The position numbers were made by a program, and so were the translations under genes. A model generated the notes under the pieces. The model saw only the letters and a list, made by a program, of their open reading frames with translations, did not search any database and was not told the DNA's origin. From Cepaea nemoralis (lineage: Eukaryota > Mollusca > Gastropoda > Stylommatophora > Helicidae), in assembly GCA_014155875.1 (NCBI GenBank), contig JACEFZ010014597.1, forward strand, positions 212,001-276,000: a stretch of DNA of 64,000 bases. Direction: 5' to 3'. Below, piece after piece: positions 1 to 64,000 of this stretch (its first letter is position 1; every line of letters begins with the position of its first letter).

Positions 1-504
1 GCTAAGTAGACTGATAGGTCGATAGCCATTTGGTTCTTCCATGTCTTTTCCTTTCTTTGGGACTGGCATTAGTATGGCTTCCTTCCATGCCTGTGGGACT
101 ATTCCTCTCTTCCAGCTGTAATTTAGGACTGCTAGTAGTTTCTTTTTTTGCTTTAGTACCTAGTCCTATTAGCATTTCATTTAGGATTCCATCCTTTCCT
201 GGTCATTTCTTCTTTTTTAGGATATTCATTGCCTGTTCCATTTCTTCGATTGTTTTAGATTTGCCATCAAATATTCTGCTGCTGTCTCTATATTACTATG
301 ATGTGTCTGTTTATCTTTGATTGCTTGCTTCTGTTCGGTTGTAATATCAATGTGGTTTGCACTGGCATAGTGTTCCATTAGTGCATTTACAGCCTTTTTT
401 CCTGTAAGCAAGGCATTTCCTTGTTTAATTGTTGTTTGTTTGTTTCTAGGTCCTTCATTGTTCATGGCTTTCACTAGTTTTCATAGTTTGTTTCCATCCC
501 TGTC
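1..504 (-). mobile_element. LINE-A copy 5, RT-side fragment (continues off the window)
   Basis: Read on the minus strand this matches the RT-proximal part of the LINE-A family described at 1615-6717, from the GNKLWKLVKAMNNEG region through the start of the RT domain. It carries stops and small indels (for example the frame ends after about 82 residues), so it is an old dead copy. The homology stops abruptly at 504 and resumes at 7761 with the adjoining upstream part of the same element. The two pieces are therefore one copy split by an insertion. Confidence 0.85.
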
Positions 505-1604
505 TGTCGTGTCCTCCTTTAAAGTGTCGTCCCTGGAGTGAAGAGAGTCAACACCCACATTATAATATTTTTTTTTTCATTATCAATATCCTGGAGAATC
601 CACCAGCTTCCGTCCAACACACTCCATCAGCCAATGGACACCTTTTCCTATCACTCTCTCACTGTCGTACTATGCCCCCTCTCATACCTCCCCAACGCAA
701 CATACTCAACAACTCTTGCTTCTAAAAATTAATAAAGATTAATTTATTAAAAGAAAAGTGTAACGTATATGAGACGTGTATGCGAAGAAAATGTGTGTCG
801 TGTATTATAACATAACTGTATGTGTCAGCCCTCAAAGTTCAGGATCATAGTGTACACATCATGGCAAGGATTACACGACATCACAAGACTCATCACAGGA
901 GACCTCACCGAAGTCGGGTCCTTCTCTCCAGACATGTCCTCCTCCAGGAACTCTGATGACCATGAGATCTGAATCCCATGTAAATATATAATCCGTGGAA
1001 AAAACTATTATTGTTCCTAACGCAACTGTTCCTAATAGTTTATAGAAACTCCGGCTTCATAATTCAGGCGCAGTGAAACAAACATGGAACACTGTCCTAT
1101 GAACAAGACTTTTTGTCTCTTGATAAATGTTCACTAGTTCTCACTATTAAACAGTTATTGTCTATACTCCAATAGAGTCCTTTATTTTTTGTTCTAGTCA
1201 TAAGTGAACTGAATATCCATCACTACTGGTGTGTTAAAACTGGAATGACATAAACTCATTCGGTATTTATCCTGTAGGATACATATACCATTCAGCTCCA
1301 CTGAGCAATGTTGATCATCTTCCTCTAGCCTAAGCTGTTTTATAAAGTTGCTGGCCAATCTTCCTGCGCCAAACTTTATCCGGGACCAGATTTTTCCTTG
1401 GGTCCGTGTTCTTCATTCCAACCAGAGAAAACCTGTAACATAAATCATATAACCGGTGATAGCCTCCCCGTCACTGATCTCTATTAGATGATCGTGGCCA
1501 TCGGCCTCGCTCAGAAAATACAGTGAACCCAAACTGTCATGGACAGATGACTGAACACATATGTTATCATCAGGCCAAGACAAGAAAAAAAAAATCAACA
1601 AACA
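505..1604. other. Left half of the inserted block; no gene seen
   Basis: About 1.1 kb between the insertion edge and the LINE-A target duplication. No ORF here resembles a known protein. The longest frame (538-732, 64 codons) has no family features. Confidence 0.5.
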
Positions 1605-1614
1605 GAATGCGGAA

Positions 1615-1691
1615 CCCCTCTGCTGTGTGTCCACCGTGACGAGGTAGAGGGGCTTGTGCGTCCCAATGACCCCAAGAGCTATGCCGACGGT
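1615..1691 (+). ncRNA. HDV-like self-cleaving ribozyme candidate at the LINE-A 5' end (copy 1)
   Basis: The first 77 nt fold with the HDV topology. P1 is 7 bp (1615-1621 with 1646-1652, CCCCUCU/AGAGGGG). P3 is 3 bp (1633-1635 with 1643-1645, ACC/GGU) closing a 7-nt loop and abutting P1. P4 can form with CUUG 1653-1656 and CAAG 1673-1676. P2 pairs 1622-1626 (GCUGU) with 1687-1691 (ACGGU). HDV-like ribozymes are known at the 5' ends of several LINEs (R2, RTE, L1Tc), where they release the element's 5' end from a longer transcript. Cleavage would fall exactly before nucleotide 1615. No activity is shown here. Confidence 0.65.
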
Positions 1692-1762
1692 AGCACAGCT
1701 ACTGGTAGGGCCACCCATGTCGGACAGGTCAAGGGAGAGGGACCAGACGAAGAGACACACAA

Positions 1763-1996
1763 ACCTGCTGCCTTGTAGGTAGACTGGGGACAGTCAAAGG
1801 CTAGGGAAAGCACCCCAAATACATGCTTGTCGAAATCGGATGTACTGAGCCACAGGCTTGACAAAGCAGTGCAACGTGAAACCTGCTGCCTTGTAGGTAG
1901 ACTGGGGACAGTCAAAGGCTAGGGAAAGCATCCCGAATAAATGCTTGTCGAAATCGGATGTACTGAGCCACAGGCTTGACAAAGCAGTGCAACGTA
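1763..1996 (+). repeat. Tandem duplication (2 x ~117 bp) in the LINE-A 5' UTR
   Basis: The segment from the CTGCCTTGTAGGTAGACTGG region to GTGCAACGT occurs twice in a row here but once in the copy at 40030. The two units differ at only a few positions. The duplicated segment lies just before the ATG and may carry promoter or translation signals; this is inference. Confidence 0.85.
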
Positions 1997-2005
1997 ACTT
2001 AATTC

Positions 2006-5000
2006 ATGATGTCACAAATCAAAATTAATCGATATGGTGCTAATCCCGTGAAGTCCCATCAGGCGGTGATAGTGCCGGGCCCCCTGCCTCGAGGGGGTCC
2101 ACCCATGACTACTGGTGGTCACCTTCCCCTGTGCTGTGGAGTCAAGGCACAGAGGAGTAGGTTAAGAGCTATTGACCAAATACCCCGGACACTCAACATA
2201 CTACAGTGGAATGCCGAAGGAGTTTACAAGAAGAAAGACTCCCTAACACAGCGTCTTCATAAAGATAGAATAGATGTGGCATGCATTCAAGAGACACACC
2301 TCAACGCCAATCACAAATTCTCAGTCAGAGGATATCAGGCCACACGTTTCGACCGCGAAGGACACAAAGGAGGAGTTCTAATACTTACACGAAATACAAT
2401 ACCTTGCAGCGAAGTATCTGTGATCTCTAACAACCAAACGGAAATTATAGGTGTTGATATAATGATAAAGGACGTGAAAATAAGAATCTACAATCTGTAT
2501 AGCCCAGCAGATAAGGACCTTACACTCTCAAACATGAAAATAACTGACACAAACTGCATTATTGTCGGAGACTTTAATAGCCGTTCAGAAAGATGGGGAT
2601 ACCCAGATACTGACAAAAGAGGAGATGAATTGGAGGACTGGGAAATAGACTCAAATCTCCATCTACTCAACAAAGCGGATGACACACCGAGCTTCTACTC
2701 CAGAAGATGGCTTACCACTTCTACTCCAGACTTAGCTTTCTGCACAGGAGACATCCTCCACAAAATCGATCGCCATGTGCTGGACCAATTAGCAGCTAGT
2801 GACCACAGACCAATCAAGCTTGTAATGAATATGGAGTATGTTCCACAGGAGCAAAAGCCCTTGCCCCGCTGGAATTACAAACGAGCAGATTGGGACAGAT
2901 TTGCCTTACCAACAGACAAATAGTGTGAAAACATAAATACACGATATGGCAACATAAAGCAAATGGTGGAAAGTCTAAACAGAGCGATAATACAGGCAGC
3001 CACTGAGTCCATTCCAAGAGGAGCGAGGAAAAATTACAAACCATACTGGACTGAAGAACTACAAAGTTTGGAGGACAAAGTTGAAGATGCCAGGAAGACA
3101 GCAGAGAGAGAACAAACAATTGAAGCGAACTATCTCTCTCAAAGCCATCTCAGCAAAATATAAAAGAACAGTAAATCAAACAACAAGAGATTGTTGGAGG
3201 GAAAAAACAGAAAACCTGAATTTTGACAGGGATGGAAACAAACTATGGAAACTAGTGAAAGCCATGAACAATGAAGGACCTAGAAACAAACAAATAACAA
3301 TTAAACAAGGAAATGCCTTGCTTACAGGCAAAAAGGCTGCAAATGCACTAATGGAACACTATGCAAATGCAAACCACATTGATATTACAACCGAACAGAA
3401 GAAAGCAATCAAAGACAAACAGATACATCATAGAAATACAGAGACAGCAGCAGAATATATGATGGCAAATCTAACAATGGAAGAAATGGAACAGGCAATG
3501 AATACCCTAAAAAAGAAGAAATCACCAGGAAAGGATGGAATCACAAATGAAATGCTAATAGGACTAGGCACCAAGGCAAAGAAGAAACTACTAGCAGTCC
3601 TAAATAACAGCTGGAAGAGAGGAATAGTCCCACAGGCATGGAAGGAAGCTATACTAATACCAGTCCCAAAGAAAGGAAAAGACCTGGAAGAACCAAATGG
3701 CTATCGACCTATCAGTCTACTTAGCTGTGTAGGAAAATTAATGGAACGCATTATCAATGGCAGGCTAACATGGCATCTGGAAGAAAACAAACTCTTAACA
3801 CCACACCAAGCAGGATTCAGAAAATACAGATCCACTGAAGATCAAATAACCTATATAGCTCAGGAAATAGAGGATGCCTTCCAAGAGAAAAAGCACACAC
3901 TAGCAGTCTGGATAGATTTAGAAAAAGCATTTGATAAAGTATGGAAGGAAGGACTGAAAGTAAAACTGCAAAACATGCATGTTTGTGGAAAAATGTATAA
4001 ATGGATCAGCCACTACCTTGAGAACAGAACTGCCAGGACAAAAGTACAAGGACAAACAAGCAAAATGATGCTGCTGGAGCAAGGTGTCCCCCAAGGAGGA
4101 GTTCTTTCACCAACATTATTCCTAGCATATATAAATGACATCACAGAAAATTTTCCAGCCAGAGTACACACATCCTCCTTTGCAGATGACCTAGCCATAT
4201 GGACATCTGAAGAATATATTAGTACAGCTAACAGCAGAATACAGCAAGCCTTATTAGCGCTAGAGGACTGGTCAAAATCATGGCTAGTGAAGATAAGTGA
4301 GGAGAAAACAACATGCACAGTGTTCTCCCTCTCAAATAAAACTCAGCAACCTAAGCTGGTATTGAATGGAAAAATATTGCGCCATGAAGAAAATCCAAAC
4401 TATCTAGGAGTCACCTTTGATCGTCGCCTGACATGGAAGACACAGGTTGAGAAAAATCGAACAAGAGCAAGGCAGAGAATGGCAATCATGAAAAAGCTTG
4501 CTGGTACAACGTGGGGAGCAGATGAGAAAGTTCTCAAGAAGTTATATACTGGACGGGTGAGGCCAGTACTGGAATATGGCATTGCAGCTTGGGCAACAGC
4601 AGCTAAGTCAAACTTTAACAAAATAAGTAGAGTCCAAAACCAAGGAATGCGAATCATAACTGGAAGCCTGAAGACAACGCCTATTAATGAACTAGAAAAG
4701 ATCACTTGTTTACAACCAATGCAGGATAGAAGAGATAGCAGAGCCCAGCAACAAGCAGAAAAATTTAGAAGATTGACAGACCACCCTATGTACAACAGAT
4801 TTAATGGTTTTGGAAAGGGAAGACTGAAGCGTAGCAACTTTGTAGAAACTGCAAAACGAAGGATTAGGGCAGATCCTATACTTAACATATCAACAGTCAA
4901 GCCCATACACAATGCACACAAGTTCCCAGCTTGGAGACAGCAGCAACTGCCTGAGATGATAGAAAACATTCCTGGTATTGAGAAAAAGAACACTCAGCAT

Positions 5001-5858
5001 GAAACCGAAAGAAGAGAAATAACCCTAAACTACATAAAAGAACATTACCCAAGCAGGAATTGGACCCATGCATATACAGATGGATCAGCCAAAAATTCAA
5101 TAGAGAATGGAGGAGGAGGAATTCTCCTAAATTTAAAAAATGGAGTGAAAAAAACACATTCAATGGCAACTGGAAAATTTTCAAGTAACTTCAAAGCGGA
5201 GGTAGAGGCTTTGAAAACTGCAGCAGAAATGCTCCTGATGGAGGAAAATAAAGAGAAGCAAATAGCTATCTTCACAGATGCAAAGTCAGCTGTCTCAATA
5301 CTCAAGAGCAATAACAGCACAGAACTAACTGACCTAAGAGCAGCACTCCATGGTCTATGCCAGAAATCCAAAAAAGTTGTAATACAGTGGATCCCATCAC
5401 ATTGCAGTATACCTGGAAACGAAGAGGCTGACAGACTGGCAAAAGAGGGCGGACGACTACCACAGCCTGACATAGACATAACCTATAATGAGGCAAAGAG
5501 GTTGATAAAAAGCACTTATAGAACCAAATGGGAATCTGAGCATCCAGGCCATCAGAAGGATGATGCATATTACAAACTCGACCGAAGAGAACAAGTAGCA
5601 ATCTTCAGACTCCGCACAGGACATAACAGGCTGAAATACCACTTGTTCAATAAACTAAAGATAGGAGATACCGATGAATGTAATTGTAGAACTGGAAAAA
5701 TGACAGCAAAACATTTGCTGCAGGATTGCCCAACGTATGCAGAACAGAGAAAGATATTTTGGCCCACACCTGCTTCATTTGAGGACAAGCTCTATGGAGA
5801 TATCAACAAGCTCAAGTTGACCGCAGCTTACTTTAACTACATACAGGTTGACATTTAA
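2006..5858 (+). pseudogene. LINE-A polyprotein, copy 1 (AP endonuclease / RT / RNase H), broken
   Basis: Compared with the copy at 40306, this frame has an in-frame TAG at 2921-2923 and one extra base near 3131, so the protein is split after about residue 305. Downstream, 3081-5858 stays open. The endonuclease motifs are QETHL, GDFNSRSERWG and SDHRPI. RT motifs are DLEKAFDKVW, GVPQGGVLSP and SFADDLAIW. RNase H has YTDGSAKN, FTDAKSAV and HCSIPGNEEAD. A C-terminal CNC-x8-H-x4-C motif resembles a zinc knuckle. The intact protein would be about 1283 residues and would nick DNA and prime reverse transcription from its own RNA. The start is the double ATG shared with the other copy. Confidence 0.9.
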
Positions 5859-5878
5859 AGGTGCATGAAGACCCAGAG

Positions 5879-6260
5879 GCATGAAATGGAATATTGCTTG
5901 GATAGCAAATCCATTATGTGGAAAGTCCAAATCGAAAGCTCGCTGTGTGGGCTTCATAAAAGGTGGAAAAGTGTCCTAGTGGCACGAAATGGAATATTGC
6001 TTGGATAGCAAATCCATTACGTGGAAAGTCCGAATCAAAAGCCCATTGTGTGGGCTTCATAAAAGGTGGAAAAGTGTCCTAGTGGCATGAAATGGAATAT
6101 TGCTTGGATAGCAAATCCATTACGTGGAAAGTCCGTATCTAAAGCCCACTGTGTGGACTTCATAAAAGGTGGAAAAGTGTCCTAGTGGCACGAAATGGAA
6201 TATTGCTTGGATAGCAAATCCATTACATGGAAAGTCCGAATCGAAAGCTCACTGTGTGGA
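5879..6260 (+). repeat. Four ~103-bp tandem repeats in the LINE-A 3' UTR
   Basis: Units start at about 5879, 5981, 6084 and 6187, each opening with GGCAYGAAATGGAATATTGC. Other LINE-A copies carry three (40030 copy), four (minus copy at 49734) and two (47260 copy) units, so the array varies in copy number between insertions. Confidence 0.88.
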
Positions 6261-6731
6261 TGTCATCTGCAGACTGCATACTTCTGGTTTCCGGAAGAAC
6301 AGCCTATGGTGAACGGAAGGCCCAATATACGGAAGTGAGGCTAAGCAGCCATGTGCAGGACGTGACGATTCCTTGGGTGAGCCCAGTACCAGAGCGCTAT
6401 GTATCGGCTCTGCAATTATGGAAGCCTCTTTGGATGGCGGGGAATGCCCATGGTCTGCCCATGCCTTCCCTTGAGGGCTGACCAGGATCTTTGGCTGTTC
6501 TATATGGACCAGCTGGGATGGGGGATAACACCACAACAGTGAGAGTCAAACGTCCTAAGAAACCCCCGGGAAGGTTAACCCGGTCAACAAATGCCCGCAG
6601 AAGTCGGATGTGTCGGCCTAACGGCGCAAGAACGCAGCTCTGCTGTAAACAGGCACAACGCAATCACATCCGAAAAAAAAACTCCGGATGAACGAAGATG
6701 AAGAAGAAGAAGAAGAAGAATGCGGAACCCC

Positions 6732-7760
6732 GCCCACCCGGGACACCTACGGGAATATCCCAATTATCCCTCATTACTCAATTCTCAACTAGTAAAGCTT
6801 ATCAACACTTCACTAATCTATTTTCAACTAACAGAGCCAAGTATCACTTCCCTACTCTAGCTAGTTTTCCACTAACAGTGCTAATCATCACACTTTAGTT
6901 TTAACAAGGCTACAGCCTATATTAATTAGAACTAATTAAAATAGGTTCTACCTTAGGCAACCCTGCAGTTAGATCAAATTACATCCACTCTTGCCATGAC
7001 AGGCACGTGTAAAATTAAATTAACTCAATTCGCACACGGTAGACATTTTCCAATCAGAACCGCAGTTCCGAAACACGTCCACGAAAATCCAAGGTTTGAG
7101 TTCAACTGTCCTCTCCGATCATGGTTTTCTGACAAACCCCTAAAATTTGTCACGTGACATGGTTGATGTCCTGCAGGTGTTATTTGGGCATATCATCCAT
7201 TGTCAAGAATCGATTTTCCCTGGCTCCATCAATGTCAAAGTTGTCATCAGTTGTTTTGACTCCCCCAACAAACTAACGAGTTACTGTATGATCCCAACAA
7301 CAGTTTTCCCCAACAAGCTGCCAATCTTCTTGCTGTCCAAAATCTATAAATTGACAGATGGACTGTTTTCTTCCGAGCTGAGTACTTCCGCTTCCAATCC
7401 GACTTGTTTATAATCTGTCAAAGCGATGTATGATTCAGCTCATTCACTTCCCCTACACCTCTGCAACTTGTTAATTTTGCCCGACATGTGATGGCCGACA
7501 TCCGATTGCCACCATGATCCCACGGGTTCCATCTGTATTCAAATGTTGACAAACTGTCAAAGCGATGCCGGGATTTGTCTCACTCCTGTTCCCAATCCGT
7601 CGACCAGATGTACACGTGCCGCTACAAATATTGTCCTGGGATTTTGACATCCGATTTGATTTTCCTGTTAGTAAAATAGTTGTCGCTGGCAGATAGTCCG
7701 TTTTATCAGAAAGCCTCTATAACAATCAACTGGTTTAACGCAAGGTTTTATTTTGTGACA
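6732..7760. other. Right half of the inserted block; no gene seen
   Basis: About 1 kb of unique-looking DNA between LINE-A copy 1 and the insertion edge. The largest frame (7147-7413) has no recognisable features. The phrase CTGTCAAAGCGATG recurs twice (about 7417 and 7555), hinting at internal diverged repeats. Confidence 0.45.
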
Positions 7761-9253
7761 CTGTCAAAGTTCAGGTTTTCTGTTTTTTACCTCGAACAAT
7801 CTCTTGTTGTTTGATTTACTGTTCCTCTATATTTTGCTGAGATGGCTTTGAGAGAGATTTTCGCTTCAGTTGTTTGTTCTTTCTCTGCTGTCTTCCTGGC
7901 ATCTTCAACTTTGCCCTCCAAAATGTGTAGTTCTTCAGTCCAGTATGGTTTGTAATTTGTCCTCGCTCCTCTTGGAATAGACTCAGTGGCCGCCTGTAGT
8001 ATTGCTTTGATTAGACTTTCCATCATTTGTTTCATGTTGCCATGTCGTGTATTTGTATTTTCACAATATTTGTCTGTTCGTATGGCAAATCTGTCCCAAT
8101 CAGCTCGTTTGTATTTCCAGCGAGGCAAAGGCTTTTGCTCCTGTGGAACATACTCCATATTCATTACAAGCTTGATTGGACTGTGGTAAGTACCTGCTAA
8201 TTGGTCAAGCACACGGTGATCGATTTTGTGGAGGATGTCCCCTGTGCAGAAAGCTAAGTCTGGAGTAGAAGTGACAAACTATCTTCTAGAGTAGAAGCTT
8301 GGTGTGTCGTCTGCTTTGTTGAGTAGATGGAGATTTGAGTCTATTTCCCAGTCCTCCACTTCATCTTCTCTGTTGTCAGTATCTGAGTATCCTCATCTTT
8401 CTGAACGGCTATTAAAGTCTCCGACAATAATGCAGTTTATGTCAGTTATTTTCATGTTTGAAAGTGTAAGGTCCTTATCTGCCGGGCTTTACAGATTGTA
8501 AATTCTTATTTTCACGTCTTTTGTCATTATATCAACACCTATAATTTCCGTTTGGTTGTCAGAAGTCACAGATACTTCACTGCAAGGTATTGTTTTTCTT
8601 ATAAGTTTTAGAACTCCCCCTTTCTGTCCTTAGCGATCGAACCGTGTGGTCTGATATCCTCTGACCGAGAATCTGCGATTGGCGTTGAGGTGTGTCTCTT
8701 GAAGGCATGCCACATCTATTCTATCTTTATATAGATGATGTATTGAGGGGACTTTGTTGTTAGAAACTCCTTCAGCATTTAACTGTAGTAAGTTGAGAGT
8801 CCAGGGTGTTTGGTCAATAGCTCTTAGCCTACTCCTTTGTGCCTTGACTCCACAGCACAGGGGGAGGTCACCACCAGTAGTAATGGGTGGACCCCCTCGA
8901 GGCAGGGGGCCAGGCACTATCACCGCCTGGTGGGACTTTACGGGATTAGCACCATACTGATTAATTTTAATCTGTGGCATGATGAATTGATTAAGTTACG
9001 TTGCACTGCTTTGTCAAGCTGTGGCTCAGTACATCCGATTTCGACAAGCATTTTTCGGGTGTGCTTTCTCCAACCTTTGACTGTCTCCAGTCTACCCACA
9101 AGGCAGCAGTTGTGTGTGTCTTTTGGTCTGGTTTCTCTCCCTTGAACTGTCCGACATGAGTGACAGTACCAGTAGCTGTGCTACCGTCGGCATAGCTCTT
9201 GGGGGTCATTGGAACACACAAGCCCCTCCACCTGGAACACGGCAGAGGGGCCA
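7761..9253 (-). mobile_element. LINE-A copy 5, 5' part (ribozyme region, 5' UTR, endonuclease)
   Basis: On the minus strand this runs from the LINE-A 5' end (revcomp of GGCAGAGGGG, ending at 9253) through the 5' UTR and the endonuclease frame to the linker before RT. It stops at exactly the point where the fragment at 1-504 takes over. Frames 8980-8630 and 8212-7787 are separated by stops and frameshifts. The 5' 77-nt region keeps the outer P1 arms (CCCCTC/GAGGGG) but has lost the P3 hairpin sequence. The copy is dead. Confidence 0.88.
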
Positions 9254-9470
9254 CCATGATATGATGTGTGTCAACCTGTCCAACATATTTCTCTTGGTCT
9301 CCTTCGCCTTTCCTCCATTCAGACTTGCCCGGTGTCAAGAGGTTCTTCATCTTTCCTCGTCTCATGACATACCTAGAGAATGTAGATTGTCTTCTTCAGA
9401 TATGAGTAACCAGTTCTCTTTGTGAGTTAACTTATGTCAAGATATTTTCATTTCTCTTTATATCCGTTCA
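9254..9470 (-). mobile_element. RTE-like LINE 3' fragment (family RTE-1)
   Basis: On the minus strand a degenerate frame reads MRRGKMKNLLTPGK...GDQEKY, similar to the NLVTTGKIEG..RGRPRGKYLDG ending seen at 20325-20525 and 63700-63920. This is the usual C-terminal end of RTE-type endonuclease-RT proteins. It abuts the 5' end of LINE-A copy 5. Confidence 0.6.
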
Positions 9471-9679
9471 CTGCGTTCTCAGCATTTGTCTGTATAAACA
9501 CATTTTCGAGCTTCCACATAATTTCCTCCTTCTTTTGTTCCACTGTTTTTGCCCTAAAGCGTTGCAAAAAGGGGGGGGGGGGGCAGATGTAATTTTCTGT
9601 TTTGCTTGTCTTATTGTATGTGCTAACGTCATATTTGATTTCTTCAGTGTCTCTTTTAGTAATTCTCCGTCCAACCAGG

Positions 9680-9900
9680 GTTGGCCGGTCTCCCTGTGGA
9701 AGGGTTAACGACTTTCTACGTAATCCCGTATATCCACTTGAGAAACACAGCTACGCGAGATTCGGCAGCGGATCGCGTCGGTTACTTTCGGGGTATGTGA
9801 GCCGGTCGCTCAGGAAACAATGGCAACTACTGAGCGTAATCTTGCCAAGTACATCATCAGCAGCTGAAAAATGCTGGCGTTGACTGCAACATTCTGTAAG
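9680..9900 (-). repeat. Dispersed repeat R3, minus copy
   Basis: Inverted relative to 10870-11113. Shared landmarks are TTACAG..CAGTCAAC near one end, CTTGGCAAGATTACGCTCAGTAGTT in the body and GGAGACCGG at the other end. Other copies lie at 23076, 35925 and 63450. Class unknown; probably a short interspersed or MITE-like element. Confidence 0.7.
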
Positions 9901-9904
9901 TGAT

Positions 9905-10860
9905 ATTTATTCATTCATTCATTCAGTATCATGTCCTTTGCAGAACCTCGCTCCCACAACAACCTTCCGGAAAACTTCTCGATCACAAGCAAGATGTCCC
10001 GCGTTCGTTTCACTCATCTGGAGATCATCCACCACACCCTGCACCCATCTGCAACTTTTGGCCTTCCTCTTCCTTTCTTTCCATTCATATACCCCTCCAT
10101 TATTGTTCCCTCCAAACTTTCATAACGTTTCAAGTGACCAAAATATACCAATTTTCTTTGTTTTATCGTCTTTAATAGCCAATCTTCTTCAATCTTCTCT
10201 TGAAGTATGGATGCATTTGCTCTTTTCTTTATCCAAGATATTCTTAGAACTCGTCTATAACATTTATATTCAAAGCATTTATGCGCTGTTCAGCTTGTTT
10301 AGTAAGTGCTCAGGTCTCACAGGCGTATGTTGCAAAGGGAAGATGCATGCTCTTTAAAATCTAATTTTTGTAGTTCCATCTATCCCACTCCATAATTTAT
10401 TCAGTTGTTTTAGTCTTTGAAAAGCAAATGATAGTCGGTAATCAATGACCCAAGATATTCGAAATTTTCCACCATCTCCAATCTTTCCTCATTAACATTT
10501 ATTTCTTTCTCTATAGTAGTTTTATCTGCTTTGTTTTTGCTATGTTAATATATAAGTTGTGATTTTCACTATTTCTTTGGGTTGAGGTTACAGTATTAAG
10601 TTTTCTACACCATTCTATGATGTGGATAGTAATAGTAATACTGGATCATCAGCATATCGAATCACTGGTATTTCATGACCACCGATATTTAGGGTATCAT
10701 ATCGCTCCCTGGTTATATCATCTCTGACATTTCCCATATGCAACGTAAAAAAAAAAAAAACCAGGGTTGTCCTCTCGCCTTGTATCCCGATGTTCTCATA
10801 TAATATAGAACGCCCAAGCCGCTGGTTTATCTTATTAGTTATTTCTCATATGTTCATAAG
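9905..10860 (-). mobile_element. RTE-like LINE fragment (family RTE-2) with YADD box
   Basis: The minus strand encodes a broken RT. The catalytic motif reads IRYADDPVLL near 10640, followed by pieces matching ATYACETxALTKQAEQRINA. The C-terminal end near 9905-10000 resembles the ends at 17758 and 26862. Multiple stops and frameshifts show a dead 5'-truncated copy. A short poly-A/T-like run (10748-10761) lies inside. Confidence 0.72.
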
Positions 10861-10869
10861 TCCTTTTTT

Positions 10870-11113
10870 TGTTCGCATATCCTTTACAGGACATCGCTGT
10901 CAACATCAGCATCTTTCAGCTGATTGTTGATTTCTTGGCAAGATTACGCTCAGTAGTTTGCCATTGTTTTCTGATTTCTGCGCCACCGGCTCACATACCA
11001 CGTAAGTTACAGACGAGGATAGAACCGCTACCGATTCTCGCGAACGTCATGTTACTCACGAGAGTATACGGGATTACGGAGAAAGTCTAGACCAGGGAGA
11101 CCGGCTCATAAGT
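10870..11113 (+). repeat. Dispersed repeat R3, plus copy, next to the PSMA7 5' region
   Basis: Begins with TTTACAGGACATCGCTGTCAA and ends near CCAGGGAGACCGGC. It forms an inverted pair with 9680-9900 and lies about 155 bp upstream of the PSMA7 start codon. Confidence 0.72.
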
Positions 11114-24306
<13,193 letters not shown>

Positions 24307-24420
24307 ACACCAGTAGGTTATTCATCATTCTGGAGACTTCCTATCAGAGAGTTGCTTTGTTTTATGTTTAAATCATCTTTTGATCTCATTCCTCATATAT
24401 CATTAAAAAAAAAAAAAAAA
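24307..24420 (+). promoter_or_regulatory. Probable PSMA7 3' UTR and poly(A) region
   Basis: ATTAAA lies next to a genomic A17 run near 24401-24420, about 95 bp after the stop. A canonical AATAAA also lies further on, at 25356-25361. Which is used cannot be told from sequence. Confidence 0.4.
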
Positions 24421-24574
24421 ATTATTTGACATCACTTTAGCAGTGTGCTTCAGGATCTGTTAACTGCCTGGCACTTGGCCAACTTAACAGACAGTGGTTT
24501 GTAAAATGGAGTTACACCTCTCCACAATACAAAACCTGGGCTAAATTTGGTGATAATGTTGCCCATGCAGCATG

Positions 24575-24805
24575 ATCCCTCTCTCGGCCTAGTTTACTCC
24601 AGGGGAAAGGTAACACCAATACATCTAGAACATGGCAAGCTGCAGAAGCTGCTGGATCAGCAAAGCAATGCTCTGTCTGCTTGTCAGAGCTTCCATCCTA
24701 GACCAGTTACCAACCAAGGCTTAGGGCCTGGTCTGCCCTGCCATTGAGTCTTTAGGTTGCATTTCCTCGCACTAGGGTAAGGCTTGTACCCTCCCAATTG
24801 CACTC
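24575..24805 (-). repeat. Right arm of the inverted repeat around PSMA7 exons 5-6
   Basis: Reverse-complement match to 22339-22560 at roughly 80-85% by eye over about 200 bp. The arms are about 2 kb apart and enclose the last two exons. Confidence 0.82.
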
Positions 24806-24809
24806 CTCA

Positions 24810-25590
24810 GCTCGAAGCAGTTGGCACAATGTAAGAACTCTTAAGAAGGGAGTTTAAAAGGCAAGGTGATCAACTTATTGAAATAGGGCTTTTTCTCATA
24901 TGTTTAGTCTCTGCAAAGCAGGTAACTGCCGGCTGAAAACGTTGCATAGGGTGACTTGGAAAGAACAGTGGTTGAAAGCAAGGTGCTTGGAAGAACAGGC
25001 CAGGGTCAACCAGCATGAGGATGGAGACAGAACATTGTTGATTCTTTGGGCAAGAGGCCAAGAGACTTGTATGTGGCTTGTGATGAGAGACATTCTGTCA
25101 GCAACCTGCTACATGAGGATTATTCACCACACTAGATACAGAGCCAGAGGAAGGCCAGGTAATGGATAGACACCACCAAGGGATACAAGGGACAGCATAC
25201 ATACAAGGCGATACATCTAGCCTTTGAATTCAAACTGCCTATGAATTAAGACAAGAGACATTACATGGGGCAGATAAGATTAACCTTACTCTCTGTTATA
25301 AAGTCAGTAGATACTAATGTTGTCCACTTTAATCATGATTGTTTGTTGAATTTATAATAAATATTGTGCTTATTCCCAAAAGTCATTGCTTCCTTGTATA
25401 TCTTGATGAGGGTTTTAGGGCGGACACACTGTTCTCCTTGGCAAGATACAGGTGCAATGTTTAGATATTGAACAAATCAACTTGGAAACGCATATTCACC
25501 TTTGAGTATAAGGGTTACAGAAGAGGTAAATATTTTCTGGATGAAAGGAGAACAGGCGGGATCTGAATAAACTAAATGTTGACTAAGATT
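24810..25590. other. Downstream PSMA7 flank; nothing recognised
   Basis: No protein-like frame or known repeat. One AATAAA at 25356. Confidence 0.4.
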
Positions 25591-25596
25591 GCTTAA

Positions 25597-26857
25597 CTCT
25601 TTCGGTGCCAAACAAAAATTGGGTCCTGACCAAACAGAAATTCATGGCAGAACATTGGAAGTAGGGGTGTGCCACAATAATGCTTTTAAAATGGTAGCAG
25701 ATATATTGTATTATATATCAAATTAAAGAGGAGTGCACAAGGAACATGACAGTGTTAATAATTAATTGATAGGTTAGAAATATTATGACAATAATGAGAG
25801 GTTTAGTAATAACAATTGAAATTAAAAAGGTAAAAAAATATTTTAAAATTTCACTTACCAAGGCTTTATTTGGGAAGATGAGACGAGAGAGTTAGTGTGT
25901 GTGAAACAAAAAAAGAAAGACAGATATAGAGAGCTGAGCGCATGTATGTCATGTATCAACTTGTTGAATTGCATCACTATTTTTTATGTTACACAATGTA
26001 TGTGCATAATTTGGTCTCCATTTTTTACATTTTTTTTGTGAGAATGCTCACGATAATTGTCAGTGTATGTGTGTGTGTGTAAAGCGTGAGAGTTTGTTTA
26101 CACTAGCTTAAGTGATTATATGAGGCATCATGTATGTGTCTAGATGTGAGGTTTAGGTTGGTGGGTGGGGAATGTGTGTGGATGAGGGATGTGTCTGGGT
26201 GGGGATATGGGTTGGGGGATAGGTGTGGCTAATGTATATATGGAGGGGGAAGAAGTGTGTGTGTGAAGGATGTGTGAGTGGGTGGATGGGGCATGTGTGG
26301 GTGGGTGAGGGAGTGTGGGAAGGAGATGTGTGTTTGAGTTGGTGTGTGTTGGCGGGTGAGGGATGTTGGTAGGTGGGTGTGTTGGGGCATGGGTGGGTGG
26401 GAAAATGGGTGGGTGATGTATGAGTGGGTGAGGAATTGTTTCGATATATCTAACGAAATAACCTAACCAACTGAATACTGCACGTGGTTTCAGTTTTAGA
26501 ATCTTTCACAAAGTCCTTGAGATCACTATAAATATAATATCTAGCTTGATCTGATGTCCTTCTATAAGGCCGCATACTCGAGGGCGTTGTCATTTGCGAA
26601 AAAACCAAAACAAACTAATTAACACTAGTATAAAACTTTAAAAACTCACAAAATCAATGGATGAAAACGCTTGACCTTACAATGCCGAAAGGGAAATGTT
26701 CCGGATGTGTGAATTTTCAATTTAACGTCACTTAAAATTGCGGAAGGTAGCAGAAATGTATCAAATAAACCACTGTTTATAATGTGGCGATTAAAGGGCC
26801 CACGGCCACCACCGTCGATCAAATGTGGCGGTGTATGGGCACATGGCAGAGAAAAAG
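25597..26857. mobile_element. Second piggyBac-like non-autonomous element (1.26 kb)
   Basis: TTAA lies at both edges (25593-25596, 26858-26861). Ends CTCTTTCGGTGCCA and, inverted, CTTTTTCTCTGCCA match at 11 of 14 positions. No transposase frame. The interior holds a GT/G-rich tract (26060-26440). It is less certain than the 11460 element because the ends are imperfect. Confidence 0.55.
26060..26440 (+). repeat. GT- and GGGT-rich tract
   Basis: Strongly strand-asymmetric: (GT)n and repeated GGTGGGTGGGG / GGATGAGGGATGTG motifs over ~380 bp. Several G-runs of 3-5 could form G-quadruplexes. Confidence 0.85.
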
Positions 26858-26861
26858 TTAA

Positions 26862-27310
26862 TTCATTCAGTAGCATATCCTTTGCAGAACTTCGCTCCCA
26901 CAACAACCGTCCGGAAAACTTCTGTCTTAAGCAAGATGTCCTGCATCTGATACACCCATCTGGAGATCATCCGCCACGTCCTGCACCCATCTTCTCTTTG
27001 GCGTTCCCGGACATATAGCCCTCCATTATTGTTCTCTGCAGAGTTTCATGACCAAAATATTTCAAGTTTGTTTTAGTATCTTTAGTAGCCAACCTTCTTC
27101 AGTATTAAGTTCTTGTCGTATGGACGCATTTGTTCTGTTCTTTACCCAAGATATTCTTAGAACCCGTCTATAACATTTATATTCAAAGGCATTTATGCGC
27201 TGTTCAGCTTGTTTAGTAAGTGTCCAGGTCTTACAGGTGTATGTTATAATAGGAAAGATGCATGCTCTTAAAAATATAATTTGTGTAGTTCTCTCTACCC
27301 CAATGCACAA
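26862..27310 (-). mobile_element. RTE-2 LINE 3' end
   Basis: The minus strand encodes FLRACIFPIITYTCKTWTLT..QRINAFEYKCYRRVLRISWV, a hallmark of RTE/BovB-type endonuclease-RT C-termini, open from 27310 to 27062. A degenerate KYFGH-like tail and a SAKDMLLNEL-like end follow. It starts directly at the TTAA of the element at 25597. Confidence 0.88.
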
Positions 27311-27329
27311 TTCATTCAGTTATTTGAGT

Positions 27330-27655
27330 TTCTAAAGATTGGATATTAAGACAAATTAAAATAGAAAACAAATATTTTGGGCATATAAAAGGACACAAAA
27401 GTCTAGGAATTGATGGAGGGGGAGGAGACCTAAGGAGGCAGGAAAGAGGAAGACTACAGCATAGATGGATACAAGATGTGACACGCTTGACAGCAACCAT
27501 CTGGGAACAAAGTGGGGGGGAGGGGGGCAGGGAAGAGGAAGACCACAGCATAGAAGAATCCAAGATGTGATAGATACACTTGAAAGCAATGGAGGTGAGA
27601 ACTTGGCCACTATAATAAAGAGAAATTCTGCAAAGGGCACTTCACTGAGTGAATA
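27330..27655 (+). mobile_element. RTE-like C-terminal fragment, plus strand
   Basis: Reads RQIKIENKYFGHIKGHKSLG then GRLQHRWIQDV, the C-terminal end of an RTE-type protein, with a partial internal repeat (GGGAAGAGGAAGACCACAGC at 27531 resembles 27444). It lies back to back with the minus fragment at 26862-27310. Confidence 0.7.
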
Positions 27656-27669
27656 ATGAGTTGATTCAG

Positions 27670-28445
27670 AAAATATCTGTGATTGCTGCATTTCATTTGT
27701 ACAAGAAATTCTGACCTGTTGGCAAATTGTAACAATAAAGTGAGAAATAGACATTGCAGACAACAAACAACATTAGTAGATACGGTTATTGTACACAGTG
27801 AACAACCAGGGTTAGAATTAAATTATAAGAAGACAGATTATGCTCATCTCTAAGTAAAAAGAAATACCACAATGTAAAATAAGAATGAATGGGAACACTC
27901 TTCAGTCAATAGATACAACTATCTTGGAACAGACACATCTGATGGAATGTGCCTTGAAGAGATCAAGAATCGCTATGGCTAAGGTAACCTTCTGCAAAAT
28001 GGAAAACATTGACCTATAAAAAGAAGTCAATTGCAACGAGAAAAAGTGTTACATAGAACCTGTACTTTTAAATGAATATGAAGCGTAGACAATGAGCAGG
28101 CAAGGTGAAAAGCATCTAATGGCTTTGGAAATGTGGTTTCTGAGAAAAGTGCAAAGAATACCACGGACAGACAGAATAACCAATGACCAAGTGCTACAAG
28201 AGACAAATGAAAACCGTAAACTGATAGAGAAATTAAACATAGACACATTTGTTTGGGCATGTTATGAGAAGAAATAAATTGGTGAACTTGGTGACAAATG
28301 GCAAGATTGAGGGAAAGAGAACAAGGGGGAAGGCAGAGAAGTAAATACCCGGATGGCATGGTCGGGACAAGAACACATAGCTGATCCACAACTCTGGTGA
28401 TTGTATAAGATCATGAAACATGACTGCCCACTGGCATAACACATG
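27670..28445 (+). mobile_element. RTE-1 LINE fragment, plus strand
   Basis: Broken frames include MSRQGEKHLMALEMWFLRKVQ..RTDRITNDQVL, ending in FGHVMRRNKLVNLVTNGKIEG and GRDKNT-like sequence. Same family as 20328 and 63680. Numerous stops. Confidence 0.78.
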
Positions 28446-29080
28446 ATGATGATGAATGGACTTTTATGTGGTCTTCCCCTTGCTCTGTACCTATCTTATT
28501 TCTTCAGTGTGGCAGATGGTAACCGGGCATTCTTGTGAGGTGGCCAAACCATTCAATCTGTTGTTCTTTAACTAATTGCTTTACTAACTTCAGAACTAGC
28601 AAATTTCCTCTATCTCTCACAATTACTCCAACAGCTCTTCTAAGGCAGGCACTTCATGTGTTATCATTTTGCCCTCGTGACAAAAACTGCCCATTATTCA
28701 CATTGGTAGCACCCTAGTCAACTAGCAGTTATGAGATATGCTTTAGTTTGCGTCAGAAGTGGTGCTAGTTTTTCCAATCCCAGATTTGCGTTTGCACTAT
28801 GAATATTTCTACCTGAAGTGAAAATTGACCGTAGATCTTTAAATTTGCTTCGTTTTATTTAAGAGTTCTTTTTCATTGACAGGGTTTACTGACTGCCTAC
28901 CTATCACCACTTTTGTTTTTCAATGTTTATTTTCATAAGAGGGGGCTTCAAATGAAAACCTTAAAAGTGTAATAGAAATTACAATAACCATGCCATTGTC
29001 TTGTAACCTGTCAATATTTTTGTTCAGGATGTCAAGTGTGTTAAACAATTGACATCACAGTGCACATAAACATGGTGATA
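28446..29080. other. No gene recognised
   Basis: About 630 bp without protein-like frames or family repeats that I recognise. Confidence 0.4.
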
Positions 29081-29095
29081 TCATAAGGACAGTTT

Positions 29096-29425
29096 GGGAC
29101 GCAGAAGTGTTTCCAAGGCACCAGGGCCAGGTTTTATACTGGTCAAGACCTACTAGTACTAGCACGTCCTAGCCGTGCGTCCTGGGCAACAGGTCCCTTC
29201 AGGGTCCTGGCTAACGTAGTAGGATCGCTGATTCTTCCGAAGTCGGAGAGTGAGTATCTGCACGGCGAGGAACCAGTCTGCACACGAATAAGCCAGACAT
29301 GAGACAACGGATACTCACGCAAACCTCAGTCCATTATGACATCGCTTCGATGTTGGACAACAGGATGTCTTCATCTGACAAACAGGACTTCATGCTGGAG
29401 TTCACAGCCAGCGAACACAAGCAAG
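29096..29425 (+). mobile_element. SINE-1, full copy with 14-bp target duplication
   Basis: 330 bp from GGGACGCAGAAGTG to CACAAGCAAG, flanked by CATAAGGACAGTTT at 29082-29095 and 29426-29439. It matches 18451-18783 closely across its length, which fixes the element boundaries. Confidence 0.88.
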
Positions 29426-29439
29426 CATAAGGACAGTTT

Positions 29440-29800
29440 AAAGATGGCCACCCCACTTATGACATGCATCAAAGTGGAGTAACATTCTGTTATCCGTTTT
29501 TTGATCAGTGAAGGGTGAAACCTATAAAAATTCATCGGCTAAGGAAGGTCCAGTATGGCGAGCATGCATGTCAGCCCAGCAAGTGTATGGGTGGAGTAGG
29601 AAGTTTCAAAATGGCGTGACTTCTGTGACAAGACTGTTCACGACCAGGTCAGGCACACCGAGTAGTGATCCCAGAGTCAATTTTTCTATAGGAATCCAAG
29701 CACTTTATCTGTGCTGGAGGACTTGCATTGAATCCAGTGGCTACATCAAACAATTATACATTTTTTCTTTATTTTTTTTCAGAATATATTTACGAAAAAA
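29440..29800 (+). pseudogene. Mariner-like transposase, internally deleted remnant
   Basis: The N-terminal part reads VKGETYKNSSAKEGP then CMSAQQVYGWSRKFQNGVTSV, the HTH domain of mariner/Mos1-type transposases. Soon after it reads GIQALYLCWRTCIESSGYIK, which resembles the C-terminal end of the same family. The DDD catalytic core between them is missing. A related fragment lies at 31435-31660 on the opposite strand. Confidence 0.68.
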
Positions 29801-30290
29801 AAAAAAAAACCATTTACCGTTAAGATTAACTACAGCAATTGCTATTTAATAGCCACGCCAACTTTATGTAAACAAAGACAGTCAGTTTAAAATTACTGTG
29901 GCAGACTGTTAACTACTTAGGGAATGTGTGTTGGTGTACTTCAACCTGAAGGATTGATCTTCTTACTCAGTCGATGTTACATGACATCTGTCAAATACAT
30001 CTGACGAGATGCAGAGAAATATACCACGCAATAAATTGTGCAATCTATTTTCTTTGTTATTCAAATCACGGAGAAAATGTTTGAATATAAGATATGCCAG
30101 TTGGTGTGTTAGTAATTAAAGACCCCCTTTGACACGCATGAGGACAACCGGGTATCTGGACCCATATTTTCATAGACCATACGGCTGTGGGTGAGCGATG
30201 GGGTCGGCATACTAGCCACCTTTATTTTCCCAAGACAAATCCTGGCATCCATTTCAGGCTGGGTCCACCTGAGAGTCCAGTTTCATTTTT
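29801..30290. other. No feature recognised
   Basis: Nothing protein-like or repeated elsewhere in the window was seen here. Confidence 0.35.
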
Positions 30291-30299
30291 TTTATTAAA

Positions 30300-30452
30300 T
30301 CTGCCCCAATACAGATTCAAATCCACGATCATGATCAACTGTTTTTAAAATCTGCCCCAATACAGATTCAAATCCACGATCATGATCAACTGTTTTTAAA
30401 ATCTGCCCCAATACAGATTCAAACCCATGACCATGGCCAAATTTGTTTAAAT
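30300..30452 (+). repeat. 3 x 51-bp tandem repeat
   Basis: TCTGCCCCAATACAGATTCA starts at 30300, 30351 and 30402. The third unit has diverged at its end. Confidence 0.92.
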
Positions 30453-30467
30453 CTGCGAAACACCCAT

Positions 30468-30602
30468 GAAGGTAACCCGGTCAACAAACTCCGGAAGAAG
30501 TCAGATGTGTCGGCCAAAAGGTGCAAATATCGCAACTCTTGTTGTAGACAGGCACAACGCAATTACATGTAAAACAACATTCCAAATGCAGAAGTAGAAG
30601 AA
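30468..30602 (+). mobile_element. Old LINE-A 3'-tail-only copy
   Basis: Matches the LINE-A tail from GAAGGTAACCCGGTCAACAA through CAGGCACAACGCAATTACAT to an AGAAGAAGAA tail, with many substitutions. It begins at nearly the same LINE-A position as the copy at 15091. Confidence 0.75.
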
Positions 30603-31210
30603 GAAACTGTCCCTAAGATGAATCAAACACAAAACCATCACTGCAGCCAGGCTAGTGTCTAGCCATTACACTGCCATGGCTCCTTAAACAGTATTGATTG
30701 CAAACAAGGAACCAGATCTGCAATTAGTGCATTCGATGTCTGCACACAATAAATCTTACAAACATAGAAAGAATTATATTTTAACAAAAGCCTAAGAAAA
30801 GTAAGAAAACAATCTGTTTATTCACAGCTCACACATCCTATTTTTCAGATACAAAACCGTGTCCAGAACAGCGCAATTAAACGCACATGACAATTAAACG
30901 CACATGATGGAAAACAATTATAACAGAAATCATTTTCAGATTGTTTATATACAATTCTCATTCACTCCATAGTGGTATTACTGTGATATTTTGTTCTGAT
31001 CTCGCCCGGAGTCGTGACTTGTTGATCCCCTCCATCTGGAGTGCACCATTTCCTGGCGCAGTCAAAATCTCTCTATCTGCAGTCAAGATCTACAGTAACG
31101 ATGTCTATGTTAGATGTGTTTCAATAGATATCTAGATATGACAGTGTAGTTTTGGTCGCTGTGTTTCTACCAGGACCCCCTTACACACATCCAGGAACAA
31201 GCGTACTCCG
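30603..31210. other. No gene recognised
   Basis: About 600 bp of apparently unique sequence with a small direct repeat (AATTAAACGCACATGA, about 30876-30906). Confidence 0.4.
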
Positions 31211-31218
31211 AAGCATGA

Positions 31219-31270
31219 CCAACTAGACACTCCAGGAGTGTCAGAGGACACTTAAAGAGTGTCTAGTTGG
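31219..31270. repeat. 14-bp perfect hairpin
   Basis: CCAACTAGACACTC (31219-31232) and GAGTGTCTAGTTGG (31257-31270) around a 24-nt loop. Confidence 0.85.
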
Positions 31271-31284
31271 CCATACGTTGAAAT

Positions 31285-31445
31285 ACACTTGTTCCTGCAG
31301 CGAGGCGCTGTCACCATTTGGAGGTGACAGGTTCAAATCCCGGTTGGTAACTATAGCTTTCAAATTTTATGTTGTCTGGTCTCTACTTCCTTCTTCTCCT
31401 TCTGTGAGCGCCAAACAATACTATGTGTGTTTATTTATGTAACTG
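31285..31445 (+). repeat. SINE-3-like repeat with tRNA-type B box
   Basis: CACTTGTTCCTGCAG..GACAGGTTCAAATCCC..GGTAACTATAGCTT..TTATGTTGTCT is shared with 37595-37780. AGGTTCAAATCCC fits a pol III B box. Confidence 0.72.
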
Positions 31446-31660
31446 TCTCAGTGGCCCTTAGGGTTCCCCAATTGATTTTCTGTGTTACACTCATCTCATA
31501 CACTTGCTGAACTGACAGGCATGCGTCACCATAGTGGACCTTCATATGCCGATGAATTTCTTTAGGTTTCACCCCTTCACTGACCAAAAACGGATAATAG
31601 AATGCTACTCCTCTTTGGTGCATATCAAAAGTGGGGTGGCCATCTTTAAACTGTCATATT
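31435..31660 (-). pseudogene. Mariner-like transposase N-terminal fragment
   Basis: The minus strand reads FYYPFLVSEGVKPKEIHRHM then VHYGDACLSVQQVYEM, the HTH DNA-binding region of mariner/Mos1-type transposases, open for 62 codons. The catalytic domain is absent; after VYEM the sequence becomes SINE-3 related. Confidence 0.78.
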
Positions 31661-31664
31661 TTTT

Positions 31665-31945
31665 TTTGCACTCGCTCGCTTTGAGCTCAAGCGCAGTCCA
31701 TACACACTATAGTAGTGATGGACTGAATTTTGCGTGTGGATTAGCTTTCCTATTAAGTGTCCCTCGCCATCAGGCAAACCTACTCCGACTTTAGAGGCAC
31801 TTGTAATTAACGTCCCCAAGTCAAGGACGACAGGTCAACATTTGAGTCCATGTGTCCACTGTAGGAGTTGAACTGCTTACCCCGGCATCAGCACACTGGA
31901 TATATAAGAACATGCATTATTATCCATGCGGACCTGCACTGTCAT
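31665..31945 (-). repeat. SINE-2, minus copy
   Basis: Nearly full length. CTCGCTCGCTTTGAGCTCAAG marks the 3' end. Body and tRNA-like head (B-box complement GGAGTTGAACTGC) follow. Confidence 0.83.
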
Positions 31946-32012
31946 GATGATGTAACTGTGTTCACCTGCACTGTGATGTCATGTGCATAACGTCCTTAAC
32001 ATCAATATTGAT

Positions 32013-32118
32013 ATGTTACAAGATAATGACATGGTTATGGTAATTTCTATCACACAAGTTTTATTATGTTACAAGATAATGACATGGTTATGGTAATTTC
32101 TATCACACAAGTTTTATT
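32013..32118 (-). repeat. 2 x 53-bp duplication carrying duplicate poly(A) signals for NTF2
   Basis: ATGTTACAAGATAATGACAT starts at 32013 and 32066. On the minus strand each unit contains AATAAA (complement of 32060-32065 and 32113-32118). They lie about 490-545 bp downstream of the NTF2 stop codon and could end its mRNA. Confidence 0.7.
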
Positions 32119-32606
32119 TGAATCCCCCACATATATTTTTAAAGTGTTCAAACACCCAAGTTTCTTCTGCCCTACGTCTCCCAATGAAGCCTAGGCCATC
32201 AACCAACTCAGGCCAAGCCATGCAATGTAGACTTTGTGCTTGTTTGGGTTTCGCAGCTCAAGTGTTCTCCAGGCTGAGGGTTCTCTCTAAACCCTCTTTA
32301 GTCACCTCTAACAACACACTCGGTAGTTTACAGTTATAATTCTTTGTATCCCTAAGGGCTCCAGTAACTCCGTTACTGCTCCAGGCATCTAAGATTCCAA
32401 CATCCTTTTTGAAACACCCCCATATAACATGCAGCAAACCAATTGGAGAATATGACATGTGCCATAGTTTAAAAACTATCGTCTCTTGAGCAGATAGAAA
32501 AATAACAGATTTACCACACAAACAATTCTCATGCTTAAGTGTATAATAAAAAAAACAAGAAAACAAATGCAATACTAAATGCTTATTTAAAATTGAGCAA
32601 ACAAAT

Positions 32607-32723
32607 TTAAACATTGTGTATCACCAATCTAAAAATATCGTGAAAGATGAAAAAAGAATTATTCGCTGGCTTGAGAACAAAGGTTTGTGAGAAGCCCAAG
32701 ACTTTATCATTTTCAGAGTTGTT
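32607..32723 (-). CDS. NUTF2: NTF2 exon 4 (terminal)
   Basis: Acceptor CTCTCCCCAG on the minus strand; 38 codons from NNSENDKVLGFSQTF to VIHNV, then TAA (complement of 32607-32609). Confidence 0.92.
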   Translation of the reverse strand, partial: NNSENDKVLGFSQTFVLKPANNSFFIFHDIFRLVIHNV

Positions 32724-35700
32724 CTGGGGAGAGACAAGAAAACCATTAAATAAAACCATTCAATAAATCTTTGGTTACACTACACCTCACATACATTCAT
32801 CACCATCATTCTGTAAATGTTGGTGGTATGGATAAACACATTTTGTTCCTGTGTGCCTCTTTCTACTGCAGTACTTCACACATAGGGATCTAATGCAGTA
32901 CTTCCCACATAGAAATCTAAAGAAGTACTTCACATATAGGGATCTGCTTGCTTGTGTTCGCTGGCTGTAAACTCCAGCGTGAAGTCCTGTATGTCGGATG
33001 AAGACATCCTGTTGTCCAACGTCAGTGTGATGTCATACAGGATCTGAGGTTTGCTTGAGTATCCGTTGTCCCATGTCTGGCTTATTGGTGTGCAGAATGG
33101 TGGTTCCTCGCCGTACAGGCAGACACTCTCCGACTTCGGAAGAACATAGGGATCTAATCAAGTACTCCACACATAGGGATCTAATCAAGTACCCCACACA
33201 TACGGATCTATATCAAGTACCCCACACATACGGATCTATATCAAGTACCCCACACATACGGATCTATATCAAGTACCCCACACATACGGATCTATATCAA
33301 GTACCCCACACATACGGATCTATATCAAGTACCCCACACATACGGATCTACATCAAGTACTTCACACATAGGGATCTACATCAAGTGCTTCACGCATAGG
33401 GATCTAATGAAGTACCCCACACATAGGGATCTTATCAAGTACTCCACACATAGGGATTTAACCAAGTATTTCACCCATAGGGATCTAACCAAGTACTTCA
33501 CACATAGGGATCTAATGAAGTACTCCACACATAGGGATTTAACCAAGTATTTCACCCATAGGGATCTAACCAAGTACTTCACACATAGGGATCTAATGAA
33601 GTACTCCACACATAGGGATTTAACCAAGTATTTCACCCATAGGGATCTTATCAAGTACTCCACACATAGGGATTTAACCAAGTATTTCACACATAGGGAT
33701 CTAACCAAGTACTTCACACATAGGGATCTAATGAAGTACTCCACACATAGGGATTTAACCAAGTATTTCACCCATAGGGATCTAACCAAGTACTTCACAC
33801 AAAGGGATCTAATGAAGTACTCCACACATAGGGATTTAACCAAGTATTTCACCCATAGGGATCTAACCAAGTACTTCACACATAGGGATCTAATGAAGTA
33901 CTTCACACATAGGGATCTAATGCATTTCTTCACCCATAGGGATCTAATAAAGTACTTCACGTATAGGGATCTAATCAAGTACTTCACACAACACATGTCT
34001 TATTCCCCCCCCCCCCCCCCCCCAATTACAGACTATATAAAAGTCAAGGTAAGCATAGCCAAGAGGTGTCAAGTGTCACAGCGAACCACAGCGTAGTGAG
34101 ATTGAGTGACCAGTTACCTCCCTGACCACCTTAACATTCCAAACATCCAGTACCAGAACAGAACACCAACACAGATCTGGTGTTGTCAGCTGTCAAACAC
34201 TGAATTGACCAATGATGTTAAAACAAAACAGGCCACATATCTTGAATTGACCAATGATATTAAAACAAAACAAGCCACATACCTTGAATTGAACAATGAT
34301 ATTAAAATAAAACAAGCCACATGCCATGAATTGGCCAATGATATTAAAACAAAAGACATACCTTGAATTGACCAATATTAAAATAAAACAAACAACATAT
34401 CTTGAATTGACCAATGATAATACAAAACAAACTACATATCTTGAATTGACCAATGATAATACAAAACAAACTACACTCCTTGAATTGACCAATAATTCAA
34501 AACAAGCCACATACCTTGAATTAACCAATGATAATACACAACCACATACCTTGAATTGACCAATGACATTAACTAAAACAATCCAGTATAGTTAAAACAA
34601 ACCTTGAAACAACCAATGAGAATAATTAAATCAATCCAGTCAATTTGAACTGACTAATAAGATTAACAGAAGCAAAACAAAAGCTACATACCTTGAGCTG
34701 ACCAATGACATTAACTAATACACCGCCATCAATTGTTGGCTGGCAGTCTATCGTTGTTATCTGCCGGAACATGTTATCAATGGGGATTGTCTGTTGAATA
34801 ACGTAACAATCGGCATGTGAGTACAATACAATTTTACAAACAAAAAATTAAAACACATGAGAATTTCACAAAACTATTAAACGTAATATCACGTCTGGAG
34901 CCCATGTGGCTATTGGGATAGTGTGCTAGCCTGCCAAGAAAGTAGTATTCTGGTTAAATCCACAGCACAGGCAGGTTTATTTTTTTCAAACCAGTACATT
35001 TCTGAGGTTGACCCATAGTCCTTAGCAGAACGTCACTCTAATAACAACCCTTGCAGAGGTCAGTTTGGCCAAATGGATAAGAGCCATAATTCTTAAACAT
35101 CTGGTGTTCTGATGCCGAGTTAATGGGTTCAACCCTTACACCGGACAGTTGAACTAATATGTTGACTTCTTGTCTGTGACTTGAGGACGTCAATTACAAC
35201 TAACTATGAAGTCGGAGTGGGTTCGTCTGATGGAGAGGGACACTGGTAGTCGCATCCTTCAGTTCACGAGTGCATTTTTTGGAGACTCCTGGGGGTTGTC
35301 ACTGGAGCTACAGAGTTTGTGCTTTGTGCGATGCTTTCCGCGACTGAGCCATAGGGGACAAAATGAAGTCCACCCTGTCAACTTTTAAGCAACTTCTTTT
35401 AAGGGAAAGCTAAAACACATGCAAAATCAGTTCAGTGCACTACAAGTAGTAGCACATGTATGGACTAAGCTTGAGTTCAAAGCTAGTGCACCAAAAGCAA
35501 AACAAACACCCTTGCCGGTTCCCCCTGCACATGAATATTTACACAGAGTGTCTATAATGCTATAACCACCTTCATGTTGCTCGAATCCTGGCTCTTCTCC
35601 CAGAAACCATGCCTTTCATTAGCGTTCAGTCTAAACCACTGTTACCTTGTCTCAGTTTCCAAGGGATGATTGTTCTTCTTTCGTTCGCTTGAAATGTGTC

Positions 35701-38700
35701 TATATCTGCACTGTTGCTTCTTGTATGAACTTCACTGCCTTTTTCAGTTCTCACTGGTCCACAGAGTTGATCTTCCACTGTTGTTTCTCTAGGCCAGAAG
35801 GTTTGCACAGATATGTCATCATAGGGACTGTCAGAGTATGTGATCTGTCTTCGGCACCAAACCATATAAGCACATGGTGTATTCATCGACCTTTAATTAC
35901 ACGGTTTTTTTTTAAAGTTGCGTATCCCTTACAGGACGTTGCAGTCAACACCAACATTTTACTGCTCTTGTTGATGTCTTGGCAAGTTTTTATGTTCAGT
36001 AGTTTGCCACTGCCTTCTGAACGACCGACTCCCATACCAATACGTTAAAACCAGCACGACACGGTCTGCTGCCAAATCGGTCGCCGCTGTGTTTTGAACG
36101 CAGGTAAGTGGCATTACAAATAGCGTTCGCAACGCCATTGCCATGGAGACCGGCATGGTTGCATAATCTATTGTGTCCTGTTCTGAGGCACTGCATAATG
36201 ATTTGTTCTGGTCTGTCCATAAAGTGGATCAAGGGACGATGTTTATAAGCCAGTTATTTTCAATGTGTAGATCTGGTAAAATTTGAGCACTTTTCTTCTT
36301 CTAGATCCAAGCTGTTCAAAGAATGTTTCTGTAACAATAAAATTCAAATTTCCCTGAATACAAACTAAACATTCACCTTGTGCGCTGAATTTCTCATTAA
36401 AAAATCCTGCCAGGACAGAATCCTATGCAAGCAGCGAACGAAAGAAGAATCCTATGCAAGCAATTCTCTAAAATTCAATCAATTAGGTATTGTCTCCACA
36501 ATGAAGGTTGGCTGCCATGGATCTGCAACACTGCCACATGCCTTAATTGTACATTCTGTCAGATCATCTCTTGATGTTTTCTCTATATTCCCACCAATCA
36601 ATTCTGTCAGATCATCTCTTGATGTTTTCTCTATATTCCCACCAATCAAGTTTTGAACGTGAGCAACTTGGAACCTCACTTTTCCATCATCAATACATGC
36701 CTTGCCAATTGTGTTGGCAATCGTGCTTCTCTACATCTTGCGGTTTCCAGCATCATGGATCAGTTCATGTGTTAACTCCCTTCCATGCCAAAAACCAAAG
36801 GCTGTCAAGAATCTTCTCCTGTCTTTCTATATCTCTCGTCTTTATCTCTCTCTTCACAAATCTTTCCAGTTGTCACATGTTCTAGTTTTTCTCTTCTCAT
36901 AAAGTGGTCAAAACATAACGCAGCCTCTTTTTGATATTTGTGATAAGTTGTCTATGTGTCTTGACTGCTTTCAAAGAATTTAGATTACCCATTTTTAAAC
37001 AAAGATGTCAGCGAATTTTCAGCAATGTTCTATAAAACTAGAACTTTAAGACCTCACTTTTTCACCTTTGTGAAGAAAAACAGTCTGGACCATCAATCAA
37101 AGAACTAAATCAGGTCTGTCTCTGAAAAAAAAAAACGTCTTGCGAATACTAGACTAGATTTAAGACGTGACATTTGTCTAGCTAGAGGCATGGGATATCC
37201 CAGAATTACCCCCACACATTTCTTATTCTTCACATTGCATAATTTATATGCATGCTGGCAGTGGAGGTGTGGTTGATTGGTCAGTTATCTGTTGGGGTAT
37301 CATCCTTGAACTCTAGATATGTCCAAAGGTGCACAGATCCTCCTCCCAACATATGTCTCGGCGTGCGGTGACAAATAGTGCCAGTTCTGTGTTGGTTGAC
37401 GAGGTTTATTTTCTCAATGCACTTCTTGTTTGTGTACACATATTACACATAAATATCTATTGGGGAACCCTTCAAGGCCACTAAGACAGTTCATAAATAA
37501 GTACACACGTATTGTTTGGCACACATAGACATAGGGGTAAGAATTAGAGACTAGAGGATGCACTAGAAAACATATAAATTGAAAGCTATAGGTACCATCT
37601 GAAATACACTTGTTCCTGCAGTGAAGTGATGTCGTCACTTGGAGTTGACAGGTTCAAATCCCAGAAGGTAACTATAGCTTGCAATTTTTATGTTGTCTAG
37701 TGCATTCTCTAGTCGGTAATTCTTACCCCTACTTCTATAAGTGCCAAAAATATGTGTATTTATTTATGAACTCTCGTGTGTGGCCGTGCTAATTCTTACT
37801 GGTTTCTAGGGAAAGTGCAGATGCACCAAGGACAGATGGGAGCAAATGAGGCAGTTCTTCAAGAGAGATGGAAACTTGTTTTTATTGGAGAAATTGGATG
37901 TGAACAAGATTATCTGAGCATGTTATTGTACAAGAAAGAAAAACTTAGTGATAACTGGTAAACTTCATGGAAAAATCATAGGGAAGACAAAGAAATAAGC
38001 ACATGGATGGTTAGGCCAAATGGCATAAACAGAGAACGAACTGATCCACGACTTGGTGATTGTATGAGATGATAAACCTTTGACTTGGTGATTGTATGAG
38101 ATGATAAACCTTTGACTTGGTGATTGTATGCGATGATAAACCTTTGAGAATGACATATGATGATGATGAATTATTTTCTTGTGCACACAAATAAATTTGC
38201 CATTTTACTTCATTTTGTTAATAAGCACAAGTTTGAAAAACATAATAAAATATGATGCTTACTTTCATTTTCTCTGCGATTGCTTCCAGGCCCTGAAATT
38301 GCTGACCTTCAAAGGTTAACAAAGCATCTGATGGCTGGAAAGTGTAAATGAAAGAATGGAAAGTGTAAATGAAAGAAATAAGTATGTTGAGATTCTGTAT
38401 AGAAAAATGTCAGGCAAGGTGAATAGAAACCGTAGTAATATTACTTGTATTTTAATATATCATCATCATCATTCTTGATGGACAAACAACATTTTAATAT
38501 ATATTTGTACATTTGTTTTCCCCGCTCGCTTTGAACACAAGCGTAGTTCATAAACACTACTTCTAGTAGCACTGGACTGAATTTTCATGTGGGTTAGCTT
38601 TCCCTATTACCAGTGTCCCTCCCTGTCAGGCGAACCCACTCCGACTTCAGAAGTACTTGTAATTTATGCCCCAAGTCAAGGACGAGAAGTCAACATTTTA

Positions 38701-41700
38701 GTCCAATTGTCCGGTGTATGGGTTGAACTTCTTACCTTGGCATCAACACACCGGATGTTTAAGAACCTGTGTTCTTATCCATTCGGCCATGTTAACCTCC
38801 ATTTGTATGTTATATCCTTCTGAATTATGCTATTTATTTCTCTCTCTCAGTACCTGTGTTAATTTTTTAAAGATTCGAAGAAAAGTAAAAAATAACTCAT
38901 TTAATCAGGCCAAACAACCCAATATTTCTGTGGTTACTGACCTCACAGCCCATTGTTTCGGTTGCGACTGACCTTAGCCACAGACAAAGTAAATATTTTT
39001 TAAAAACTATGTAACAAAAAATGAGAATAATCAAAAGTAAAGAAAAAGCAGTAAATTCTGAAATGAGCAAGATGTAACAATTTTCGGGAACGTGTGCAAT
39101 AGTACAATAGTTTATATTAAAATTATAATTTGGGGTAGAAAATCCAGGGAGTTCTGTTGCCATGGCACCTGGAAATGTTTACCTTGTGTCTGAATTTTTA
39201 ATTGTTTTCTTAGCCTACATTTGTCAAAAAAATATGTTGACTCCTGAATTATGTTTAATTTTTTCTATCTCAGGGTACCAAATAGCAGAAATTGATGTGT
39301 CAAAACACGTTTGCAACCAAATATTTAATTCTCTTTTAAGGAGATTAACATCTCCACTTAAAGTTGACATAGAAATTGCAATTGCTGTTGAATTATTTTT
39401 CATCAGCCCACTGCTGAAAATTCTTTATTGACAACAAAAATGTAGACAACTATAATTATGATAACATGAATAACACAACACCTACATAGTTCTCTCTCTC
39501 TTTTATCCTTTATCCTCATTTGAAGCACAGGTCCACAAACTCACTGCAATGCAGCAAACCATCATATTGTGTTCTATCGCATGCAGCTTTTTCCCTGTTG
39601 TTCATTTCTGACGCTAGTTTTCTCCTTTGTGTTTATCATCCCCTATTGCTTTTGCCTTGTAAATTTCAGACAAAGGTCTTTCAAGTTCTACTACTATTAC
39701 TATTCTCAAGTTTTCTAAAAATTCTTATTAAGTGGTATAGTGCCCCTAATAATAAATAAATAAAATGGATAAAGTACTGTTTGACATTGTAAGTTTTTAA
39801 GACCTATCAATTATGCAGTCTCACTCATAACTTAAAAATAAATCGAAATCTGTGCTCATTTTAGTAAAATACTAGGTGTACATAAATTCAAATTTATCAC
39901 ACAGGACATGACATAATAATAAAGAACAGATTCCGCTTGCTGTGGATATTTTTGTTCTCCAGAAAATTTTCCAAAACTGGGAAAACAAAACCAATCTAGT
40001 ATCTACAATTAACAAATTAAAACCTGTCACCCCTCTGCCGTGCGTCCACCTTGACGAGGTAGAGGGGCTTGCGCGTTCCAATGACCCCAAGAGCTATGCC
40101 GACGGTAGCACAGCTACTGGTAGGGTCACCCATGTCGGACAGGTCAAGGGAGAGGGACCAGACGAAGTGACGCACAAACCTGCTGCCTTGTGGGTAGACT
40201 GGGGACAATCAAAGGCTAGGGAAAGCATCCCGAAAAGTGCTTGTCGAAATCGGATGTACTGAGCCACAAGCTTGACAAAGAAGTGCAACGTAACTTTATC
40301 ATTTCATGATGCCACAGATGAAAATTAATCGTTATGGTGCTAATCCCGTGAAGTCCCATCAGGCGGTGATAGTGCCGGGCCCCCTGCCTCGAGGGGGTCC
40401 ACCCATGACTACTGGTGGTCACCTTCCCCTGTGCTGTGGAGTCAAGGCACAGAGGAGTAGGTTAAGAGCTATTGACCAAATACCAAGGACACTCAACATA
40501 CTACAGTGGAATGCCGAAGGAGTTTATAACAAGAAAGAATCCCTGACACAGCGTCTTCATAAAGATAGAATAGATGTGGCATGCATTCAAGAGACACACC
40601 TCAATGCCAATCGCAAATTTTCAGTCAGAGGATATCAGGCCACACGTTTCGACCGCGAAGGACATAAAGGAGGAGTTCTAATACTTACACGAAATACAAT
40701 ACCTTGCAGCGAAGTATCTGTGATCTCTGACAACCAAACAGAAATTATAGGTGTTGATATAATGATAAAGGACGTGAAAATAAGAATCTACAATCTGTAT
40801 AGCCCAGCAGATAAGGACCTTACACTCTCAAACATGAAAATAACTGACACAAACTGCATTATTGTCGGAGACTTTAATAGCCGTTCAGAAAGATGGGGAT
40901 ACCCAGATACTGACAAAAGAGGAGATGAATTGGAGGACTGGGAAATAGACTCAAATCTCCATCTACTCAACAAAGCGGATGACACACCGAGCTTCTACTC
41001 CAGAAGATGGCTTACCACTTCTACTCCAGACTTAGCTTTCTGCACAGGAGACATCCTCCACAAAATCGATCGCCATGTGCTGGACCAATTAGCAGGTAGT
41101 GACCACAGACCAATCAAGCTTGTAATGAATATGGAGTATGTTCCACAGGAGCAAAAGCCCTTGCCCCGCTGGAATTACAAACAAGCAGATTGGGACAGAT
41201 TTGCCATACTAACAGACAAATATTGTGAAAACATAAATACACGATATGGCAACATAAAGCAAATGGTGGAAAGTCTAAACAGAGCGATAATACAGACAGC
41301 CACTGAGTCCATTCCTAGAGGAGCGAGGAAAAATTACAAACCATACTGGACTGAAGAACTACAAAGTTTGGAGGACAAAGTTGAAGATGCCAGGAAGACA
41401 GCAGAGAGAGAACAAACAATTGAAGCGAATATCTCTCTCAAAGCCATCTCAGCAAAATATAAAAGAACAGTAAATCAAACAACAAGAGATTGTTGGAGGG
41501 AAAAAACAGAAAACCTGAATTTTGACAGGGATGGAAACAAACTATGGAAACTAGTGAAAGCCATGAACAATGAAGGACCTAGAAACAAACAAATAACAAT
41601 TAAACAAGGAAATGCCTTGCTTACAGGAAAAAAGGCTGCAAATGCACTAATGGAACACTATGCAAATGCAAACCACATTGATATTACAACCGAACAGAAG

Positions 41701-44700
41701 AAAGCAATCAAAGACAAACAGATACATCATAGAAATACAGAGACAGCAGCAGAATATATGATGGCAAATCTAACAATGGAAGAAATGGAACAGGCAATGA
41801 ATACCCTAAAAAAGAAGAAATCACCAGGAAAGGATGGAATCACAAATGAAATGCTAATAGGACTAGGCAACAAGGCAAAAAAGAAACTACTAGCAGTCCT
41901 AAATAACAGCTGGAAGAGAGGAATAGTCCCACAGGCATGGAAGGAAGCTATACTAATACCAGTCCCAAAGAAAGGAAAAGACCTGGAAGAACCAAATGGC
42001 TATCGACCTATCAGTCTACTTAGCTGAGTAGGAAAATTAATGGAACGCATTATCAATGGCAGGCTAACATGGCATCTGGAAGAAAACAAACTCTTAACAT
42101 CACACCAAGCAGGATTCAGAAAGTACAGATCCACTGAAGATCAAATAACCTATATAGCTCAGGAAATAGAGGATGCCTTCCAAGAGAAAAAGCACACACT
42201 AGCAGTCTGGATAGATTTAGAAAAAGCATTTGATAAAGTATGGAAGGAAGGACTGAAAGTAAAACTGCAAAACATGCATGTTTGTGGAAAAATGTATAAA
42301 TGGATCAGCCACTACCTTGAGAACAGAACTGCCAGGACAAAAGTACAAGGACAAACAAGCAAAATGATGCTGCTGGAGCAAGGTGTCCCCCAAGGAGGAG
42401 TTCTTTCACCAACATTATTCCTAGCATATATAAATGACATCACAGAAAATTTTCCAGCCAGAGTACACACATCCTCCTTTGCAGATGACCTAGCCATATG
42501 GACATCTGAAGAATATATTAGTACAGCTAACAGCAGAATACAGCAAGCCTTATTAGCGCTAGAGGACTGGTCAAAATCATGGCTAGTGAAGATAAGTGAG
42601 GAGAAAACAACATGCACAGTGTTCTCCCTCTCAAATAAAACTCAGCAACCTAAGCTGGTATTGAATGGAAAAATATTGCGCCATGAAGAAAATCCAAACT
42701 ATCTAGGAGTCACCTTTGATCGTCGCCTGACATGGAAGACACAGGTTGAGAAAAATCGAACAAGAGCAAGGCAGAGAATGGCAATCATGAAAAGGCTTGC
42801 TGGTACAACGTGGGGAGCAGATGAGAAAGTTCTCAAGAAGTTATATACTGGATGGGTGAGGCCAGTACTGGAATATGGCATTGCAGCTTGGGCAACAGCA
42901 GCTAAGTCAAACTTTAGCAAAATAAGTAGAGTCCAAAACCAAGGAATGCGAATCATAACTGGAAGCCTGAAGACAACGCCTATTAATGAACTAGAAAAGA
43001 TCACTTGTTTACAACCAATGCAGGATAGAAGAGATAGCAGAGCCCAGCAACAAGCAGAAAAATTTAGAAGATTGACAGACCACCCTATGTACAACAGATT
43101 TAATGGTTTTGGAAAGGGAAGACTGAAGCGTAGCAACTTTGTAGAAACTGCAAAACGAAGGATTAGGGCAGATCCTATACTTAACATATCAACAGTCAAG
43201 CCCATACACAATGCACACAACTTCCCAGCTTGGAGACAGCAGCAACTGCCTGAGATGATAGAAAACATTCCTGGTATTGAGAAAAAGAACACTCAGCATG
43301 AAACCGAAAGAAGAGAAATAACCCTAAACTACATAAAAGAACATTACCCAAGCAGGAATTGGACCCATGCATATACAGATGGATCAGCCAAAAATTCAAT
43401 AGAGAATGGAGGAGGAGGAATTCTCCTAAATTTAAAAAATGGAGTGAAAAAAACACATTCAATGGCAACTGGAAAATTTTCAAGTAACTTCAAAGCGGAG
43501 GTAGAGGCTTTGAAAACTGCAGCAGAAATGCTCCTGATGGAGGAAAATAAAGAGAAGCAAATAGCTATCTTCACAGATGCAAAGTCAGCTGTCTCAATAC
43601 TCAAGAGCAATAACAGTACAGAACTAACTGACCTAAGAGCAGCACTCCATGGTCTATGCCAGAAATCCAAAAAAGTTGTAATACAGTGGATCCCATCACA
43701 TTGCAGTATACCTGGAAATGAAGAGGCTGACAGACTAGCAAAAGAGGAAGGACGACTACCACAGCCTGACATAGACATAACCTATAATGAGGCAAAGAGG
43801 TTGATAAAAAGCACTTATAGAACCAAATGGTAATCAGAGCATCCAGGCCATCAGAAGGATGATGCATATTACAAACTTGACCGAAGAGAACAAGTAGCAA
43901 TCTTCAGACTCCGCACAGGACATAACAGGCTGAAATACCACTTGTTCAATAAACTAAAGATAGGAGATACCGATGAATGTAATTGTAGAACTGGAAAAAT
44001 GACAGCAAAACATTTGCTGCAGGATTGCACAACGTATGCAGAACAGAGAAAGATATTTTGGCCCACACCTGCTTCATTTGAGGACAAGCTCTATGGAGAT
44101 ATCAACAAGCTCAAGTTGACCGCAGCTTACTTTAACTGCATACAGGTTGACATTTAAAGGTGCATGAAGACCCAGAGGCATGAAATGGAATATTGCTTGG
44201 ATAGCAAATCCATTACGTGGAAAGTCCGAATCAAAAGCCCATTGTGTGGGCTTCATAAAAGGTGGAAAAGTGTCCTAGTGGCATGAAATGGAATATTGCT
44301 TGGATAGGAAATATATTACGTGGAAAGTCCTAATCAAAAGCCCACTGTGTGGACTTCATAAAAGGTGGAAAAGTGTCCTAGTGGCACGAAATGGAATATT
44401 GCTTGGATAGCAAATCCATTACATGGAAAGTCCGAATCGAAAGCTCACTGTGTGGATGTCATCTGCAGACTGCATACTTCTGGTTTCCGGAAGAACAGCC
44501 TATGGTGAACGGAAGGCCCAATATACGGAAGTGAGGCTAAGCAGCCATGTGCAGGACGTGACGATTCCTTGTGTGAGCCCAGTACCAGAGCGCTATGTAT
44601 CGGCTCTGCAAGTATGGAAGCCTCCTTGGATGGCGGGGAATGCCCATGGTCTGCCCCTGCCTTCCCTTGAGGGCTGACCAGGATCTTTGGCTGTTCTATA

Positions 44701-45960
44701 TGGACCAGCTGGGATGGGGGATAACACCACAACAGTGAGAGTCAAACGTCCTAAGAAACCCCCGGGAAGGTTAACCCGGTCAACAAATGCCCGCAGAAGT
44801 CGGATGTGTCGGCCTAACGGCGCAAGAACGCAGCTCTGCTGTAAACAGGCACAACGCAATCACATCCAAAAAAAAAAACTCCGGATGAACGAAGAAGAAG
44901 AAAACCTGTCAAAGCTTGCTTCCGTTCGCTGGCTGTGAACTCCAGCGCGAAGTCCTGTATGTTGGATGAAGACATCTTGTTGTCCAACGTCAGTGTGATG
45001 TCATACAGGACCTGATGTTTGCGTGAGTATCCGTTGTCCCATGTCTGGCTTATTGGTGTGCAGACGTGGTTCCTCGTCATGCAGGCAGATACTATCAGAC
45101 TTCGGAAGAATCAGCCAGTATAGAACATGCAGGCAGATACTCTCAGACTTCGGAAGAATCAGCCAGTATAGAACTGGCCCTGGTGCCTTGCTTGGAAACA
45201 CCTCTGCGTCCTCTGTCAAAGCTTTAACTTTAATGTATTTCTCACAAGATGTAATGTGGTGTTGTCCATCAAGAATGATAATTCATTTCATCCAGTGGAG
45301 TTGAAAGTTTGCAGCCGTGAGTTCTAAGATGGCTGGTAAAAAATAAAACCTATTTATTTAACAACTATTTTGGCTCTATTTTAATTTTTATTATTTGACA
45401 ATGTGGGCAAAGAATCACGTTCCAGAGGAGAATCTCCTGCAGTGGGTTTTTTTTTTTTTTTTTTGGGGGGGGGGGGGGGGGGGGAGTTCCAGCCTTGTTT
45501 TCCCCACAGCTCTAGCAGTCCTGTTTGCTTCACCAGTGACTACACCCTTGCGTAATGATCATACGCCACGAATTTCGGTCTTTGGCAGCAGTCAGCAGTC
45601 TGGACAAAAGAAAGTGTCCTCATGAATTCCAATTTTTTTTTTTTTAAAGTGAGATCTTTAGAGCGTTGTGGAACGTAATGAGCAGAGCACGTCAAGCGCC
45701 ATGATTACTTCTCACAAGATGTCATGTACGCGCTGATTCAGTGAATTAGTTCAACGAGTCAAACACTAAACACAGTAGTGACGGTTCTCGCTACTACTAC
45801 TAAACACTAAACAGAGAGACACAGAGACAACAATCACGCCGCCCTCGCACCGACTTACATGGTACATGGCCGCCACCTGACCCCTGATGTCTTTGTTGTC
45901 GAAAACAAGATAATACTGCTCAACAAACTGTTTGCCGATAGTGTCAAAGTTAGGATTCAT
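32607..45960 (-). CDS. NUTF2: Nuclear transport factor 2 (NTF2), four exons
   Basis: Joined minus-strand exons 45960-45859, 38334-38263, 34790-34692 and 32723-32607 give 390 nt, i.e. 129 residues plus stop (human 127). Every junction is GT-AG and phase 0. Exon 1 has IGKQFVEQYYLVFDN, matching the F-x-x-x-YY-x-x-FDN signature. Exon 2 has LLTFEGQQFQG, keeping the Glu that contacts Ran in family structures. Exon 3 has QITTIDCQPTIDGGVLVNVI. Exon 4 has GFSQTFVLK and FHDIFRLVIHN. NTF2 is a small dimer that carries Ran-GDP through nuclear pores. The loop before GFSQTF (NNSENDKVL) is two residues longer than in human and differs there. Introns hold LINE-A copy 2, SINEs and two satellites. It runs towards PSMA7, with about 8.3 kb between stops. 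No disabling change is seen. Confidence 0.94.
32868..33990 (+). repeat. 27/28-bp satellite array in NTF2 intron 3
   Basis: About 35 units of ACTTCACACATAGGGATCTA-type monomer. Between about 33166 and 33355 the unit is 28 bp and very uniform (CACACATACGGATCTATATC). From about 33400 it is 27 bp and arranged in 81-bp triplets (CCAAGTATTTC, CCAAGTACTTC, TGAAGTACTCC). The 27-bp period leaves frames open on both strands (33407-34096 +, 33996-33376 -); these are not genes. A SINE-1 interrupts it at 32946-33145. Confidence 0.95.
32946..33145 (-). mobile_element. SINE-1 (5'-truncated) inserted into the satellite
   Basis: The reverse complement of SINE-1 starts at GCTTGCTTGTGTTCGCTGGC. It is flanked by ATAGGGATCT at 32936-32945 and 33146-33155. 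Because the satellite itself contains that string in each unit, the duplication is consistent but not proof. Confidence 0.82.
34006..34023 (+). repeat. Poly-C tract at the satellite edge
   Basis: About 18 C immediately after the last 27-bp unit and the ACACATGTCTTATT junction. Confidence 0.9.
34195..34570 (+). repeat. ~42-bp tandem repeat in NTF2 intron 3
   Basis: About nine units of CTTGAATTGACCAATGATATTAAAACAAAACAAGCCACATAC type (42 bp, some shortened to 33-39), with diverged copies on to ~34720. Frames stay open on both strands because of the period; not coding. Confidence 0.93.
34692..34790 (-). CDS. NUTF2: NTF2 exon 3
   Basis: Acceptor TATTCAACAG, 33 codons TIPIDNMFRQITTIDCQPTI through VIGQLK, donor GTATGT. 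The exon ends at the edge of the 42-bp repeat field. Confidence 0.94.
34895..34985 (+). repeat. tRNA-like SINE head
   Basis: GCCCATGTGGCTATTGGGAT resembles an A-box region and TCTGGTTAAATCC a B box, about 50 bp apart. The body is not recognised elsewhere. Confidence 0.4.
35050..35500 (+). repeat. SINE-2 plus copy with ~150-bp insertion
   Basis: Head with A-like TTTGGCCAAATGG and B-like GGTTCAACCC; body to GGGACACTGGTAG. Then about 150 bp of foreign sequence (35250-35398) before the body resumes at AAGGGAAAGCTAAAACACATGC. Confidence 0.82.
35665..35795 (+). repeat. Dispersed repeat R5 copy
   Basis: Partner of 12900-13035; ends CACTGTTGTTTCTCTAGGCC. Confidence 0.6.
35925..36150 (+). repeat. 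Dispersed repeat R3
   Basis: CTTACAGGACGTTGCAGTCAAC to GCCATGGAGACCGG; the most complete R3 here. It contains TGCTGCCAAATCGGTCGCCG and GTGTTTTGAACGCAGGT. Confidence 0.78.
36151..37410. other. NTF2 intron 2 stretch; one local duplication only
   Basis: No exon or known element. The 48-bp duplication is listed separately. Confidence 0.4.
36553..36648. repeat. 2 x 48-bp exact tandem duplication
   Basis: ATTCTGTCAGATCATCTCTT starts at 36553 and 36601; the two units look identical, so the event is recent. 48 bp is a multiple of 3, so a frame stays open through it, but no family match is seen. Confidence 0.93.
37440..37790. repeat. SINE-3-related inverted duplication (hairpin-forming)
   Basis: Left arm 37480-37597 and right arm 37671-37790 are reverse complements at about 80%. 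Shared: TCTAGTGCAT.CTCTAGTC, TAATTCTTACCCCTA, GTGCCAAA, TATTTATGAACT. The spacer holds the tRNA-like head with GGTTCAAATCCC. Confidence 0.8.
37795..38170 (+). mobile_element. RTE-1 3'-end fragment with 3 x 32-bp repeats
   Basis: A degenerate frame ends in LVNFMEKSXGRQRNKHMDG-like sequence and a CTTGGTGATTGTATGAGATG block repeated at about 38051, 38083 and 38115, then ATGATGATGAAT. This is the terminal block of RTE-1 seen at 28395 and 63890. Confidence 0.68.
38263..38334 (-). CDS. NUTF2: NTF2 exon 2 (72 nt)
   Basis: Acceptor TTACACTTTCCAG, 24 codons PSDALLTFEGQQFQGLEAIA then EKMK, donor GTAAGC. It is too small to stand out as an ORF but matches the family segment exactly in place. Confidence 0.94.
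38519..38805 (-). repeat. SINE-2, minus copy
   Basis: From CCGCTCGCTTTGAACACAAG to CATTCGGCCATGTTAACCTC; nearly full length. Confidence 0.85.
38810..40018. other. NTF2 intron 1 stretch; nothing supported
   Basis: A 60-codon frame after a possible acceptor at 39273 was considered and rejected. No family repeats seen. Confidence 0.4.
40030..40106 (+). ncRNA. HDV-like ribozyme candidate at the LINE-A 5' end (copy 2)
   Basis: P1 40030-40036 with 40061-40067. P3 ACC 40048-40050 with GGU 40058-40060 around a 7-nt loop. P4 CUUG 40068-40071 with CAAG 40088-40091. P2 GCCGU 40037-40041 with ACGGU 40102-40106. Again exactly 77 nt. The P2 strand differs from copy 1 (GCUGU) but still pairs through G-U wobbles, and the L3 loop differs (UUGACGA against GUGACGA) without affecting stems. 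Confidence 0.65.
40306..44157 (+). pseudogene. LINE-A polyprotein, copy 2 (two stops)
   Basis: 3852 nt, i.e. 1283 residues if read through. A TGA at 42025-42027 replaces a Cys codon just inside the RT domain, and a TAA at 43831-43833 replaces a Glu codon after RNase H. There are no frameshifts. Residues about 64-290 form the AP endonuclease (QETHL, GDFNSRSERWG, SDHRPI) and about 500-790 the RT (FADD at 725-728). About 1020-1150 form RNase H, and a C-x-C...H...C motif lies near 1224-1241. Only two substitutions stop it, so this copy died recently. Confidence 0.92.
44177..44480 (+). repeat. Three ~103-bp 3' UTR repeats (LINE-A copy 2)
   Basis: Units start near 44177, 44279 and 44382; same unit as at 5879. 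Confidence 0.88.
44912..45212 (-). mobile_element. SINE-1 inserted at the LINE-A target duplication
   Basis: A minus copy from GCTTGCTTCCGTTCGCTGGC to the 5' end GACGCAGAGGTG (complement near 45200). CTGTCAAAGCTT at 44906-44917 and 45213-45224 is its 12-bp duplication and overlaps the LINE-A duplication. An internal ~47-bp segment (CATGCAGGCAGATACT..AGTATAGAA, 45078-45172) is duplicated. Confidence 0.85.
45447..45484 (+). repeat. T-run followed by G-run
   Basis: About 16 T joined directly to about 20 G in NTF2 intron 1; a likely sequencing and replication slippage site. Confidence 0.9.
45859..45960 (-). CDS. NUTF2: NTF2 exon 1
   Basis: 34 codons, MNPNFDTIGKQFVEQYYLVF then DNKDIRGQVAAMYH, donor GTAAGT. 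The ATG is the only one upstream in frame and aligns with the family start. Confidence 0.94.
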
Positions 45961-46130
45961 CTTGTTTCAATCCGTATGTCAATCAAAACTAATGAAATAA
46001 TATACGGTAGCGTAGAAAAACCGTTCAGCAATAAATTGTTCCTCGGTCCAGAGCCGGCTTTTGAATCCAGAATCTCCCTGCGTTTACCAGACCGGAAGCT
46101 CTCTTTCCTTTCATTGGTTGCTTAAAACAT
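45961..46130 (-). promoter_or_regulatory. Probable NTF2 promoter
   Basis: On the minus strand a CCAAT box (complement of ATTGG 46113-46117) and an ETS site (complement of CCGGAAG 46092-46098) lie about 130-155 bp before the ATG, with no TATA box. This is typical of a housekeeping promoter; inference. Confidence 0.42.
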
Positions 46131-46249
46131 ATATATAACTTATCTACGAAGCAAATAATATAACATTTTTTAAAGCGATTTCAAATGTTGTAACATGTTT
46201 TTCTGGATGGCAGCGAATCATACTAAATACCATATTTGTAAAGTCTCAC

Positions 46250-46390
46250 TTCACGTTATACGAAGAAATAAATTGGAGAAGTTGGTTACCTCTGAAGTCG
46301 GAGTAGGTTCGTCTGTTGGCGAGGGACACTGTTAATAGGGAAAGCTAACCCACGGGCAAAATTCAGTCCATCACTACTATAAAAGACCCC
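46250..46390 (+). repeat. RTE-1 scrap joined to a partial SINE-2
   Basis: 46258-46287 matches the ATGAGAAGAAATGGATTGGA block of RTE-1. 46288-46380 is SINE-2 body (CTCTGAAGTCGGAGTAGGTT.. GCAAAATTCAGTCCA). Confidence 0.7.
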
Positions 46391-46448
46391 TCTGCCATAC
46401 ACTTACACCGCCATACACACCAGTATAGGAGCCGTAGGTTCACGGTAA

Positions 46449-47259
46449 TTAGAAAGGACAGAGCAGAAGCGAAAGAGGGCGAGGTTGCCCTGTTAGTACA
46501 TGAACAGTTCCAGATTGTGACACGACACAGGAAGCATTCCTCACCAAAAACTTGGAATGTGTCAGTGCTACCATCACAGGGAACCCTAAAAACCTAACAA
46601 TAATCAATACATACTGTCCCAAAGGAATAATAGAGTACAAAGACACCCAAGCCCTCCAAGCCAGACTGACATCAGAAACCCTAATAGTGGGAGACTTCAA
46701 CTGCCACCACACCACATGGGGAGCGATACAGAACAACAGGGCTGGTACAAAACTCATGGAGTTTATCGAGGACAACCAACTGGCAGTGCTCAACTCTGGG
46801 ACGATAACCAGGATAGATCCCAGACCAAACTGCCAAGACACAGACATTGACCTGACAATAGCCACTATAGGGCTAGCAAGCTGCCAGTGGGAAGTGACAG
46901 AGGACACGAACACAGACCACCTACCCATAATAATCAACACCAGAACAAAGCCCCAGCTAAGCTCCAACAACAACAGGCCAACCTTTAACTTCAAGAAAGC
47001 AAAATGGGAGCAGTTCAGAGAAGAGATGACAAACACAGACCTGGAGCAGCAGGAACAGGAAGACATTGATAAATATACGGAGGGACTGACCAGAAGCATA
47101 CTGCGGATAGCAATCAAACATATCTCTAATAAAAAATATGGTAGAGAATCTAAGACCGGGTAAGAAAGAGCCCCAGAGACCCCAAAAACAATGGCACAAA
47201 AACCCAGTGGCCTGGAGGAACGACAAGTGCACAGCGGCACAACAAAATAGGAAAAGAGC
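46449..47259 (+). pseudogene. LINE-B endonuclease region (segment 1 of 3)
   Basis: This second non-LTR family is distinct from LINE-A in sequence. After a frameshift near 46520 it reads LTIINTYCPKGI, LIVGDFNCHHTTWG, NQLAVLNSGT and NTDHLPIIINTR, the AP-endonuclease motifs of Jockey-like elements. Another frameshift near 47155 leads to the WHKNPVAWRNDKCTAAQQNR linker, which continues without a gap at 48533 after LINE-A copy 4 is removed. It is broken by frameshifts as well as insertions. Confidence 0.88.
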
Positions 47260-48521
47260 CTGAAGAGCAAAAACAGCACAGAACTAGCTGACCTAAGAGC
47301 AGCACTCCATGGTCAATGCCATAAATCAAAAAAAAAGTTGTAATACAGTGGATCCCATCACATTGCAGTATACCTGGAAATGAAGAGGCTGCCAGACTAG
47401 CAAAAGAGGGTGGACGACTACCACAGCCTGACATAGACATAACCTATAATGAGGCAAAGAGGTTTATAAAAAGCACTTATAGAATGAAATGGGAATCAGA
47501 GCATCCAGGCCACCAGAAGGGTGATGCATATTACAAACTCGACCGAAGAGAACAAGTAGCAATCTTCAGACTCCGCACAGGACATAACAGGCTGAAATAC
47601 CACTTGTACAATAAACTAAAGATAGGAGATACCGATGAATGTATTTGTGGAACTGGTAAAATGACAGCTAAACATTTGCTGTAAGAGTGCCCAATATATG
47701 CAGAACAGAGAAAGATATTTTGGCCCACACCTGCTTCATTTGAGGACAAGCTATATGGAGATATCAACAAGCTCAAGTTGACTGCAGCTTACTTTAACTA
47801 CATTCAGGTTGACATTTAAGGTGCATGAAGAAGTATTTAGACTGCTACACTTCATACTACAGGTATGTCAGTTACAAAAGCGTCCCAGAGGCATGAAATG
47901 GAATATTGCTTGGATAGCAAATCCATTGCGTGGAAAGTCCGAATCAAAAGTTCACTGTGTGGGCTTCATAAAAGATGGAAAAGTGTTCTAGTGGCACGAA
48001 ATGGAATATTGCTTGGATAGCAAATCCATTACGTGGAAAGTCCGAATCAAAAGCTAACTGTATGGATGTCATCTGCAGAATGCATACTTCTGGTTTCCGG
48101 AAGAACAGCCTATGGTGAACGGAAGGCCCAATATACGGAAATGGGGCTAAGCAGCCATGTGCAGGACGTGACGATTCCTTGGGTGAGCCCAGTACAAGAG
48201 CGCTGTGTGTCGGCTCTGCAAGTATGGAAGCCTCCTTGGATGGCGGGGAATGCCCATGGTCTGCCCCTGCCTTACCTTGAGGGCTGACCAGGATGTCTTT
48301 GGCTGTTCTATATTGGCCAGCTGGGATGGGGGATAACACCACAACAGTGAGAGTCAAACGTCCTAAGAAACCCCCGGGAAGGTTAACCCGGTCAACAAAT
48401 GCCCGCAGAAGTCGGATGTGTCGGCCTAACGGCGCAAGAACGCAGCTCTGCTGTAAACAGGCACAACGCAATCACGTCCGAAAAAAAACAAACTCCGGAT
48501 GAACGCAAAAGAAGAAGAAGA
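47260..48521 (+). mobile_element. LINE-A copy 4, 5'-truncated, inside LINE-B
   Basis: Starts within the RNase H region (CTGAAGAGC, matching 5301 in copy 1) and runs to the 3' tail, with two 103-bp repeats. It is flanked by AGGAAAAGAGC at 47249-47259 and 48522-48532, an 11-bp duplication. Coding remnants: RRAALHG-like, IPGNEEA, CGTGKMTAKHLL, with a frameshift near 47330 and a stop at 47682-47684. Confidence 0.95.
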
Positions 48522-48532
48522 AGGAAAAGAGC

Positions 48533-49733
48533 TCTGCAGAAATACAAAAAGGCAAGGACAGAAGAGAATTTTGAAGAATACAAGAAATTCAGAAACGAAG
48601 CAAACAGAGCAGTAAAACAAGCAAAAGAAAAGGAGTGAAAAAGGTTCTGTCAGACACTTAGTCCAGATACACCGACCACAAAGGTGTGGAAACAAATAAA
48701 AGCAATTCAAGGTAATTAAAAGACTAGCAAAATCCCAACCATCAAAAGTACGAAATTAGCAGTAACAAACCAGGACAAAGCCAAAGTGTTCGGAGAATAT
48801 TTCCACGATGTCTGCTCTAACAAAAGACTAAGAAGCAAAGAAAGACAAAGAAGGGAGGAGCTGAGACAAGAGTTAAAAGACACAGCAGACGAGAACATCG
48901 AAGAACACTTTATGGATGCAGACATCGCAACAGACAAGGTGGTGACAGCTCTAAACGAGAAATCCGAAACCTCGGCTGGGGCGGACATTCTAAACTATAC
49001 CATCATCAAAAGGCTTCCAAATAACACCATAAAAACAATTACTAAGCTGTATAATGTAATATGGGAGACGGGAAAGATCCCCAAACAGTGGAAAACAGCC
49101 ACGGTGATCCCAATCAAGAAACAAACCAAAGAGCCAACAAGGGTAGAATCATACCGCCCCATCTCGCTGAAATCTCACCTGGGCAAAGTTATGGAGACTG
49201 TGATAAATAGAAGAATAACATTCTACCTGGAAAAAAATGAACTGTACAGCCATACACAAACCGGGTTTAAAGCCAACAGGTGCACGATGGATCAGATCAT
49301 GAAATTGGAAAACCATGTAATGAAAGGAATCAAGAGAGGAGAAACGAGGTTGGCTGTATTCCTGGACCTAGCCCAGGCGTACGATCAATGCTGGAGAAAA
49401 TCCGTACTAATCAAGATAAAGAAAGTTGGCATAGTGGGAAGAACCTACAAATACATAGAAAACTTCCTCAAAGATAGAAGCTTCTCAGTGAGGATAGGGA
49501 ATGAGGTATCCGACTCATATGTGCAAGACAACGGCATCCCTCAGGGCTCGGTCATCTCACCAACAATCTTTTCGATACTGGTGAACGACCTGACAGAGGA
49601 GATTCAAGACCAGAAAACAGGACTATCTCAATTCGCGGACGACTGCACCACATGGAGAAGTGGTAAGGCGGCAAAGACTACCCTCCAAAAACAGATAAAC
49701 AAGCTAACAGCATGGATGGATAAATGGGGTTTC
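48533..49733 (+). pseudogene. LINE-B linker and reverse transcriptase (segment 2 of 3)
   Basis: Continues the LINE-B frame with LQKYKKARTEENFEEYKKFR and VKQAKEKE. The RT follows (open 48786-49733): PKQWKTATVIPIKK, ESYRPISLKSHLGKVMETVI, TGFKANRCTMDQI, VFLDLAQAYDQCW, NGIPQGSVISPTIFSILVND and LSQFADDCTTW. It is cut within TAWMDKWGF by LINE-A copy 3 and resumes at 54165. Confidence 0.92.
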
Positions 49734-50174
49734 TTCTTCTTCGTTCATCCGGAGTTTTTTTTTTTCGGATGTGATTGCGTTGTGCCTGTTTACAGCAGAG
49801 CTGCGTTCTTGTGCCGTTAGGCCGACACATCCGACTTCTGCGGGCATTTGTTGACCGGGTTAACCTTTCCGGGGGTTTCTTAGGACGTTTGACTCTCACT
49901 GTTGTGGTGTTATCCCCCATCCCAGCTGGTCCATATAGAACAGCCAAAGATCCTGGTCAGCCCTCAAGGGAAGGCAGGGGCAGACCATGGGCATTCCCCG
50001 CCATCCAAGGAGGCTTCCATACTTGCAGAGCCGATACATAGCGCTCTGGTACTGGGCTCACCCAAGGAATCGTCACGTCCTGCACATGGCTGTTTAGCCT
50101 CACTTACGTATATTGGGCCTTCTGTTCACCATAGGCTGTTCCTCCGGAAACCAGAAGTATGCAGTCTGCAGATA

Positions 50175-50570
50175 ACATCCACACAGTGAGCTTTCGATTC
50201 GGACTTTCCATGTAATGGATTTGCTATCCAAGCAATATTCCATTTCGTGCCACTAGGACACTTTTCCACCTTTTATGAAGCCCACACAGTGGGCTTTTGA
50301 TTCGGACTTTCCACGTAATGGATTTGCTATCCAAGCAATATTCCATTTCGTGCCACTAGGACACTTTTCCACCTTTTATGAAGCCCACACAGTGGGCTTT
50401 TGATTCGGACTTTCCACGTAATGGATTTGCTATCCAAGCAATATTCCATTTCGTGCCACTAGGACACTTTTCCACCTTTTATGAAGCCCACACAGCGAGC
50501 TTTCGATTTGGACTTTCCACATAATGGATTTGCTATCCAAGCAATATTCCATTTCATGCCTCTGGGTCTT
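50175..50570 (-). repeat. Four ~103-bp 3' UTR repeats (LINE-A copy 3)
   Basis: Reverse complement of the unit seen at 5879; adjacent units are nearly identical to each other, suggesting homogenisation within the array. Confidence 0.88.
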
Positions 50571-50579
50571 CATGCACCT

Positions 50580-53500
50580 TTAAATGTCAACCTGTATATA
50601 GTTAAAGTAAGCTGCGGTCAACTTGAGCTTGTTGATATCTCCATAGAGCTTGTCCTCAAATGAAGCAGGTGTGGGCCAAAATATCTTTCTCTGTTCTGCA
50701 TACGTTGGGCAATCCTGCAGCAAATGTTTTGCTGTCATTTTTCCAGTTCTACAATTACATTCATCGGTATCTCCTATCTTTAGTTTATTGAACAAGTGGT
50801 ATTTCAGCCTGTTATGTCCTGTGCGGAGTCTGAAGATTGCTACTTGTTCTCTTCGGTCGAGTTTGTAATATGCATCATCCTTCTGATGGCCTGGATGCTC
50901 TGATTCCCATTTGGTTCTATAAGTACTTTTTATCAACCTCTTTGCCTCATTATAGGTTATGTCTATGTCAGGCTGTGGTAGTCGTCCGCCCTCTTTTGCC
51001 AGTCTGTCAGCCTCTTCGTTTCCAGGTATACTGCAATGTGATGGGATCCACTGTATTACAACTTTTTTGGATTTCTGGCATAGACCATGGAGTGCTGCTC
51101 TTAGGTCAGTTAGTTCTGTGCTGTTATTGCTCTTCAGTATTGAGACAGCTGACTTTGCATCTGTGAAGATAGCTATTTGCTTCTCTTTATTTTCCTCCAT
51201 CAGGAGCATTTCTGCTGCAGTTTTCAGAGCCTCTACCTCCGCTTTGAAGTTACTTAAAAATTTTCCAGTTGCCATTGAATGTGTTTTTTTCACTCCATTT
51301 TTTAAATTTAGGAGAACTCCTCCTCCTCCATTCTCTATTGAATTTTTGGCTGATCCATCTGTATATGCATGGGTCCAATTCCTGCTTGGGTAATGTTCTT
51401 TTATGTAGTTTAGGGTTATTTCTCTTCTTTCGGTTTCATGCTGAGTGTTCTTTTTCTCAATACCAGGAATGTTTTCTATCATCTCAGGCAGTTGCTGCTG
51501 TCTCCAAGCTGGGAACTTGTGTGCATTGTGTATGGGCTTGACTGTTGATATGTTAAGAATAGGATCTGCCCTAATCCTTCGTTTTGCAGTTTCTACAAAG
51601 TTGCTACGCTTCAGTCTTCCCTTTCCAAAACTATTAAATCTGTTGTACATAGGGTGGTCTGTCAATCTTCTAAATTTTTCTGCTTGTTGCTGGGCTCTGC
51701 TATCTCTTCTATCCTGCATTGGTTGTAAACAAGTGATCTTTTCTAGTTCATTAATAGGCGTTGTCTTCAGGCTTCCAGTTATGATTCGCATTCCTTGGTT
51801 TTGGACTCTACTTATTTTGTTAAAGTTTGACTTAGCTGCTGTTGCCCAAGCTGCAATGCCATATTCCAGTACTGGCCTCACCCGTCCAGTATATAACTTC
51901 TTGAGAACTTTCTCATCTGCTCCCCACGTTGTACCAGCAAGCTTTTTCATGATTGCCATTCTCTGCCTTGCTCTTGTTCGATTTTTCTCAACCTGTGTCT
52001 TCCATGTCAGGCGACGATCAAAGGTGACTCCTAGATAGTTTGGATTTTCTTCATGGCGCAATATTTTTCCATTCAATACCAGCTTAGGTTGCTGAGGTTT
52101 ATTTGAGAGGGAGAACACTGTGCATGTTGTTTTCTCCTCACTTATCTTCACTAGCCATGATTTTGACCAGTCCTCTAGCGCTAATAAGGCTTGCTGTATT
52201 CTGCTGTTAGCTGTGCTAATATATTCTTCAGATGTCCATATGGCTAGGTCATCTGCAAAGGAGGATGTGTGTACTCTGGCTGGAAAATTTTCTGTGATGT
52301 CATTTATATATGCTAGGAATAATGTTGGTGAAAGAACTCCTCCTTGGGGGACACCTTGCTCCAGCAGCATCATTTTGCTTGTTTGTCCTTGTACTTTTGT
52401 CCTGGCAGTTCTGTTCTCAAGGTAGTGGCTGATCCATTTATACATTTTTCCACAAACATGCATGTTTTGCAGTTTTACTTTCAGTCCTTCCTTCCATACT
52501 TTATCAAATGCTTTTTCTAAATCTATCCAGACTGCTAGTGTGTGCTTTTTCTCTTGGAAGGCATCCTCTATTTCCTGAGCTATATAGGTTATTTGATCTT
52601 CAGTGGATCTGTACTTTCTGAATCCTGCTTGGTGTGGTGTTAAGAGTTTGTTTTCTTCCAGATGCCATGTTAGCCTGCCATTGATAATGCGTTCCATTAA
52701 TTTTCCTACACAGCTAAGTAGACTGATAGGTCGATAGCCATTTGGTTCTTCCAGGTCTTTTCCTTTCTTTGGGACTGGTATTAGTATAGCTTCCTTCCAT
52801 GCCTGTGGGACTATTCCTCTCTTCCAGCTGTTATTTAGGCCTGCTAGTAGTTTCTTTTTTGCCTTGGTGCCTAGTCCTATTAGCATTTCATTTGTGATTC
52901 CATCCTTTCCTGGTGATTTCTTCTTTTTTAGGGTATTCATTGCCTGTTCCATTTCTTCCATTGTTAGATTTGCCATCATATATTCTGCTGCTGTCTCTGT
53001 ATTTCTATGATGTATCTGTTTATCTTTGATTGCTTTCTTCTGTTCGGTTGTAATATCAATGTGGTTTGCATTGGCATAGTGTTCCATTAGTGCATTTGCA
53101 CCCTTTTTTCCTGTAAGCAAGGCATTTCCTTGTTTAATTGTTATTTGTTTGTTTCTAGGTCCTTCATTGTTCATGGCTTTCACTAGTTTCCATAGTTTGT
53201 TTCCATCCCTGTCAAAATTCAGGTTTTCTGTTTTTTCCCTCCAACGATCTCTTTTTGTTTGATTTACTGTTCTTTTATATTTTGCTGAGATGGCTTTGAG
53301 AGAGATATTCGCTTCAATTGTTTGTTCTCTCTCTGCTGTCTTCCTGGCATCTTCAACTTTGTCCTCCAAACTTTGTAGTTCTTCAGTCCAGTATGGTTTG
53401 TAATTTTTCCTCGCTCCTCTTGGAATGGACTCAGTGGCTGCCTGTATTATTGCTCTGTTTAGACTTTCCACCATTTGCTTCATGTTGCCATATCGTGTAT

Positions 53501-54017
53501 TTATGTTTTCACAATATTTGTCTGTTAGTGTGGCAAATCTGTCCCAATCTGCTTGTTTGTAATTCCAGCGGGGCAAGGGCTTTTGCTCCTGTGGAACATA
53601 CTCCATATTCATTACAAGCTTGATTGGTCTGTGGTCACTACCTGCTAATTGGTCCAGCACATGGCGATCGATTTTGTGGAGGATGTCTCCTGTGCAGAAA
53701 GCTAAGTCTGGAGTAGAAGTGGTAATCCATCTTCTGGAGTAGAAGCTCGGTGTGTCATCCGCTTTGTTGAGTAGATGGAGATTTGAGTCTATTTCCCAGT
53801 CCTCCACTTCATCTCCTCTTTTGTCAGTATCTGGGTATCCCCATCTTTCTGAACGGCTATTAAAGTCTCCGACAATAATGCAATTTGTGTCAGTTATTTT
53901 CATGTTTGAGAGTGTAAGATCCTTATCTGCTGGGCTATAAAGATTGTAAATTCTTATTTTCACGTCCTTTATCATTATATCAACACCTATAATTTCTGTT
54001 TGGTTGTCAGAGATCAC
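50580..54017 (-). CDS. LINE-A endonuclease-RT-RNase H protein, 1145-codon open copy
   Basis: Uninterrupted minus-strand frame equal to residues 139-1283 of the family protein. The ATG used here is an internal Met (Val in the other copies). It keeps endonuclease motifs GDFNSRSERWG and SDHRPI, the whole RT (DLEKAFDKVW, GVPQGGVLSP, SFADDLAIW) and RNase H (YTDGSAKN, HCSIPGNEEAD). The C-terminal Cys/His motif (CNCRTGKMTAKHLLQDC) is also present. It lacks the first endonuclease motifs (QWNAEG), so the nuclease is probably inactive although RT and RNase H look intact. With the 5' end lost it has no promoter of its own. Confidence 0.93.
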   Translation of the reverse strand: MISDNQTEIIGVDIMIKDVKIRIYNLYSPADKDLTLSNMKITDTNCIIVGDFNSRSERWGYPDTDKRGDEVEDWEIDSNLHLLNKADDTPSFYSRRWITTSTPDLAFCTGDILHKIDRHVLDQLAGSDHRPIKLVMNMEYVPQEQKPLPRWNYKQADWDRFATLTDKYCENINTRYGNMKQMVESLNRAIIQAATESIPRGARKNYKPYWTEELQSLEDKVEDARKTAEREQTIEANISLKAISAKYKRTVNQTKRDRWREKTENLNFDRDGNKLWKLVKAMNNEGPRNKQITIKQGNALLTGKKGANALMEHYANANHIDITTEQKKAIKDKQIHHRNTETAAEYMMANLTMEEMEQAMNTLKKKKSPGKDGITNEMLIGLGTKAKKKLLAGLNNSWKRGIVPQAWKEAILIPVPKKGKDLEEPNGYRPISLLSCVGKLMERIINGRLTWHLEENKLLTPHQAGFRKYRSTEDQITYIAQEIEDAFQEKKHTLAVWIDLEKAFDKVWKEGLKVKLQNMHVCGKMYKWISHYLENRTARTKVQGQTSKMMLLEQGVPQGGVLSPTLFLAYINDITENFPARVHTSSFADDLAIWTSEEYISTANSRIQQALLALEDWSKSWLVKISEEKTTCTVFSLSNKPQQPKLVLNGKILRHEENPNYLGVTFDRRLTWKTQVEKNRTRARQRMAIMKKLAGTTWGADEKVLKKLYTGRVRPVLEYGIAAWATAAKSNFNKISRVQNQGMRIITGSLKTTPINELEKITCLQPMQDRRDSRAQQQAEKFRRLTDHPMYNRFNSFGKGRLKRSNFVETAKRRIRADPILNISTVKPIHNAHKFPAWRQQQLPEMIENIPGIEKKNTQHETERREITLNYIKEHYPSRNWTHAYTDGSAKNSIENGGGGVLLNLKNGVKKTHSMATGKFLSNFKAEVEALKTAAEMLLMEENKEKQIAIFTDAKSAVSILKSNNSTELTDLRAALHGLCQKSKKVVIQWIPSHCSIPGNEEADRLAKEGGRLPQPDIDITYNEAKRLIKSTYRTKWESEHPGHQKDDAYYKLDRREQVAIFRLRTGHNRLKYHLFNKLKIGDTDECNCRTGKMTAKHLLQDCPTYAEQRKIFWPTPASFEDKLYGDINKLKLTAAYFNYIQVDI

Positions 54018-54164
54018 AGATACTTCGCTGCAAGGTATTGTATTTCGTGTAAGTATTAGAACTCCTCCTTTATGTCCTTCGCGGTCGAAACGTGTGACCT
54101 GATATCCCCTGACTGAAAATTTGTGCTTGGCGTTGAGGTGTGTCTCTTGAATAAATGGGGTTTC

Positions 54165-54205
54165 AAAATCAACACCAATAAAACGGTCAGCATGAGTAGT
54201 AGTAT
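54165..54205 (+). pseudogene. LINE-B RT continuation (segment 3 of 3)
   Basis: Continues the interrupted RT frame as KINTNKTVSMS, the usual residues after the WGF motif. LINE-B homology then ends near 54205. Confidence 0.8.
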
Positions 54206-54239
54206 GGGATGTTGTATTTACTTATCATTTTAGGACATT

Positions 54240-54380
54240 AGTCCTTCGGCTGACGTCATATTTTACTATATAAAAGTCATGGTCCTACGCTCTGACGTCA
54301 CCAAATTGTGTCCTTCGGCGACCGCCTTTTTTGAATTTTGGCGGTTATTTTCTTGGATTACCACTTCCGGTTGTCGTGGT
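54240..54380 (+). promoter_or_regulatory. Promoter-like cluster: CRE-TATA-CRE plus ETS site
   Basis: Two perfect palindromic CREs TGACGTCA (54251-54258 and 54293-54300) bracket TATATAAAA (54267-54275). A CACTTCCGG ETS core follows near 54362. GTCCTTCGGC recurs twice. This could drive a host gene or be part of an element's LTR; no downstream gene is identified. Confidence 0.5.
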
Positions 54381-54399
54381 GACTACTTCAGGTCCATGG

Positions 54400-55340
54400 C
54401 TATCCCCTACGCAGGTCCCCCTATCCAGGTCCCCCGTACCCGAACCGGCGCGAACCGGTGCGAACCGAACCGATCCAAGCGGACGTGTCCGACGCGCGAT
54501 CCGACCAGGCGGGTGTGGTGGCACCGCGGCGGTGGGTGATCGAACCCCAGTCTAGACCCTTCGATGAAGAAGACTGAAGTCAATATGTACATAATTGATT
54601 TATTCATCTCTCGAGCGAACCCGAGTAGGTCAAGTAATGACCGTCTTAATAAACTTTTGCACGCTTCAGCAGAAGTCCCGACCCCATGTATAGCCTTTAC
54701 GCGCATTGGTGAAAATCTGCTTTATGAATATACCAGACAAAGAAAATTTATTAAAAATTAACCCTTACACATGTAATAACGCCAAAATTTCTTGTATGTA
54801 TACTAGAGAATAGGTACGTCAATATATAACTTCGACTCTCATTTAAAATAAGCCATAATATTCCTAGATATACATTAAAATATGTAATATTATTAAACAT
54901 CAAAGTTATACCCCTTAATTATAAAAATATTCCAAGGGAAATAAATCGGAGCCCTTGGCTCAAACCAGAATTGTTTCCCATTTTAAGTGCTGACCTCCCT
55001 TGAATGTCTGTATACCTACGCGACCAGGTAAAGAAACCTGCGCCACTAGGTAAAGAGCACACACAATAGACAGCGACCAGGAGATTTTCCGATACCGGTC
55101 AAGCATATCGCTTCACTGAGCACACACCGGCGAGAAAATACAATGACCAGCGACGACCGTACAAGATTAAACGATACCAGTCAAGCGGAACGCTTCACCG
55201 ACCACAGCCGAGGGGTATCACAATAGCCGCGGCCAGTGGTTACTGATAACCGCTAGATAAGAACCTGAAGGAAATTACCATTGACGACTAGGCGAGCTAT
55301 GGTCAAATATTCAGTGCAAATATGTATTTTCTATTTGCTG
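54400..55340. other. GC-rich patch then unrecognised sequence
   Basis: 54400-54550 is CpG-rich with CGAACCG repeats (CGAACCGGCGCGAACCGG). A 65-codon frame at 54564-54761 has no recognisable features. Nothing else supported to 55340. Confidence 0.4.

Positions 55341-55345
<5 letters not shown>

Positions 55346-55420
<75 letters not shown>
55346..55420 (+). repeat. (CT)n microsatellite
   Basis: About 37 uninterrupted CT units. Confidence 0.97.
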
Positions 55421-55422
<2 letters not shown>

Positions 55423-55429
55423 GAAATAA

Positions 55430-56570
55430 TAGCGTGGGTGTGCTATCAATTGCAGGACATCGCAGTCAACCTCAGTATTCTACGGAGTGTCTGACTTTCT
55501 TAGGCATGTTTTGCAATTGTCATTATGGACGACCGACAGTCATGGGGTGTGCGCTAGCGCGCGTGTGTGTATATACATGCGTGTGTGCATGCGCGCGCGC
55601 GTGTGTAATTACAGGACATCACAGTCAACCTCAACATTCTTTGGAGTTTCGTGTGTGCTGGGCAGCTTGCAATTATCATTATATACGAACCACAGTCAGG
55701 TCGTGTGCGCTAGCAGCGCGTGTGTGTGTGCGCGTGCGTGCGCGTGCGTGTGGTATCAATTACAGGACATCACAGTCAACCTCAACATTCTTTGGAGTTT
55801 CGTATGTGCTGGGCAGTTTGCAATTGTCATTATATACGAACCACAGTCAGGTCGTGTGCGCTAGCGCGCGCATGTGTGTGTGCGTGCGTGCGCGCGTGTG
55901 TGCTATCAATTACAGGACATCACAGTCAACCTCAACATTCTTTGGAGTTTCGTGTGTGCTGGGCAAGTTTGCAATTGTCATTATATACGAAAGACAGACA
56001 GGGCGTGTGCGCTAGCGCGCGCGTGTGTATATACATGCGTGGGTGCATGCGCGTGCGCATGCTATCAATTACAGGACATCACAATCAACCTCAACATTCT
56101 TTGGAGTTTCGTGTGTGCTGGGCAGTTTGCAATTGTCATTATATACGAACCACAGTCAGGTCGTGTACGCTAGCGCGCGCGTGTGCATATACATGCGTGT
56201 GTGCATGCGCGCGAGCGTGTGCTATCAATTACAGGACATCACAGTCAACCTCAACATTCTTTGGAGTTTCGTGTGTGCTGGGCAGTTTGCAATTGTCATT
56301 ATATACGAACCAGTCAGGTCGTGTGCGCTAGCGCGCGCGAGTGTGTGTGTGTGCGTGCGCGCGGGTGTGCTATCAATTACACGACACCACAGTCAGACCC
56401 AACATTCTATGGAGTGGTGTGCTTGCTGGGTAAGATTACTGCTGTCTTATTGAACAAGCGGCAGTCATGTCACATGCGTAACCGTTCGTGTATGTACATG
56501 CGTGTGTGTGCGCTATCAATTACAGGACGTCGCATGCAACCCCAACATTGATTGGTTGCTCGTGTACCAC
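55430..56570 (+). repeat. ~150-bp satellite derived from repeat R3, with GT/GC tracts
   Basis: Eight units. The TTACAGGACATCACAGTCAAC block recurs near 55454, 55611, 55764, 55914, 56071, 56233, 56380 and 56522, at 142-162 bp spacing. Each unit has an R3-derived half, a TTGGAGTTTCGTGTGTGCTG segment and an alternating GTGTGCGCGC tract next to CGCTAGCGCGCG. More diverged units follow to 56870. Open frames across the array are a by-product. Confidence 0.93.
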
Positions 56571-56880
56571 CATGCTTTACCGTGTCATCGCATGGCCAAA
56601 GCTAGGTATTGTACTATACCTGTGTGTCTATCTTTTACATAGCACAGTTAAGCTGTAAGGCAAGCCATTTACAGGAAGTTGCACTCAGCCCTAACATTGA
56701 TTGGTTGATCGTGTGCTATCATGATTCACCGTGTCACCTCACGACCAAAACTATGCCTTGTACTATAGTTGTGTCTGACTATTACATACTGCAGTCAAGT
56801 TGTAACGCATTGCATTTACACGACGTCGCAGTCAGCCCCAGCATTCATGCTTCTTGGACAAGCTTACCGATGTCTTTCTG
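56571..56880 (+). repeat. Diverged satellite units (R3-like)
   Basis: TTTACAGGAAGTTGCACTCAGC (56668) and TTTACACGACGTCGCAGTCAGC (56813) are old R3-type modules about 145 bp apart, without the GC tracts. Confidence 0.75.
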
Positions 56881-57123
56881 ACCAACCGGTACCCATGATC
56901 GCCTGTAGTGTCTTTCACCCGGATTACCAGCATCAGCATCACCCAGCTCCATCAACAAAATCACTATCATCATCAGCATCAACAGCAGCATCGTCAGCAG
57001 CTGAAGGTGACCGATCGAGTGACTCACCACAGGGCTATGTCGGCGGAGTGAACGTACGTGAACGTGTTCAGACATGTCTTTGGGGAAAACTGGAGGTTGA
57101 CTCAGAGCGTACTGACAACATAA

Positions 57124-57357
57124 CGATACATCCGATCAAATATGGTGATGCTTCCGATCATATGTCTAAGGTATACAATCGAAACACGTGACTAAAACCA
57201 GTTAAAGATGGCGTCGCACTCGATGACATGTGTAAGTCTACAACCGCGTGACTAAAACCGATCAAAGATGGCGCTGTAGCCGGTCTCATGGCTTATGGGA
57301 TACATCCGAAACACGTGACTAATGGTCAAAGATGGACTCGCATCCGGTCACATGGTC
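57124..57357 (+). promoter_or_regulatory. Tandem CACGTG + AAGATGGCG promoter-like module
   Basis: Three clear units and one diverged unit (57124-57180) of about 60 bp. CACGTGAC E-boxes lie at 57185 and 57312, with a CCGCGTGAC variant at 57245. AAAGATGG follows about 19 bp later at 57204, 57264 and 57328; AAGATGGCG fits a YY1 site. The units lie 110-280 bp before the ATG of the small gene. Confidence 0.6.
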
Positions 57358-57463
57358 AGACAATATTCTGATGAGTCATTCTACGTAAGCAAATACCGTG
57401 TATAAGACGACTAGCATTCGTCGAATAGAAGTACCGGGCTCCGTGAACACCAACCAGCTCACA

Positions 57464-58016
57464 ATGTTACAACTCGCTAATGGTAAGTTGGTTTATTGAT
57501 AAAGCTTTCACATTTTCGCTGTGTTTCTCCTAACAATACTAGTATAAGTCACGGGATATATGGTGCTAGACGCCTATATATGAAGAGACAAGCCATTTCT
57601 TCGTATAGTACTGTAGGGTGGGTCGACATGGATTAGAGCTGGCATTCGAACTTTTGAACACACCACTATAGTGGTACCTTAATAATATAGGTAGTAATGT
57701 GTACTCGTAGGGGAAGGTGAAAGTGGACCACAGTTCCACATACCCATTAGCGATAGAAATATATGAACTATGTAACAGAAACTCCATATCAGCTCCTTAG
57801 TTATTATCTGTAATATTCATGTCTATAACGCTGATAAAGTACCCTATTCTTATTTGTTCTACAGATACCGAGGCCCACGAATACCTAATTAGCAAACTGT
57901 GGAGCATGCTAAGAGCTGAACCAGACAGCTATTGCATGGCGTGTCTTAATGTCCCACAAAATCAAGAAGCCGAGAATCCATTCAGTCATAACCAACCTAC
58001 TCAGACAGTGGTGTGA
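57464..58016 (+). CDS. Small two-exon gene of unknown function (56 aa)
   Basis: Joining 57464-57482 and 57865-58016 gives 171 nt, 56 residues plus stop. Donor GTAAGT and acceptor TTTGTTCTACAG are both strong, and the split codon (G|AT) keeps the frame. The protein begins MLQLANDTEAHEYLISKLWS and ends in a polar QNQEAENPFSHNQPTQTVV tail. No signal peptide, membrane segment or known domain is seen. AATAAA lies at 58062-58067, 46 bp after the stop, and a promoter-like module lies just upstream, so the parts of a short transcript are all present. It could instead be the 3' end of a longer gene whose earlier exons I cannot see. Confidence 0.5.
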
Positions 58017-58061
58017 AGAAACCCAGAAACAACATACAGTGTGTATAGCTCTGTATGTGAA

Positions 58062-58067
58062 AATAAA
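58062..58067 (+). terminator. Poly(A) signal of the small gene
   Basis: Canonical AATAAA, 46 bp downstream of TGA at 58014-58016. Confidence 0.55.
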
Positions 58068-58289
58068 ATGATGTGATGATAGTATGTACACCACCTCATA
58101 TCACATCATCCATTTCGTATAATGACATTATACATTTTTATTCTTGAAAAATGTACTGAAATACTGTAACATGTACTGAACTACTGTAAAATAAACAGGT
58201 CTATATTATAATTATGTCTTGGTTGTTGAATTTTTTTTTTTAGTGTTTACGGTGTATATAGTTGTCATGTGATGAGAGACTGAAGGGTA

Positions 58290-60075
58290 AAAATGTTGGT
58301 CAAGTAATAAAATTTGTTAGCCAAAAGGGAAAAATTTTGACTACATTTCAACCATATTTATAAAACACTCAACCAATCTTATGAAAAGTAGGCAAATTTG
58401 TTAACCAAATGTGAAAAAGTTAGCCGAATTTCAAACCAAACTTATAAAAATCTCAGTCAAAACATGAAAAGTAGGAAAATTTGTTAAATAACGTGAAAAC
58501 TTGTGAAAAGTGGGAAATTTTATTGTCCAGATGTGAAAAGTTTGACCACATTTCACCCATTCTTATGAAAAGTAGGAAACTTTGTTAACAAAATCGCAAA
58601 AAAAAAAAAAAAAAAAAATCTTGGCCAAATAAGAAAATGTGTTAACCAAATGTGAAAAGGTTAGCCAAATTTCAAACCAAACTTATAAAAATCTCAGTCA
58701 AACATATGAAAAGTAGGAAAATTTGTCAATCAAAGTGAAACATTTTGGTCACATTTCAACCAAACTTATAAAAATCTCAGTCAAACGCATGAAAAGTAGG
58801 AACATTTGTTAACCAAATGTGAAAAAGTTAGCCGAATGTCAAACCAAACTTATAAACAGCTCAGTGAAATACATGAAAAGTAGGAAAATTTGTTAACCAA
58901 TCATTAAAAGTTTGGTCAACGTTCACCCCAACTTATGACAAGTGGGAAAGTTTGTTGTCCAGAGGGGAAAAGTTTGACCAAATTTCACCCAAACTTATGA
59001 AAAGTAGGAAACTTTGTTAACAAAATGGCAAAAAAGCTTGGCCTAGTAAGAAAATGTGTTAACCAAATGTGAAAATGTTAGCCAAATTTCAAACCAAACT
59101 TATAGAAATCTCAGTCAAACATATGAAAAGTAGGAAAATTTGTCAATCAAAGTGAAACATTTTGGTCACATTTCAACCAAACTTATAGAAATCTCAGTCA
59201 AACGCATGAAAAGTAGGAACATTTGTTAACCAAATGTGAAAAAGTTAGCCGAATTTCAAACCAAACTTATAAACAGCTCAGTCAAACACATGTAAAGTAG
59301 GAAAATTTGTTAACCAATCATGAAAAGTTTGGTCAACTTTCACCCCAACTTATGAAAAGTGTGAAATTTTGTTGTCCAGAGGGGAAAAGTTTGACCAAAT
59401 TTCACCCAAACTTATGAAAAGTAGGAAATTTTGTTAATCAAATGTGAAAAGGTTAGCCGAATTTCAAACCAAACTTATAAAAAGCTCAGTCAAACATATG
59501 AAAAGTAGGAAATATTTGTTAACCAAACGTGAAAAGTTTGGCCAACTGTCACCCAAACTTATGAAAAGAGAGAGATTTTATTGTCCAGCGGTGAAATGTT
59601 TGACCAAATTTCACCCAGTAGGAAACTTTGTTAACCAAATGGCAAAAATCTAGGCTACTTAAGAAAATTTGTTAATCAGAGGGGGGAAATTTTGGCTACA
59701 TTTCATTCAGACTTATAAAAAAAACTCACCCTATCTTATGAAAAGTAGGAACATTTGTTTACCAAATGTGAAAAGATTAGCCGAATTTCAAACCAAACTT
59801 ATAAAAATCTCAGTCAAACATATGAAAAGTAGGAAAAATTTGTTAACCAAACATGAAAAGTTTGGCCAACTGTCACCCAAACTTATGAAATGTAGGAAAC
59901 TTTGTTAACCAAATGGTAAAAACCTTGGCCAAGTAAGAAAATGTGTTAACCAAAGGTGAAAAGTTTTGGACAAGTTTGACCAAATTTCAAACAAAACTCA
60001 TAAAAACAAGGAAACTTTGTTAACCAAATGTTAAAAGTTTGACCAAAGTTCAGCGAAACTTATAAGATATTCGCC
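58290..60075 (+). repeat. A/T-rich minisatellite, ~60-bp and ~85-bp units
   Basis: About 1.8 kb of units built around CTTATGAAAAGTAGGAAA, TTTGTTAACCAAATGTGAAA and CAAATTTCACCCAAA. Two unit types alternate (one with AAAATCTCAGTCAAAC, one with GTTTGGTCAACTTTCACCCC), giving a higher-order period of several hundred bp. It lies directly after the small gene. Confidence 0.92.
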
Positions 60076-60239
60076 TGTCCCCTATGCAAACAACAGCTGT
60101 ATTTAAGAAAATTAAACGTATCTTATGTAATAAGACACTATAACTGAAGGAACAAAATAACATTTCAACAATAAAATTGTACAAAAAATTAACAATTAAA
60201 TTTCTCTTTATGTTTCCAACTTGAATGTTTCATAGAAAT

Positions 60240-60599
60240 TTAATTCCATCACCTGCGAAATGAGATGCCTGAGGAGAGCTGCCAACTTAACAATCCGAGA
60301 CCGAGTAAGAAATGCTACTATCAGACAGACTGTGGGATCAACACCTTGTGCCACATTTATTGAAAGACAGAAGATCAAGTGGTTTGGCCATGTCGTTAGA
60401 ATGCATCATCAGCAACTACCATCATTGGCCTTACACAAAAGATCATCTGCGACGAGGCCACGAGGACGTCCAAGAAGAAAATGGATTGACGACATCAGAG
60501 ACATTGTACAACCACACGGAATGACACTATCCAGTGCCGTCCACTGGGCGCTGGAACGCAAATTATTCCTCCCCACGACGCTTGACGGCAGAAGTGGAA

Positions 60600-60604
<5 letters not shown>
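60240..60604 (+). pseudogene. RTE-like C-terminal fragment
   Basis: Reads MRCLRRAANLTIRDRVRNAT, then IKWFGHVVRM and GRPRRKWIDDI, the conserved end of endonuclease-RT proteins. Open for 114 codons and followed by a (GAT)n tail, a usual RTE-type 3' end. Confidence 0.85.

Positions 60605-60676
<72 letters not shown>
60602..60676 (+). repeat. (GAT)n microsatellite
   Basis: About 25 GAT units, probably the tail of the RTE copies on either side. Confidence 0.97.
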
Positions 60677-60677
<1 letters not shown>

Positions 60678-61085
60678 CTCTTCTTGATACGTTGAGTATT
60701 CTTCTTAGGAATCTCATTTCTGTTGTTGTGACCTTTCTTTTCTCTTTTTCTGTTATTGTCCAGGTTTGGCATTTGTAGCATAGAGTTGGTGGGAAGATTG
60801 TGTTGTAAAGTGCTTCCTTAGCAGTTATTGATACATGTTTGTTCTTTAGTATTGGTGCCATTTGTCCAATGAGTTGGTTTGCCTTATTGCATCTATTTTC
60901 GATCTCGTCTTCTGATCTGCCATTTGATGATATTATACTTCCTAGGTACTTGAAGCTCTTTTCTTGTTTCAAGGGATGTTTGTTTAGGTGAATTGTTGTT
61001 GTTTTTTCTTCTTTAGTTATAGTCATTACCTCTGTTTTACTTGTGCTAATTGTCATGTTATGTTCCCTACACATTTCGTTTAGAC
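60677..61085 (-). pseudogene. RTE-like fragment, opposite strand
   Basis: The minus strand reads TISTSKTEVMTI, FKYLGSIISSNGRSEDEIEN, then KCQTWTITEKEKRKVTTTEM and RFLRRILNVSRRD. This is the RT thumb and C-terminal region of an RTE/CR1-like protein, ending at the same kind of motif (MRFLRR) that begins the plus fragment. Interrupted at 61085 by the hAT element. Confidence 0.85.
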
Positions 61086-63329
61086 CAGTGGTTCTCAACC
61101 TTTTTTGGCCCGTTCCCCCCTTCACCATATTTTCAGAACGTCATTCCCCCCCCCCCCCCCCCCCTCCATTTTCCCAAAATTGTCAGCCTCAAAAGGTGCA
61201 TTAAAAATAACGTGCCTATAATAGTGAAAATACCTATTTTCTTACATAGTTGTACATAACCTTCACATGTAAAAACACATTTTATTGTGTAGTTTTCTAC
61301 AGTTAATAGCAAATGAATATGCTGATGGATATTAAAACTTAAATAGAAACATTTTTACATTCGCAATATTTTATTAAAACACCACATTAATCATACTACA
61401 ATAAACAAACAGTTAAAACGTCAAAGAATTGTAGCTTAATATACGACACCAGGATGCCAGAAAATTGTGCTTCATCAAACAAAACGCTCATTACAAAACC
61501 TGGATATTGTAGATTCGTAATTTAAATGAAAATTGTAATCAATGAGAACACTGTGATTGTTTTTCCCGCAGCAATTCTGAAATACGCGGAGGAGTGCTTG
61601 AAAGGGCACAACGGAGATCGTTTTCAACATCTAATCTGTTGCGTCTTTTCGTTTTAATTTCTAGCAGAGCTGAAAAGCCTGACTCACAAAGATATGTTGA
61701 CGCAAATGGAAGCAATGCACGGATTGCTTTTTCTGCCACTTTTGGGTATGAACCGCACATTAAAGGCCAAAATTCCGTGATTGGTTTCTCACTGAACACA
61801 TCCCTTGCCCCCGAATCATTTTTCAGCTCCAGAAATTCATCTTGACAATCATCAGAAACTTTTTCAACTGATAATTTGAATGGGTTTCGCACCAAATCCA
61901 GCTCATCATCACTAAGTTCAGGAAAATATCGCTCAAATTCATTTTCTAGCGCTGTCAAATGCTGCACAATTTCATTTTTTGCAAATTGTGGAAGTACTTG
62001 GTCTTTACCATCAACAACGAGAACGGATGACAGCTTCTCAAACATTGCAACATTTGTCATATTGACCTTTCTTTTCCAGTTTTCCAGCTTGCTCATAAAA
62101 GCTCTCAAGGCATCCACAAATTGTATGATATTTGTATTCCTTCCTTGCATCTGAAGATTGAGTTTATTCAACTGCTCAAAAATATCAACTAAATAGGCAA
62201 GGCGCATGATCCATTCCTCATCATCCAGCCAGGCGAAAAAGTCCATCTTACCCTGAACTTCAAAAAATAATTTGAGCTCGTCTCTCAGCTCATATACTCG
62301 CGCAGTTACATTTCCTCTTGACAGCCATCGAACATTTGTGTGGAAAAGAAGCAAATGGTGGCCTGCATCCATGTCAACGCATAACTGCTTAAAAAGCCGT
62401 GAGTTGAGAGCTCCTCCTTTGATAAAATTCACTATCTGAACGGTTTGATCCAAAACCTTCCCCAAAGGAGCTGGAAGTGTTTTGGAGGCCAGTGCTTGAC
62501 GATGGATCATGCAATGAATGCCTTTCACTTTTGGGGCACGTTTCTTCACACTAACTTGAAATCCTGATTTGGTCCCCAACATAGCTGGTGCTCCATCTGT
62601 ACAGCACCCACACATATTATCCCATGAAAGATTTTGTGATTCAAGGAAAGATGAAACCTTTTCCAAAATATCAGAAGCCATGGTAGTTGTTTCAAGAGGA
62701 GAACAAAAAAGAAGTTCTTCTTTAAATGATCCTGAATGCACATACCTTGCAAACACTATCAACTGAGAACACGATGCCACATCAGTCGATTCATCAATTT
62801 GAATTGAATAGAGCCCAAATGCTGCAGACTTGATCTCTTGCACAACTTGATCCTTGATGTCATTGGCCATATCGCTGATCCTCCTTTGAACAGTGTCGTT
62901 TGATAGTGAAACCGCTGCAAGTTTTTTCTCTGATTCATTTCCCAACACAATTTCCACCATCTTGAGACAACAAGGTTTGATCAAAGATTCCCAGATTGTA
63001 TGTGGTTTTTTCTGCTTCGCTATCTCCAGTGCTACGACATAGGAAGCTTCAGTAACCTTTTGGTTTGTTTCTTGGAATACCCCTGTTAAATCCAGTCTCA
63101 TCCTTTTGACAGCATTCCCAAGACGTTCAAAATAGGTTTTGTCCTTGTCCTTGTATTGAGGATGAACATTCAACAAATGATTCCTCAACTGTGTCGGTTT
63201 CATAGAATCATTTGACAAACTTTTACTACAAATAACACACTGAGGTCGTTCTTCTCCGTTGATGACGATATTTGTGAATCCATAATTCAAATAAGACAGG
63301 TCATACTTTCGTTTCTTGACACTCATCAT
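61086..63329 (-). mobile_element. hAT (Charlie-like) DNA transposon with intact transposase
   Basis: The 3' terminal inverted repeat CAGTGGTTCTCAACC starts at 61086, inside the RTE fragment, next to the candidate 8-bp target GTTTAGAC (61078-61085). The transposase gene fills most of the rest. I find no matching inverted repeat or GTTTAGAC between 63330 and 64000, so the 5' end is lost, displaced by later repeats, or outside the window. A C-run (61147-61163) lies in the subterminal region. Confidence 0.85.
61539..63329 (-). CDS. hAT transposase, BED-finger, 596 aa, intact
   Basis: Uninterrupted frame. Residues about 30-58 form a BED zinc finger (PQCVICSKSLSNDS...QLRNHLLNVH). The RNase H-like core follows, with IQIDESTDVAS, then CTDGAPAMLG and GIHCMIHRQALASK, and the C-terminal hAT dimerisation region with LPFASTYLCESGFSAL. 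Overall it resembles the vertebrate ZBED5/SCAND3/ZMYM6-type hAT-derived proteins. A transposase would excise and insert hAT DNA, making 8-bp duplications such as that at 19831. An unbroken frame means recent activity or retention as a host gene; sequence alone does not decide. An upstream non-coding exon is possible. Confidence 0.9.
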   Translation of the reverse strand: MMSVKKRKYDLSYLNYGFTNIVINGEERPQCVICSKSLSNDSMKPTQLRNHLLNVHPQYKDKDKTYFERLGNAVKRMRLDLTGVFQETNQKVTEASYVVALEIAKQKKPHTIWESLIKPCCLKMVEIVLGNESEKKLAAVSLSNDTVQRRISDMANDIKDQVVQEIKSAAFGLYSIQIDESTDVASCSQLIVFARYVHSGSFKEELLFCSPLETTTMASDILEKVSSFLESQNLSWDNMCGCCTDGAPAMLGTKSGFQVSVKKRAPKVKGIHCMIHRQALASKTLPAPLGKVLDQTVQIVNFIKGGALNSRLFKQLCVDMDAGHHLLLFHTNVRWLSRGNVTARVYELRDELKLFFEVQGKMDFFAWLDDEEWIMRLAYLVDIFEQLNKLNLQMQGRNTNIIQFVDALRAFMSKLENWKRKVNMTNVAMFEKLSSVLVVDGKDQVLPQFAKNEIVQHLTALENEFERYFPELSDDELDLVRNPFKLSVEKVSDDCQDEFLELKNDSGARDVFSEKPITEFWPLMCGSYPKVAEKAIRALLPFASTYLCESGFSALLEIKTKRRNRLDVENDLRCALSSTPPRISELLREKQSQCSH

Positions 63330-63399
63330 GGGCTTCAGATTCTATAAATATAAAACGATAAAGTCAAGATCAACACACATAGACACCCACAGACGTGTA

Positions 63400-63446
63400 T
63401 ACACAACCACACGCACATATATACGTACACACACACACACACAATT
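63400..63446 (+). repeat. CA-rich microsatellite beside R3
   Basis: (CACA)n and ATATACGTAC mix directly upstream of an R3 copy, the same arrangement that is amplified at 55430. Confidence 0.85.
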
Positions 63447-63449
63447 ATA

Positions 63450-63650
63450 TTGCATATCCTATTTACAGTACATCGCTGTCAACACCAGCATTTTACTGCT
63501 GTTGTTGATGTCTGGGCAAGTTTTACGTTCAGTAGTTTGTCATTGATTTCTGAACGACCGGTTCCAATACCAACACGCTAAAACCCCAGCATGATGTGGT
63601 CTGCTGTTAAATAGGTCACCGCTGGCAAGCCTTTAGGCCACGGAGACGGT
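63450..63650 (+). repeat. Dispersed repeat R3
   Basis: TTTACAGTACATCGCTGTCAAC to CACGGAGACGGTGG; contains CTGAACGACCGGTTCC and TGGTCTGCTGTTAAATAGGTC. Confidence 0.78.
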
Positions 63651-63679
63651 GGTATATAAACACACCCATATATATATAT

Positions 63680-63926
63680 ATATGATTAGAGAAATTAGAC
63701 GTAGACAGTCAAAATTTTTTGGACATGTTATGAGAAGAAATGGATTGGAGAACTTGGTGACAACTGGCAAGATCGAAGGAAACAGACCAAGAGGCAGACC
63801 AAGAGGAAAATACCTGGATGGCTTGACCACATGGCATGGGCGAGACAGGAACACTGAGCTGATCTACAACACTGGTGATCGAGTGAAATGGCGAGTCATG
63901 ACCGCCCACGCTTTCCGGCATAGCAC

Positions 63927-63928
<2 letters not shown>
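63680..63928 (+). mobile_element. RTE-1 3' end with (TA)n tail
   Basis: Plus strand reads REIRRRQSKFFGHVMRRNGL, ENLVTTGKIEGNRPRGRPRG and WHGRDRNTEL, an open C-terminal end, then (TA)n. Best preserved RTE-1 end in the window. Confidence 0.85.

Positions 63929-64000
<72 letters not shown>
63929..64000 (+). repeat. (TA)n microsatellite running off the window
   Basis: At least 36 TA units, uninterrupted to the window end. Confidence 0.97.

Follow-up and report, generated by a model that had tools for sequence, protein, structure and literature searches.

A putative HDV-like ribozyme of the L1Tc/ingi type at the RNA 5′ end of LINE-A in Cepaea nemoralis

Copies of LINE-A in Cepaea nemoralis begin at the same base although the DNA that precedes them is unrelated, which raises the question what sets the 5′ end of this element. 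The window analysed here, a stretch of 64,000 nucleotides, carries several copies, and a preliminary description had read the first 77 nt of the element as an HDV-like ribozyme. That a LINE should start with such a ribozyme is favored by the exact ends, the sequence core and a match to L1Tc Pr77, whereas the P2 helix as it was then drawn is probably wrong. We regard it as fairly probable that about 85 nt at the 5′ end of the LINE-A RNA fold into a self-cleaving, HDV-like ribozyme related in type to that of L1Tc/ingi (Pr77).

LINE-A and its 5′ boundary

Two full-length copies are found on the plus strand of the window. Copy 1 (1615-6718) extends from CCCCTCTG to a (GAA)n tail and is flanked by target-site duplications AATGCGGAA (1606-1614 and 6719-6727), and copy 2 (40030-44902) is flanked by AACCTGTCA (40021-40029 and 44903-44911). 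As had been stated, these two full-length copies start with the 77-nt segments 1615-1691 and 40030-40106. A third LINE-A 5′ end had been overlooked: copy 3 (7761-9250, minus strand) is older and incomplete on its 3′ side, its 5′ end is 9250, and its terminal part (9212-9250) has lost L3 together with the greater part of the 5′ strand of P3. The window also contains a 596-aa ORF with a hAT dimerisation domain (61539-63329, minus strand) and tandem arrays at 33126-34083 and 58289-60008, with periods of 27-28 nt and ca. 83-84 nt.

The protein region of copy 1 (2006-5858, plus strand; two ORFs, 2006-2923 and 3081-5858) encodes endonuclease, reverse transcriptase (RT) and RNase H domains, and the LINE-A ORF is disrupted in copies 1 and 2. 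A sequence in the protein collection (P0001) is 99% identical to the LINE-A protein and consists of a single ORF of 1282 amino acids. Among the best 120 of 1404 relatives, the next closest shows 80% identity and those from named organisms are gastropods (Batillaria attramentaria, 49%; Littorina saxatilis, 45%). Nimb elements have two ORFs. According to the accessible text of a molluscan survey, the I-superfamily clades across molluscs are Nimb and Ingi only, one octopus group excepted (PMC10294476), and the available part of a gastropod study describes Ingi as numerous in Batillaria and the three other gastropods examined (PMC11203168). The single ORF with RNase H, taken together with the molluscan clade survey, therefore points to LINE-A being an Ingi element, that is, a member of the clade of the trypanosomatid L1Tc/ingi elements.

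Some further features of the family were seen along the way. About 118 nt of the 5′ UTR are tandemly duplicated in copy 1 (about 1769-1995), and copies 2 and 3 have no such duplication. The 5′ UTR at 1945-1971 reads LSKSDVLSH in one frame, and some relatives of ca. 50% identity have N-terminal extensions with, as judged by eye, LPKTDALG or similar; this block may be conserved. Elements of ca. 150 nt that start at or near CCGGGAAGGTTAACCCGG, contain a hairpin and end in the LINE-A 3′ tail occur at 15020-15212 and in five other loci (L024, L026, L027, L035, L037). Some of them are flanked by target-site duplications, and they may be either SINE-like units or LINE-A copies truncated at one constant position.

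A 38-nt LINE-A segment downstream of the putative ribozyme has 9,819 matches with at most three mismatches (4,855 + 4,964) in the 3.47 Gb of genome searched, and the reversed control pattern has none. From the list for this pattern 50 copies were fetched, all drawn from the exact matches that head it; with four copies taken by coordinates this gave 54, of which one (L053) was dropped for an indel, and copy 3 was left out of the count. The element starts with CCCCTCTG, and CCCC opens 51 of the 53 copies compared. In copy 2 the duplication AACCTGTCA stops directly before CCCC, as do the duplications of copies 4 (L025:7779, plus strand) and 5 (L026:651, minus strand), which lie beside the window; in copy 1 the flank reads AATGCGGAA(CCCC), so the assignment of the four Cs is ambiguous there. 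The earlier claim of exact 5′ ends is borne out by these three boundaries and by the common CCCC start. Upstream flanks differ among the compared copies except in one identical pair (L078 and L086), and the insertions are therefore not all independent. With G at position −1 in 3/53 copies and 17% G in the flanks, there is no sign of a cap-copied G.

A fixed start is also what an internal promoter of the L1Tc kind would be expected to give. If the 5′ end were a promoter only, Pol II would start at C1, positions +24 to +29 with GACG(A/T)G would act as a DPE, and the pairings described below would be incidental. The corresponding CGTG of L1Tc is a DPE that transcription from +1 cannot do without (PMC4748587). 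Such a promoter, however, requires no 7-bp P1 abutting P3, no P1.1 and no in-register P2, and the rarity of G at −1 also speaks against it, so that we consider this explanation unlikely. Since the 77 nt of L1Tc are reported, in the portions of the literature available, as both promoter and ribozyme, a promoter at this place would not exclude a ribozyme.

The P1/P3/L3 core and a competing hairpin

The sequence core of the candidate in copy 1 consists of the P1 5′ strand CCCCUCU (1615-1621, plus strand), with the predicted cleavage site directly 5′ of 1615, P3 ACC/GGU (1633-1635 and 1643-1645) enclosing L3 GUGACGA (1636-1642), and the P1 3′ strand AGAGGGG (1646-1652). Copies 1 and 2 both show the helices described before, a P1 of 7 bp and a P3 of 3 bp with a 7-nt loop, and in both P3 abuts P1 (a 0-nt junction); all lengths are identical in the two copies. 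L3 contains ACG in both. A P1 of 7 bp that begins at the exact end of the element agrees with the 6-7 bp of the HDV-like class, as does the sequence of a 3-bp P3 whose 3′ strand abuts P1 and which carries L3. In an Rfam search, run without a known LINE ribozyme as positive control, no match to the HDV family was obtained.

For a descriptor of P1, P3 and L3, composed after the candidate sequences had been seen, the 64-kb window contains no matches other than copies 1 and 2 (both matched once with 7 bp and once with 6 bp), whereas 40 shuffled windows gave 0.425 matches on average and never more than 2. Across 264 kb it found four LINE-A 5′ ends and one unrelated place. Six more places came from a further pattern: in five (L095-L099) P1 is not in place, and the sixth (L094) is an old LINE-A relative. 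P1 and P3 are fully intact in 42 of the 53 compared copies.

Copies 1 and 2 represent different subfamilies. Copy 1 belongs to subfamily I and copy 2 (candidate at 40030-40114, plus strand) to the majority subfamily II. TTG at positions 10, 14 and 22 is a subfamily haplotype present in 7/53 copies; the first L3 position is G instead of U in subfamily I, L3 of subfamily II being UUGACGA. To test P2, older relatives were sought with CCC, CCACC and ACGTGGT held constant in the search pattern. This gave 153 matches (control, 5), among which were a third subfamily (CCCCTCTGATGTGTCTCCACCTTGACGTGGT) and single copies of greater age. Sixteen older copies were chosen from about the first 100 of these 153 matches, and the resulting alignment has 18 distinct rows (copies 1 and 2, L094, L100-L102 and L104-L115). 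The search patterns prescribe C1-C3, P3 and some of L3, so that the constancy of these positions in the older rows proves nothing.

The same nucleotides can also form a simpler structure, which the preliminary description had missed. The 5′ end might be an ordinary stable stem-loop that acts in RNA stability, in translation or as a reverse-transcription stop; in subfamilies I and II it would have 10 bp (1-10/29-38) and an inner GUC/GAC stem. For each of the six 5′ ends folded, a nested hairpin is the most stable structure (−23.4 kcal/mol in subfamily II vs −11.0 kcal/mol for P1+P3). Its lead over P1+P3 is 4 to 12 kcal/mol, a comparison that leaves out the energy of P2. It rivals P3, whereas P1 is common to both structures; the HDV fold would have to recoup the hairpin's energy lead via P2 and tertiary contacts. 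Against a plain stem-loop, which we judge quite improbable, stand the loss of the 10-bp extension in older copies (9-30 paired in 7/18 rows), the variation of the inner stem between lineages, and the top rank of the HDV-type P2 register among the 50 scanned (see below). To say that subfamily III rules out any nested hairpin would be too strong, since only the 10-bp extension is broken there and other inner stems replace it.

P2, P4 and the candidate catalytic C

The helix first proposed for P2 (8-12/73-77) fared less well than the core. In copy 1 an equally good helix arose in 1610 of 2000 shuffles (80%), and in copy 2 it is not the best helix up to position 77, the better one being itself reached by 868 of 2000 shuffles. 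The alignment allows the outer pairs of this helix in a minority of rows, 8-77 in 6/17 and 9-76 in 7/18. The observation that GCCGU and GCUGU can both pair with ACGGU holds insofar as a wobble is possible, yet the two variants differ by a C-to-U transition in a CpG, which belongs to the subfamily haplotype and is not a compensation. In favor of the helix, 67.4% of its cells are paired and its covariation score was reached by only 42 of 500 shuffles, but slid versions still pair 57.8% and 60.7% of cells. P2 as first drawn is nevertheless probably wrong.

An alternative P2 would pair positions 8-18 (1622-1632, plus strand) with 75-85 (1689-1699, plus strand). This register (i+j=93), which was spotted by eye before the scan and thus chosen after the sequences had been seen, has 147 of 197 cells paired in the 18 rows and is the top of the 50 registers scanned; as much pairing arose in 4 of 5000 column permutations, and in 4 of 500 with the choice of register left free. 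Paired cells amount to 74.6%, vs 33-44% in slid versions. The strong stretches are 17-18/75-76, 11-14/79-82 and 8/85, mismatches are frequent at 15-16/77-78 and 9-10/83-84, and the pair 12-81 is UA in 16/18 and CG in 2/18 rows. Covariation of the revised P2 lies within the range of shuffles (cells paired, 40/500; score, 67/500; two-sided changes, 409/500), and here the helix drawn first scores equal or better (42/500 vs 67/500); the corresponding values for the whole model are 16, 172 and 348 of 500. The revised P2 probably fits better, an assignment based on in-register complementarity and on its position beside P3 and not on covariation. It would lie directly before P3, as does P2 in known HDV-like ribozymes. 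With the revised P2, the domain would measure about 85 nt instead of the 77 nt claimed, so that the candidate in copy 1 spans 1615-1699 (plus strand).

The full register leaves no spacer between P1 and P2. One ribozyme is inactive without a P1-P2 spacer, according to the accessible part of PMC4908430, and the outermost pairs of the revised P2 may therefore need to stay open. Three other pairings were considered in this region. A P2 candidate 14-17/72-75 was set aside; GCUGUGU/GCACAGC of copy 1, taken as a separate helix 4 nt from P3, coincides with the outer pairs of register 8-18/75-85; and a downstream hairpin (74-80/84-90) is broken in many older rows and was rejected as a conserved part.

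The remaining elements of the class can be placed as follows. For P1.1 there is one possible pair, between G24 in L3 (1638) and C39 (1653, plus strand), which is standard in 16/18 rows. The P4 region (1656-1684, plus strand) would be closed by 1656-1658/1682-1684, i.e. by the pairs 42-70, 43-69 and 44-68, which hold in 94% of cells; C at position 42, a variant present in 4/53 LINE-A copies, would disrupt one of them. J4/2 would then be CGAC (C71, G72, A73, C74; 1685-1688, plus strand), with C71 (1685) as the proposed catalytic C. Position 71, located at a CpG, is C in 15/18 and T in 3/18 rows, and its placement hinges on the P4/P2 model. In HDV-like ribozymes the catalytic C is the first position of J4/2 and the last position is free, as described in the available part of PMC10879173, and the proposed J4/2 with candidate C71 fits this placement.

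In the proposed pseudoknotted fold P1 would thus be formed by 1-7/32-38, P2 by 8-18/75-85 directly before P3 (19-21/29-31), P1.1 by the single pair G24-C39 and P4 by a helix closed by 42-44/68-70, followed by J4/2 (71-74) with the presumed catalytic C71 at its head. Such a ribozyme would cut read-through transcripts directly 5′ of C1, and we propose that every new insertion would therefore begin at the same base and include the ribozyme. Cleavage would explain the exact 5′ ends after unrelated flanks in a family with 9,819 5′-region matches.

The peptide encoded in frame at this place had been explained as a translation of the ribozyme core. This is consistent with the frame, which is open in copies 2 and 3 and runs into a TAG in copy 1. 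The frame across the candidate reads PKSYADGSTATG... (1551-1778 and 39912-40262). A protein search with its residues 40-116 (E up to 10) gave one match, P0121, a 71-aa sequence that is near-identical to the frame and has a different flank; this search therefore gives no sign of a conserved protein.

Relation to known LINE ribozymes

Similar 5′ ends were also looked for in other sequence collections. LINE-type RTs of at most 33% identity are encoded by several of 13 loci from bacterial assemblies (L011-L023), those of bivalve gill symbionts among them, and are probably host contamination. A relaxed descriptor found no convincing 5′ ribozyme in the stretches upstream of four LINE-like loci from these assemblies (L011-L014) or of a second LINE family in L024. 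The phage DNA search gave no match, the plasmid protein search gave distant matches that are mostly group II intron RTs (20 matches listed), and viral contigs contained RTs of just 23-27% identity and no match to a ribozyme pattern. In the literature searched, with most subscription papers outside it, no such ribozyme was described in molluscan Ingi LINEs, and the word "ribozyme" is absent from the accessible text of the gastropod LINE paper (PMC11203168).

L1Tc, named before as a precedent, is an apt one. In the accessible text of PMC4748587, Pr77 of L1Tc consists of CCCTGGCTCAGCCGG (1-15), CCACC (16-20), TCAA (21-24) and CGTG (25-28). LINE-A of subfamily II has CCACC at 17-21, followed by TTGA and CGAG, and is identical to this L1Tc core at 10 of 13 positions; 20 of 20,000 shuffles matched as well when a shift of up to 3 nt in either direction was allowed. 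Copy 1 of subfamily I is identical at 9 of 13. Compared with the CCACC-N4-CGTG core of the published segment (Pr77 +16 to +28), LINE-A has CCACC at +17 and either CGAG (subfamilies I and II) or CGTG (subfamily III).

A cleaving LINE-A 5′ end would extend the trypanosomatid type of ribozyme to a mollusc host and would make common ancestry testable. A ribozyme with the core CCACC-N3-ACG-N-GGU might have been inherited vertically with Ingi-type LINEs since before the split of kinetoplastids and animals, P1 and P2 having drifted and LINE-A representing the animal branch; we put this forward tentatively, as a possible but rather doubtful history.

Like L1TcRz, the Pr77-hallmark ribozyme of the L1Tc/ingi elements of Trypanosoma and Leishmania, the candidate occupies the first ca. 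77-85 nt of a LINE with endonuclease, RT and RNase H domains; its P1 strand begins at C1 and is rich in C, and its CCACC is followed by N3-ACG. The two differ in host, in the letters of P1 and P2, in the position of CCACC, which comes one nucleotide later in LINE-A, and in the CGAG of subfamilies I and II. L1TcRz cleaves, where tested, at C1, and for LINE-A the cleavage site is predicted. R2 elements insert into 28S genes and are not known to encode RNase H. The R2-clade ribozymes likewise form the start of a non-LTR element, whose 5′ end is set by self-cleavage (PMC3774820), and the LINE-A candidate is located at the same place. From what is available of PMC4035085, several trypanosomatid relatives were cleaved in vitro at C1 and others were inactive, and the trypanosomatid type differs from R2/HDV in the orientation of the P1 GC pairs and in P1.1. 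With Cs as its first letters, LINE-A appears to conform to the trypanosomatid type rather than to R2/HDV as these are distinguished there.
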